DNA from: Candidatus Bipolaricaulota bacterium | GTDB taxonomy: Bacteria; Bipolaricaulota; Bipolaricaulia; UBA7950; UBA9294 | Reading direction: 5' to 3' | Assembly: GCA_030603215.1 (NCBI GenBank) | Contig: JAUVYF010000003.1 | Coordinates: forward strand, 1-49,167 | DNA length: 49,167 nt | Part shown: positions 1-49,167 of the stretch, in pieces | Position numbering within the stretch: position 1 is the stretch's first letter | Layout of the letters: each line of letters starts with the position of its first letter | The notes under the pieces: model-generated | Database searches by the model: none | Seen by the model: only the letters and a program-made list of their open reading frames with translations | Told to the model about the DNA's origin: nothing | Made by a program: the position numbers and the translations under genes

Positions 1-62
1 GTAGCGTCGCACTTTACCTGCCCCGTGCGATCCTATTTCACTGGGGTGTACAACGTTGCGTC

Positions 63-90
63 TAACGTCGGGCGCAAGACCCAACGCTAC
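63..90. repeat. Intergenic micro-repeat family A (TAACGTCGGGCGCAAGACCCRACGCTAC)
   Basis: Related copies at 286-313, 6316-6343 and 43054-43081. Confidence 0.75.
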
Positions 91-137
91 GAATGATCTA
101 CGTATTATGGTCTTGTCTTTCACCCTATTGTTGGTTT

Positions 138-166
138 TCTCTGCGATCTCTGCGTCCTCTGCGGTA
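138..166. repeat. Intergenic micro-repeat family B (CTCTGCG(A)TCTCTGCGTCCTCTGCGGT)
   Basis: Related copies at about 6380-6412, 6591-6620 and 43284-43320. Confidence 0.75.
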
Positions 167-242
167 GAATGACTTTGCTTTGGCAGTAAGTAACCTTTGT
201 CTTTAACCCTATGTTTGTCTTCCTCTGCGATCCTGGCGGCTA

Positions 243-272
243 CGCTGGATTCCGGCTTTCGCCGGAATGACG
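243..272. repeat. Palindromic repeat family C (GCTGGATTCCGGCTTTCGCCGGAATGACG)
   Basis: Second copy about 6149-6182; diverged copy about 43393-43450. Confidence 0.75.
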
Positions 273-424
273 ACGCATACATCTTTAACGTCGGACACAG
301 GTTCCGACGTTACAAATGGTCTGAAAACTGATTACTGATAACTTTCTTCTCTTCCTAACAACTGCGTTTCTTTCTAATTGCTGCTTTTCACTACTCAACC
401 ATTCAACTAATCAACTAGAGAAAC

Positions 425-450
425 TACCCCGCCGCAAGCAGCGGAGTATT
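425..450. repeat. Palindromic repeat (CCCCGCCGCAAGC(A/G)GCGG)
   Basis: Second copy 577-603 (CGCCGCAAGCGGCGGGGAATAT). Confidence 0.6.
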
Positions 451-737
451 TTCAGAAGAGCATTAGTTGCCCATCTTCGTGTAGCTGCTGATATTCTTTG
501 CATTGGCTTCTTACGTAATTCACTAGCTTCTTCCATATTGTGACTTCTATGTACATACTCGCTCACATGAAAATCTTACGCCGCAAGCGGCGGGGAATAT
601 GACCCTCAAGCTATTTAACTGTTTTCTCGAGGCTTTGCTCACATCCGTGTAGAAGGTTACCATGATTACCAGATACACTAAACGAGGCACTGCACAATTA
701 AAGCCCTGCTTCGTTAATGCCAACAGGAGGAAGAAAT

Positions 738-2003
738 ATGAAAGCACAAGATCCAACTCGTCGTGCAATCGTTGGGGCGACGCTAATCGACGGGACGGGG
801 AGTGCCCCCTTTTCAGAGGCCGTCGTCATTGTGAATGGTAACCAAATTGAGACTGTTGGGGCTCGGGGCACCGCTCAGTTGCCACCTGACACGCAGGTCA
901 TCGATGCAATGGGAAAGTACCTGCTTCCTGGCCTGATCGACTCCCACGTCCACGTGAGCGCACCAGACTATACCTCGATAAGGCCCAAGGGCTCGGAGAC
1001 AGCCTATGCAACAGTCATCGCCATCAACAATTTGCGCTCTGCTCTTCAAGCCGGTGTCACAACCGTTCGTGACATCTGTGGAAATCGGATTAACCTCGCG
1101 CTACGGACGGCGGTGCAGCGTCGCATGCTGGTCGCACCGCGACTGTTCACCGCTGGCAAGGGGATCTGCATGACCGGCGGCCATGGCTCGGGTGATCCCG
1201 ATAGCGTGCACGAGGTCGATACACCTGACGAAGTTCGCAAAGCGGTGCGAGAAGAGGCAAAGGCCAAAGTCGATTTCATTAAGCTTCTCTCTTCACATCG
1301 GACGGATTGGCCCGAATTCTCCCAAGCGGAGATCGACGCTGGGGTCGATGAGGCGCACCGATTCGGACTCAACATAGCGATCCACGCCGCCAATTTCGTC
1401 AGTGTAAGGATGGCTGCCATCGCCGGGGTGGATACTCTTGAGCACGGTAGCTTCGTTGATGAACAGGCCGCAGACATCATGGCGGAGAAGGACATCATCA
1501 TCGTTCCCACCCTGTGGGTCAAACACGATCTCGCGCAACGGTTGGAAAACTGGAAGGCCACCCCTGAGAAGTTCACTTGGGGAGACGAAAAGGATCTCCA
1601 CGTAAGCGCCGCGTGGTTCAAGCGCTGTGTAGACCAGCTGCCGAAGACGATCGAATTGGTACACTCGAAGGGGATTCGCATCGCCGCTGGCACGGACTTC
1701 GTCATGACCGATCGCCCCTGGGCATTGTTACCAGAGGAAATGGAATACCTCACCAAGCTAGGGCTGTCCAACATGGAAGCGATCGAGTCGGCAACACGCA
1801 TCGGCGCGGAAGCGTTGGGCAGAGTTGATGAGTTCGGTACAGTGGAGGTGGGCAAGTTGGCCGATCTCATCCTGGTCGATCGCAATCCTCTAGAAGACAT
1901 TACCGCGATGACCGAAGTGTCGTGGGTGATGAAGGAAGGCGCAATAATCCCGCGATCGCCGGAATGGGCACGCTCCCCGATCAAGGATCCGATCTCCCTG
2001 TGA
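738..2003 (+). CDS. Amidohydrolase family protein (imidazolonepropionase-like)
   Basis: ATG at 738 after an AGGAGGAAG SD; 'LLPGLIDSHVHV', 'IAIHA', 'LEHGSFVD', 'IAAGTDF' and 'VGKLADLILVDRNPLED' motifs. Confidence 0.9.
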   Translation: MKAQDPTRRAIVGATLIDGTGSAPFSEAVVIVNGNQIETVGARGTAQLPPDTQVIDAMGKYLLPGLIDSHVHVSAPDYTSIRPKGSETAYATVIAINNLRSALQAGVTTVRDICGNRINLALRTAVQRRMLVAPRLFTAGKGICMTGGHGSGDPDSVHEVDTPDEVRKAVREEAKAKVDFIKLLSSHRTDWPEFSQAEIDAGVDEAHRFGLNIAIHAANFVSVRMAAIAGVDTLEHGSFVDEQAADIMAEKDIIIVPTLWVKHDLAQRLENWKATPEKFTWGDEKDLHVSAAWFKRCVDQLPKTIELVHSKGIRIAAGTDFVMTDRPWALLPEEMEYLTKLGLSNMEAIESATRIGAEALGRVDEFGTVEVGKLADLILVDRNPLEDITAMTEVSWVMKEGAIIPRSPEWARSPIKDPISL

Positions 2004-2450
2004 AGGTCGAAAGACAGTAACCAGTGATGCGTAATGAGTAACTTGTTTGGAGAAGTCAGCAGGAACACATATTCACCGGTCTCAGAGACAAATCTTCATT
2101 CTTGCCATCCATAATGAGGACGAGTTGGTGCGGGTGATGAGACACGAGACTTCACAGCGTTTGTTGGACGAGACTATCTACCATCACTGTCACGGTCAAG
2201 CGCGTTGTCTACGCACTAAGGCCCGTCTTTGCCACTTCGCATGGCGTGTTTATTCGCAAACCCTAGTCCCCTGAACGGGGTCGCGAATCGACCGCACAGG
2301 GGTCGAAAGAGACCCTGCAATCAGCCAGCAGATCGAGGAGCAGGCAACGGCCCAACGGAGCTGGGTGCAGAGAAGCTGGAGTAGTTCGGTTTGGGTTGCC
2401 TCGGCTTAGCCTGTCTGCTACTCTTTTCACAGAGCAAGGAGGTCACAGCA

Positions 2451-2615
2451 ATGACAAGAAGAGCATCGCTTCTCTTGGGGATGATACCTCTTGGGGCGTA
2501 CCTCGCTCGAGTCACCGGCTTCCGATCGCTGCGGCCTATATGCTCGCTTCGGTTCAGCGTGGTTGGCTCGGTGGCTTTCTCCCCACGGCCGACGGGAGAG
2601 AAGTCTTCACCATGA
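2451..2615 (+). CDS. Possible 54-aa small/leader ORF translationally coupled to the downstream KAS gene
   Basis: ATG at 2451 preceded by AAGGAGGTC; its stop overlaps the downstream start as ATGA (2612-2615). Confidence 0.3.
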   Translation: MTRRASLLLGMIPLGAYLARVTGFRSLRPICSLRFSVVGSVAFSPRPTGEKSSP

Positions 2616-3862
2616 AACAACATCGTGTGGTCGTGAGCGGCATCGGGGCTGTCACCCCGATCGGCATAGGACGGGAGAATTTCTGGGAAGGATTGCTCGC
2701 CGGGCGGAATGGCATCTCCCGCATTACTTTGTTTGACCCGTCGGAATTCCGCTCTCAGATGGCCGGGGAGGTCAAGGGCTTTCACCCCGAGAAATGGATC
2801 GACCGCAAGCTGGCGAGACGGACGGACCGGTTCACCCATTTCGCCCTGGTTGCTGCAGATCTGGCCATGAAGGATGCTGGCCTGGATGTGTTTCATTTCG
2901 ATGGACGCAGGGCGGGCGTCATCATTGGGTCCGGTATCGGGGGAACGCAGACCATCGAAAGCGCACATGCTGAACTCCTGGCGAAAGGTCCAAGATCCGT
3001 GGGGCCGCTCGTCGTGTCCAAAGTTCTCATCAATACAGCCGCCTGCATGGTGTCGATCACTCATGGGCTCAAGGGACCTCTGTCTGCCCCTTCCGTTGCC
3101 TGTTCGACCGGGGCTAATGCCATCGGCGACGCCTATCGCATCCTGGAGAGAGGAGACGCTGACATCATGTTGGCGGGAGGGACCGAGGCCAGTGTGAGCC
3201 CGTTGCCGTTCGCCAGCTTCTGCGCGACACGGTCGATGTCCATCCGTAATGACGATGTAGAAAGAGCCAGCCGTCCTTTTGACAGAAACCGCGACGGTTT
3301 CGTCATGGGCGAGGGGGCCGGTGTCGTTGTGCTCGAAAGGCTGAACCATGCGCTCGAACGGAACGCGCCCGTCTACGCTGAATTGGCCGGATATGCCAAC
3401 ACGGCCGATGCTTTCCATCTCACGGCGCCCGAACCCGAGGGAGACGGAATGGTCCGCGTCATGAGGAAAGCGCTACGCGACGCTGGCGCGGCCGCACCGG
3501 ACATCGGCTATATCAACGCTCACGGAACCTCCACGATCCTCAATGACAAGATCGAAAGCGCGGCCGTGATTAAGGTCTTCGGCGACCACGCCCAGCGGCT
3601 CAAGATAAGTTCCATCAAGTCCATGATCGGCCACCTGCTTGCCGGGGCCGGGGCGGTAGGGTTCGCGGCCACCGTGCTCAGCATCTCGACTGGCCACATT
3701 CCTCCGACCATCAACTATGAGCAGCCCGATCCGGATTGCCCGCTAGATTACGTCACCGGGGGAGCCGAGTCGATTGACCTCGACGCGGCCATGATCCAGT
3801 CCTTCGGCTTCGGAGGCGGGAATGCCTGCCTGGTCGTGAAGCGGTACGAGAAGAGAAGGTAA
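2612..3862 (+). CDS. Beta-ketoacyl-ACP synthase II-like (FabF family)
   Basis: MKQHRVVVSGIGAVTPIG; active-site 'ACSTGANAIGDAYR', 'INAHGTST', 'KSMIGHLLAGAGA', 'SFGFGGGNACLV'. Confidence 0.92.
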   Translation: MKQHRVVVSGIGAVTPIGIGRENFWEGLLAGRNGISRITLFDPSEFRSQMAGEVKGFHPEKWIDRKLARRTDRFTHFALVAADLAMKDAGLDVFHFDGRRAGVIIGSGIGGTQTIESAHAELLAKGPRSVGPLVVSKVLINTAACMVSITHGLKGPLSAPSVACSTGANAIGDAYRILERGDADIMLAGGTEASVSPLPFASFCATRSMSIRNDDVERASRPFDRNRDGFVMGEGAGVVVLERLNHALERNAPVYAELAGYANTADAFHLTAPEPEGDGMVRVMRKALRDAGAAAPDIGYINAHGTSTILNDKIESAAVIKVFGDHAQRLKISSIKSMIGHLLAGAGAVGFAATVLSISTGHIPPTINYEQPDPDCPLDYVTGGAESIDLDAAMIQSFGFGGGNACLVVKRYEKRR

Positions 3863-3864
3863 CG

Positions 3865-4947
3865 ATGAACATCCCTAAGCTTCATATCGGACACCTCACC
3901 GCAAATATCCCGATCATCCAGGGAGGGATGGGCGTGAGGGTGTCGCTAGCGTCCCTGGCGGCAGCAGTGGCCGAGGAGGGCGGAATCGGCACCATCTCGA
4001 GCATCGGCCTGGGGGATTTCGAAGCGGCCCGGCATGAGTATGAACGAATCTCTCGCGAAGCCTTACAAGAGGAGATCCGCAAGGCCCGAACCATAACCCA
4101 GGGAATTCTCGCCGTCAATTTCATGGGCGCGCTCAGCAATGTTGAAGACCTGGTCCAGACCGCCGTCCGGGAAGGCATCCAGATGATCGTCTTCGGAGCC
4201 GGGCTGCCGATGAAGCTCCCTAAACTCGTCCAGGATCGATCGGTGAACCTCGTTCCCATCGTCAGCTCGGCCCGGGCTAGCGAACTGATCCTCCGTAGCT
4301 GGGCAAAGCGTTTCCAAAGAACGGCCGGCGCCCTCATCCTCGAAGGCCCCCTCGCAGGGGGACATCTCGGCTTCTCCCTCGAGCAGCTCCGCCATCCGGA
4401 AGACTACTCTCTGGAGACGCTCCTGCCTCAGGTCCTGGAAGCGGTCAAACCGTATGAAGACCGCTTTGGAAGGAAGATCCCAGTCATCGCCGCCGGCGGG
4501 ATTTTCAATGGTGGGGACATCGCCCATATGCTATCCCTGGGCGCGTCCGGAGTCCAGATGGCGACGCGTTTCGTCTGCACCTGGGAGTGCGACGCATCCC
4601 AGGAGTTCAAACAGAGCTACCTGGATGCCAGTGAGGAGGATATTGTCATCATCAAGAGCCCTGTCGGCTTGCCGGGGCGGGCCATCCGGAACAAGTTCCT
4701 CAAGAACTTGGAGAAGGTGGACAAGCTGAAGATCAACTGCCCCTACCATTGTCTGACCGCCTGCAAGGTCGCGGAAGCCAAGTTCTGCATCGCCCAGGCT
4801 CTCTTGAACGCCTATCACGGGGACGTCGACCACGGTCTCATTTTCTGTGGTCAGAACGCCCCCCGAATCGACAAGATCGTCACGGTCAGGGAGCTCATCG
4901 CCGAACTCCTCGGCGAACTCCAGAGTGCCCTTAAAGACGTTCCATGA
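3865..4947 (+). CDS. Nitronate monooxygenase / FabK-like FMN-dependent oxidoreductase
   Basis: 'IIQGGMGVRVSLASLAAAVAEEGGIGTIS', 'IPVIAAGGIFNGGDIAHMLSLGASGVQMATRFV'; begins 3 nt after the KAS stop. Confidence 0.88.
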   Translation: MNIPKLHIGHLTANIPIIQGGMGVRVSLASLAAAVAEEGGIGTISSIGLGDFEAARHEYERISREALQEEIRKARTITQGILAVNFMGALSNVEDLVQTAVREGIQMIVFGAGLPMKLPKLVQDRSVNLVPIVSSARASELILRSWAKRFQRTAGALILEGPLAGGHLGFSLEQLRHPEDYSLETLLPQVLEAVKPYEDRFGRKIPVIAAGGIFNGGDIAHMLSLGASGVQMATRFVCTWECDASQEFKQSYLDASEEDIVIIKSPVGLPGRAIRNKFLKNLEKVDKLKINCPYHCLTACKVAEAKFCIAQALLNAYHGDVDHGLIFCGQNAPRIDKIVTVRELIAELLGELQSALKDVP

Positions 4948-5029
4948 GCGAATCGGGTCATTCCGTTAGTGTGGGCGGAACTCCCGGGACGCATACCCTC
5001 AAATGGTGATGGGTAAGATAGAAGCAGTC

Positions 5030-5205
5030 CAAAGTCCAACGTCCAACGTCCAAGGTTGAAAGACAGTAACCGGTAATGGGTAATGGGTGATATGTGGAAG
5101 GACAGTAATGAGTGACGGGTAATGAGTAACGGGTGAAAAGATAGTCGGGAGTCGAGAGTTTGGAGTCGATAGTCGGGAGTCAGGAGTCGAGAAACAGTGA
5201 AAGGC
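5030..5205. repeat. Cluster of degenerate heptad-like repeats (GTCCAAC, GGTAATG/GAGTAAC, GTCGGGA)
   Basis: (GTCCAACGTCCAACGTCCAAGG), (GGTAATGGGTAATGGGTGA...TAATGAGTAACGGGTG), (AGTCGGGAGTCGAGAGT...AGTCGGGAGTCAGGAGTCGAG). Confidence 0.8.
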
Positions 5206-5285
5206 AGGCCGGAAGACTGTGCATTCCGTCATGCCGGTTAGGTGGAGAGGTGCGAAGTCTAGCATTGTACTTTACAGGTAACGCG

Positions 5286-5403
5286 CCCCATAGAAGTATA
5301 ACTACAAGACTCACTTCACCCTGTGAAATGTAGAACAGAAGAAGAGTTCACAGGGCAGGCCCTGCTAAATACAAAGCAGAAGAAGATTTCACAGGGCAGG
5401 CCC
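5286..5403. repeat. Hairpin-forming repeat (copy 1 of 2 flanking yjbQ) with an internal tandem duplication
   Basis: CCCCATAGAAGTAT-ACTAC...TCACTTCACCCTGTGAAAT...TTCACAGGGCAGGC; CCCTGTGAA and TTCACAGGG are complementary. Confidence 0.8.
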
Positions 5404-5474
5404 CATGAAATACATGACACAATGTAACAACGAAACTAGTGCTAATTGTGTCATCGAGGAGGTGTCAGTTCAAA

Positions 5475-5891
5475 GTGGCGGTTTCAAGGATTTCTGTCAA
5501 GCTATCAGCAGACGGCGGTATGAACGATATCACGAGCCAGGTACAGGGACAGCTTGAGAAAACGGGTCTTGCTGAAGGGATAGTGACCGTGTTCATGCCC
5601 GGCTCAACCGGCGCAATCACGACTATTGAGTACGAGCCTGGATTGGTGAACAGTGACCTACCCGAGGCGCTTGCGCGGATAGCCCCGGTCGATATCCCAT
5701 ACGAGCACCACAAGCGGTGGGGTGATGATAACGGTCGGGGCCATGTTAAGGCCTCCATCATGAGCCCAAGCCTGGTCATTCCTTTCACTAAGGGTGAGTT
5801 GATCTTGGGAACCTGGCAACAGATCGTAGCCATCAATTGGGATACCAGGCCGCGAAGAAGAGAGATCGTCATCCAAGTAATGGGGGAATAA
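5475..5891 (+). CDS. YjbQ family (UPF0047, secondary thiamine-phosphate synthase-like) protein
   Basis: GTG start after GAGGAGGTG; 'VFMPGSTGAITTIEYEPGL', 'RWGDDNGRGHVKASIMSPSLVIPF', 'LGTWQQIVAINWDTRPRRREIVIQVMGE'. Confidence 0.88.
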   Translation: MAVSRISVKLSADGGMNDITSQVQGQLEKTGLAEGIVTVFMPGSTGAITTIEYEPGLVNSDLPEALARIAPVDIPYEHHKRWGDDNGRGHVKASIMSPSLVIPFTKGELILGTWQQIVAINWDTRPRRREIVIQVMGE

Positions 5892-5948
5892 TCGGTAATG
5901 AGTGATGCGTAATGAGTAACGAGTCCGTTGAGTTTGTTGAGTTCGTTG

Positions 5949-6032
5949 CCCCATAGAAGTATGACTACTAAAGTCACTTCACCCTGTGAAATACAAACAG
6001 AACAAGATTGCACAGGGCAGGCGAGGTAGGGG
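5949..6032. repeat. Hairpin-forming repeat (copy 2 of 2 flanking yjbQ)
   Basis: CCCCATAGAAGTATGACTACTAAAGTCACTTCACCCTGTGAAATACAAACAGAACAAGATTGCACAGGGCAGGC, same orientation as copy 1. Confidence 0.8.
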
Positions 6033-6188
6033 TTCGTTGAGTTGAAAACATAGTCGGGAGCCGAGAAAGGCGAGTTGAATGGTTGATTGGTTGAATGGGA
6101 AAAGCGAACTGACTACTGAAAACTGAATCAGAACATAGAACCACTATTACGCTGGATTCCCGCTTCCGCCGGAATGACGACACGTACC

Positions 6189-6220
6189 GTCATGCCGGAC
6201 TCGATCCGGCATCCAGAGAC
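6189..6220. repeat. Palindromic repeat family D (GTCATGCCGGACTYGATCCGGCATCCAGAG)
   Basis: Second copy at about 43335-43367. Confidence 0.75.
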
Positions 6221-6655
6221 AGGAAAGAGGGGCAGGTTTTTTTCTCTTGAGCTGGTTAAAGACCAGCTAGGCTCTGTTTTCCAATCAGACAGTCTACGTA
6301 TTCTTGTGTTGCCTTTAACGTCGGGCGCAAGACCCGACGCTACAGACGTCTGAGAACTGAGAACTCTCTTTCCTGGTTTCCTCTGCCATCTCTGCGTCCT
6401 CTGCGGTTAGATGCCTTTTCTTCTAGGATCAATCTTTCCGTTTTCCACTGTGGTCAACTGCTTGTTTGAGCGGCTTTCCATACGTCAATATCTTCAAACC
6501 GCTTAATGGCCATTGTTTTCCCTTTTCTCGTTGGACCTTGGACTTTGCCTGGACTATCGACCTTGGACTTTGGACGTTGGACCATGGTCTTCTCTGCGTC
6601 CTCTGCGGTTAGATGCCTTTGTCCTTATTAGAGAAGCAATGGCACAGTCTTCACA

Positions 6656-7951
6656 TCACTTATGCAGATTCCTTGCGGCGATGAACGATAGGCCGCGGTC
6701 GGTCAACGCCTTCGCTGTGCGGTTCACTGCGGCATGCTTGTCCAGGTAGTTGCGCTCTAAGAAGGGCATTAATCCTTTGGCTTCGATCTCCGCTTTGGAT
6801 AGGAAGTACTCGAGGATGTCCGAGGGATGATCCCGGGTCTTGTCAACCTCCGGTCCCGCTCCTTCGTGTTTGGCGGAGATGTTCGCCACGTGATCGGCGA
6901 GTTCAACCAGCTCATCAGTACGATCGTAGGGCTGGATGACGATAGATTTGTAGGTCTCGGTAATGTGGTGTTCAAAACGAATCTTATCCTCAAACCCAAG
7001 CGCTTTACGAAGCTTTGCAGCAGTCTCGAGCGTCCTGTTATTCACAGAGTTCGACCAGTTGAATCCGATAAGAGATGTCGTTCCATCTCCGTGGGAGAAT
7101 AGCTTTGCCCCAATAAGGGTCCACAAAGCCGCGTAGGGATTATCGTTTCCCATGAACACCGAGATCTTGAATTCAATATTCACTCCCAGCTTGTGGAGGA
7201 AGTAGCCCAGAAGGACGGTTCCGGGGTTGATGTTCAGTACCTCCTTGATCCCATAGGTGGTATAGTAGTGGAGGTATTCATCCAGCCACTGCAAAGCGTG
7301 TTCATTCGGTTGACCAATCCCGCCAAAGTAGCCGGTGATTGTGTCGGGCCCACCGAGGTGGATGTTCGATCCATCAGTCCCTTTGGTATCCAGCGTTTCT
7401 ACATAACTCGCCCCGATGATCTGCATCGCTGCAGCCACCGCGAGTGTATCGCCGTTGTCCTCCACTTGCTCCTTCATATTTCGTACGCGGATGAAGCGTG
7501 CGGGCATTATCTCACCGTTCTCAATCGCCTGTCTTGCCTCCGCGATTAACCAGGGGAAGAACTGTAGGGCGCTGATCTCGAGAGTCACAGCGGACTCGTC
7601 TCTAAAGGTCATCGAATCAAGCTTGGAACCAAGGACCTTCCCACGAAAGTCTTTGATGCTGATAAATGCATCCGAATCCCGCTGTCTGGTAAGCCACTCC
7701 AAATCGGACAAATAAGGGGAGTTCTGATCCTTCAATTGTGATAGCAGGTTTTCCAGCTCTCTGGCCTGGGTCGCCTTACGGTTGATCTCCTCGGGCCCGC
7801 CATATCTTTCCACGAGATCGAGCAGTTGGTTGATGAGCTCGTTTTCAGGATCGAGAATAAAATCGTTAATTTCCTTCAATTGTTGTTCACTGATTCTCAG
7901 CCGCTGGCGTAAATCGGTCACCGGATCACCCTCCTCTGAAGGTTGATACAT
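6656..7951 (-). CDS. Conserved-looking protein of unknown function, 431 aa, encoded 21 nt downstream of panB
   Basis: Long ORF with no competing frame; family not recognised; 'LDTKGTDGSNIHLGGPDTITGYFGGIGQPNEH', 'SVFMGNDNPYAALWTLIGAKLFSHGDGTTSL'. Confidence 0.85.
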   Translation of the reverse strand: MYQPSEEGDPVTDLRQRLRISEQQLKEINDFILDPENELINQLLDLVERYGGPEEINRKATQARELENLLSQLKDQNSPYLSDLEWLTRQRDSDAFISIKDFRGKVLGSKLDSMTFRDESAVTLEISALQFFPWLIAEARQAIENGEIMPARFIRVRNMKEQVEDNGDTLAVAAAMQIIGASYVETLDTKGTDGSNIHLGGPDTITGYFGGIGQPNEHALQWLDEYLHYYTTYGIKEVLNINPGTVLLGYFLHKLGVNIEFKISVFMGNDNPYAALWTLIGAKLFSHGDGTTSLIGFNWSNSVNNRTLETAAKLRKALGFEDKIRFEHHITETYKSIVIQPYDRTDELVELADHVANISAKHEGAGPEVDKTRDHPSDILEYFLSKAEIEAKGLMPFLERNYLDKHAAVNRTAKALTDRGLSFIAARNLHK

Positions 7952-7972
7952 AGCTTATTGGCGTGAATAGCA

Positions 7973-8833
7973 CTATTCATACTTCTTGGCTAACTGTTTA
8001 AACTTTTCCTCTTCGCCCTTGAGCATGTGGTAGCAGTGCTCGCTAGCCGGAAAGGTACCCGCTTTAATGTCTTTGATGTATTCGGACATCGCACTGGTAA
8101 TGACCTCAGCAATATTGGCATATTGCCTGACGAATTTTGGAGTAAACGCCTGGAATTGACCGATCAGGTCAGAGACGATCAACAGCTGTCCATCACAATC
8201 CGCACCTGCGCCAATACCGAACACCGGAATGGAAAGCTTGTCGGTAATGAAACCTGCTACCTCTGGCGGGACGGCTTCCAGCAACAGCAGCTGCGCTCCA
8301 GCCTGTTCGATAGCTAAGGCATCCTCGATCAACAGCTTGGCCGACTCCACTGTACGTCCCTGCGCCTTGTGGCCACCGAGTTGGCCGGAGCTTTGTGGGG
8401 TGAGGCCAATGTGTCCGCAGACGACTATCCCCGCATCAAGGATGGCTCTGATACGGCTGACAACCCGCACGCCACCCTCCAGCTTAACTGCATCTACCCC
8501 AGCTTCTTTCAGGAACCGCCCGGCGTTTGCCACGGCGTTTTCATCACTTTTCTGATAACTCATAAATGGCATGTCGCCCATGACGAACGCAGTCGGTGCG
8601 GCGCGGCGTACAGCCTCGCTGTGTACAATACATTGATCCATCGTCACGGGTACAGTGCTTTCGTAGCCGTAGACGCACATCCCCAACGAATCCCCAACCA
8701 GGAGCATATCCACTCGCGCGGCCTCGGCAAACTGAGCGGTCGGGTAATCATAGGAGGTAAGCCATGAGATCTTCTCCCCCCTCTCTTTCATCGCCTGCAG
8801 GGTCAAAATCGTTACTTTGTTGCGTTTCTCCAT
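7973..8833 (-). CDS. panB: 3-methyl-2-oxobutanoate hydroxymethyltransferase
   Basis: 'ISWLTSYDYPTAQFAEAARVDMLLVGDSLGMCVYGYESTVPVTMDQ', 'VKLEGG', 'CGHIGLTPQS', 'IPVFGIGAGADCDGQLLIVSDLIG'. Confidence 0.97.
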   Translation of the reverse strand: MEKRNKVTILTLQAMKERGEKISWLTSYDYPTAQFAEAARVDMLLVGDSLGMCVYGYESTVPVTMDQCIVHSEAVRRAAPTAFVMGDMPFMSYQKSDENAVANAGRFLKEAGVDAVKLEGGVRVVSRIRAILDAGIVVCGHIGLTPQSSGQLGGHKAQGRTVESAKLLIEDALAIEQAGAQLLLLEAVPPEVAGFITDKLSIPVFGIGAGADCDGQLLIVSDLIGQFQAFTPKFVRQYANIAEVITSAMSEYIKDIKAGTFPASEHCYHMLKGEEEKFKQLAKKYE

Positions 8834-9246
8834 AGTTCATCGCTCCTTTTGTTTCATTCGTTCGGACCAATTGTATCATTTGGAAGCGCTGAGCAACAAA
8901 CCGAGCCGATTCTGCCCGCGCTGCTTCTGACTGAAGCATATGCTCTCTGCCCGCAAAGCGCTCACATGGGCCACTTACCTGTCACTTGACAAGATCCCTA
9001 TGACTGAATAACACCACAATCCCGCATAACGCTTAGTGTTATGTTCACGGTCTGCACTTGTTGGCATTCTTATGATCGAAATCAGCATGAATTGATCATA
9101 GTGTTGCATGAGTTCACACAAGCATCAACACAGTTTATTGCCCTTCTAAAGGGCTATTGACTGCGTAGCTCTCCAAGAAAGGAAGTTATCCACCTGACAC
9201 ACTACACAGCAAGACATAGCATAACCACATACTGTGCTGCATATCT

Positions 9247-9440
9247 ATGGAGCAAGCGATGGAACAAGTTGAACCGATCCGTCACTGGTGCAAGGTGCCC
9301 GCGATAAACAAGATAGTAAAAGGCCACGAGCACCCCAGGGACCGCCTTCTGTTCGTTATGGGGATGAATTACACCGACAAGAAATCCGGGTCTACAACTC
9401 TTAGTAGAAACGCACGTAGGAATCCCGATTTGCATGACAT
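9247..9440 (+). pseudogene. Degraded tyrosine recombinase (phage-integrase type) N-terminal fragment
   Basis: 'MEQVEPIRHWCKVPAINKIVKGHEHPRDRLLFVMGMN' resembles the 'VEPIRD..KI.AIK..LKG...PRDYLLFVLGINT(A/G)LR(I/V)SDLL' integrase N-terminus, then the frame is lost. Confidence 0.45.
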
Positions 9441-9480
9441 AGTTGTAGCTGGTGATAGAAATCATTGTTGTCGGCTTGAT

Positions 9481-9524
9481 TTTACTCACTATGTTGAGTA
9501 AATTTACTCACTATGTTGAGTAAT
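9481..9524 (+). promoter_or_regulatory. Tandem 22-nt palindromic operator-like repeat; the second copy contains the ATPase start codon
   Basis: TTTACTCACTATGTTGAGTAA(A/T) x2; TTACTCA-N6-TGAGTAA inverted repeat in each copy. Confidence 0.7.
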
Positions 9525-10730
9525 ATTGTACTGCCAACCTTTATGCGTCCAAGAGCCAGGTTTCTCGCACAGCGGCTTACGGAGCCACGTCGTTTCATCC
9601 AAGTCGTGACTGGGCCACGTCAAGTCGGCAAAACGACACTTGTACGGCAAGTGTTGTCCACTTCCAATATGGCTTTCCAGTACGCAAGCGCCGATGAGCC
9701 CACCTTGCGCGGACGACAATGGATCGAGGAGCAATGGGATGTGGCACGTTTAATGCAGCGGCGGGAAGGCATGAAAGGAGTTGTTGTCGCTCTTGACGAG
9801 GTTCAAAAGATCAGCGGCTGGTCGGAGACGGTGAAACGTTTATGGGACGAAGACTCAGCTGCGGGTTGCCAACTCAAAGTAATCCTGCTTGGCTCAGCTC
9901 CGTTACTCATTCAACGAGGTCTGACAGAGAGTCTTGCCGGACGGTTCGAGATCCTCCATCTCCCTCACTGGACCTTCTCAGAGATGCGTTCCTGTTTTGA
10001 CTGGGATCTCGACACGTACCTGTTCCATGGTGGCTACCCCGGCGCCGCTCCGCTGATTGGTGATCCTGAGCGCTGGTCTCGCTACATTCTCGATGCCCTT
10101 ATTGAGACTACGATTGCCCGGGATGTGCTGCTTCTTACACGAGTAGACAAGCCCGCACTGCTCCGAAGGTTATTCGAACTGGCGTGCAGCTACTCCGGAC
10201 AAATACTATCGTACACCAAGATGCTTGGGCAACTACAAGATGCGGGCAACACCACCACGCTTTCTCACTACCTTCAACTCCTTGCTAGCGCGGGAATGGT
10301 CACCGGGCTAGCCAAGTTCTCTGGGAGCATGGTACGCCGACGCGGATCGAGCCCGAAATTACAGGTACTTAACACGGCGCTAATGACGGCCCCATTAGGT
10401 CTCTCAATGAACGAAGCGCTAAATGATGGCGCTTTTTGGGGGCGATTGGTGGAGTCCGCAGTTGGAGCTCATCTAACAAACGCGCAGAGCGCCGGTGTTT
10501 GTAAGGTGTTCTACTGGCGAGAGTGCAACCGAGAGGTTGATTTCGTCGTGCAAGCAGGTCGGTCACTTACTGCAATCGAAGTCAAGAGCGGGCGAGCTAG
10601 GGGAACACCAGCGGGAATGGACGCATTCAGCGCGATGTTCAAACCAACGCGGAAACTCCTTATCGGTAGAAATGGAATATCGATCCACGAGTTCCTTGAG
10701 AAACCTGTAGAACAATGGGTCAAGCCCTAG
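9513..10730 (+). CDS. ATP-binding protein of the AAA_14/DUF4143 type
   Basis: 'VVTGPRQVGKTTLVRQVL' Walker A, 'VVVALDEVQKISGWSETVKRLWDED', C-terminal 'FYWRECNREVDFVVQAGRSLTAIEVKSGR' DUF4143 module. Confidence 0.9.
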   Translation: MLSNIVLPTFMRPRARFLAQRLTEPRRFIQVVTGPRQVGKTTLVRQVLSTSNMAFQYASADEPTLRGRQWIEEQWDVARLMQRREGMKGVVVALDEVQKISGWSETVKRLWDEDSAAGCQLKVILLGSAPLLIQRGLTESLAGRFEILHLPHWTFSEMRSCFDWDLDTYLFHGGYPGAAPLIGDPERWSRYILDALIETTIARDVLLLTRVDKPALLRRLFELACSYSGQILSYTKMLGQLQDAGNTTTLSHYLQLLASAGMVTGLAKFSGSMVRRRGSSPKLQVLNTALMTAPLGLSMNEALNDGAFWGRLVESAVGAHLTNAQSAGVCKVFYWRECNREVDFVVQAGRSLTAIEVKSGRARGTPAGMDAFSAMFKPTRKLLIGRNGISIHEFLEKPVEQWVKP

Positions 10731-10755
10731 AAAGCAGGTACTCGCATCACAGAGC

Positions 10756-10789
10756 CTCTAGAATAACAAATGCTCTAGAATAGCGTATG
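10756..10789. repeat. Short tandem direct repeat, 17 nt x 2
   Basis: CTCTAGAATAACAAATG / CTCTAGAATAGCGTATG (14/17 identical). Confidence 0.6.
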
Positions 10790-10802
10790 CTTAAGTTAGC
10801 GC

Positions 10803-12209
10803 TTATGGGTGTTGATCAACAAGTTTTGCCACCTCTGCTTTGAACCGGTTTCCTCGGTCTCTATAATCTCCAAACCCGACAAAGCTCGCCCCCGCAGGAC
10901 TTAGGAGCACAATGTCTCCCCTTTGTGCCGAGTTATACGCTTCCTGTACTGCCTCACTCATATTCATGACGAAAACATGTTTGGGTAGATCGCTTTTCCC
11001 GCTGGCTCCTAACACGATCTCATCCCAAAGCCTTTCACCAGTTGTCGGGAAGAGCACCACTTCTTTAACATCACTCATCAAGATCATTCGTGCAAGCTGG
11101 GTAAAGTCCTGTCCCCTGTCAAAACCGCCAACAAGAAGGATAAGCCTTCTTTTAGGGAAAGCCTTCATAGCAGCAATTGTTGCCTCTGGAATAGTAGCTA
11201 AGCTATCGTTGTAAAAGGAAACCTCATTACAAGTCCTGACAAGTTCGAGGCGGTGTTCAAGGGGCCTGAAGTTCTGGATAGCAGCAGCAATAGTCTCATT
11301 TGGTATCCCAAAGATCTTTCCAATCACGATCGCGGGCATGGCATTTCGCAAATTAAAGGCTCCCTTAAGGGGGACAGCCTCTGCCGAGATTATCTTCTCT
11401 TGGCGTCCGTCCGCACGGAAAACCAGAAAATCATTCTCGAGGAAGCATCCCACATCTCCTATTGGGCCCACACCAAAAGGAATCTTCCTAGCTTTGCTCT
11501 TGTTCACCATCCTTCTAGTGATTGGACATGACGCGTTGAAGATTACATTGTCATTCTCTGTTTGGTACTGAACAATGGTCTGCTTGGCTTCCACATACGC
11601 TTCCAATCCTTGATAGTAGTCAAGATGTTCCCGAAAAACATTTAGAAGTATGGCAATGTGTGGGCTCTCGTGAAGGTCCATCAATTGATGACTAGATAGC
11701 TCGGCAACGAAAACAGTAGTTGAGATCGCACCATCCAGAGAGGAAAGAGGGGGTATCCCGATGTTCCCGGCCAAGCGTGCATCGATTCCCCCTGTCTTGA
11801 GCACTTCATAAATCAAAGAGACTGTTGTGCTTTTCCCTTTTGTTCCTGTCACCCCGACAATAGTTCCTGGACAGCGCTCAAAGAAAAGCGCTGTATTCGA
11901 GCTGATTTTTCCGAGCTCCCTTGCAGCAGAGAGTTCTCGAATGAACGGGGAAATCCCTGGAGATTTGAAGACAATATCATATTGACTAACACTTTTGAGA
12001 TACTCATGACCGAGAAAGAGAGCGACCCTTCCGTCAGATTCAATGACTTGTCTCGTCTGTTCTTCCAGCTGTGCCCAGGAGAGTTTGTCGGCCAACCCCA
12101 CGACTTTGAGGGGGAAGCGCTTCCTCAAGAAGGTAAAGGTGCTCATTCCCTCTCTTCCAAGCCCCAATATGAGGACGCTCCTTTTCTCCAATTCATCTAT
12201 GATTGCCAT
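10803..12209 (-). CDS. murD2: MurD-like ligase, probably UDP-N-acetylmuramoyl-L-alanine--L-glutamate ligase (MurD2 type)
   Basis: 'GTIVGVTGTKGKSTTVSLIYEVLKTGGIDARLAGNIG', 'VAELSSHQL', 'LNVFREHLDYYQGLEAYVEAK', 'RPLEHRLELV', 'FYNDSLATIPEATIAAMKAF'; overlaps murL. Confidence 0.8.
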   Translation of the reverse strand: MAIIDELEKRSVLILGLGREGMSTFTFLRKRFPLKVVGLADKLSWAQLEEQTRQVIESDGRVALFLGHEYLKSVSQYDIVFKSPGISPFIRELSAARELGKISSNTALFFERCPGTIVGVTGTKGKSTTVSLIYEVLKTGGIDARLAGNIGIPPLSSLDGAISTTVFVAELSSHQLMDLHESPHIAILLNVFREHLDYYQGLEAYVEAKQTIVQYQTENDNVIFNASCPITRRMVNKSKARKIPFGVGPIGDVGCFLENDFLVFRADGRQEKIISAEAVPLKGAFNLRNAMPAIVIGKIFGIPNETIAAAIQNFRPLEHRLELVRTCNEVSFYNDSLATIPEATIAAMKAFPKRRLILLVGGFDRGQDFTQLARMILMSDVKEVVLFPTTGERLWDEIVLGASGKSDLPKHVFVMNMSEAVQEAYNSAQRGDIVLLSPAGASFVGFGDYRDRGNRFKAEVAKLVDQHP

Positions 12210-13639
12210 AGCTCAACTTCCCTTACAAGCAACTCTTCAAGATCTCTTGGTATAGCGTGCTTGGCATCCCAAGACCGTAGGATGGCAAGTGTTCGTTCTT
12301 CCAGGTCGTGCTCTCGAACAAGTATCTTCTCCTGAACAGACCGCAATACAGGTGGAAGCGATTCCCCTATCTGTTCGGCTTTCTTTAAACAGAGATGAAA
12401 AGCAACAGCTGTTTCCTCGATAGTGCCAACACATTCAAACGGTTTAGTTTCTCCCCGCCCCAGTAGCTCATGAGCGGTTTCCATAAATTCTTCCTTTTCG
12501 AATAGATTTTCTGAAAAGATAGTTGTTGTGAGAACCTTATCTTCCACGAACGGATATAGAATTGTGAACACGAATAAGCACTTTTCGCACTTATGACACC
12601 ATGAATTCCTCTTCTGTCCCCTATTACAACTTCGAAAAACAGGGAAGTACTGAGGAAAGCGCGAAAAGCCCCTTGCGATTTGGAGTTCATAAAGTGGTCT
12701 CAAAAGGCTAAAATAATTAATATCCCCTGCAATATACCTCTGTAAGTAATCTCGAAATCCTTTCTCAAACTCAAAGCTCTTCGAATATTGATGATTAATC
12801 TCTCTCTCTTGAAAGGTAACATTGCCTTCGTTGGAGCTCCTTTCATTTGAGACCACAACGTCCTTATGGCCAAAGAGAACTGCGCACGCCGTGCTTGAGA
12901 AAGCCAAATATGCAGAAAAAGGGGTGTGCCCATTAAGGTATCCCTCTTCATTTAGCCTCAAAAGCGTACTATCAATACTACGTGTAACTATGATCGACTG
13001 CTGGCTTTGACTTACTCTGATGATTTCTAGAGATGCACGTGTAGGATTCAAAGACCAGCAGGCTATTTTCTTGTTGGCTCTTTTCAGCAGCTCGCAAGTC
13101 ACTGCCGAGTCCTTTCCGCCACCGATTGGAACTAACACTCTACTGCTATCAAGGTGACCTTCGTACGGTCTCACCTGGGGAAAGATATCTGGGTCAATCT
13201 TGAAAGTCACAAAATCGGGTACCGTAAAATTGATGTCGTTACTATAAAAGAACTCACCTAGCCCCTTAAGTAATAGTTGCTTCCACCATGAGATCTGATA
13301 CTCATCCAGCGATCCGGCTCGTATCACAATCTCTGGTGAACAAGTTGCCTTCCAATAGCTAGGAATCTCCATTAGACCTAGATGAAAGGCTAGATTATTA
13401 AGAACCTCTGGTTGAAGGTGGGAGACCCTCTGCCGATCTATGTTTCTTACTACTACTTCCGGAGAAAACCGGATCTCTGGCTCGATCTCAAAGTCAAAGC
13501 CAAATCTTAGGGCTCCCTCTTCCAGCATAACTGTATATCCATGATAAAAGAACCTTCCATGCTCTTGCCTAAGACGATCAAGTAATTGGGTCACGCTCTG
13601 ATCTCCTTGTTTTGTCGGGGTCCATTTGCCGGACTCCAC
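12197..13639 (-). CDS. murL: UDP-N-acetyl-alpha-D-muramoyl-L-alanyl-L-glutamate epimerase (MurL family)
   Basis: 'VLVPIGGGKDSAVTCELLKR', 'LNGHTPFSAYLAFSSTACAVLFGHKDVVVSNERSSNEGNV', 'NHQYSKSFEFEKGFRDYL', 'FSLLRPLYELQIARGFSRFPQYFPVFRSCNRG', 'WCHKCEKCLFVF', 'KPFECVG'; coupled to a MurD homologue. Confidence 0.82.
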   Translation of the reverse strand: MESGKWTPTKQGDQSVTQLLDRLRQEHGRFFYHGYTVMLEEGALRFGFDFEIEPEIRFSPEVVVRNIDRQRVSHLQPEVLNNLAFHLGLMEIPSYWKATCSPEIVIRAGSLDEYQISWWKQLLLKGLGEFFYSNDINFTVPDFVTFKIDPDIFPQVRPYEGHLDSSRVLVPIGGGKDSAVTCELLKRANKKIACWSLNPTRASLEIIRVSQSQQSIIVTRSIDSTLLRLNEEGYLNGHTPFSAYLAFSSTACAVLFGHKDVVVSNERSSNEGNVTFQEREINHQYSKSFEFEKGFRDYLQRYIAGDINYFSLLRPLYELQIARGFSRFPQYFPVFRSCNRGQKRNSWCHKCEKCLFVFTILYPFVEDKVLTTTIFSENLFEKEEFMETAHELLGRGETKPFECVGTIEETAVAFHLCLKKAEQIGESLPPVLRSVQEKILVREHDLEERTLAILRSWDAKHAIPRDLEELLVREVELWQS

Positions 13640-14119
13640 AAGCTAATCACAGAAGTCCTACTGCTGCTGACAGCTTTCATGAGGCGTCATCGTTCACTGT
13701 CAACAAGCCAAGTAATCCCAAGTCTTGAAGCAGCAACCTGATTCAACACATTCCCGAAAGCATAGTAATCTGGATAGGAACCAGAGGCAACCTCCTTTAG
13801 TCGGCCAAGAATTCCGGCCCCGTTTCCATACTGAGTGTCCTAATACTGATTGTATGGATAGCCTAGATTGCCTTTCCACGATCTACACCCCTTGGGACTA
13901 CGGGATCAACTCACTGCAAGATCTAACCGCATTACCCCAAAGGAGTTACCTCCGTCACCGTTCTAGGTCCCCAAATGGACTACCCTCCTTTAGGTGGAGT
14001 CCCGATTCCAACAAGTCCGCCTTGATTCTCCGGATCCACCTGGACTGGGCCGCGCTTATGGAAGGGTGTGGGCATTGTCTCCTGAAAGGAGTACTGCAAT
14101 TGGAGCTAAAAGGATAAGG

Positions 14120-14791
14120 ATGAGATCTTTCCTCATAGTCCTCGTTAGTATACTCGCGACAGCTATAGTTATTGGGATGGCCTCCGCCTTAATTTGGCCG
14201 AGACCAGAAAGCCCCAACGCCGAGAGGGATATTGGGGCACAACCTCAGGACACAATTCTCCGTGAAACTGATTTGAACCATATAGGTCCCCGGATGAACT
14301 TGCCCCAAGATACCCCTTACGCTTATGGTTTTTGGTCTTTTTCCATCTTAGATTCGGGCAATATCAGTCGCTCTGGCCAGCCCAGGCTGGCTGAATTTCA
14401 GTGGCTAAGGGACAAGGGGTGGCGAAGCGTCGTCAATCTGAGAGTGTCCGATGAATATGATGAAATCGGCGATGACGCTGAGATCCCTGGGTTTAACGAA
14501 TTGGGTTTTAACTACCTGCATCTTCCTATCCCTGATGGCGGAGCGCCAAGCCAAGAACAGGCCAAAGCCTTTCTGAAATTCGTCACGGATCCTGATAACC
14601 AGCCAGTTGAAGTCCATTGTCGCGGCGGTTATGGAAGAACTGGGACAATGATCGCCCTTTACCGCTATGAGGTTGAGCGTTGGCCCATGAGAGAAGCAAT
14701 TGCCGAGTCCCGCCTCTACCATGGAGGGATTGCTAGCTCGCAAGAGCGATGGCTTCTCATCTGGGTTGAGGCCGCTACTTCGGAGACGTGA
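14120..14791 (+). CDS. Membrane-anchored/secreted dual-specificity or tyrosine phosphatase-like protein
   Basis: N-terminal TM segment 'FLIVLVSILATAIVIGMASALIW'; P-loop 'VHCRGGYGRTGTMIALYR'. Confidence 0.82.
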   Translation: MRSFLIVLVSILATAIVIGMASALIWPRPESPNAERDIGAQPQDTILRETDLNHIGPRMNLPQDTPYAYGFWSFSILDSGNISRSGQPRLAEFQWLRDKGWRSVVNLRVSDEYDEIGDDAEIPGFNELGFNYLHLPIPDGGAPSQEQAKAFLKFVTDPDNQPVEVHCRGGYGRTGTMIALYRYEVERWPMREAIAESRLYHGGIASSQERWLLIWVEAATSET

Positions 14792-14795
14792 TCAG

Positions 14796-15365
14796 ATGAA
14801 CGAGAGTCAATCAAGCGCTTCGCCAAGTAAGCAAGAAATTGCTGTGGTAGGAGGAGGATGTTTTTGGTGTCTTGAAGCAGCGTTCGCTCAGCTAAAGGGC
14901 ATCGAGAAAGTTGAACCTGGCTTCTCGGGAGGAGCGATTCAAAACCCAACCTATGAGAAAGTTTGCACCGGCACGACAGGCCATGCTGAAACCGTTCAGA
15001 TAACGTACGACCCCACAGTAATCTCCTTCAAGGAACTGCTCGCTGTGTTTTTCGCTATCCACAATCCAACAACGTTGAACCGGCAAGGAACGGACTTGGG
15101 AACACAATACCGCTCGGCGATATTCTATCACACAGCAGAACAGAGAAGGATCGCGGAAGAGAAGATTGGAGAACTGGAGAAGAATGGAACCTGGGATGAT
15201 CCGATCGTAACGGAGATCAAGCCTCTCGAGGGATTCTATCGAGCGGAGAACTATCACCAGCAGTACTACAGGCAGAACAGCGCTAAACCGTATTGCCGGG
15301 TTGTCATTGCGCCCAAACTATTGAAGCTAAGGAAAGAGTTTGAGGCAAAGCTAAAAGAAGCGTAA
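14796..15365 (+). CDS. msrA: Peptide-methionine (S)-S-oxide reductase
   Basis: 'VVGGGCFWCLEAAFAQLKGIEKVEPGFSGG', 'YEKVCTGTTGHAETVQITYDP', 'LNRQGTDLGTQYRSAIFYH', 'AENYHQQYY'. Confidence 0.97.
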   Translation: MNESQSSASPSKQEIAVVGGGCFWCLEAAFAQLKGIEKVEPGFSGGAIQNPTYEKVCTGTTGHAETVQITYDPTVISFKELLAVFFAIHNPTTLNRQGTDLGTQYRSAIFYHTAEQRRIAEEKIGELEKNGTWDDPIVTEIKPLEGFYRAENYHQQYYRQNSAKPYCRVVIAPKLLKLRKEFEAKLKEA

Positions 15366-15534
15366 GACACAGAGATGGAAAAACGGTCTGCGCAAAATCA
15401 GAAGAAATCAGAGTATTTCCTGGATCTCGCTGGGCTTTCTCAGGACTTTCATCCCCTGATAACTGGGGACGCGTGTCGTTGCAGCAATCCCGTTTCCATA
15501 GTAGCGTCGAAGATAAATAACAGAAGGGGGTATC

Positions 15535-15903
15535 ATGTTCAATAATCGGATAGTGATAATTCTTGGTGTAGTTGCACTTGTTTTGGGAATTGGCCTATGC
15601 GTGGTTGGACAGGAAGCGGAAGTACTGCGCGAGATGGCAGCAGGTGCGGGCGACTTGGCGCTCACTTACATCGACAGTACGGCAACCTACATCGGACGGG
15701 GGATCGTTTACATTCTCAACCTTATCACTAAGGATAGAGTAGCGCCCGACCTAGAGAAACCAATTGGCTACCTGGGCATTATTACCGGGATCTTGTTGGT
15801 ATTCGCCCTGCTTGACGCCGCGCGAAAGATAATCTGGATTGGGATAATCGTTGGTTGGGTGCTCCTGATTGTCCGCATTGTCCTTGATGCGCTGAAAGTA
15901 TAG
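15535..15903 (+). CDS. Hypothetical small membrane protein
   Basis: 122 aa with about 3 hydrophobic segments; AGAAGGGGG SD-like sequence upstream. Confidence 0.65.
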   Translation: MFNNRIVIILGVVALVLGIGLCVVGQEAEVLREMAAGAGDLALTYIDSTATYIGRGIVYILNLITKDRVAPDLEKPIGYLGIITGILLVFALLDAARKIIWIGIIVGWVLLIVRIVLDALKV

Positions 15904-16091
15904 ATCCAGGCTGGAAAATAGCGGCAAACGAGCCGCCACGCAAAGTACGTGGTGGTTATAGGAGAACTCCTCTCGGATACTCCTGCGTGATAAAAGCCAG
16001 GGCATCATTACCGTGATCTCTGTGCCAACCAGGCAGAAAAACCCTGCAAAAGAAAACGCGAGCGGCCCTCTCTATCTTGTGTCAATGAGGG

Positions 16092-16964
16092 TCAATTAAT
16101 GATGGAGATAAGAAGGACGCCACCGAAGATAAGCCCTACTCCAAGAAAGGCGCGGGGCTTTGGTCGCTCATGAAGGAACAGTATGCTATACAAGAAGGCA
16201 AACAGCATCGTCGCCCCACGTACGGGGGATATTGCGCTGGCAGGGGCAAGTTTTAGCGCGTTGAGCCAGAGAACCCATCCAAGAAATGCTCCAGGCACTG
16301 CGGAGATGAGGACAAAGCGCATCCCATGCCAATCGACCCGACGAGGCACCAGTGGTCGCAGAAAGGGCATCACCAATGCTATCCCAATGACTCCAGTAGA
16401 GGAAAGAATCAATAGCAACATTATCGGCGGCAATCCTGCTGTGAGCGCTAGCTTGGAGGGCACCGTCTCTGCGACACCCCATAGGATCCCTGTGAGGAAG
16501 GCGAAGAAAGGGCCAGCCTGTGCTTTACGTACCGATCCTAATCCCCGGTCGATTAAGAAATAGGCTCCCAAAACAACAAGCGCAGCTGCAACAAAAGCGC
16601 TCCACCGCACTGGCTCAGCCAAGAAAACCACCGAGGCAATTACTCCCCAAAGCGGTGCTGTATTGGCAAGAGCCGTGGTTTGATGAGCTGACGTACGTTG
16701 CATCGCCATGAGATAACACACTCCGCCGCCGGCTGCATCGATCAACCCAACTACAGCGGCCCACGCCACGCCAACCCAGCTCGCCACGAAAAACTGGCGA
16801 GCTACGGCAGCATATATGGCAGCAAGAACAGCTACAATCACCCAGCGGATCAGGATGTAAGAGAGAAAATCCATGTGGCGAACACCGGGCTTGGCAGCGG
16901 TCATCCCAATCGCCCAGCTCGCTGCCGCTGAAACTGCAAGCACTATAGCAAGGTTGCTCATCAT
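16092..16964 (-). CDS. EamA/DMT-family transporter
   Basis: About 10 hydrophobic segments; 'SAHQTTALANTAPLWGVIASVVFLAEPVRW', C-terminal 'SPVRGATMLFAFLYSILFLHERP'. Confidence 0.88.
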   Translation of the reverse strand: MMSNLAIVLAVSAAASWAIGMTAAKPGVRHMDFLSYILIRWVIVAVLAAIYAAVARQFFVASWVGVAWAAVVGLIDAAGGGVCYLMAMQRTSAHQTTALANTAPLWGVIASVVFLAEPVRWSAFVAAALVVLGAYFLIDRGLGSVRKAQAGPFFAFLTGILWGVAETVPSKLALTAGLPPIMLLLILSSTGVIGIALVMPFLRPLVPRRVDWHGMRFVLISAVPGAFLGWVLWLNALKLAPASAISPVRGATMLFAFLYSILFLHERPKPRAFLGVGLIFGGVLLISIIN

Positions 16965-17205
16965 ATCCTCTCCCGAAATACATCACAAGAAGTAGGTACC
17001 GATACGCTAAGCGTCAATGCTGTACCAGCACAGCACGCCGCGTTGTAGAAGTGTGAGTATACGATGATCTACTTATCTCCACAATTCCCTGTGGCCGAAG
17101 AGCAACGCAATACATCTTAGGTTCATTCACAGACCTCATGCTCCGCAAGAGAGATAGGAAACAACACATTTTGCAGGCTGCCGAAATCTGAGCCCCGATA
17201 AAACT

Positions 17206-17234
17206 TGACATGGGGAGAACAAAGTGCTTTACTG
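17206..17234 (+). promoter_or_regulatory. Sigma70-like promoter for the small membrane protein at 17296
   Basis: TTGACA-N17-TTTACT. Confidence 0.55.
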
Positions 17235-17244
17235 ACGGAATCCT

Positions 17245-17273
17245 GAGAACGGCGAGAAAGGAAACCCGTTCTC
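17245..17273 (+). promoter_or_regulatory. 5'UTR hairpin between promoter and small ORF
   Basis: GAGAACGG...CCGTTCTC perfect 8-bp stem followed by TTATATT. Confidence 0.5.
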
Positions 17274-17295
17274 TTATATTACTAGGAGGTACAGC

Positions 17296-17499
17296 ATGAA
17301 AGGTTACTTTGCAATCCTCGCATCAATTCCCGGTTTCTTCCTGAGCTCGTTCTTTCTCATGCTCTTCTCGAGAGTGATCGCGCCACAGTTCAATCAGGAT
17401 CCGTTAAACTATTACATGGCAATGCTGATCAATATCGCCCTGTGGATTGCAGTTGCGCCGCTTGCTGCGGCGCGGCGCGGGAGGAAAGACAAGGACTAG
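17296..17499 (+). CDS. Hypothetical 67-aa membrane protein
   Basis: AGGAGGTACAGC-ATG; two hydrophobic segments; own promoter. Confidence 0.65.
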   Translation: MKGYFAILASIPGFFLSSFFLMLFSRVIAPQFNQDPLNYYMAMLINIALWIAVAPLAAARRGRKDKD

Positions 17500-17601
17500 C
17501 ATACAGGTTGGGCTAACAACACATAGCTATCGCCTAAGTATTCTTCTCCATCTTGTTTGTAAGCCAACTTATGCTCATCTTGCATGGGACAAGTCTTCCC
17601 C

Positions 17602-17630
17602 TTGACAACCTTGTAGGTTCATGTTAATCT
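17602..17630 (+). promoter_or_regulatory. Sigma70-like promoter upstream of the livK leader
   Basis: TTGACA-N17-TAATCT; predicted TSS only a few nt before the leader ATG. Confidence 0.45.
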
Positions 17631-17640
17631 CAAGGCTATC

Positions 17641-17724
17641 ATGCTTGAAGCTAAAGGGTACCAAGAGAAGACCAAGAATGTAGTTACCGGTTCCCTTTGG
17701 TTTGCTTATTATATTTGGTTGTAG
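17641..17724 (+). CDS. Candidate attenuation leader peptide for livK (27 aa)
   Basis: MLEAKGYQEKTKNVVTGSLWFAYYIWL*; hydrophobic/aromatic C-terminus, followed by stem-loops and an intrinsic terminator before livK; C-terminus similar to the livG leader. Confidence 0.65.
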   Translation: MLEAKGYQEKTKNVVTGSLWFAYYIWL

Positions 17725-17725
17725 C

Positions 17726-17777
17726 CGCCTTGTAAGAGCTCACCCAATTAATCACAGGTAAAGCTCAAAACAAGGCG
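17726..17777 (+). promoter_or_regulatory. Leader RNA stem-loop between leader peptide and terminator
   Basis: CGCCTTGT...ACAAGGCG (8 bp) enclosing GAGCT...AGCTC (5 bp). Confidence 0.65.
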
Positions 17778-17784
17778 AACAAGA

Positions 17785-17817
17785 GACTACGGGTAATTCC
17801 GTGGTCTTATTTTTTTC
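17785..17817 (+). terminator. Intrinsic terminator/attenuator upstream of livK
   Basis: GACTACGG-GTAATT-CCGTGGTC followed by TTATTTTTTTC. Confidence 0.75.
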
Positions 17818-17905
17818 AGGGCTTTCCACTAGGTCAAGAAAGGAGGTGAAAACTTTTTGGCGAGCAGGAACTAGAAGAACGATCAACTATCTAAAGGAGT
17901 CTACT

Positions 17906-19120
17906 ATGAAACGAATCTTTATTCTGTTATTAGCGGTTGGGTTGATTGTGACACTGACAGTAAGCGCGACGGGAGCAGAGACGATAAAAATCGGCGCCTT
18001 GATGTCTTTAACTGGAGGACTAGGACCCTACGGCCCGTCAATTCTGGACGGCGCTCAAATGGCTGTTGATATGATCAACGCCGCAGGAGGGGTATTGGGT
18101 AAGCAGTTGGAGCTGGTCGTGCGAGATACGGCGACATCGCCCGATGTTGGTCGTGATGCTGCCAGCAAGCTCGTGGAACTTGATAGGGTACCAGCAATTG
18201 TAGGAGCTCTTTCTAGCGGCGTTACCCTTGCAGCGTCGAGTGTAACCATTCCCGCTGAGGTGGTCCTGATTTCACCCGCCTCGACCGCGCCTTCCATACC
18301 AGCGTTGGATGACGACGACTACGTGTTCAGAACGGTTGTATCGGACGCGGTGCAAGGGGTAGTGCTCGGTCGACTGGCAGTAATCCTCAACTATAAGCGC
18401 GTCTCCGTAACATACGTCAATAACGACTACGGTAAGGGCTTGGCGGAGACTTTCAAGAGTACCTTTGAGAGCCTTGGTGGCCAGGTGCTAACGATGGTCG
18501 CCTATGAGGAAAACAAGCCGTCCTATCGTGGTGAAGTGGATAATCTCCTATCCAAGGATCCCCAGGCGATCGTCATGGTCAGCTATCCGGTGGATGGGAA
18601 CAAGCAGATCGTAGAAGCGGTTGAAGCTGGATACCAGGGCGATTTCTTGATGACAGACGGAATGAAAGGCGAGGGCGTGTCTCCCGGCCCGGCCTGTTTA
18701 TCCGCAGAAGAACCCGGGCCCCTGGAAGGATCATACGGCACGGTGGCATCCGGCGGTTTCAAAGCCGCTCAGTTCGAAGCCGCTTATGACGCAGGAGGGT
18801 ATGGCCCAAGTACGATTCCTTACTACGATAAGGCATACGATGCGGTGACGTTGATCGCGCTCGCTATGGTCAGAGCGGGAGAAGCAACAGGACCAGCGAT
18901 CCGCGACAACCTGCGGGCAGTTGCCGGCCCACCTGGAGAGGTGGTCTTCTTCGACGAATGGGAGAAGGCCGTTGCGCTCTTGCAACAAGGAAAGGAGATC
19001 AACTACGAAGGTGCTGCTGGATCGGTTGATTTTAAGGATACCGGAGATGTAGAAGGGAACATCGAGATCTGGAAGATCGAGGGATGCCAGGTTATCAAAG
19101 TCATGATCGTTCCCGGCTAA
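17906..19120 (+). CDS. livK: ABC transporter substrate-binding protein, LIV/HAAT (periplasmic-binding type I) family
   Basis: Signal peptide 'MKRIFILLLAVGLIVTLTVSATGAETIKIGALMSLTGGLGPYGPSILDGAQMAVDMINAAGGVLGKQLELVVRDTATSPDVG'; AAAGGAG SD. Confidence 0.9.
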   Translation: MKRIFILLLAVGLIVTLTVSATGAETIKIGALMSLTGGLGPYGPSILDGAQMAVDMINAAGGVLGKQLELVVRDTATSPDVGRDAASKLVELDRVPAIVGALSSGVTLAASSVTIPAEVVLISPASTAPSIPALDDDDYVFRTVVSDAVQGVVLGRLAVILNYKRVSVTYVNNDYGKGLAETFKSTFESLGGQVLTMVAYEENKPSYRGEVDNLLSKDPQAIVMVSYPVDGNKQIVEAVEAGYQGDFLMTDGMKGEGVSPGPACLSAEEPGPLEGSYGTVASGGFKAAQFEAAYDAGGYGPSTIPYYDKAYDAVTLIALAMVRAGEATGPAIRDNLRAVAGPPGEVVFFDEWEKAVALLQQGKEINYEGAAGSVDFKDTGDVEGNIEIWKIEGCQVIKVMIVPG

Positions 19121-19163
19121 TGTAAATAACAAGTGCAAGCATCTTTATAACCCTCCTTTTTTT

Positions 19164-19194
19164 GGGGCTGCCTTATCAGGCAGCCCCTTCTTTC
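19164..19194 (+). terminator. Intrinsic terminator after livK
   Basis: GGGGCTGCC-TTATCA-GGCAGCCCC followed by TTCTTTC. Confidence 0.8.
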
Positions 19195-19305
19195 TGGCTC
19201 TTTGTCGTTTCGAGTGGGTAACTGAAGAGAAAGGGTCAAGCGCCAAGACTTTCGCACAGGTACAGGATTCTTTTACCACAAAGGACACAAAGAGCCGATC
19301 CCTTT

Positions 19306-20325
19306 CTATGGCGTTTTTGAAGGTTTGCGTTCGCGTTGCAGCAGCCCCTGTGGTCGCCAGAGGAGGATCACTTCCAACAGTACTCCGATGATGATAATGC
19401 GGAGCGAGGCGGCCTGAGTGGCGGAGAAGGGAAAGTATTCTGTCAGAAAATCGGTCCCTGCCCAGATTCCCCATACGACAAAGCTCCCCAGAATAGCCCC
19501 CCTGTTGTTCCCGCTTCCTCCTAAGATCAACATCACCCATACGAGAAAGGTTCCGTAGAGAGGCTTGAACGAGGCGGGCGAGATGAAGCGAGCATAGTAC
19601 GCATATACGCCGCCACCGATCCCCATGATCATCGCCCCCAGCACGAGCGCCTGTAGCTTAAAGGAGAAGGTGTTCTTGCCGGACATCGCAACGGCATCCT
19701 CATCCTCGCGGATCGCCTTTAACACGCGTCCCCAAGGGGAGTGCACGAGTCGTTCTACAATGAGATAGAGGACAAAAAGAATGGCAAGAACCAAAAAGAG
19801 ATAAAACCAGTTATATGCTTTGGAAAACAGGCCATGTATCCATCCCTGTAAATCAGGGTGATTGCCCAAGAATGCCTTAACTCCTCCGTGGATCGGATCA
19901 TAGAACGGTGAAGGGATTTGCTGAAGCCCCCACACGCCGTTTGTAAGCCAGGACTCGTTCTTTAGCACTAATCTAATCGTCTCCGCGATCCCAATCGTGG
20001 CGATCGCGAGATAATCCGATCTGAGACGCAGAGTGGGAATGCCAATTAGGAAAGCGACAATTCCGCAAACAACGGCTGCAGCCAGCAATCCAGCGAGAAA
20101 AGGCAGCTCAAATCCCCCAAAAATCCGACCGTCCCATGCGCTTGGTGGTGGACCGGAGACCAGGGCTGCGGCATAAGCTCCTAATGCGTAGAAGCCGGCG
20201 ATTCCAATATTGAACAGGCCAGTATACCCCCACTGAATGTTAAGCCCAAGTGCAAGAATTCCATAAGTACCTGCGGTGATGGCAAAGAAGACAACGTAAT
20301 TGATGATTCCAATTAGTGTATCCAT
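19306..20325 (-). CDS. livM: Branched-chain/hydrophobic amino acid ABC transporter permease LivM
   Basis: 'GLNIQWGYTGLFNIGIAGFYALGAY', 'LRLRSDYLAIATIGIAETIRLVLKNE', 'PWGRVLKAIREDEDAVAMSGKN'. Confidence 0.93.
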   Translation of the reverse strand: MDTLIGIINYVVFFAITAGTYGILALGLNIQWGYTGLFNIGIAGFYALGAYAAALVSGPPPSAWDGRIFGGFELPFLAGLLAAAVVCGIVAFLIGIPTLRLRSDYLAIATIGIAETIRLVLKNESWLTNGVWGLQQIPSPFYDPIHGGVKAFLGNHPDLQGWIHGLFSKAYNWFYLFLVLAILFVLYLIVERLVHSPWGRVLKAIREDEDAVAMSGKNTFSFKLQALVLGAMIMGIGGGVYAYYARFISPASFKPLYGTFLVWVMLILGGSGNNRGAILGSFVVWGIWAGTDFLTEYFPFSATQAASLRIIIIGVLLEVILLWRPQGLLQRERKPSKTP

Positions 20326-21248
20326 TATCGCCTCTTCCCCAGCAATCCGGTTGGCTTCACTATCAGCATGAGAATCATGATGATGAAGGCCACCGCCGGT
20401 TTATAGCCCGTGGGGATGAACGCGGTCGAAACTTCTTCGGTGATCCCTATCACCATCCCTCCGACGATCGCCCCGTACGGGTTGCCGATTCCGCCCAGGA
20501 CTACCGCCGCGAAGATCGATAGGAGCATCTGCCACCCCAATTCCGGAGTGATGAACTTGTTCTCGATCCCCGCCAGAATGCCGGCGGTCGCTGCCAGCGC
20601 TCCCCCAATTACCCAGGTCCACACGATCACCCGGTTGGTATTGATCCCTGTAACGCGGGCAAGCGCGTTGTTATCCGCTGTCGCCCGCATCGCCTTCCCC
20701 ATCTTGGTGTATTTGAGAAATGCATGTACTAACACGACGAGCACGATGGTTACGAGAATGATAAATACCTGATCGGGCTTGATCCTTATTCCCAGCCCTG
20801 GAATTACGCTCGCTATTTGGATCCTTTCTATGTAGTAGTGTGGCTGGGGGCCCCAGAAAAACTGGAGGATGTTCCTCAATGCCAGCGCGACCCCAATCGA
20901 AGACATCATCAGGATGACCGACGAATGGTTACGCAACCGGTTGAAGAGTATGCGGTCGATCAAGACTACCGCCACGGCTGTCAGCCCTATTGCAAAGATA
21001 GCGGCTAGGATGAACCCAAAGCCGAACGAGAGAGGTCCTAAGGGTGTGTTGGGAATACTCCAGGAGACGAATAGGCTGAATAGCCCGAGAGCGATGTAGG
21101 CTCCGAGTGCCATCATGTCTCCGTAGGCAAAGTTGGAGAAGCCAATAATGCTGTAGATGAGAGAGACACCGATCCCTCCCAGGGAAAGGATGCTCCCCGA
21201 GATGACGCCGTATACGAGCAACTGTGGAATTCTTGATAGTATGTCCAT
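20325..21248 (-). CDS. livH: Branched-chain/hydrophobic amino acid ABC transporter permease LivH
   Basis: 'GISGSILSLGGIGVSLIYSIIGFSNFAYGDMMALGAY'-like N-terminus, 'MGKAMRATADNNALARVTGINTNRVI', 'AAVVLGGIGNPYGAIVGGMVIG'. Confidence 0.93.
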   Translation of the reverse strand: MDILSRIPQLLVYGVISGSILSLGGIGVSLIYSIIGFSNFAYGDMMALGAYIALGLFSLFVSWSIPNTPLGPLSFGFGFILAAIFAIGLTAVAVVLIDRILFNRLRNHSSVILMMSSIGVALALRNILQFFWGPQPHYYIERIQIASVIPGLGIRIKPDQVFIILVTIVLVVLVHAFLKYTKMGKAMRATADNNALARVTGINTNRVIVWTWVIGGALAATAGILAGIENKFITPELGWQMLLSIFAAVVLGGIGNPYGAIVGGMVIGITEEVSTAFIPTGYKPAVAFIIMILMLIVKPTGLLGKRR

Positions 21249-21257
21249 TTATTCTCC

Positions 21258-21962
21258 CTACCCACCGAGGTAGAGCTGTCCCACATCCTGGTTGGCTAAT
21301 AGGTCTTCACCTGTATCTTCGAAGCGGTTTCGACCACTGGCTAAGACGTAGCCGCGGTCGGATACCTTCAAGGACTCCTTGGCGTTCTGCTCCACTATGA
21401 GGATCGCTACACCACTCGCGTTGATGGCGACAATCCGCTCGAAGATCGTCGCTGCCAGATTCGGAGCCAGGGCAGCGGAGGGCTCGTCCAACATCAGTAG
21501 CTTCGGATCGAGCATCAACGCCCGTCCCATCGCCACCATCTGTCGTTCACCTCCGCTCATCTTCCCCACGCGCTGCTTTCGACGGTCGTTTAAAATTGGA
21601 AAGAGCTCATAGATCTCCTCTAGCTGTCCACTGAAGTCATCGGTGAGGATGAACGCCCCCATCTCCAGGTTCTCATTCACGGTGAGCGAGGGGAAGATAT
21701 TCTCCACTTGGGGCACGTATGCCATGCCCCGCCGCACGACCAGGTCAGGGGAAAGCCCTGTAATCTCCTCTTCCGCGAAGATGATCTGTCCCGCGGTCGG
21801 TGTGAGCAGGCCGAAGATCGTCTTCATCAGGGTCGATTTGCCGGCTCCATTAGGGCCGATCACCGTGACAATCTTGGCAGCCCCCACTTCGATGGAGACC
21901 CCATGAAGAATCTCCATGTCTCCATACCCGCTTGTGACCGCGTTAACTGTCAACAGCGACAT
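21258..21962 (-). CDS. livF: ABC transporter ATP-binding protein LivF
   Basis: 'VIGPNGAGKSTLMKTIFGLLTPTAGQI', 'MSGGERQMVAMGRALMLDPKLLMLDEPSAALAPNLA'. Confidence 0.93.
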   Translation of the reverse strand: MSLLTVNAVTSGYGDMEILHGVSIEVGAAKIVTVIGPNGAGKSTLMKTIFGLLTPTAGQIIFAEEEITGLSPDLVVRRGMAYVPQVENIFPSLTVNENLEMGAFILTDDFSGQLEEIYELFPILNDRRKQRVGKMSGGERQMVAMGRALMLDPKLLMLDEPSAALAPNLAATIFERIVAINASGVAILIVEQNAKESLKVSDRGYVLASGRNRFEDTGEDLLANQDVGQLYLGG

Positions 21963-22716
21963 ATTGACCCCCAAGGTAGGCGTCGAGCACCTCTTGTTTC
22001 TTCTGCACCTCCGTTGGTGTCCCCTCAGCAAGTTTCTGCCCTTCGCTCATCACGATCACTGGGTTGCACAGCTTCATCACGAAATCCATGTCGTGTTCGA
22101 TCAACAGGAAGGTCGTGTTCTTCTCCGTGCACAGGCGATAGATCGAATCGGCCAGACGTTTTAGGAGAGTGCGGTTCACTCCGGCACCAGGTTCATCGAG
22201 CAAGACTAGTTTGGGTTTGCCCATCATCGTTTTGGCCAATTCGAGTAGCTTCTTCTGCCCACCGGAGAGCCTTCCCGCGTACTCATCTTTAAGCTCCGTC
22301 AGTTCTAGAAATGCCAGGACCTCGTGTGCTCTCTCCCGGATCGCGTGCTCTTGCTTGCTCACCAGTCGACCGCGTAGGAAGGGATTCCAAATCCGTTCAC
22401 CAAGTTGTTCGGTCGGTACGAGCATCAGGTTCTCTACTACCGTCATCGCTTTCCACTCGCGCGGAATCTGGAAAGTCCTTGCGATCCCCTTTTGGAAGAC
22501 GCGATGTGGGGAGAGGCCGGTGATCTCCTCATCACAGAGGTAGACCGTCCCCTTGTCGGGACTGGAGAACCCAGTGAGAAGATTGAATACCGTCGTCTTT
22601 CCTGCCCCGTTCGGTCCGATCAACCCGGTAATCGTCCCCGGATTAACATTAAACGAACAACAATCCACCGCGCGCAGTCCTCCAAACCATTTTGAAAGAT
22701 TGTCAACCACAAGCAC
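21943..22716 (-). CDS. livG: ABC transporter ATP-binding protein LivG
   Basis: GTG start after AAGGAGG; 'LIGPNGAGKTTVFNLLTGFSSPDKGTV', 'LSGGQKKLLELAKTMMGKPKLVLLDEPGAGVNRTL'; overlaps livF by 20 nt. Confidence 0.92.
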   Translation of the reverse strand: MLVVDNLSKWFGGLRAVDCCSFNVNPGTITGLIGPNGAGKTTVFNLLTGFSSPDKGTVYLCDEEITGLSPHRVFQKGIARTFQIPREWKAMTVVENLMLVPTEQLGERIWNPFLRGRLVSKQEHAIRERAHEVLAFLELTELKDEYAGRLSGGQKKLLELAKTMMGKPKLVLLDEPGAGVNRTLLKRLADSIYRLCTEKNTTFLLIEHDMDFVMKLCNPVIVMSEGQKLAEGTPTEVQKKQEVLDAYLGGQYVAVDS

Positions 22717-22735
22717 ACTTTCCTCCTTACAGACA

Positions 22736-22769
22736 AACAAAAAACCGCAAGTCCTTAGACTTCCGGTTT
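22736..22769 (-). terminator. Intrinsic terminator/attenuator upstream of livG
   Basis: Minus strand AAACCG-G-AAGTC-TAAG-GACTT-G-CGGTTTTTTG: 6+5 bp stem with one G.G mismatch, 4-nt loop, U tract. Confidence 0.75.
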
Positions 22770-22808
22770 CCAGGCCCACTAGCAGTATGCAAGACACTGC
22801 CAGGCGAC

Positions 22809-22889
22809 CTACAACATCCAAATAAAGTAGTAATAAAGGGCGTTCTTAGCTGCTGTCACCTCCAATGTAGTAGCCTGAACTTGTATCAC
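22809..22889 (-). CDS. Candidate attenuation leader peptide for livGFHM (26 aa)
   Basis: GTG start, AGGAGG SD 5 nt upstream: (M)IQVQATTLEVTAAKNALYYYFIWML*; lies between a sigma70-like promoter and an intrinsic terminator. Confidence 0.72.
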   Translation of the reverse strand: MIQVQATTLEVTAAKNALYYYFIWML

Positions 22890-22912
22890 ATCTTCCTCCT
22901 GCTGTGACACGA

Positions 22913-22941
22913 ATCCTAACAGGCCGACACAGTCTTGTCAA
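22913..22941 (-). promoter_or_regulatory. Sigma70-like promoter for the livGFHM leader
   Basis: Minus strand TTGACA-N17-TAGGAT. Confidence 0.6.
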
Positions 22942-23263
22942 GCTCTGGATTTGGCAATTAACGAGTGGCGGTTTGCCTGCTTTGATACACTTGCCAGAAA
23001 AGTCGCCCAATTCCAAGGTGAGAGACAGCTCCAATCGCCAACAGAAAAAAGTACGGGTAAGCAAGAATAGCTCCAAGTAAGACCACAAATATCCGCAAGT
23101 CCCGCTTGATCAATCTTGCCTACACACCCTTACTAGGAAACCCTCGCCCGTAGCGAATAGCATACTCCTTGTTGGTGTAGCTGGCCAAGAGAAAGTCAGT
23201 CAAGGCAAGGCGCGCGCATAAGAGTAGACGAAAGACAAAGGCCAACCTCGCAAGATGCGGTGA

Positions 23264-25378
23264 TCAGGGATTTGCGCCGTAGGCCGGAACGTTTTCACCG
23301 CCTTCGGCAAACTGAAGGTTGTGGAGTGTGGCATACAGACAATCTTGGGCAAGCAGCTCGCGATGACTGCCTTGTTCAACAATCCGTCCTTCATGTAAAA
23401 CGACGATTTTGTTCGATTCACGGATGGTAGACAGCCGGTGGGCAACAACGATAGACGTGCGCCCACTCATGATCTTCCCAAGCGACTTCTGGATGAGGCT
23501 CTCGGTGTGCGAATCAATACTCGCCGTCGCCTCATCCAACACCAAAACGCGTGGATTGAACACCACAGCACGGGCAAACGAAAGCAATTGACGTTGCCCA
23601 ATCGACAAGGTAACCCCACGCTCCTTAACCTCGGTGTGGTATTTGTCAGGCAGATTCTCCACAAAGTGCGCGCTGACGAAGCGCGCTGCACTTACCACTT
23701 CTTCTTCCGGGATGTCTGTTCTCAGTCGGATATTGTCCATAATATCCCCCGAGAAAAGGAAAACATCTTGCAATACAACAGCCATTTGAGAGCGGAGAAA
23801 GGATAGCTCAATCTCTTCAATCGGAACACCATCAAGAAGGATCTCCCCTTTTTGGATTGGGTACATACGAAGGAGAATGCGAATGATCGTTGTTTTCCCT
23901 GACCCAGTAAACCCAACAATCGCGACCCGCTCACCTGGAGCTGCGCTAAACGACACTCCCCTTAGAACCCACTCTCCCTCATTGTAGGCAAACCAGACGT
24001 CGCGGAACTCAATCTTACCGCGACAGCGAGCCAAGGTTTTCCCTGTGCCGTGCTTCTCTTCGGGCTCTTCAAGCAGAAGAAAGATCCGCTCAGCAGCAGC
24101 CATCGCTCCCTGAAGAATGTTATACCCTTGGGAGAGTTCAAGAATCGGATTGAAGAGCATCCGCACATACTGGATGAACGCAGTCAATGCGCCTAAGGAA
24201 AGCCCTCCGCCCAGGACATTCCGCCCTCCATACCAGATAACAAGAGCTACGGCAAACGAGCTCAGAAAGCTCATCAATGGGCGGAAAACCGCAAAGATAA
24301 CCATCTGTTTCATGCTTGCAAGATACTTGTCGCGGTTGATCGCTGCGAAACGTTTATTTGCCTTACGTTCTTGCACAAAAACTTGTATGATGCGCATCCC
24401 AGAAATTGACTCTTGGAGATAGGCGTTCAACTTTGCGATCTGCTGGCGAACCTCGCGATAGGCACTGCGTACACGGTTTCGAAACCGGAATGCGGCAAAC
24501 ACGATAATTGGAAAGAGGGCAAGGATAACAAATGCAAGCCGCCATTCGAGACCAAACATAATCGACAGAACACCAATAACCAAAAAGACATCGCGGAACA
24601 GGTTGACAAGCATTGACGTAAACATCTCGTTAATCGCCGCGACATCGTTTGTTACACGCGTAACAAGCCTTCCCACCGGCGTGCGATCGAAGTACGACAC
24701 CGGCAAGCGAAGGACATGGGCAAAAATCTGCTGGCGCATGTCGTACATCACCTTCTGTCCAACAAGTTGGAGAAGATACACCTGAAAAGCGCCAAATAGG
24801 AATCGGGCCAGAAGCGCGAAGGCAAAAAGGCTAGCAATCCGTACCACACCAGCAATTGCTGAGTCTCGAAGCACAATCAGGTCACGAGAAGGAACCTTGC
24901 GCAGCGATTCCTGATCAGCAAGATACCCCCCACCTACCTGAGTAAACGCCTGTTGGTTGCGTATCGCTATCGAAGCATGCGAACTATCCTCAGCAACAAA
25001 CAGATAGCGCTCGCGAGAGAGCACGCCCATGGCTTCCCAAGCTTCTCGTGCCTCTCTATCGATCAGACGAAGATCAATCAGGTAGCGCTTATCTCCAAGC
25101 GAGATGAAATCGGCAGACGACGGAGGCTCTGAAAGGGAAACGATCCCAAGCGGAGGGATCATGTAATTGTCGATGGCCAGCTTGGAAAGGTATGGAATTC
25201 CGATCTGTATTCCCGTCAGAACAAGAATCAGAACAACACACACCAGCAGCAAACCCTTGTACGGAACAAGAAACCGCAGGAGCTGTCGCATCAAACGAAG
25301 GTCAAACGCTTTTCCTAAGATCTCGTCACTATCGTGAGTCAGGAAGACACCTCCTTTTCTGCCTGCTGCAAACGCCAA
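23264..25378 (-). CDS. ABC exporter half-transporter (TMD-NBD), subunit with canonical Walker B and degenerate signature
   Basis: 'IVGFTGSGKTTIIRILLRMYPIQKGEILLDG', 'LSIGQRQLLSFARAVVFNPRVLVLDEATASID'; extra segment between TM1 and TM2. Confidence 0.93.
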   Translation of the reverse strand: MAFAAGRKGGVFLTHDSDEILGKAFDLRLMRQLLRFLVPYKGLLLVCVVLILVLTGIQIGIPYLSKLAIDNYMIPPLGIVSLSEPPSSADFISLGDKRYLIDLRLIDREAREAWEAMGVLSRERYLFVAEDSSHASIAIRNQQAFTQVGGGYLADQESLRKVPSRDLIVLRDSAIAGVVRIASLFAFALLARFLFGAFQVYLLQLVGQKVMYDMRQQIFAHVLRLPVSYFDRTPVGRLVTRVTNDVAAINEMFTSMLVNLFRDVFLVIGVLSIMFGLEWRLAFVILALFPIIVFAAFRFRNRVRSAYREVRQQIAKLNAYLQESISGMRIIQVFVQERKANKRFAAINRDKYLASMKQMVIFAVFRPLMSFLSSFAVALVIWYGGRNVLGGGLSLGALTAFIQYVRMLFNPILELSQGYNILQGAMAAAERIFLLLEEPEEKHGTGKTLARCRGKIEFRDVWFAYNEGEWVLRGVSFSAAPGERVAIVGFTGSGKTTIIRILLRMYPIQKGEILLDGVPIEEIELSFLRSQMAVVLQDVFLFSGDIMDNIRLRTDIPEEEVVSAARFVSAHFVENLPDKYHTEVKERGVTLSIGQRQLLSFARAVVFNPRVLVLDEATASIDSHTESLIQKSLGKIMSGRTSIVVAHRLSTIRESNKIVVLHEGRIVEQGSHRELLAQDCLYATLHNLQFAEGGENVPAYGANP

Positions 25379-27069
25379 ATATGGTGATAAGTCCCGCGTA
25401 GCCCAATCAACTCATCATGCGCGCCCGATTCTATGATCCTCCCGTGATCAAGAACGATGATCCGATCCGCGCGCATCACGGCAGAGATGCGATGCGCGAT
25501 TAAAAGGACTGTTCTTTGGCTGAAGAACTTACGCAGATTCGCAAGGACAAGTTCTTCCTTCTCTGCGTCAACTGCGGAGAGAGGGTCATCAAGAATGAGG
25601 ATCTTTGGGTCAAGGAGAAGGGCACGGGCAATTGCCACACGCTGTTGCTGCCCTCCAGAGAGAGAGATGCCGCGCTCCCCAACAATCGTCTGATACTTCT
25701 TGGGAAACTCACAGATCTCATCGTGTACTCCAGCAAGCCGAGCCACTCGCTCAACTTCACTCACAGATGCCTCTGGATTCCCAAAGGCAATGTTCTCATG
25801 AATTGTATAGGAAAAGAGAAAAGGGTCTTGTGGGACAAATCCAATCGCCCGCCGCAGTCCACTAAGTGAGAGTTCATGTACATCGGTCCCCCCAATTCGT
25901 ATGCTTCCCGTTGGCGGGTCAAACACGCGCAGCATCAAATGAGCAAGGGTGCTTTTCCCAGCTCCGGTCAGTCCAACAACCCCAAGGGTTGTCCCCGATT
26001 CAATTGTTAGATCGATGTTTCTAAGGCTAGGCTCGACCCTGTTGTGGTTTTGTCCGGGATAGGTGAAGGTAAGATTATGGATTTCGATCCGCGTATCACT
26101 GAGTTGTTGCGGCGCCTGGGGCTCAGTAATTGCTGGAGGCACAGCAAGGAGACGATTGATTCGCCGCAGCGAGGCGCGCCCCCGCTGTACGACATTTACC
26201 GCTATCCCCAGCGAGATCATCGGCCAGACGAGCATGACAACGTACTGGGTTAATGCAACGAAATCTCCAAGGGAGATCGTTCCCATAATGACGCTGCGCC
26301 CTCCAAGCCAGAGAACAATTCCTAAAGAGGCCCCGCCCAAAAGCTCAATTAGTGGATGGAAGATTCCCCACACACGGACGAGGGACATGTTCTTGTCGAC
26401 CAGCAACTGACTCGTCTGGTTGAACCCCAAATTTGTTCCTTTCTCCTGAACAAAAGATTTCAACACACGAATACCCGCAACATCCTCCCGCACCTTTTCC
26501 ATCACCTTAGAGAAGGCTACCTGTACTGCTTCGAATCGTCGGTGGATTAGCTTCCCAAATCCAAGCATGAACAAAGTCAGAATCGGTAACGGGATCAGTA
26601 CATACAGGGTAAGGCGCGGTTCAATCGAGAGCATAATCCCAACTGAGACTGGGATCATAAGGAGAGGATCCGCGATTGTAAGCACTCCAAACCCGCACGC
26701 TCGGCTGACTGCGTCAATATCATTAGTGGCATGGGCCATCAGCTCGCCAGTCTTATGCTCATTGTAGAATGAGGGAGAAAGGATCAGAAGGTGTTCGTAG
26801 AGGCGCTCTCGCAAGTCTCGTTCAATCCTTCGCGCAGTCCCAATAAGAAAGTAACGCCACAGAAAGCGAAAGCTCATTGCTACAATTGCGATCAAAACAA
26901 TGTAAATACCGCCGCGAAGGAATCCCGTCTCTCCGCGAGAGAGTCGATCGATCACGTCTCGGATCACCAAAGGAATCAGAAGTCCGGCTCCATCTACCAC
27001 CAATAGCGCAATGAATCCGGCAAACACTCTCCCTCGATATCGCCATAACCACTTCGTTAACTGATCCAT
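25339..27069 (-). CDS. ABC exporter half-transporter (TMD-NBD), partner subunit with Glu-to-Asp Walker B
   Basis: 'VVGLTGAGKSTLAHLMLRVFDPPTGSIRIGG', 'LSGGQQQRVAIARALLLDPKILILDDPLSAVDAEKE'; 40-nt overlap with partner. Confidence 0.93.
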   Translation of the reverse strand: MDQLTKWLWRYRGRVFAGFIALLVVDGAGLLIPLVIRDVIDRLSRGETGFLRGGIYIVLIAIVAMSFRFLWRYFLIGTARRIERDLRERLYEHLLILSPSFYNEHKTGELMAHATNDIDAVSRACGFGVLTIADPLLMIPVSVGIMLSIEPRLTLYVLIPLPILTLFMLGFGKLIHRRFEAVQVAFSKVMEKVREDVAGIRVLKSFVQEKGTNLGFNQTSQLLVDKNMSLVRVWGIFHPLIELLGGASLGIVLWLGGRSVIMGTISLGDFVALTQYVVMLVWPMISLGIAVNVVQRGRASLRRINRLLAVPPAITEPQAPQQLSDTRIEIHNLTFTYPGQNHNRVEPSLRNIDLTIESGTTLGVVGLTGAGKSTLAHLMLRVFDPPTGSIRIGGTDVHELSLSGLRRAIGFVPQDPFLFSYTIHENIAFGNPEASVSEVERVARLAGVHDEICEFPKKYQTIVGERGISLSGGQQQRVAIARALLLDPKILILDDPLSAVDAEKEELVLANLRKFFSQRTVLLIAHRISAVMRADRIIVLDHGRIIESGAHDELIGLRGTYHHIWRLQQAEKEVSS

Positions 27070-27116
27070 ATAGAATAGATCCTACTCGAAATGGTCAGTG
27101 CTGCAAGCTAATAAGC

Positions 27117-29354
27117 TCAGTTGTCGCTGTCCTGCTGGCGAATCACAAGTGCATCGGCCATCGCTGCAGCATCGATGCTAACATGGTCCCCCGCACTAAT
27201 CTCACCAGAGATAACCTTCGCTGCAAGTGGATTCTCCACCAGGCGTTTCAGTGCTCGCTCCAGCGGCCGCGCGCCATAATGGGGATTGTATCCCTCTTTG
27301 ACAAGGACTTTTCTCGCTTCATCAGTAAGAATAAGTGTAATCTGTTGCTCAAGAAGACGTTCACTTAATTTGGCAATTTTGAGATCAACGATCTTCAAAA
27401 TGTTCTCTTCCGAAAGCGAGTGGAAAATAACAATTTCATCAATTCGGTTTAGAAACTCTGGGCGGAACGTACGTTTCAGGTCCTCCTGAATCCGTTCGTG
27501 GATCACCTCTTCTGCCTCGTCAGTAGCAAAGTGCTCACTCCCTAGATTGGAAGTCATGATGATGATCGTGTGCCGGAAATCGACGGTATGACCATGTCCA
27601 TCAGTCAGCCTCCCTTCATCAAGAAGCTGCAGCAGAATATTGATTACTTGCGGATGTGCCTTTTCCACCTCATCAAACAGAACTACCTGATAAGGGCGCC
27701 GTCTGACTGCCTCCGTAAGCTGACCACCCTCTTCGTATCCCACATAGCCAGGGGGAGAACCAATCAAACGCGCAACAGCGTGGCGCTCCATGTACTCGGA
27801 CATGTCAATCCTAAGAAGTGCACTTTCGCTGTCAAACAGGAAAGCGGCAAGTGCCTTAGCAAGCTCCGTTTTTCCCACTCCCGTTGGCCCAAGAAAGAAG
27901 AATGTGCCAATCGGCCGATGAGGATCTGCAAACCCGGCACGTGAGTGCCTCACCGCTTCCGCAATGACACGCACACCCTCTTGTTGATCAATGACACGCT
28001 CATGAAGAAGCTCCTCCATCTTGATAAGCCGCGTTCTTTCTTGCGCCAGCATTCGGCTAACGGGGATACCAGTCCACTGAGAAACTACCGCTGCAATCTG
28101 TTCTTCAGTTACATCATCTTTACTTCCTTCCACTCGTATCCGGCTGGCAGCCTCATCAACAAGATCGATCGCCTTGTCTGGGAGAAAGCGTTCGGCAATG
28201 TAGCGCTCGGAGAGTTTTGCCGCCGCGTGAAGCGCATCATCCTTGATTCTCACATGGTGATGCTCTTCCAGCTTCCCTCGTAACCCTTTTAAGATCTCTA
28301 CAGTCTCTTCCGGAGTAGACTCGCGCACAAACACCTTTTGAACGCGTCGCTCAAGGGCAGAATCCCGCTCAATGTGCTCACGATATTCATCAAGGGTAGT
28401 TGCTCCAATCAGTTGAAACTTCCCACGTGATAGCGGCTCTTTCAGCATGTTGGAAGCATCGATTGCTCCTTCAGCCGCTCCAGCTCCGACTATGGTGTGC
28501 AGCTCATCTATGAAGACTATTGTTTTTCCCGCAGAAGCCTCAATGTCCTTGATCACTGCTTTTAACCGATCTTCGAACTCGCCACGGAACTTGGATCCCG
28601 CAACCATCGCAGCAATGTCTAAGCTGACTATCTCCTTTCCATGCAAGGTGTCAGGAACCTCTTCCGCGACGATTTGCTGAGCCAATCCCTCAACAATTGC
28701 TGTCTTGCCAACGCCTGGCTCGCCAATGAGAACAGGGTTGTTCTTGCGGCGGCGAGAGAGAATCTGTTCCATACGATGAACCTCCTCCTCGCGTCCAATC
28801 ACCGGGTCCAGCTCGCCGCGGCTGGCCATTTCTGTGAGGTTCGTGGAGTACTTCTTTAGGATCTGATAGCGTTCCTCCGATGATTGATCTGTTATCCGTT
28901 GTTCTCCCCGCACGCCGCGCAGCGCGGAGTAAACTGACTCTACGCTAATCTGATGCCGGTCTAATACGCGCCTTAGATCTCGATTGGTTGTTCGACTAAT
29001 CGACAGGAGAAGGTGATCTACTCCAGTGTATTCATCATGTAAGCGCTCGGCCTCCATCTGCGCCCCCGCGACAACCGCATCCAAACGAGGTGTGATATAT
29101 ATCTGCGCGCCAACAGGACCAGAAATAGACGGCTTACCTTTTAACAGAAGATCAAGGTCCTTTGCTAATCCAACCAGATTAACCCCCATCTCCTGCAAGA
29201 TATCTCGCCCAACCCCCTCTTTGCTAACTAGCACGTCGAAGATGTGTTCTACATCAAGTTGATTATGTTTGTAGCGGGTTAGCAGATCTTGTGCATCGTG
29301 AAACAGTTCCTGTGCTCCTTGTGTTAGCTTATCAAACCTAATCATCGCGCTCAC
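27117..29354 (-). CDS. clpB: ClpB-like HSP100 AAA+ ATPase lacking the coiled-coil M domain
   Basis: Clp N domain; D1 '[18 protein letters not shown]'; D2 '[24 protein letters not shown]'; only about 15 residues between '[12 protein letters not shown]' and '[14 protein letters not shown]'. Confidence 0.92.
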
Positions 29355-29359
29355 CCCCC

Positions 29360-29390
29360 AATTAGCAGTCTCATGCCTTAACTGCTAATT
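29360..29390 (-). promoter_or_regulatory. CIRCE-like inverted repeat (candidate HrcA operator)
   Basis: Minus strand TTAGCAGTT-N9-GACTGCTAA (CIRCE consensus TTAGCACTC-N9-GAGTGCTAA), overlapping the -10/TSS. Confidence 0.65.
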
Positions 29391-29416
29391 ATAGATTAAG
29401 AGAATGACTAAGTCAA
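29388..29416 (-). promoter_or_regulatory. Sigma70-like promoter for clpB
   Basis: Minus strand TTGACT-N17-TATAAT. Confidence 0.7.
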
Positions 29417-29574
29417 GGGAAACCTCTATAGATAGTCTCTTAGAAGAACGGGGTATTGGGAGTAGCCCTTCTGGCTAGCAGATATCAGCGCCTCAAGCCA
29501 GTTCTGCAAAGACACGAGGGAACAGGCATAGGCTTCGCTATATTCACACCATGAGCCCTGAGTCTACAATCTGC

Positions 29575-30312
29575 TTATAATTCCTTATAGATTATTACGA
29601 AGGCAAGGACCATAACCAGTATTGCGAGCCCCCCTTCTAGCCATGTAGACTTAGTCTTCAGTGATGCCTTGCTGCCAATTCTTGCGCCAATTACCGACCC
29701 TATGAGCACAAATATTGCTGGCAGCCAAACTATATCGCCGCGATGCCAGTAGATAGCTGCGGCAGCGATAGCTGTAAAGATGGTTACGAATAGCGACGTG
29801 GCAATTGCGTTATGAATGCTGAGTTTCATGACTCTTAAGAAAGGCGGGAATAGAGTGCCGCCGCTTCCACCACGCATGCCAGCTACCAGGCTTAACAACA
29901 AGGAACCGGCGATGATGTTCCATGAGCCTGGTTCTATCTTGCGCGCAAGCGCCGGAGCAATTCTATCAAGATAGATTCCAAGTACAGTCATGACAGAAAC
30001 GACGACGAAGATAACTACTAGGGCCAGCACTGAAATCAGTCCGGCAAAAAGAGCGCCCATTACTGAACCTAAGGTTCCACCAATTATCATGTACGCGGCA
30101 ACTTTCTTGTTTATATTTCTTCTTTGACTTATCGCCCCTATCGATGACGATAAGGGTATAACCAGCAGGTTAATCGCGAAGGCATTCAACAAAGGTAGCC
30201 CAGCCAGATTAAGCAAGGGTATCCTGACCGGACCTCCGCCAATCCCAAACATACCGCTCATGAAACCTGAGAAAAGCCCAATAAACAGATAGATTATGCT
30301 TTCCACTGTCAA
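29575..30312 (-). CDS. TauE/SafE family sulfite exporter-like membrane protein
   Basis: 'FSGFMSGMFGIGGGPVRIPLLNL', 'LLSLVAGMRGGSGGTLFPPFL' repeats. Confidence 0.9.
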   Translation of the reverse strand: MTVESIIYLFIGLFSGFMSGMFGIGGGPVRIPLLNLAGLPLLNAFAINLLVIPLSSSIGAISQRRNINKKVAAYMIIGGTLGSVMGALFAGLISVLALVVIFVVVSVMTVLGIYLDRIAPALARKIEPGSWNIIAGSLLLSLVAGMRGGSGGTLFPPFLRVMKLSIHNAIATSLFVTIFTAIAAAAIYWHRGDIVWLPAIFVLIGSVIGARIGSKASLKTKSTWLEGGLAILVMVLAFVIIYKEL

Positions 30313-30476
30313 CTATCTTCTCTCAAGAATAATCCTATCGGGCCCAGACTGATTTCTTGTTTGCTCCGCATCTTCTCTTCTTGTCTCCAGATGTTGTATT
30401 CCAGCCAGGCGCTGTCTACTCCCTAGGATAGCTCTCTGACCTCTCTCTCTTAAGCCTTTGCGTTGGTTAAGAAAAG

Positions 30477-30827
30477 CTAGCCTTTTCCATCGGTCGGGGA
30501 ACTCTGGAGGATGTCATCAATCTTTGCCTGGATGGTATGCTCGGTGGCGGCCCCAAGGATTTCGTCAACCTTCTGTCCATCAACAAAGAACATCTGCATC
30601 GGTATGCTCATAATCTTGTATTTCATCGCCATTTGCTGGTTTTCATCCACATTGATCTTGCAGAACTTGAACCTGCCTTCATATTCCTCCGAAAACTTGT
30701 CATATATGGGTAGGACCATCTTGCACGGACCACACCAGGGCGCCCAAAAATCAACCTCTGCGGGAAGGTCTGCCCCAAGAACTTCCTCTTCAAAATTCTG
30801 ATCGGTAACGTCTATTACCTTGCTCAT
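30477..30827 (-). CDS. trxA: Thioredoxin
   Basis: 'VDFWAPWCGPCKMVLPIYDKFSEEY', 'INVDENQQMAMKYKIMSIPMQMFFVDGQ'. Confidence 0.93.
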   Translation of the reverse strand: MSKVIDVTDQNFEEEVLGADLPAEVDFWAPWCGPCKMVLPIYDKFSEEYEGRFKFCKINVDENQQMAMKYKIMSIPMQMFFVDGQKVDEILGAATEHTIQAKIDDILQSSPTDGKG

Positions 30828-30943
30828 CTTACCTCCTTAGCATTTGTTCTTAGTCAGTCAACCTTTCCCGAGATCTAAGATCTTACGATTCTTCTTAGTC
30901 TTTCCTAATCCTTATCCTCTCCAGTACCTTGAAGGTCTGCGAT

Positions 30944-31870
30944 TCAAGCTCCATTTCTTGTCTGTTGAAGGTATTTGAAGACAGAGATGGCAGCAGTAAC
31001 ACCATCGCCAACCGCGGTACCGATCTGGCGCAGTGAGTTCTGCCGGATATCACCGGCAGCGAAAACGCCAGGGGCCGAGGTAGCCCGCCGTTCATCAGTA
31101 ATGATGTAGCCACTATTCCCGAGCTCCAAGATGTTGGAAAAGCTCCGGCTATTAGGCGTGAACCCTATGGCAATAAAGACTCCACCCACTTTCAGAATAG
31201 ATTCCTGGCCTGTTTTCACGTCACGTAGTTTAAGGCCATCTACCGTTCTCTCTCCCAAGACCTCCTCTACCACCATGCTCCAGATGAACTCCAGCTTTGA
31301 ATGGGCAAAGGCTCGCTGTTGAAGAACCTGTCCTGCCCGTAGCTGGTCCCGCCGATGTATTACGTAAACCTTCTTAGCATATTGGGCCAGCTCCAGAGCA
31401 TCGGTAATAGCGGTATCGCCTCCTCCTACCACTGCTATCTCTTTGTTGCGAAAAAAGAAACCATCACAGGTAGCACAATAGGAAACACCTCTACCTGAAA
31501 GCCTTTTCTCGCCAGCGACTCCCAGCTTGCGATATTCTGAACCAGCAGCGATGACTATCGCTGTAGCCTCAAGGTTGCCCTCGGTTGTAGAGACACGATA
31601 GGGTTGTCCTTGAGTAAGGTCTGTAGCCTCAACAGTCACAACCTCTAGCCCGTATCTGGTAGCCTGTCGATGCATGAGCAAACACAGCTCGGGGCCGGAG
31701 ACACCCTCAGGAAAACCAGGATAATTTTCTACTAGAGTGGTATTCATCATCTGACCCCCTAGTGCTCCGCGCTCCACCAGTAGGCTTCTAAGCCCTGCCC
31801 GTGAGGTATAGAGTCCAGCGGTAAGCCCAGCTGGACCACCTCCAATGATGATTACTTCATGTGTGGCCAA
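30944..31870 (-). CDS. trxB: Thioredoxin-disulfide reductase
   Basis: 'IIIGGGPAGLTAGLYTSRAGL', redox motif 'YCATCDGFFF', 'VVGGGDTAITDALEL', 'GVFAAGDIRQNSLRQIGTAVGDGVTAA'. Confidence 0.95.
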   Translation of the reverse strand: MATHEVIIIGGGPAGLTAGLYTSRAGLRSLLVERGALGGQMMNTTLVENYPGFPEGVSGPELCLLMHRQATRYGLEVVTVEATDLTQGQPYRVSTTEGNLEATAIVIAAGSEYRKLGVAGEKRLSGRGVSYCATCDGFFFRNKEIAVVGGGDTAITDALELAQYAKKVYVIHRRDQLRAGQVLQQRAFAHSKLEFIWSMVVEEVLGERTVDGLKLRDVKTGQESILKVGGVFIAIGFTPNSRSFSNILELGNSGYIITDERRATSAPGVFAAGDIRQNSLRQIGTAVGDGVTAAISVFKYLQQTRNGA

Positions 31871-32227
31871 TTCCCCACCCCTTTTTCGCTCCTCGCAGCC
31901 TTACCGGCCTTCTATACCATCGGTCATCATCCCTATCTCTTATCGCTTAGCGATCTCCACAAAACACCCACTTCTCCTTTTGGCTGTGAGGATTACCTTG
32001 TCTTCTTGTCACGAATGGTTCCTCCTAGCAACTCAGTGAATCCCTTCTCCTCCACCGCTTACGGATAAAGTATTACTAGGATATCAATGTATTGGCAAGG
32101 TGACAATAGGCCTTTCATCTGTGTGAGCGTACCAGTATTATCCTCTTGAGAATAGAGGAATTGACGATCAGACTACAAATGAGTACAGTAACAACATCCT
32201 GAATATCGGTTTTGATAGGGGAGGAAC

Positions 32228-32806
32228 ATGTCAGTCAACGCGCCAACTCGAGACGAAGCACTTACTTTATTGAAGGAGTTTAATCACACCAGCAGCCTAG
32301 TTAAACACGCTCTGGCAGTAGAGGGTGTTATGCGCTACATGGCAAGAAAACACGGCGAAGACGAGGAAAAATGGGGGATTATTGGCCTTGTACATGACCT
32401 CGATTATGAGCGCTACCCGGAACAACACTGCAAGAAAACAAAGGAGATTCTGACCGAGCGCGGCTGGCCTGAGGACTATATCCATGCCATCATGTCCCAC
32501 GGCTGGGGGTTAGTAACCGATATCAAACCAGAAGACGAAATGGAGAAAGTGCTTTACGCCATAGATGAACTCACCGGCCTGATAGTGGCAACGGCTCTCG
32601 TGCGCCCATCTAAGAGCGTGTTAGACATGAAGGTCAAATCACTCAAGAAGAAGTGGAAGGACAAGAGCTTTGCGGCTGGAGTCAACCGAGAAGTGATCCA
32701 AAACGGAGCACAAATGCTCGGGGTGGAACTTGACGACCTCTTTTCCGACACAATTATGGCAATGCGCGAGGTTGCGGAGGCAATTGATCTAAAGGGAGCC
32801 GCCTAG
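32228..32806 (+). CDS. HD domain-containing phosphohydrolase
   Basis: 'LVKHALAVEGVMRYMAR...WGIIGLVHDLDYERYP...IMSHGW'. Confidence 0.88.
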   Translation: MSVNAPTRDEALTLLKEFNHTSSLVKHALAVEGVMRYMARKHGEDEEKWGIIGLVHDLDYERYPEQHCKKTKEILTERGWPEDYIHAIMSHGWGLVTDIKPEDEMEKVLYAIDELTGLIVATALVRPSKSVLDMKVKSLKKKWKDKSFAAGVNREVIQNGAQMLGVELDDLFSDTIMAMREVAEAIDLKGAA

Positions 32807-34437
32807 TACCCTATTGCGCAGCCATCTTTGCGAGGTTCACTCCCACCGTAGAGCATGTTTGTAACGGGATCCATCCAAATTCCTTGGTAGCCGCCATAGC
32901 CATCTTGTCGATACTCCACACAATGCCCTTTCTCTCTTAATCCTGTGGCAACTGCTGCGGGAATCCCTGGCTCCAGGTAGACAATTCCTCCGTCGTGCAT
33001 TGCATGCCCTATCGGACTACAGGAGCCAGCATGGCGAAAACGCAGTGCATCGCCTGCCCGCTGCGCATCCATGTGAAAATCGATGATATTGAGGAGAATC
33101 TGTACTTGTCCCTGCGGTTGCTGGTCGCCTCCCATCACCCCAAACGAGAAAACAGGCTTTCCCTTCTGTGTAACAAAACCTGGAATAATCGTGTGAAACG
33201 GGCGCTTATGTGCCTCTAGCCGATTTGGATGATCTCGGTCAAGACTAAACAAAGTTCCTCTATTCTGTAACACAAAGCCTAGGTGACCAGGAACAATTCC
33301 AGAGCCAAAACCACGATACACACTTTGAATAAGCGACACGGCATTTCGATCTCCATCAACCACAGTGAGGTAAACCGTGTCCCCATTGTTCAGGCACGGA
33401 TCGCCTGGGGGAACTTCTGCTGCTGCTTTTTCAAGATTGATCCGTGTCCGTTGCCCACGGGCGTAACCTTCTTCAATTAGCCCCTCTACCGGCACATCAG
33501 AATAGTCGGGATCAGCATAGAATCGTGCTCGGTCGGCATAGGCAAGCTTTTTTGCCTCGATGAGAAGATGCAGATAGTCCGTGCTATTACGCCCCAACCT
33601 TTCGGGATCGAACCCGACGATAATCTGCAACATCTCAAGAACGGCTAACCCCTGCGTATTAGGAGGGAGCTCCCACACCTCGTAGCCATGGTAAGAAACA
33701 GAGAGTGGCTTAACCCAACTAGAAAAATGATCACTAAAATCAGCCGCACTAAGATAGCCGCCAACCTTATTGGAGAAAGAGACGATCTCTCTGGCGATTC
33801 TGCCACGATAGAAAGCATTTTTTCCGTTCTTGGCAATCAAAGAAAGGGTATCTGCTAAATCAGGGTTACGGAACACCGCTCCACAGGTGGGCGCTTTGCC
33901 ATGATGAAGAAAAGTCTCAGCCGCACACGGGTCTTCGCTCAACAGCTTGGTCGCTTCTTGCCATGCCCTGGCAATTACCGGCGTCACCGGAAAGCCAGTC
34001 TTGGCATAGTGAATCGCGGGAGCAAGGATGTCAGTTATCGGAAGCCTGCCAAACCGCTCATGCAGAGCAAACCAGCCATCGACACAGCCGGGAATAGTCC
34101 AAGACAACGGCCCGCGCAGGGGAATCTGTCTAAGCCCCTTGTTTGTAAGCGTCTCACGGCTAAAAGAATGTGGCGAGCGCCCACTTCCATTAAGGCCAAT
34201 GAGGCTTTTTGACCTGTCTTCCCACACGATGGCAAACAGATCCCCACCGACACCACAACTCATTGGCTCCACTAAACCAAGCATCGCGTTCACCGCGATC
34301 GCCGCATCAACTGCGGTTCCACCTGCTCTCAGGATGGCTATCCCTACCTGGACGGCAAGTGGTTGGCTTGTAGCCACCATACCTGTTGGTGTAATTACCA
34401 CCGATCGTCGAGCTGCATCGGTGCCACGTTCATCCAC
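32803..34437 (-). CDS. ggt: Gamma-glutamyltransferase family (Ntn hydrolase)
   Basis: 'VATSQPLAVQVGIAILRAGGTAVDAAIAVNAMLGLVEPMSCGVGGDLFAIVW', 'NNGDTVYLTVVDGDRNAVSLIQSVYRGFGSGIV', 'GGDQQPQGQVQILLNI'. Confidence 0.93.
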   Translation of the reverse strand: MDERGTDAARRSVVITPTGMVATSQPLAVQVGIAILRAGGTAVDAAIAVNAMLGLVEPMSCGVGGDLFAIVWEDRSKSLIGLNGSGRSPHSFSRETLTNKGLRQIPLRGPLSWTIPGCVDGWFALHERFGRLPITDILAPAIHYAKTGFPVTPVIARAWQEATKLLSEDPCAAETFLHHGKAPTCGAVFRNPDLADTLSLIAKNGKNAFYRGRIAREIVSFSNKVGGYLSAADFSDHFSSWVKPLSVSYHGYEVWELPPNTQGLAVLEMLQIIVGFDPERLGRNSTDYLHLLIEAKKLAYADRARFYADPDYSDVPVEGLIEEGYARGQRTRINLEKAAAEVPPGDPCLNNGDTVYLTVVDGDRNAVSLIQSVYRGFGSGIVPGHLGFVLQNRGTLFSLDRDHPNRLEAHKRPFHTIIPGFVTQKGKPVFSFGVMGGDQQPQGQVQILLNIIDFHMDAQRAGDALRFRHAGSCSPIGHAMHDGGIVYLEPGIPAAVATGLREKGHCVEYRQDGYGGYQGIWMDPVTNMLYGGSEPRKDGCAIGY

Positions 34438-34534
34438 TTCTATCCCGCCCTTCTCTTTGTTCGCGTGCCAAGAGAATAACGGGCCCTCTTATGAAAAGTA
34501 GCCCGCGTCTTTTTCGTCTTTGGGGATCCAGATT

Positions 34535-34610
34535 TGGTGGGTGGTACAGGACTTGAACCTGTGGCCTCATGCACGTCAAGCATGCGCTCTCCCAACTGAG
34601 CTAACCACCC
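34535..34610 (-). tRNA. tRNA-Val(GAC), CCA encoded
   Basis: Minus strand GGGTGGTTAGCTCAGTTGGGAGAGCGCATGCTTGACGTGCATGAGGCCACAGGTTCAAGTCCTGTACCACCCACCA; anticodon GAC. Confidence 0.93.
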
Positions 34611-34622
34611 CTACGCCCGAAA

Positions 34623-34694
34623 AGGCGGCGAGCGGATTCGAACCGCTGAGTCGGGGATTTGCAGTCCCATGCCTTTCCACTTGGCTACGCCGCC
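34623..34694 (-). tRNA. tRNA-Cys(GCA)
   Basis: Minus strand GGCGGCGTAGCCAAGTGGAAAGGCATGGGACTGCAAATCCCCGACTCAGCGGTTCGAATCCGCTCGCCGCC + U73; anticodon GCA. Confidence 0.93.
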
Positions 34695-34704
34695 AAACAG
34701 GACA

Positions 34705-34733
34705 AGTATAGGATCTTTCTAATCTCGCGTCAA
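34705..34733 (-). promoter_or_regulatory. Sigma70-like promoter for the tRNA pair
   Basis: Minus strand TTGACG-N17-TATACT. Confidence 0.65.
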
Positions 34734-34822
34734 CAAATTATCTTCCCAATAACTGCCAAAAGAGAACCCACTCGATAGTTGAGGCAGCTAGAGAATGATT
34801 AGACATTCACCGCTTGAGTTTC

Positions 34823-37145
<2,323 letters not shown>

Positions 37146-38657
37146 CTAACCTCCGAAGCGCTCCTTGAATTCAACCACCGCTTTCTCCAACAACCGCCTA
37201 ATCTCATCAGTAATTTCGCACTTCTTGGCTAAGGCCTTCATGATCTGTTCATGCTCGGAATGGAGGAAACGGAGCCATTCCTCAAGGAAAGGGCGCACCT
37301 TGGGCAACGCTAGATCAGCCAAATGGTTCTCCACTGCTACATACAAAGAGACAATCTGTTTCTCAACCGCCATCGGCTTATACTGTTCTTGCTTTAACAC
37401 CTCCATCAATCGGTCTCCACGAGCAAGTTGCGCTTTTGATTCCTCATCAAGATCAGCGGAAAACTCGGCAAATGCCTCCAGTTCTCGGTACTGGGAAAGC
37501 TCTAACCGAAGGTGGCCGGCAATCTGTTTCATTGCCTTGGTTTGTGCCGCTCCGCCCACACGAGAAACTGACTTGCCCACATTGATTGCTGGGCGAAATC
37601 CCTGATTGAATAGGTCGGTTTCCAGATAAATTTGACCATCTGTAATAGAGATAACATTCGTTGGAATATAGCCAGTAATATCGCCAGCCTTTGTTTCGAT
37701 AATAGGGAAAGCAGTAAGAGACCCGCCTCCGTGCTCATCAGACAGGCGCACCGCTCGTTCCAACAGCCGAGAGTGAGTATAGAAAATGTCTCCGGGGTAT
37801 GCCTCTCTTCCTGGCGGCCGCCGAAGGAGCAATGACATTTCGCGGTACGCAACCGCATGTTTAGACAGGTCATCATAGATAACAAATGCATCCTTGCCGC
37901 TGTAGGTAAAGTACTCAGCCATGGCACAACCAGCGTAGGGAGCAAGATACTGCATTGGTGTAGGTTCGTCTGCCTCTGCGGCAACAACAATCGTATAGCC
38001 CATTGCGCCATGGCGCTCTAGCGCCTCTACTACTCGAGCAATAGTTGAAGTCTTCTGTCCAATAGCAACATAAACACAAGCCACATCGGCGTCTTTCTGG
38101 TTGATAATCGCATCGACCGCAATTGCTGTCTTGCCCGTACGGCGGTCGCCAATTATCAGCTCTCGCTGCCCGCGGCCAATCGGAGTAAGAGCATCGATTG
38201 ACTTGAGACCCGTCTGAAGCGGTGTATCGACCGGTTGGCGCTGTATTACTCCCGGTGCTTTAAGCTCTGCTTTACGTCTCTCGGAAAAAGAAATCGGCCC
38301 TTTTCCATCTTTAGGGCGGCCAAGCGCATCAACAACTCGCCCAAGAAGACCTTCGCCAACCACTGCCTCCAATACACGGCCCGTGCGTCGTACCTCGTCT
38401 CCTTCCTGTACGCACTCACTTTCTCCGAACAGAGCTACGCCAACGCTTTCTTCCTCTAGATTGAGGATTAGTCCATAGATATCGTTTGGAAACTCCACGA
38501 TTTCTGCGGACATCGCCCTCTGTAATCCAAATACACGAGCGATCCCGTCTCCTACCTCAACAACTACTCCAACCTCGTTCATTTCCAGGTCGTAGTCAAA
38601 TCCCCTTATCTGTTCCTTAAGTATGGCGCTAATCTCATCCTTACGCATTACTGGCAC
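37146..38657 (-). CDS. atpA: F1 ATP synthase alpha subunit
   Basis: '[18 protein letters not shown]', '[11 protein letters not shown]', '[26 protein letters not shown]'. Confidence 0.97.
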
Positions 38658-38668
38658 TCTTTTCCCCC

Positions 38669-39202
38669 TTATCCTTCGAGCAGGTTTTTCAACCCCCCAA
38701 GTTTGGCCCGTAATGTTCCATCAATTACTTTGCCGTTTATCTCTATTCTAACTCCGCTAAGAAGACTCGGGTCAACTTTCTCTTCCAGTTCTATTTGGCA
38801 CCCCATAGCTCTCCCAAGACAGGATACCAGTCGGGTATGATCCGTTGTGGATAACTTTCGGGCTACTGTTGCCTCTGCCTGCATTACGCCTTCTGCTTCA
38901 GCGCATAGTGTGATAAATTCCTTGTATATCAAACCGAGATAATTCTCTCGTCTGTTACGAACAAGCAAAAAAAACAGATTGAAAAGGTATGGAGAAAGCT
39001 CTGGGAAAGCGGTTTTCAATAACTTCATCTTTGCCTCACGAGGAACAAGCAAGTGCGTGAAAAAGCCATCAAATTCCGGAACCTCCGCAACAGCTGAAAG
39101 AACTTCCCGATATCCCTTCTCTACCTCCTCTATCCTGTCTTCTTCACAAGCAAGAGAGTGAAGTGCCTCGGCATAACGGCAGGCAATTTCCCGTGACTTC
39201 AC
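38669..39202 (-). CDS. atpH: F1 ATP synthase delta subunit
   Basis: '[14 protein letters not shown]', C-terminal '[30 protein letters not shown]'. Confidence 0.93.
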
Positions 39203-39723
39203 AATTTCATCCTCAATGTGTCTTCCTCAAGCTCGGAAAGAAGATCATCGAGTAATCGGCGGTGATCGTCCAGATTTACCTCGCGGCCTAACACACGAGA
39301 AGCTCCCAACACAGCAATCTCGGCATAGGAACGCCGCAATTCATGTTTTGCCTCAGCCTGTTCTTGATCGATTTGCGCTCGGGCATTTTCCAGGATGTGC
39401 TCTACTTCTTTCTTTGCGCCATCCTTCCCTTGCCCAATAATTTCCTCTGCCTGTGCCCGGGCGGCCTCCACAATATGACGACTCTGTTTGTAAGCCGTCT
39501 GCAGGGCCCCTGTCCGCTCGGCAACCAGCTTTTTCGCCTGTTCCTCGTTTTTCCGCGCTGTTTCCATCTGCGTCGCCACCTGTTCACGCCGGCGATCCAA
39601 GTACTCTATTGCAGGCTTAAACAACAGTCGCTTCAATACGTACAGGAGGATGGCAAAATTAACGAGGTTGAATACGAAGGTCCAGTTTAGGGATGTAACA
39701 ACCTTTCCCCATTCTAAATGCAC
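39199..39723 (-). CDS. atpF: Fo ATP synthase b subunit
   Basis: Single N-terminal TM 'TFVFNLVNFAILLYVLKRLLFKPAIEYLDRRR' then long charged helix. Confidence 0.93.
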   Translation of the reverse strand: MHLEWGKVVTSLNWTFVFNLVNFAILLYVLKRLLFKPAIEYLDRRREQVATQMETARKNEEQAKKLVAERTGALQTAYKQSRHIVEAARAQAEEIIGQGKDGAKKEVEHILENARAQIDQEQAEAKHELRRSYAEIAVLGASRVLGREVNLDDHRRLLDDLLSELEEDTLRMKL

Positions 39724-39731
39724 GCTTACTC

Positions 39732-40004
39732 CTATACTACAAACAGAAGAACAATAGCCACTACCAAGGAATAAATCCCTGTCGACTCGGTGATTGCCTG
39801 GCCAAGGACCATCGTCCGCAGCAGCGCTCCTTCCATCTCCGGCTGTCGTGCCATCCCATCCAAGGCATGAGCCGCCACTATCCCCTCTCCAATTGCTGAT
39901 CCAATCGACCCTATTGCCATTACAAAACCAGCAGCAAGGTACTTCGCTGCTGTTGCAATATCTGCTCCGGAAATCTGCCCAACGATATTCTGTGCTTCTT
40001 CCAT
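39732..40004 (-). CDS. atpE: Fo ATP synthase c subunit with two-carboxylate, Na+-type ion site
   Basis: 'GSAIGEGIVAAHALDGMARQPEMEGALLRTMVLGQAITESTGIYSLVVAIVLLFVV'. Confidence 0.95.
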   Translation of the reverse strand: MEEAQNIVGQISGADIATAAKYLAAGFVMAIGSIGSAIGEGIVAAHALDGMARQPEMEGALLRTMVLGQAITESTGIYSLVVAIVLLFVV

Positions 40005-40018
40005 CGTTTTCCTCCTGT

Positions 40019-40714
40019 TTAGCTTTCTACCGCTACATTGATATAAGCAACGGTAAGTATGGCAAAAACAAACGCCTGAATCGCTCCTACAAACAGCCCA
40101 TAAAAAGCATTTAGCGCAGCAGGCACAAGTACCGGAGCAAACTTGGCTGAGACAACCGTGACTAGAATTGCTCCTCCAAACGTGTTGCCAAATAGACGAA
40201 ATGAGTGTGAAATCGGTTTGGCTATTTCGCTCACGATATTCAGCGGAAGCATAAAGGGGTAGGGCTCAAGAAATCCCTTCAAATACCTTATTCCACCTCT
40301 CATGCGTACTGCAAGCAACTGAGACATAACAAAAACGAGCAAAGCTAAGCTAAGCGTCACGTTCAGATCTTTGGTTGGAGACTCACAATAGGGAATCACT
40401 GAAAGCCAGTTAGAGACAAGAACAAACATGAAGACCGTCGACACAAAAGGAAATAACTCCCTGGCTAGTTTATCTGAAGAAAAGCTAGACATCAACTGCC
40501 CTTTCAGCAGATCAATCAAGGATTCGAGAATTGCTTGTGTTCGACTTGGCTTCTCCTCGATATCTTGTCCAAGTCCACGTCGCAGGATCAAGGCAACAAC
40601 AACAAGTACAGCAATAACTACCCAGCTCATGATAACTGTAAGAATGTCAAAGCTAAACGAGAAATTGCCAAGAGTAACATGCAAGATGAGCTTCTCACCC
40701 AGATGCTCAAGCAT
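40019..40714 (-). CDS. atpB: Fo ATP synthase a subunit
   Basis: 'LARELFPFVSTVFMFVLVSNWLSVIPY', 'EIAKPISHSFRLFGNTFGGAIL'; ATG 40714 after GGGGAGGCG. Confidence 0.94.
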   Translation of the reverse strand: MLEHLGEKLILHVTLGNFSFSFDILTVIMSWVVIAVLVVVALILRRGLGQDIEEKPSRTQAILESLIDLLKGQLMSSFSSDKLARELFPFVSTVFMFVLVSNWLSVIPYCESPTKDLNVTLSLALLVFVMSQLLAVRMRGGIRYLKGFLEPYPFMLPLNIVSEIAKPISHSFRLFGNTFGGAILVTVVSAKFAPVLVPAALNAFYGLFVGAIQAFVFAILTVAYINVAVES

Positions 40715-41093
40715 CTGCTCGCCTCCCCTGACGGATGTAGACAAGGCGCAACCCTGTCTGCGAAAAGATAAGCCCTCCACAGGCAGCACAAAAGGCCGGA
40801 ACGCTTACTTGCGCCAATAATGCCAGGGCGACTCCAAGAAACAAGATTCTTCCAAGGCTGGAACAACCCGCCATAACGCCAGCTCGCTCTCTGCCCCCTA
40901 ATCTAATCAATGCGCGTCCCGATTCATAGAGAAATAACAGATTAAGGACAAATAAGAGGCAGCCAACAAGAAAACCAACGGCAAGCACCCACAGACCAAA
41001 TACACTAAGGATTGACGAGACTATCACAGAAAACAACAGACCACCACAAATATGAAAAACACGGTTGAACTCTGTGAAGGATAGATTGCTCAT
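40707..41093 (-). CDS. AtpI-like/ATP synthase-associated membrane protein
   Basis: 128 aa, about 4 hydrophobic segments, immediately upstream of and overlapping atpB. Confidence 0.65.
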   Translation of the reverse strand: MSNLSFTEFNRVFHICGGLLFSVIVSSILSVFGLWVLAVGFLVGCLLFVLNLLFLYESGRALIRLGGRERAGVMAGCSSLGRILFLGVALALLAQVSVPAFCAACGGLIFSQTGLRLVYIRQGRRADA

Positions 41094-41124
41094 CGTAAGG
41101 ACCTACTATGAAGACGTTTGCTAA

Positions 41125-41691
41125 CTAGATGGTTCGAAGCTGCTTATTCCTCTCCTTGACCAACTTATCAATTTCCTCGGAACGCTCACGAATAGCCTTA
41201 TCATTCTTCTCGTGATAACGATGGTAATCATCTTCTGAAATGCTTCCCTGGTTCTTCATTTGCTCCAATTTCCCATTTGCATCCCGGCGGATATTGCGTA
41301 GGGCAACCTTTGCTTCCTCGCCCCTATCCTTGATGATATGTGTGAGCTGCTCGCGCCGTTCCTCTGAAAGCTTCGGAATCTTAATACGAACGACTTTCCC
41401 TTCATGCGTCGGGTTAAGGCCTAGACCAGCAGACAGAATGGCCTTCTCTATACTGGCAATCTGTGTCCTGTCGTAGGGTTGAATAACCAGCAAATTCTGA
41501 TCAGGGGCAACGATCGTCGCCAGCCGCTTGAGCGGGGTAGAGGTCCCATAATAATCCACAATTGTATCCTCTATCATCTTAGGATTTGCCCGACCGGTCT
41601 GAACCTTGCCTAGGTTAGTCTTTAGCACTTCGATACTCTTGTCCATGTGCCGCAACATATCTCGCTCTATTTCCTCTGGCATCGAAAACAC
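41125..41691 (-). CDS. frr: Ribosome recycling factor
   Basis: 'VQTGRANPKMIEDTIVDYYGTSTPLKRLATIVAPDQNLLVIQPYDRTQIASIEKAI', 'LSEERREQL'. Confidence 0.97.
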   Translation of the reverse strand: MFSMPEEIERDMLRHMDKSIEVLKTNLGKVQTGRANPKMIEDTIVDYYGTSTPLKRLATIVAPDQNLLVIQPYDRTQIASIEKAILSAGLGLNPTHEGKVVRIKIPKLSEERREQLTHIIKDRGEEAKVALRNIRRDANGKLEQMKNQGSISEDDYHRYHEKNDKAIRERSEEIDKLVKERNKQLRTI

Positions 41692-41700
41692 CTCGCAAAA

Positions 41701-41729
41701 ATTGTAGTTCCAAGATAGATGGAAGTCAA
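41701..41729 (-). promoter_or_regulatory. Sigma70-like promoter for frr(-atp)
   Basis: Minus strand TTGACT-N17-TACAAT. Confidence 0.6.
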
Positions 41730-41742
41730 CGCTATCTAGCCC

Positions 41743-41771
41743 TTGACGTTGTGTGCAGGATATCGTAAACT
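41743..41771 (+). promoter_or_regulatory. Divergent sigma70-like promoter for the RdhA-like gene
   Basis: TTGACG-N17-TAAACT. Confidence 0.55.
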
Positions 41772-41776
41772 AAAAG

Positions 41777-42664
41777 GTGTCAGTGCGAAATGCACTGATT
41801 TTTTGTTTGTGCAATCATAGGAAAGAAGACACACGGAGCTTTCTTGTGTTAGACGCGCAGATTGCACTAGTGAAAGATCCATCGTGGGCCGTTCATGAGC
41901 AGTGCAGCGAGGCATTCTCTTGGAAAAGAGTATTCCAAGCTGTTCCGAACCTGCTTAAGGTCGGAAAACATACGGTAAAGAGTCCCACCCTTATGAGCAA
42001 ACAGATCAAAGAAACTGCGCGTACATATGGTGCGGATCTTGTTGGCATATGCCAGGTTGATCACAGGTGGATCTACTCTCATGACAGAAGCGGAGACCCG
42101 ATCGAAATTCCTGTGGAATACAAATATGCGATCGTGATCGGAATCGCCATGGACAAGGAAGCGATCAGTGCCTCGCCGGCCTTTAGATCGGCTACCGCCA
42201 GTGGGGTTGGCTATTCACGGATGGCGTTTACAGCTGCTTGCCTGGCTGAATTCATCCGAAACCTACGTTACAAAGCAATATCCATGGGAAATGATACTGC
42301 CCTTAGCATTCCGCTCGCCATCGATGCTGGTCTTGGCCAACTGGGGCGAAATGGCTTGCTGGTCACACCACAATATGGTCCATGCGTACGGCTATGCAAG
42401 ATCTTTACCGATCTTCCGCTTGAGCCGGATAAACCAATTGACTTTGGGCTAACCAAGTTTTGTAAAGAATGTTATAAGTGCGCGGAGGTATGCAAAGCAC
42501 AGGCAATCAGCTCTGACGTTGAACCATCTTTCAAGCTCGCTTGTCCATCCAACAATACCGGAATCCTACGCTGGGCAGTGAATGCTGATAAGTGTTATGA
42601 GTTCTGGGTGGAAAATGGGGCCGCTTGTTCAAGTTGCGTTGCCGTATGCCCATTTACTCAATAA
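41777..42664 (+). CDS. Cytoplasmic RdhA-like (reductive dehalogenase family) Fe-S protein, apparently C-terminally truncated
   Basis: 'ADLVGICQVDHRWIYSH', 'GNDTALSIPLAIDAGLGQLGRNGLLVTPQYGPCVRLCKIFTDLPLEPDKPIDFG', 'CKECYKCAEVCKAQAI', 'CSSCVAVCPFTQ*'; true start uncertain. Confidence 0.8.
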   Translation: MSVRNALIFCLCNHRKEDTRSFLVLDAQIALVKDPSWAVHEQCSEAFSWKRVFQAVPNLLKVGKHTVKSPTLMSKQIKETARTYGADLVGICQVDHRWIYSHDRSGDPIEIPVEYKYAIVIGIAMDKEAISASPAFRSATASGVGYSRMAFTAACLAEFIRNLRYKAISMGNDTALSIPLAIDAGLGQLGRNGLLVTPQYGPCVRLCKIFTDLPLEPDKPIDFGLTKFCKECYKCAEVCKAQAISSDVEPSFKLACPSNNTGILRWAVNADKCYEFWVENGAACSSCVAVCPFTQ

Positions 42665-42757
42665 AACGGCTCCTTGCACTCAAGGTAATATAACCCGAAG
42701 AAAGAGTCACCAGCCTGGCCTCTCGCAAAGACGCAAAGATCGCAGGAAAAGACAGTC

Positions 42758-42940
42758 GTCGGTCGGCAGTCAACAGTCGGGAGTCAAGAGTCAAAAACAG
42801 TAACAAGTAATGGGTGATGAGTAACGGGTGAAATAGAACCAGTCGGGAGTCAGGAGTCGGGAGTCGAAAAACGGTGAAAGGCAAAGAAATGGTGAACCAG
42901 TTAAATAGGGAAATAGTTGATTGGTTAAATGGGAAAAGAC
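42758..42940. repeat. Second cluster of the same degenerate heptad-like repeats
   Basis: AGTCGTCGGTCGGCAGTCAACAGTCGGGAGTCAAGAGTC, TAATGGGTGATGAGTAACGGGTG, AGTCGGGAGTCAGGAGTCGGGAGTCG, TTGATTGGTTAAATGGGAAAAG. Confidence 0.8.
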
Positions 42941-43545
42941 CGAGACCAAAACACGAGGAACAACCACAAAACCAACGTAACCCACGAGAACAACGTTGTA
43001 TTCGTGTAGGGGTATGCCTATGTAGCGTCGTAGCTTGCCTGCGACATTATCTTTGACGTCGGGGATAAATCCCAACGCTACGAACGGTTTGAAAGCTGAT
43101 CGCTCTTTCCTGGCGGCTGACCGCTGACAGCTGAAAGCTTCCTTTCCTGAAATCTTGTGTAGCGTCGTAGCTTGCCTGCGACGTTGTCTTTCATGACGAA
43201 TGATCTACACACCGCTGTTCTTCTTTGTTTGTCCATCGGTCTTCCAATCCGCAATTCACAATTCGCATTCCGCAATTGTCTTTGCTCCTCTGCGTTCTCT
43301 GCGTCCTCTGCGGTTAAATGTATTCACATACTGTCATGCCGGACTTGATCCGGCATCCAGAGGACTAGCAGGATTTGTATACAACCATTACCTGACTGGA
43401 TTCCCGGGCCCTGCCCCGAACCCGATCCGGGGTTCACCGGAATGGTGGGCACAGGCTCCAACGCTACGAACTTCCCATTCCACATTCCGCAATTGTCTTT
43501 GCACCTTCGCTCCCCTGCTCCTCCGCTTTCTTTCTCCGCGGCCAC

Positions 43546-44376
43546 TCAAAATCCGTACTCGGCGGGATTAAATAGCGCAAGATTCTCTAAACTGAAAAAA
43601 TCATCTGGAAATTCATCTTCGGGTTGCCTTCGTTCAAGGAAAGTGATTGTTGTAGAGCTTCCGTTCACGCAATCACTGTTGATCAGCTGATCGACTGTGA
43701 CCGCTCCTTCAAACTCTCCTAGGGCAAGGACCTCCACTGTCTGCCCCACCTCACCGGCAGAGTTGATATTCCGCATTCGAAGCACGAAGAAAGTTTCCTT
43801 GTCTACCCACATGTTTGCGGTGGGAAAATCCAATTCCTCCTGTGGCCTGGCAGCAAGAGAAAGGACATAGGCCATCCGCTCTGTTTCACCCACAATCAGC
43901 CGCTCATTGCCAGTCACTTTCGCCGTGTAGTGACCTACTAAGTCATAACCACCCAAGTTCTGAAAGGACAGCGTGCTTCCCGCGAAACTCTTGCTCTGTG
44001 TCTCAACATCAAGCTCCCTGAGTAGATCCCACTCTGGGGAGTAGTACCACTGTCGAGTAGTCCCCTGTTCCGGCGTTTCCATGAGTAGGATCGAGCCGCT
44101 GTTGTACCCCACGTCAAGGAAATATAGGAGAAGAAACTCTGTTCCTTCCTTCGTGCGCTTGGAAAATCCCACGAAGCTATCTGCGGTAGTTATCCCATCG
44201 GTTGTGCTACTCTCAAGGCGAAAGGTTGTGATCAAGCTCCCTTTGCTTCTGAGCTCCCCTCCAAACTTCGCGCGCGCGAGGATCTCCTCACCCGTTAACT
44301 CTTCAGCGAAGGCCGCACTCCCAACAAGAAGCACACACAGCAGCAGCGTAGTGATTAATAATTCTACTCGTTTCAT
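43546..44376 (-). CDS. Secreted LolA-like outer-membrane lipoprotein-sorting family protein
   Basis: Signal peptide 'MKRVELLITTLLLCVLLVGSAAFA'; 'DLVGHYTAKVTG', 'MWVDKETFFVLRMRNINSAG'; next to an MMPL gene. Confidence 0.75.
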   Translation of the reverse strand: MKRVELLITTLLLCVLLVGSAAFAEELTGEEILARAKFGGELRSKGSLITTFRLESSTTDGITTADSFVGFSKRTKEGTEFLLLYFLDVGYNSGSILLMETPEQGTTRQWYYSPEWDLLRELDVETQSKSFAGSTLSFQNLGGYDLVGHYTAKVTGNERLIVGETERMAYVLSLAARPQEELDFPTANMWVDKETFFVLRMRNINSAGEVGQTVEVLALGEFEGAVTVDQLINSDCVNGSSTTITFLERRQPEDEFPDDFFSLENLALFNPAEYGF

Positions 44377-44394
44377 TGCAGTCCCCTTTTCTTG

Positions 44395-46707
44395 CTATTC
44401 TCGGCTATCATTCCCTCTCATTTTCCACGGTGATCTAAATAGAAATGCAGGCCGCCAGGTAATAAGGATCGCTGGGATCACGGTAAACGCGGAGAGGGCG
44501 CTGATCACCATGGTCATTGCAATGAGCAATCCAAAGCTGTTTGTTCCCTTGAACGAGGAGGCAAGAAGTATGATGAATCCAAGGGCAAGGGCGACCGCAT
44601 TGTAGGCAATACCTCGCCCAGTCATTTGAATGGTTGACTGGAGAGCATTATCCATAGACTTGCCCGCGAGCACCTCCCGGCGGAACCGGGAGATCAAGTG
44701 AATGGCGTAGTCGATTCCAATCCCGATGGCAATGGATGAGACCATCAGGGTTGCCATGTTCAGCGGAGTTCCTGAATAGGCCATCACACCAAAGTTGATG
44801 ACCACGGTGAGAAGAAGAGGGATAAGGCTAATGAGGCCAGCGATGAGCGAGCCCATTAAGATGGAAACAATAAGCCCTGCAGCAATAATCGACGTTACTA
44901 AGCTCGTTATCTGGCTCTTCGCAATCTGAGAGTACAGACTTGATTGGACCAGTGTAGGCCCCACCATCTGCGCTTTCGCCGAGCCGGCAAAATGACTATC
45001 CAGATATGTCTGAACCTCATGGACAAGGTCCATCCGCTGGGCACTCCCCCCCATCGAGTAAAGCCCCATCACCTCTCCGGCGGAGAAGTCACTGAGCGCC
45101 ATATTACCAAGACTCCCGCCCTGCAGGCTGAAGAAAAACAAGAGCTGTGAGACTAATCTCGGTGTGTCGGGGATAGCATAGTAGGCAGCGTCATCGGCAT
45201 GGAATTTCTGGTTCATCTCCTTTACCAGATCGGCGATCGAGACCGTCTTATTCACTCCCTTCTCCTGCAAGAAACCTTGGAGAGCAACGATCTCGTTCAA
45301 CACGTCCGGATTCAACAGACCGTCAGTAGTGCCAGTATCGATCTCGATCATTAGCTGCTCGCTGCCGGAGAAGTGGCGCTTCATCAATTCCATTCCCTCT
45401 ACTACAGGGTTACTATCTCCGAGAAACTCCCGTTCGGAGGTCTCTATCTGAAGGAGTGGCAACCCAGCAAGGAAAGCGACAAAGAGGATCGCCGAGAGCA
45501 CAAGAACGGAACGCCGGCGCCGGATAACCAGCTGCTCGATGGCAGAGAGTACCCGGGTAATGGGCCCTCGATCACCTTTTTTGATCTTCCTCTCAGGGAC
45601 CTTGAGTAAGGACAGGAGAGCCGGTATGAGGACAAGCGAGAGGACCATCGCCACGCATACCCCAATCGCAGTGACTACCCCGAACTGCCGTTGTGGGATG
45701 AGAAAGGAGTTAAGAAGGGAGAGAAAGCCAGCAACGGTGGTGAATCCGGTCATCGATACCGGAGCCGTCATGTGCAGCCCTGTCTCAATGACTGCGGTGC
45801 GGCGATCGCTTCCGGTCTTGACCACCTCGTAATAATAGTTCAACACATGGATGCAGTAGGCAATTCCGATCGCCATCAAGATTACCGGCAGGATAAAGGA
45901 GATAATCGTTACGGGAACATCAAAGATAGCCATTAACCCCAATGTCCACAAAGTAGACAGCACAACAACAAGTAGCGGCAATAGCACCCCGCGCACGCTC
46001 CAGAAGCTAAAGTAAAGCACGAGAACTATTACCAGAATAACAAGTGGGAGAAGAATGAGCAGATCCTTTCCCATCAACTCAGAGAGGACAACATTCATGT
46101 AAGACATCCCGGTGATATAGATCCTCTCCGGCGGGGAATCGTAGTTCTTGACGATTGCTATGATCTCTTTCGCCACCGCGACCTGGTCGGCATCTATCTT
46201 TAGCTTGATCAGTACCGTTGCTGCTTGACTGTCAGTGGCAACAAGGTAATCGCGCACTGTGTTACTTGCCATCGCCCGTTCCCGATAGACAGCAATCTCT
46301 TCCGGAGTCTCTGGAACAGCGCCCCCCGGAGAGGCTGGCCCAATCTTGATGGCCTTCTCTGTTCCGGTGATCACCTGCGCGTTAAGTGGGCTCGTCACCT
46401 CATCCACGCCAGCGATCTGTTCAAAAGACTCCGCCATTCGCCCAATTTTGGTTAGGGTGGCAAGGTTGAAAATTCCAGCCTCGTTCTCAACGGCTACCAT
46501 CAACAAGGATTGAGCTCCGTAGCGGGCTTCCGCTCTTTCCATTGCCATTACTGTAGGATCTGTCTTATCGATGTAGTTAGAAAAATCTGTGTCTGTACGA
46601 AGACGTGGGATGAACGCAAGGAACGTCAAAGTAATCAACAGCACAATACCAATTACTATGTACGGGTGCGCGGCAATCCAAGAAAAGAATTTCCTCATGT
46701 AAGCCAC
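44395..46707 (-). CDS. MMPL/RND superfamily transporter
   Basis: About 12 TMs; 'AIGIAYCIHVLNYYYE', 'SIAIGIGIDYAIHLISRFRRE'. Confidence 0.93.
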   Translation of the reverse strand: MAYMRKFFSWIAAHPYIVIGIVLLITLTFLAFIPRLRTDTDFSNYIDKTDPTVMAMERAEARYGAQSLLMVAVENEAGIFNLATLTKIGRMAESFEQIAGVDEVTSPLNAQVITGTEKAIKIGPASPGGAVPETPEEIAVYRERAMASNTVRDYLVATDSQAATVLIKLKIDADQVAVAKEIIAIVKNYDSPPERIYITGMSYMNVVLSELMGKDLLILLPLVILVIVLVLYFSFWSVRGVLLPLLVVVLSTLWTLGLMAIFDVPVTIISFILPVILMAIGIAYCIHVLNYYYEVVKTGSDRRTAVIETGLHMTAPVSMTGFTTVAGFLSLLNSFLIPQRQFGVVTAIGVCVAMVLSLVLIPALLSLLKVPERKIKKGDRGPITRVLSAIEQLVIRRRRSVLVLSAILFVAFLAGLPLLQIETSEREFLGDSNPVVEGMELMKRHFSGSEQLMIEIDTGTTDGLLNPDVLNEIVALQGFLQEKGVNKTVSIADLVKEMNQKFHADDAAYYAIPDTPRLVSQLLFFFSLQGGSLGNMALSDFSAGEVMGLYSMGGSAQRMDLVHEVQTYLDSHFAGSAKAQMVGPTLVQSSLYSQIAKSQITSLVTSIIAAGLIVSILMGSLIAGLISLIPLLLTVVINFGVMAYSGTPLNMATLMVSSIAIGIGIDYAIHLISRFRREVLAGKSMDNALQSTIQMTGRGIAYNAVALALGFIILLASSFKGTNSFGLLIAMTMVISALSAFTVIPAILITWRPAFLFRSPWKMRGNDSRE

Positions 46708-46717
46708 CGCTTGCTGT

Positions 46718-47314
46718 TCATCTGCCTCCTTCTTTCTTTAGCCCACTCCACATGAAATCCGCTAGTTCGCTTGGGGCATCTTCAATGAGCCGGTCTGCTT
46801 TTTCAGGTGGGTAGCTCATTTCACAGACACTGATCGACTGCACAACAGCAAACAGCGCCGAGGCAATGACGGAAGGATTACAGCGCCTAACCCAACCTTG
46901 GTCAATTCCTTTTTGAATCAACTCCTCGATTCTCTTCACTGCCTGTCGATGAAGCCCGATCAGCTTATCGGTAAATTCGGTTCCCGGATTGAATCGCTCC
47001 TGCAATAATACGCGAGCAAGCCTCTTCTTTTTCCTCAGCAAACAAAAGTGCTCGTCGAGAATTTGCTTGATCTGGTCACGAATAGGCAGGCTACTTGCCT
47101 GAAGCTCATCGAATAATGGCATTTGTTCATCAAATTCAGCCTGGAAAATAGAGAGAAGGATCTCCTCCTTGCTCTTGAAGTAGTTGTAAATCGTTCCTAC
47201 TGCTACCCCCGCCTCATGAGCAACCGCTTCCATCCGCGCTCGGTAAAATCCTTGGCTAGCAAACACCCGCACCGCCGCTTCTTTGATCATTTCTGCTTTA
47301 CTGCGCTGCATCAT
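46718..47314 (-). CDS. TetR/AcrR family transcriptional regulator
   Basis: 'MIKEAAVRVFASQGFYRARMEAVAHEAGVAVGTIYNYFKSKEEILLSIF'. Confidence 0.94.
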   Translation of the reverse strand: MMQRSKAEMIKEAAVRVFASQGFYRARMEAVAHEAGVAVGTIYNYFKSKEEILLSIFQAEFDEQMPLFDELQASSLPIRDQIKQILDEHFCLLRKKKRLARVLLQERFNPGTEFTDKLIGLHRQAVKRIEELIQKGIDQGWVRRCNPSVIASALFAVVQSISVCEMSYPPEKADRLIEDAPSELADFMWSGLKKEGGR

Positions 47315-47330
47315 ATCTCCTCAAATACTG

Positions 47331-47348
47331 AATGAACGTTCATTCATA
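47331..47348. promoter_or_regulatory. Palindromic TetR-type operator
   Basis: TGAATGAACGTTCATTCA perfect 18-bp palindrome just downstream of the -10 of the tetR promoter. Confidence 0.8.
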
Positions 47349-47349
47349 T

Positions 47350-47377
47350 TATACGGCCAACAATGCTATAGTCAAGG
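47350..47377 (-). promoter_or_regulatory. Sigma70-like promoter for the tetR-MMPL-LolA-like operon
   Basis: Minus strand TTGACT-N16-TATAAT. Confidence 0.65.
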
Positions 47378-47602
47378 AAATAAACAATTAGTGGCTTTCT
47401 AGCGCTGTTTGTAAAACCAGCTATACCTTAGGTTGGGTTGCTACATGAGTTTAAGATCCGAGAAACCCTGCGATTAGATCGTGGTTGTTCATTTTCTACG
47501 AATAACCACACTGTAGAAGAATAAATGGAGCTTTATCGCTATTATAGTTATACAAGTAGTTATGCAAACAGGAAAGCCTGAGAAGTCAGAAAGGGGAAGA
47601 AA

Positions 47603-49167
47603 ATGAGTTTGAAGATAGGAAAACGTATAGGCCGATCGGCTTGGCTAGTGAGATTGGTGGGTCTGTTTGCATTAATACTGGCTGCATCGCTGCTGTTCCA
47701 GGTGTTCTACGTTATTCCATACATCCGCAACGAGGCGGTTAAAGCGACCAAGACTCACCAGGAGGAAATTGCCCGCAGCATTGTCCGGGAGCTGGACCAT
47801 GATCTGGAGAGTTCCAAGACTCGTCTGACGATGATAGCCAAGCAGCCTGAGCTTCGCACTATGGACATCGCCAACCAACACGATTACTTGGTCAAGAACG
47901 TGGAGACATCAACACTTGGCGCCTCCCTTTTCGTGATGGACGCCGAAGGTTGGTTTGTTTCTAGCAGTGTGAGTAAGGATAACTTCTCCGCCTACACTAC
48001 CAAGAGCTACGCTGATAGGCCGTATTTCACCGTTCCTTTTGAGCAAGGCCAGACCTATTTTGGGGGCTCTTTGTTCTACCCTCAACTGGGACTCGTAGGC
48101 AGTTCTGTGAGTGTACCCATCGAGCTGGAAACGGGAGAGAAAGTGGGTGTGCTGTTAAGTGGAATGAGGCTGAGCAACCTGATGAAACGTGTAGCAGACT
48201 ATCCTCTTGGGGAGGGGCAGGTTGCCTACATAGTAGACAAGGAAGGTACGGTTATTGCTCATTCCGCGATAGACTTATTTGCTCTAGAAGAGGGTCCGCT
48301 GTCGCTTGACTACAGCGACCATCCATTGGTACGGTCCACCATGGATGAGGGGATAGGCAAGTCTCAAGAGCATGAACACGAGGGCGTGTCTTACTTTTGC
48401 ACCTCCGCTATCGTGAACGCCAATGACTGGGGGATACTGGTTAGAACCCCGATGCACATAATTCTAGCCGAGAGCAACGCGCTAGGCAGATGGTTGTTGT
48501 GGGCCAACTTCGTACTCTTTGTCATCGCTCTTGCCGTCACGGTGATCTTCACACGGCAGATAACGGCTGAGCGTGAGAAAGCAATGGAAAAAGTAAGCGA
48601 TAGCCAACAACACTTGCAGTTGGCTTTAGATGGTGGTAATTTGGGCACATGGGATTGGGATATCTACACAGATAGGGTTGTTTTCAACGAGCGCTGGGCG
48701 AAGATGAAAGGGTACAAGCCCGAGGAAATTGAACCTTGCCTGGGTTCCTGGGAGAACCTTGTACACCCCGATGACCTACCAAGAGTCAACGATATTCTAA
48801 AGGCCTATCTTGAGGGAAAAACAGACTTTTACGAAGCCGAATTTCGTATGCAACAGAAATCTGGTAAGTGGTTGTGGATTCTAGATCGTGGCAAGATCAT
48901 CGAGTGGGATACAGATGGCAACCCCGTTCGAGCCTGTGGGACCCATTTGGACATCACCGAGCGCAAGCAGGCGGAGGAGGCGCTGAGGGAAAGTGAAAAG
49001 AAATATCGTCTGCTGGCTGAAAATGTGACTGACGTTATATTCGTGCAGGATATGAATTTCAATATGACCTATGTAAGTCCTTCTGTTACGCCTTTGTCTG
49101 GTTATAGCGTGGAGGAAGCATTAAACCACAAAATGAAAGATTTCTTCACGCCAGATTCCTATGCAAA
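47603..49167 (+). CDS. Membrane sensor protein (Cache-type extracytoplasmic domain + PAS-PAC + PAS), truncated by the window end
   Basis: Open frame from ATG 47603 (MSLKIGKRIGRSAWLVRLVGLFALILAASLLFQV...) to the edge; 'ERWAKMKGYKPEEIEPCLGSWENLVHPDDLPRV', 'GTHLDITERKQAEEALRESEKKYRLLAENVTDVIFVQD'. Confidence 0.85.
   Translation, partial: MSLKIGKRIGRSAWLVRLVGLFALILAASLLFQVFYVIPYIRNEAVKATKTHQEEIARSIVRELDHDLESSKTRLTMIAKQPELRTMDIANQHDYLVKNVETSTLGASLFVMDAEGWFVSSSVSKDNFSAYTTKSYADRPYFTVPFEQGQTYFGGSLFYPQLGLVGSSVSVPIELETGEKVGVLLSGMRLSNLMKRVADYPLGEGQVAYIVDKEGTVIAHSAIDLFALEEGPLSLDYSDHPLVRSTMDEGIGKSQEHEHEGVSYFCTSAIVNANDWGILVRTPMHIILAESNALGRWLLWANFVLFVIALAVTVIFTRQITAEREKAMEKVSDSQQHLQLALDGGNLGTWDWDIYTDRVVFNERWAKMKGYKPEEIEPCLGSWENLVHPDDLPRVNDILKAYLEGKTDFYEAEFRMQQKSGKWLWILDRGKIIEWDTDGNPVRACGTHLDITERKQAEEALRESEKKYRLLAENVTDVIFVQDMNFNMTYVSPSVTPLSGYSVEEALNHKMKDFFTPDSYA

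Follow-up and report, generated by a model that had tools for sequence, protein, structure and literature searches.

The trp, thr, his, phe and leu leaders of Escherichia coli carry a short upstream reading frame (uORF) whose control codons match the operon's amino acid, followed by an intrinsic terminator. In attenuators of the trp type, stalling of the ribosome frees a segment that sequesters the 5′ arm of the terminator. The nearest described case to the leader studied here is the leaderless ilvBNC leader of Corynebacterium glutamicum, in which the start site lies one nucleotide from the start codon of the uORF and for which an antiterminator overlapping the terminator by three nucleotides has been proposed and mutants have been tested (PMC11857589). 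In the ilvB1 leader of Mycobacterium tuberculosis, an antiterminator forms while the ribosome is stalled and is blocked when the ribosome is at the stop codon (PMC13236596), and leaderless mycobacterial polycysteine uORFs, which contain runs of Cys codons, are described as acting by translational attenuation (Canestrari 2020, as far as that work is represented in PMC13236596).

The livK leader analyzed here lies in a window of 49,167 nucleotides (the whole stretch of DNA that was analyzed) from an uncultured Candidatus Bipolaricaulota metagenome-assembled genome of 1.74 Mb, and its predicted elements are an apparently leaderless uORF, the hairpins P1 and P2, and an intrinsic terminator, T (Table 1). 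It resembles the E. coli leaders in its cognate-codon uORF followed by a terminator and differs in having an apparently leaderless uORF whose start is covered or overlapped by P1. With ilvBNC it shares a first hairpin shielding the initiation site, the count of three hairpins and the terminator, and its uORF, judged by predicted start sites, appears leaderless as that one is; here, however, no antiterminator was detected, the phylum and gene set are others, and one design serves many amino-acid genes. The ilvB1 leader likewise has regulatory codons (LVVI), and stalled and stop-codon ribosomes have opposite effects ahead of T; P2 would go with starvation, like the ilvB1 antiterminator, but it shares no detectable bases with T, whereas the ilvB1 hairpins are mutually exclusive. 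We consider it very probable that the livK leader is a ribosome-sensing leader-peptide transcription attenuator with an apparently leaderless uORF, a reading made without expression, transcription start site, ribosome profiling or probing data, and that confidence covers the identity of the attenuator, not the physical step by which T is suppressed. We file it provisionally as a leader-peptide attenuator outside the classical trp subtype, since neither an antiterminator nor control codons inside a hairpin were found. Sequence comparison supports the uORF, its cognate codons, P1, P2 and T, the fixed spacing, and the lack of a detectable alternative pairing of T; it is inferred that ribosomes translate the uORF starting at the transcript's 5′ end, that stalling and read-through follow under starvation, and that T is suppressed, as is the manner of that suppression. 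The leader probably decides whether livK is transcribed.

Table 1. Predicted features of the livK leader and its gene, in window positions
Feature	Position	Strand	Description	Basis or remark
Predicted sigma-70 promoter	17602-17630	+	TTGACA (17602-17607), 17-nt spacer, TAATCT (17625-17630)	Sequence; 19 livK loci; 60 leaders
Putative leaderless uORF	17641-17724	+	MLEAKGYQEKTKNVVTGSLWFAYYIWL, 27 codons; ATG at 17641, 10 nt past the -10 hexamer	TAG stop at 17722-17724
Hairpin P1	17648-17703	+	Within the uORF; arms AAAGGGTACC/GGTTCCCTTT	Covariation; arm complementarity z -2.2 over 54 leaders
Control codons	17707-17721	+	Tyr-Tyr-Ile-Trp-Leu	Ile-Trp-Leu in register with Thr/Met/Trp triplets of other leaders
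Hairpin P2	17726-17777	+	Two-part, CGCCTTGT..ACAAGGCG, inner GAGCT/AGCTC	
Intrinsic terminator T	17783-17816	+	GAGACTACGGG-TAAT-TCCGTGGTCTT + ATTTTTTT	Hairpin 17783-17808, then U-run ATTTTTTT
16S-complementary stretch	17841-17849	+	AGGAGGTGA, complementary to the 16S 3′ end; not the livK Shine-Dalgarno sequence	Role unexplained
livK	17906-19120	+	LivK-type (HAAT) amino-acid binding protein, 404 aa; ATG at 17906, Shine-Dalgarno AAAGGAG at 17893-17899	Pfam, NCBIfam, PDB

An earlier note on this DNA, made from its letters alone, had proposed a TTGACA-N17-TAATCT promoter, a leader ATG and three stem-loops, the last of them a terminator, and all of these are present in the sequence where it put them. 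The -10 hexamer, with three of six matches to TATAAT, is weak when taken alone, which is why a promoter scan did not report this promoter; we keep it because the orthologues, with -10 hexamers of TATGCT or TATAGT at the same spacing, support it. The uORF ATG roughly coincides with the predicted transcription start, and T, with an 11-bp stem and a U-run, is sited between the uORF and livK, no second terminator-like site being seen in 17300-18100. The livK product matches Pfam Peripla_BP_6 (E 3e-47) and Leu/Ile/Val-binding proteins in the PDB, and it also matches the NCBIfam LivK-like family at 2e-30, which is under that family's cut-off. Genes for a liv-type permease and ATPase run convergent to livK on the minus strand (19306-22821), and because they are on the opposite strand the leader probably controls livK alone. 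The RNA is structured, as the note had suggested: the minimum free energy of the 271-nt leader is -76.2 kcal/mol, against -64.7 ± 5.2 kcal/mol in shuffles (z -2.2). Nor did Rfam contradict the absence of T-box and ykkC motifs that the note had reported, the leader having no match at gathering scores (two tRNAs elsewhere in the window were the only matches) and the T-box covariance model none anywhere in the window at its gathering score. The note had held that an Rfam hit to a known riboswitch, or stems lacking covariation, would refute a new element; the first is absent and, as set out below, the stems do covary.

Across orthologues, what is conserved in the predicted leader is its architecture and not its sequence. 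We collected 19 livK loci of the host family by protein homology, without using T, and every one has an upstream TTGACN promoter, a uORF ATG at a distance of 38-40 nt, counted from the first nucleotide of the -35 element, and P1, P2 and a terminator in the same arrangement as in the window; their uORFs are 23-36 codons long and their terminators have the core GACTRC...GYGGTC or something close to it. P1, which in many relatives also pairs the start codon, and P2 are almost wholly different in sequence between genera, with pairing kept. RNAalifold retains P1 and T, in which 14 of the 21 consensus pairs carry compensatory changes on both sides. P2 is poorly aligned by MAFFT and was tested per sequence: over 41 related leaders it averages -28.1 kcal/mol, against -14.1 kcal/mol for shuffles, and its arm-to-arm complementarity has a z of -4.0, a value inflated by the choice of the best hairpin, which the shuffle energy test makes in the shuffles as well. 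Orthologues, covariation and shuffles together rule out chance hairpins, with the reservation that related genomes are non-independent samples. The constant distance between promoter and ATG supports the suggestion that the peptide might be leaderless; in the 60 leaders with a promoter score of at least 8 of 12 the ATG lies 35-40 nt from the start of the -35 element, or at about +1 to +5, the start sites themselves being only predicted.

The window leader appears to be one member of an amino-acid gene regulon. The T pattern has 39 matches in 33 genomes of the family and its reversal none, and a covariance model trained on livK leaders (R1) has matches in 28 of these 33 genomes; we analyzed 64 leaders in the host family and one in a sister family, the window genome itself having a single detectable copy, which is a point against the attenuator identity. 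The genes behind these leaders, whose identities are backed by Pfam/NCBIfam, encode LivK-type and TrpX-type binding proteins, homoserine dehydrogenase, aspartokinase, prephenate dehydratase, chorismate mutase AroH, Cys/Met PLP enzymes, glutamine synthetase, an NAD-dependent epimerase and a few unknowns. A search of 100 Bipolaricaulota genomes with R1 found no element outside two families (f1 and f2), and this model, trained on livK, misses the TrpX leader type of a further family described below. Since R1 includes T, the leader set is biased toward similar terminators, and the conservation of T is overstated for the non-livK leaders. Inspection by eye of the sister-family genome (G034) found a uORF ending in ...SSSFFWFITGFPVRV ahead of chorismate-mutase and prephenate-dehydratase-like genes. 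At one locus (L174, G017:C37:74780-74937) a livK-type leader is followed by an apparent decayed livK start and then by an aminotransferase-like gene.

The comparative data indicate that the uORF peptide is the putative sensor of amino-acid supply, so that, of the earlier note's idea of the hairpins as a possible new element, the structural part stands and the treatment of the peptide as a side issue does not. The control codons are TTT or TTTT before homoserine dehydrogenase, MMM before the Cys/Met enzymes and one LivK subgroup, WYW or YWF before TrpX, and YYYF or FFFYF before prephenate dehydratase and chorismate mutase, with FYWYYYF also occurring before prephenate dehydratase. In the 29 leaders of the five classes with a clear expectation there are 80 cognate codons, against 34.1 ± 6.0 with permuted labels (0 of 20000 permutations reach 80; p ≤ 5e-5), and this match was not built in, because the model was trained on livK leaders only. 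Across the same stretch, one alternative frame is fully open in only 2 of 63 leaders and the other in only 23. The LivK leaders themselves have mixed codons (L/I/V/F/M/Y/W) with hydrophobic register triplets, not a run for a single amino acid, and this counts against the attenuator identity. In the window, the Ile-Trp-Leu register after Tyr-Tyr predicts a transporter of hydrophobic amino acids, consistent with the LivK-type family.

The placement of P2 is as constrained as its sequence is free. The linker from the control run to P2 measures 5.5 ± 3.3 nt (shuffle sd 8.3) and that from P2 to the T core 5.0 ± 1.9 nt (shuffle sd 6.7), with a P2 length that varies (48.5 ± 9.0 nt); in the window, P2 starts 4 nt past the last sense codon and ends 5 nt ahead of T. 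The front edge of a ribosome lies about 12-15 nt beyond the A-site codon, and a ribosome stalled on the control codons would therefore abut P2 and leave it nearly whole, whereas one at the stop codon, which is at the foot of the P2 5′ arm or inside it, would break P2. The distance from control codons to T is 44-74 nt in the leaders analyzed here and 56-84 nt in E. coli, but the hairpin preceding T is placed differently: the E. coli one begins 15-26 nt ahead of the point where the control run ends and is thus broken by a stalled ribosome, and the one here begins about 5 nt past that point. The classical arrangement, in which this hairpin holds the control codons in its 5′ arm, is thus absent.

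The second missing feature is the antiterminator, and the design seems, as far as pairing can be predicted, to lack a competing antiterminator fold. When all leader parts were compared pairwise in 54 leaders (a few P2 calls merged with P1, with P2 starts at ≤60-62, were excluded from the complementarity tests), complementarity was confined to the arms of P1, P2 and T, the remaining pairs of parts having mean z values of -0.22 to +0.39. The free segment shows no complementarity to either arm of T (mean z +0.17 for T5′, 0.0 for T3′), whereas in E. coli the freed segment is complementary to the terminator 5′ arm by a like test (thrL -5.2, leuL -1.5, trpL -1.6, hisL -1.4, pheL -3.2). Partition functions of truncated transcripts likewise gave T no alternative partner. 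Pairing of T with P1, the spacer, P2 or downstream sequence was considered in each case as an antiterminator, and none was found. This leaves the link between stalled ribosome and T unproved, which also counts against the attenuator identity.

A putative independent leader type has the same element order, similar spacing and, again, no detectable antiterminator. It precedes TrpX genes in family f4 of the same class (L233-L249, L250-L271) and was found by reading upstream regions. The uORFs are W-rich and apparently leaderless, with ends such as ...FYGYWFA and ...WYWFA before the stop codon; of 18 such leaders, most have P2 starting 9 nt past the final Trp codon, and nearly all have a gap of 4-5 nt between P2 and T. 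T has a different sequence (CCGCAAG/CTTGCGG), and the free segment has no complementarity to it (z +0.58 and +0.90).

On these data we propose the following sequence of events. Transcription would start at the uORF ATG or a few nucleotides before it, and a ribosome would load on the 5′ AUG before P1 folds over it. With Tyr, Ile, Trp and Leu aminoacyl-tRNAs plentiful, the ribosome would continue to the stop codon next to the base of P2 and leave; once it is gone, T would fold and transcription would end before livK. With these aminoacyl-tRNAs scarce, it would stall on the control codons, its front edge would come to lie against the base of P2, and T would be suppressed and livK transcribed; with no ribosome at all, P1 would fold and T would stop transcription. 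For the suppression of T we prefer a bridge, in which the intact P2 folds away the RNA between the stalled ribosome and T, so that the ribosome comes close to RNA polymerase and the T hairpin cannot fold. That a ribosome-RNA polymerase pair blocks the folding of T in this way is a tentative idea and may well be wrong. Equally doubtful, if conceivable, is its extension to a regulon-wide class of antiterminator-free attenuators, in which an arbitrary P2 of about 28-67 nt would serve as spacer or bridge, set about 5-9 nt past the control codons with about 5 nt left to the terminator, and the ribosome itself would block termination.

Two other explanations of the same step are unlikely but remain in play. 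The leader could be a conventional trp-type attenuator whose antiterminator escaped detection because it consists of an overlap of a few nucleotides, a pseudoknot or non-canonical pairs. Every other trp-type part is present, the antiterminator and terminator of C. glutamicum ilvBNC share only three nucleotides (GCC 76-78; PMC11857589), and M. tuberculosis ilvB1 shows a P2-like logic (PMC13236596). Against this stand the pairwise comparisons of the 54 leaders, the free-segment score in contrast to those of the five E. coli leaders (-1.4 to -5.2), and the f4 TrpX scores; moreover, a nearly invariant T5′ beside freely varying P2 arms (means of 1.63 and 0.3 bits per position) is hard to square with competition for base pairs. 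That very conservation suggests the other explanation, which we likewise judge improbable: a dedicated antitermination protein that binds T at its conserved sequence, with the uORF feeding in. The 19 livK loci, collected without T, share the conserved T core as well, and the other terminators in the same loci (about 241 kb compared) lack the motif, apart from variant leader terminators; yet the model-based collection favors similar T hairpins, the f4 terminators differ in sequence within an equal architecture, and the cognate codons already provide a sensor. A metabolite riboswitch or T-box with an incidental uORF, for which only a structured leader with a terminator ahead of an amino-acid gene could be adduced, is very improbable given the lack of an Rfam match, of any visible ligand-binding core in the almost unconserved P1 and P2, and of any need in a riboswitch for uORF codons that change with the downstream gene.

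The missing antiterminator and the fixed spacing together pose a sharp and testable question, namely, how ribosome position controls termination. Our literature search, which was mostly without subscription papers, found no report of attenuation in Bipolaricaulota/Acetothermia, where leader-peptide attenuation would form a broad amino-acid regulon with apparently leaderless uORFs throughout. The uORF codons would also offer a readout of gene function, both for the amino acid bound by binding proteins and for uncharacterized genes. The LivK-type subgroup with MMM codons (L122, L123, L140 and L019) is predicted to transport methionine. A TTTT/TTT-type leader precedes a 162-aa protein without Pfam/NCBIfam match (L210:2412-2897, minus strand) and its apparent 161-aa relative (L180:590-1072, plus strand), for which a threonine-related role is predicted, and TT/TTT leaders in two genomes (L193 and L194), also read as Thr, stand ahead of short uncharacterized reading frames. 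An NAD-dependent epimerase-family gene behind an FTTTNMDLV uORF (L188:780-1724, minus strand) is possibly an L-threonine dehydrogenase, a guess from the codons.

A further conserved element lies downstream of T, where AGGAGGTGR is kept in most livK and TrpX leaders, and the window stretch (17841-17849) in nearly all livK leaders. Often no start codon follows it at the usual distance, and the Shine-Dalgarno sequence of the gene itself is a different one. We considered AAGGAGGTG after T as the Shine-Dalgarno sequence of a conserved second uORF and rejected this, since by eye neither frames nor stops are conserved among livK leaders. In f4, a AAGGAGGTGAT-like 16S-complementary stretch occurs inside most of the uORFs, ahead of the control codons.
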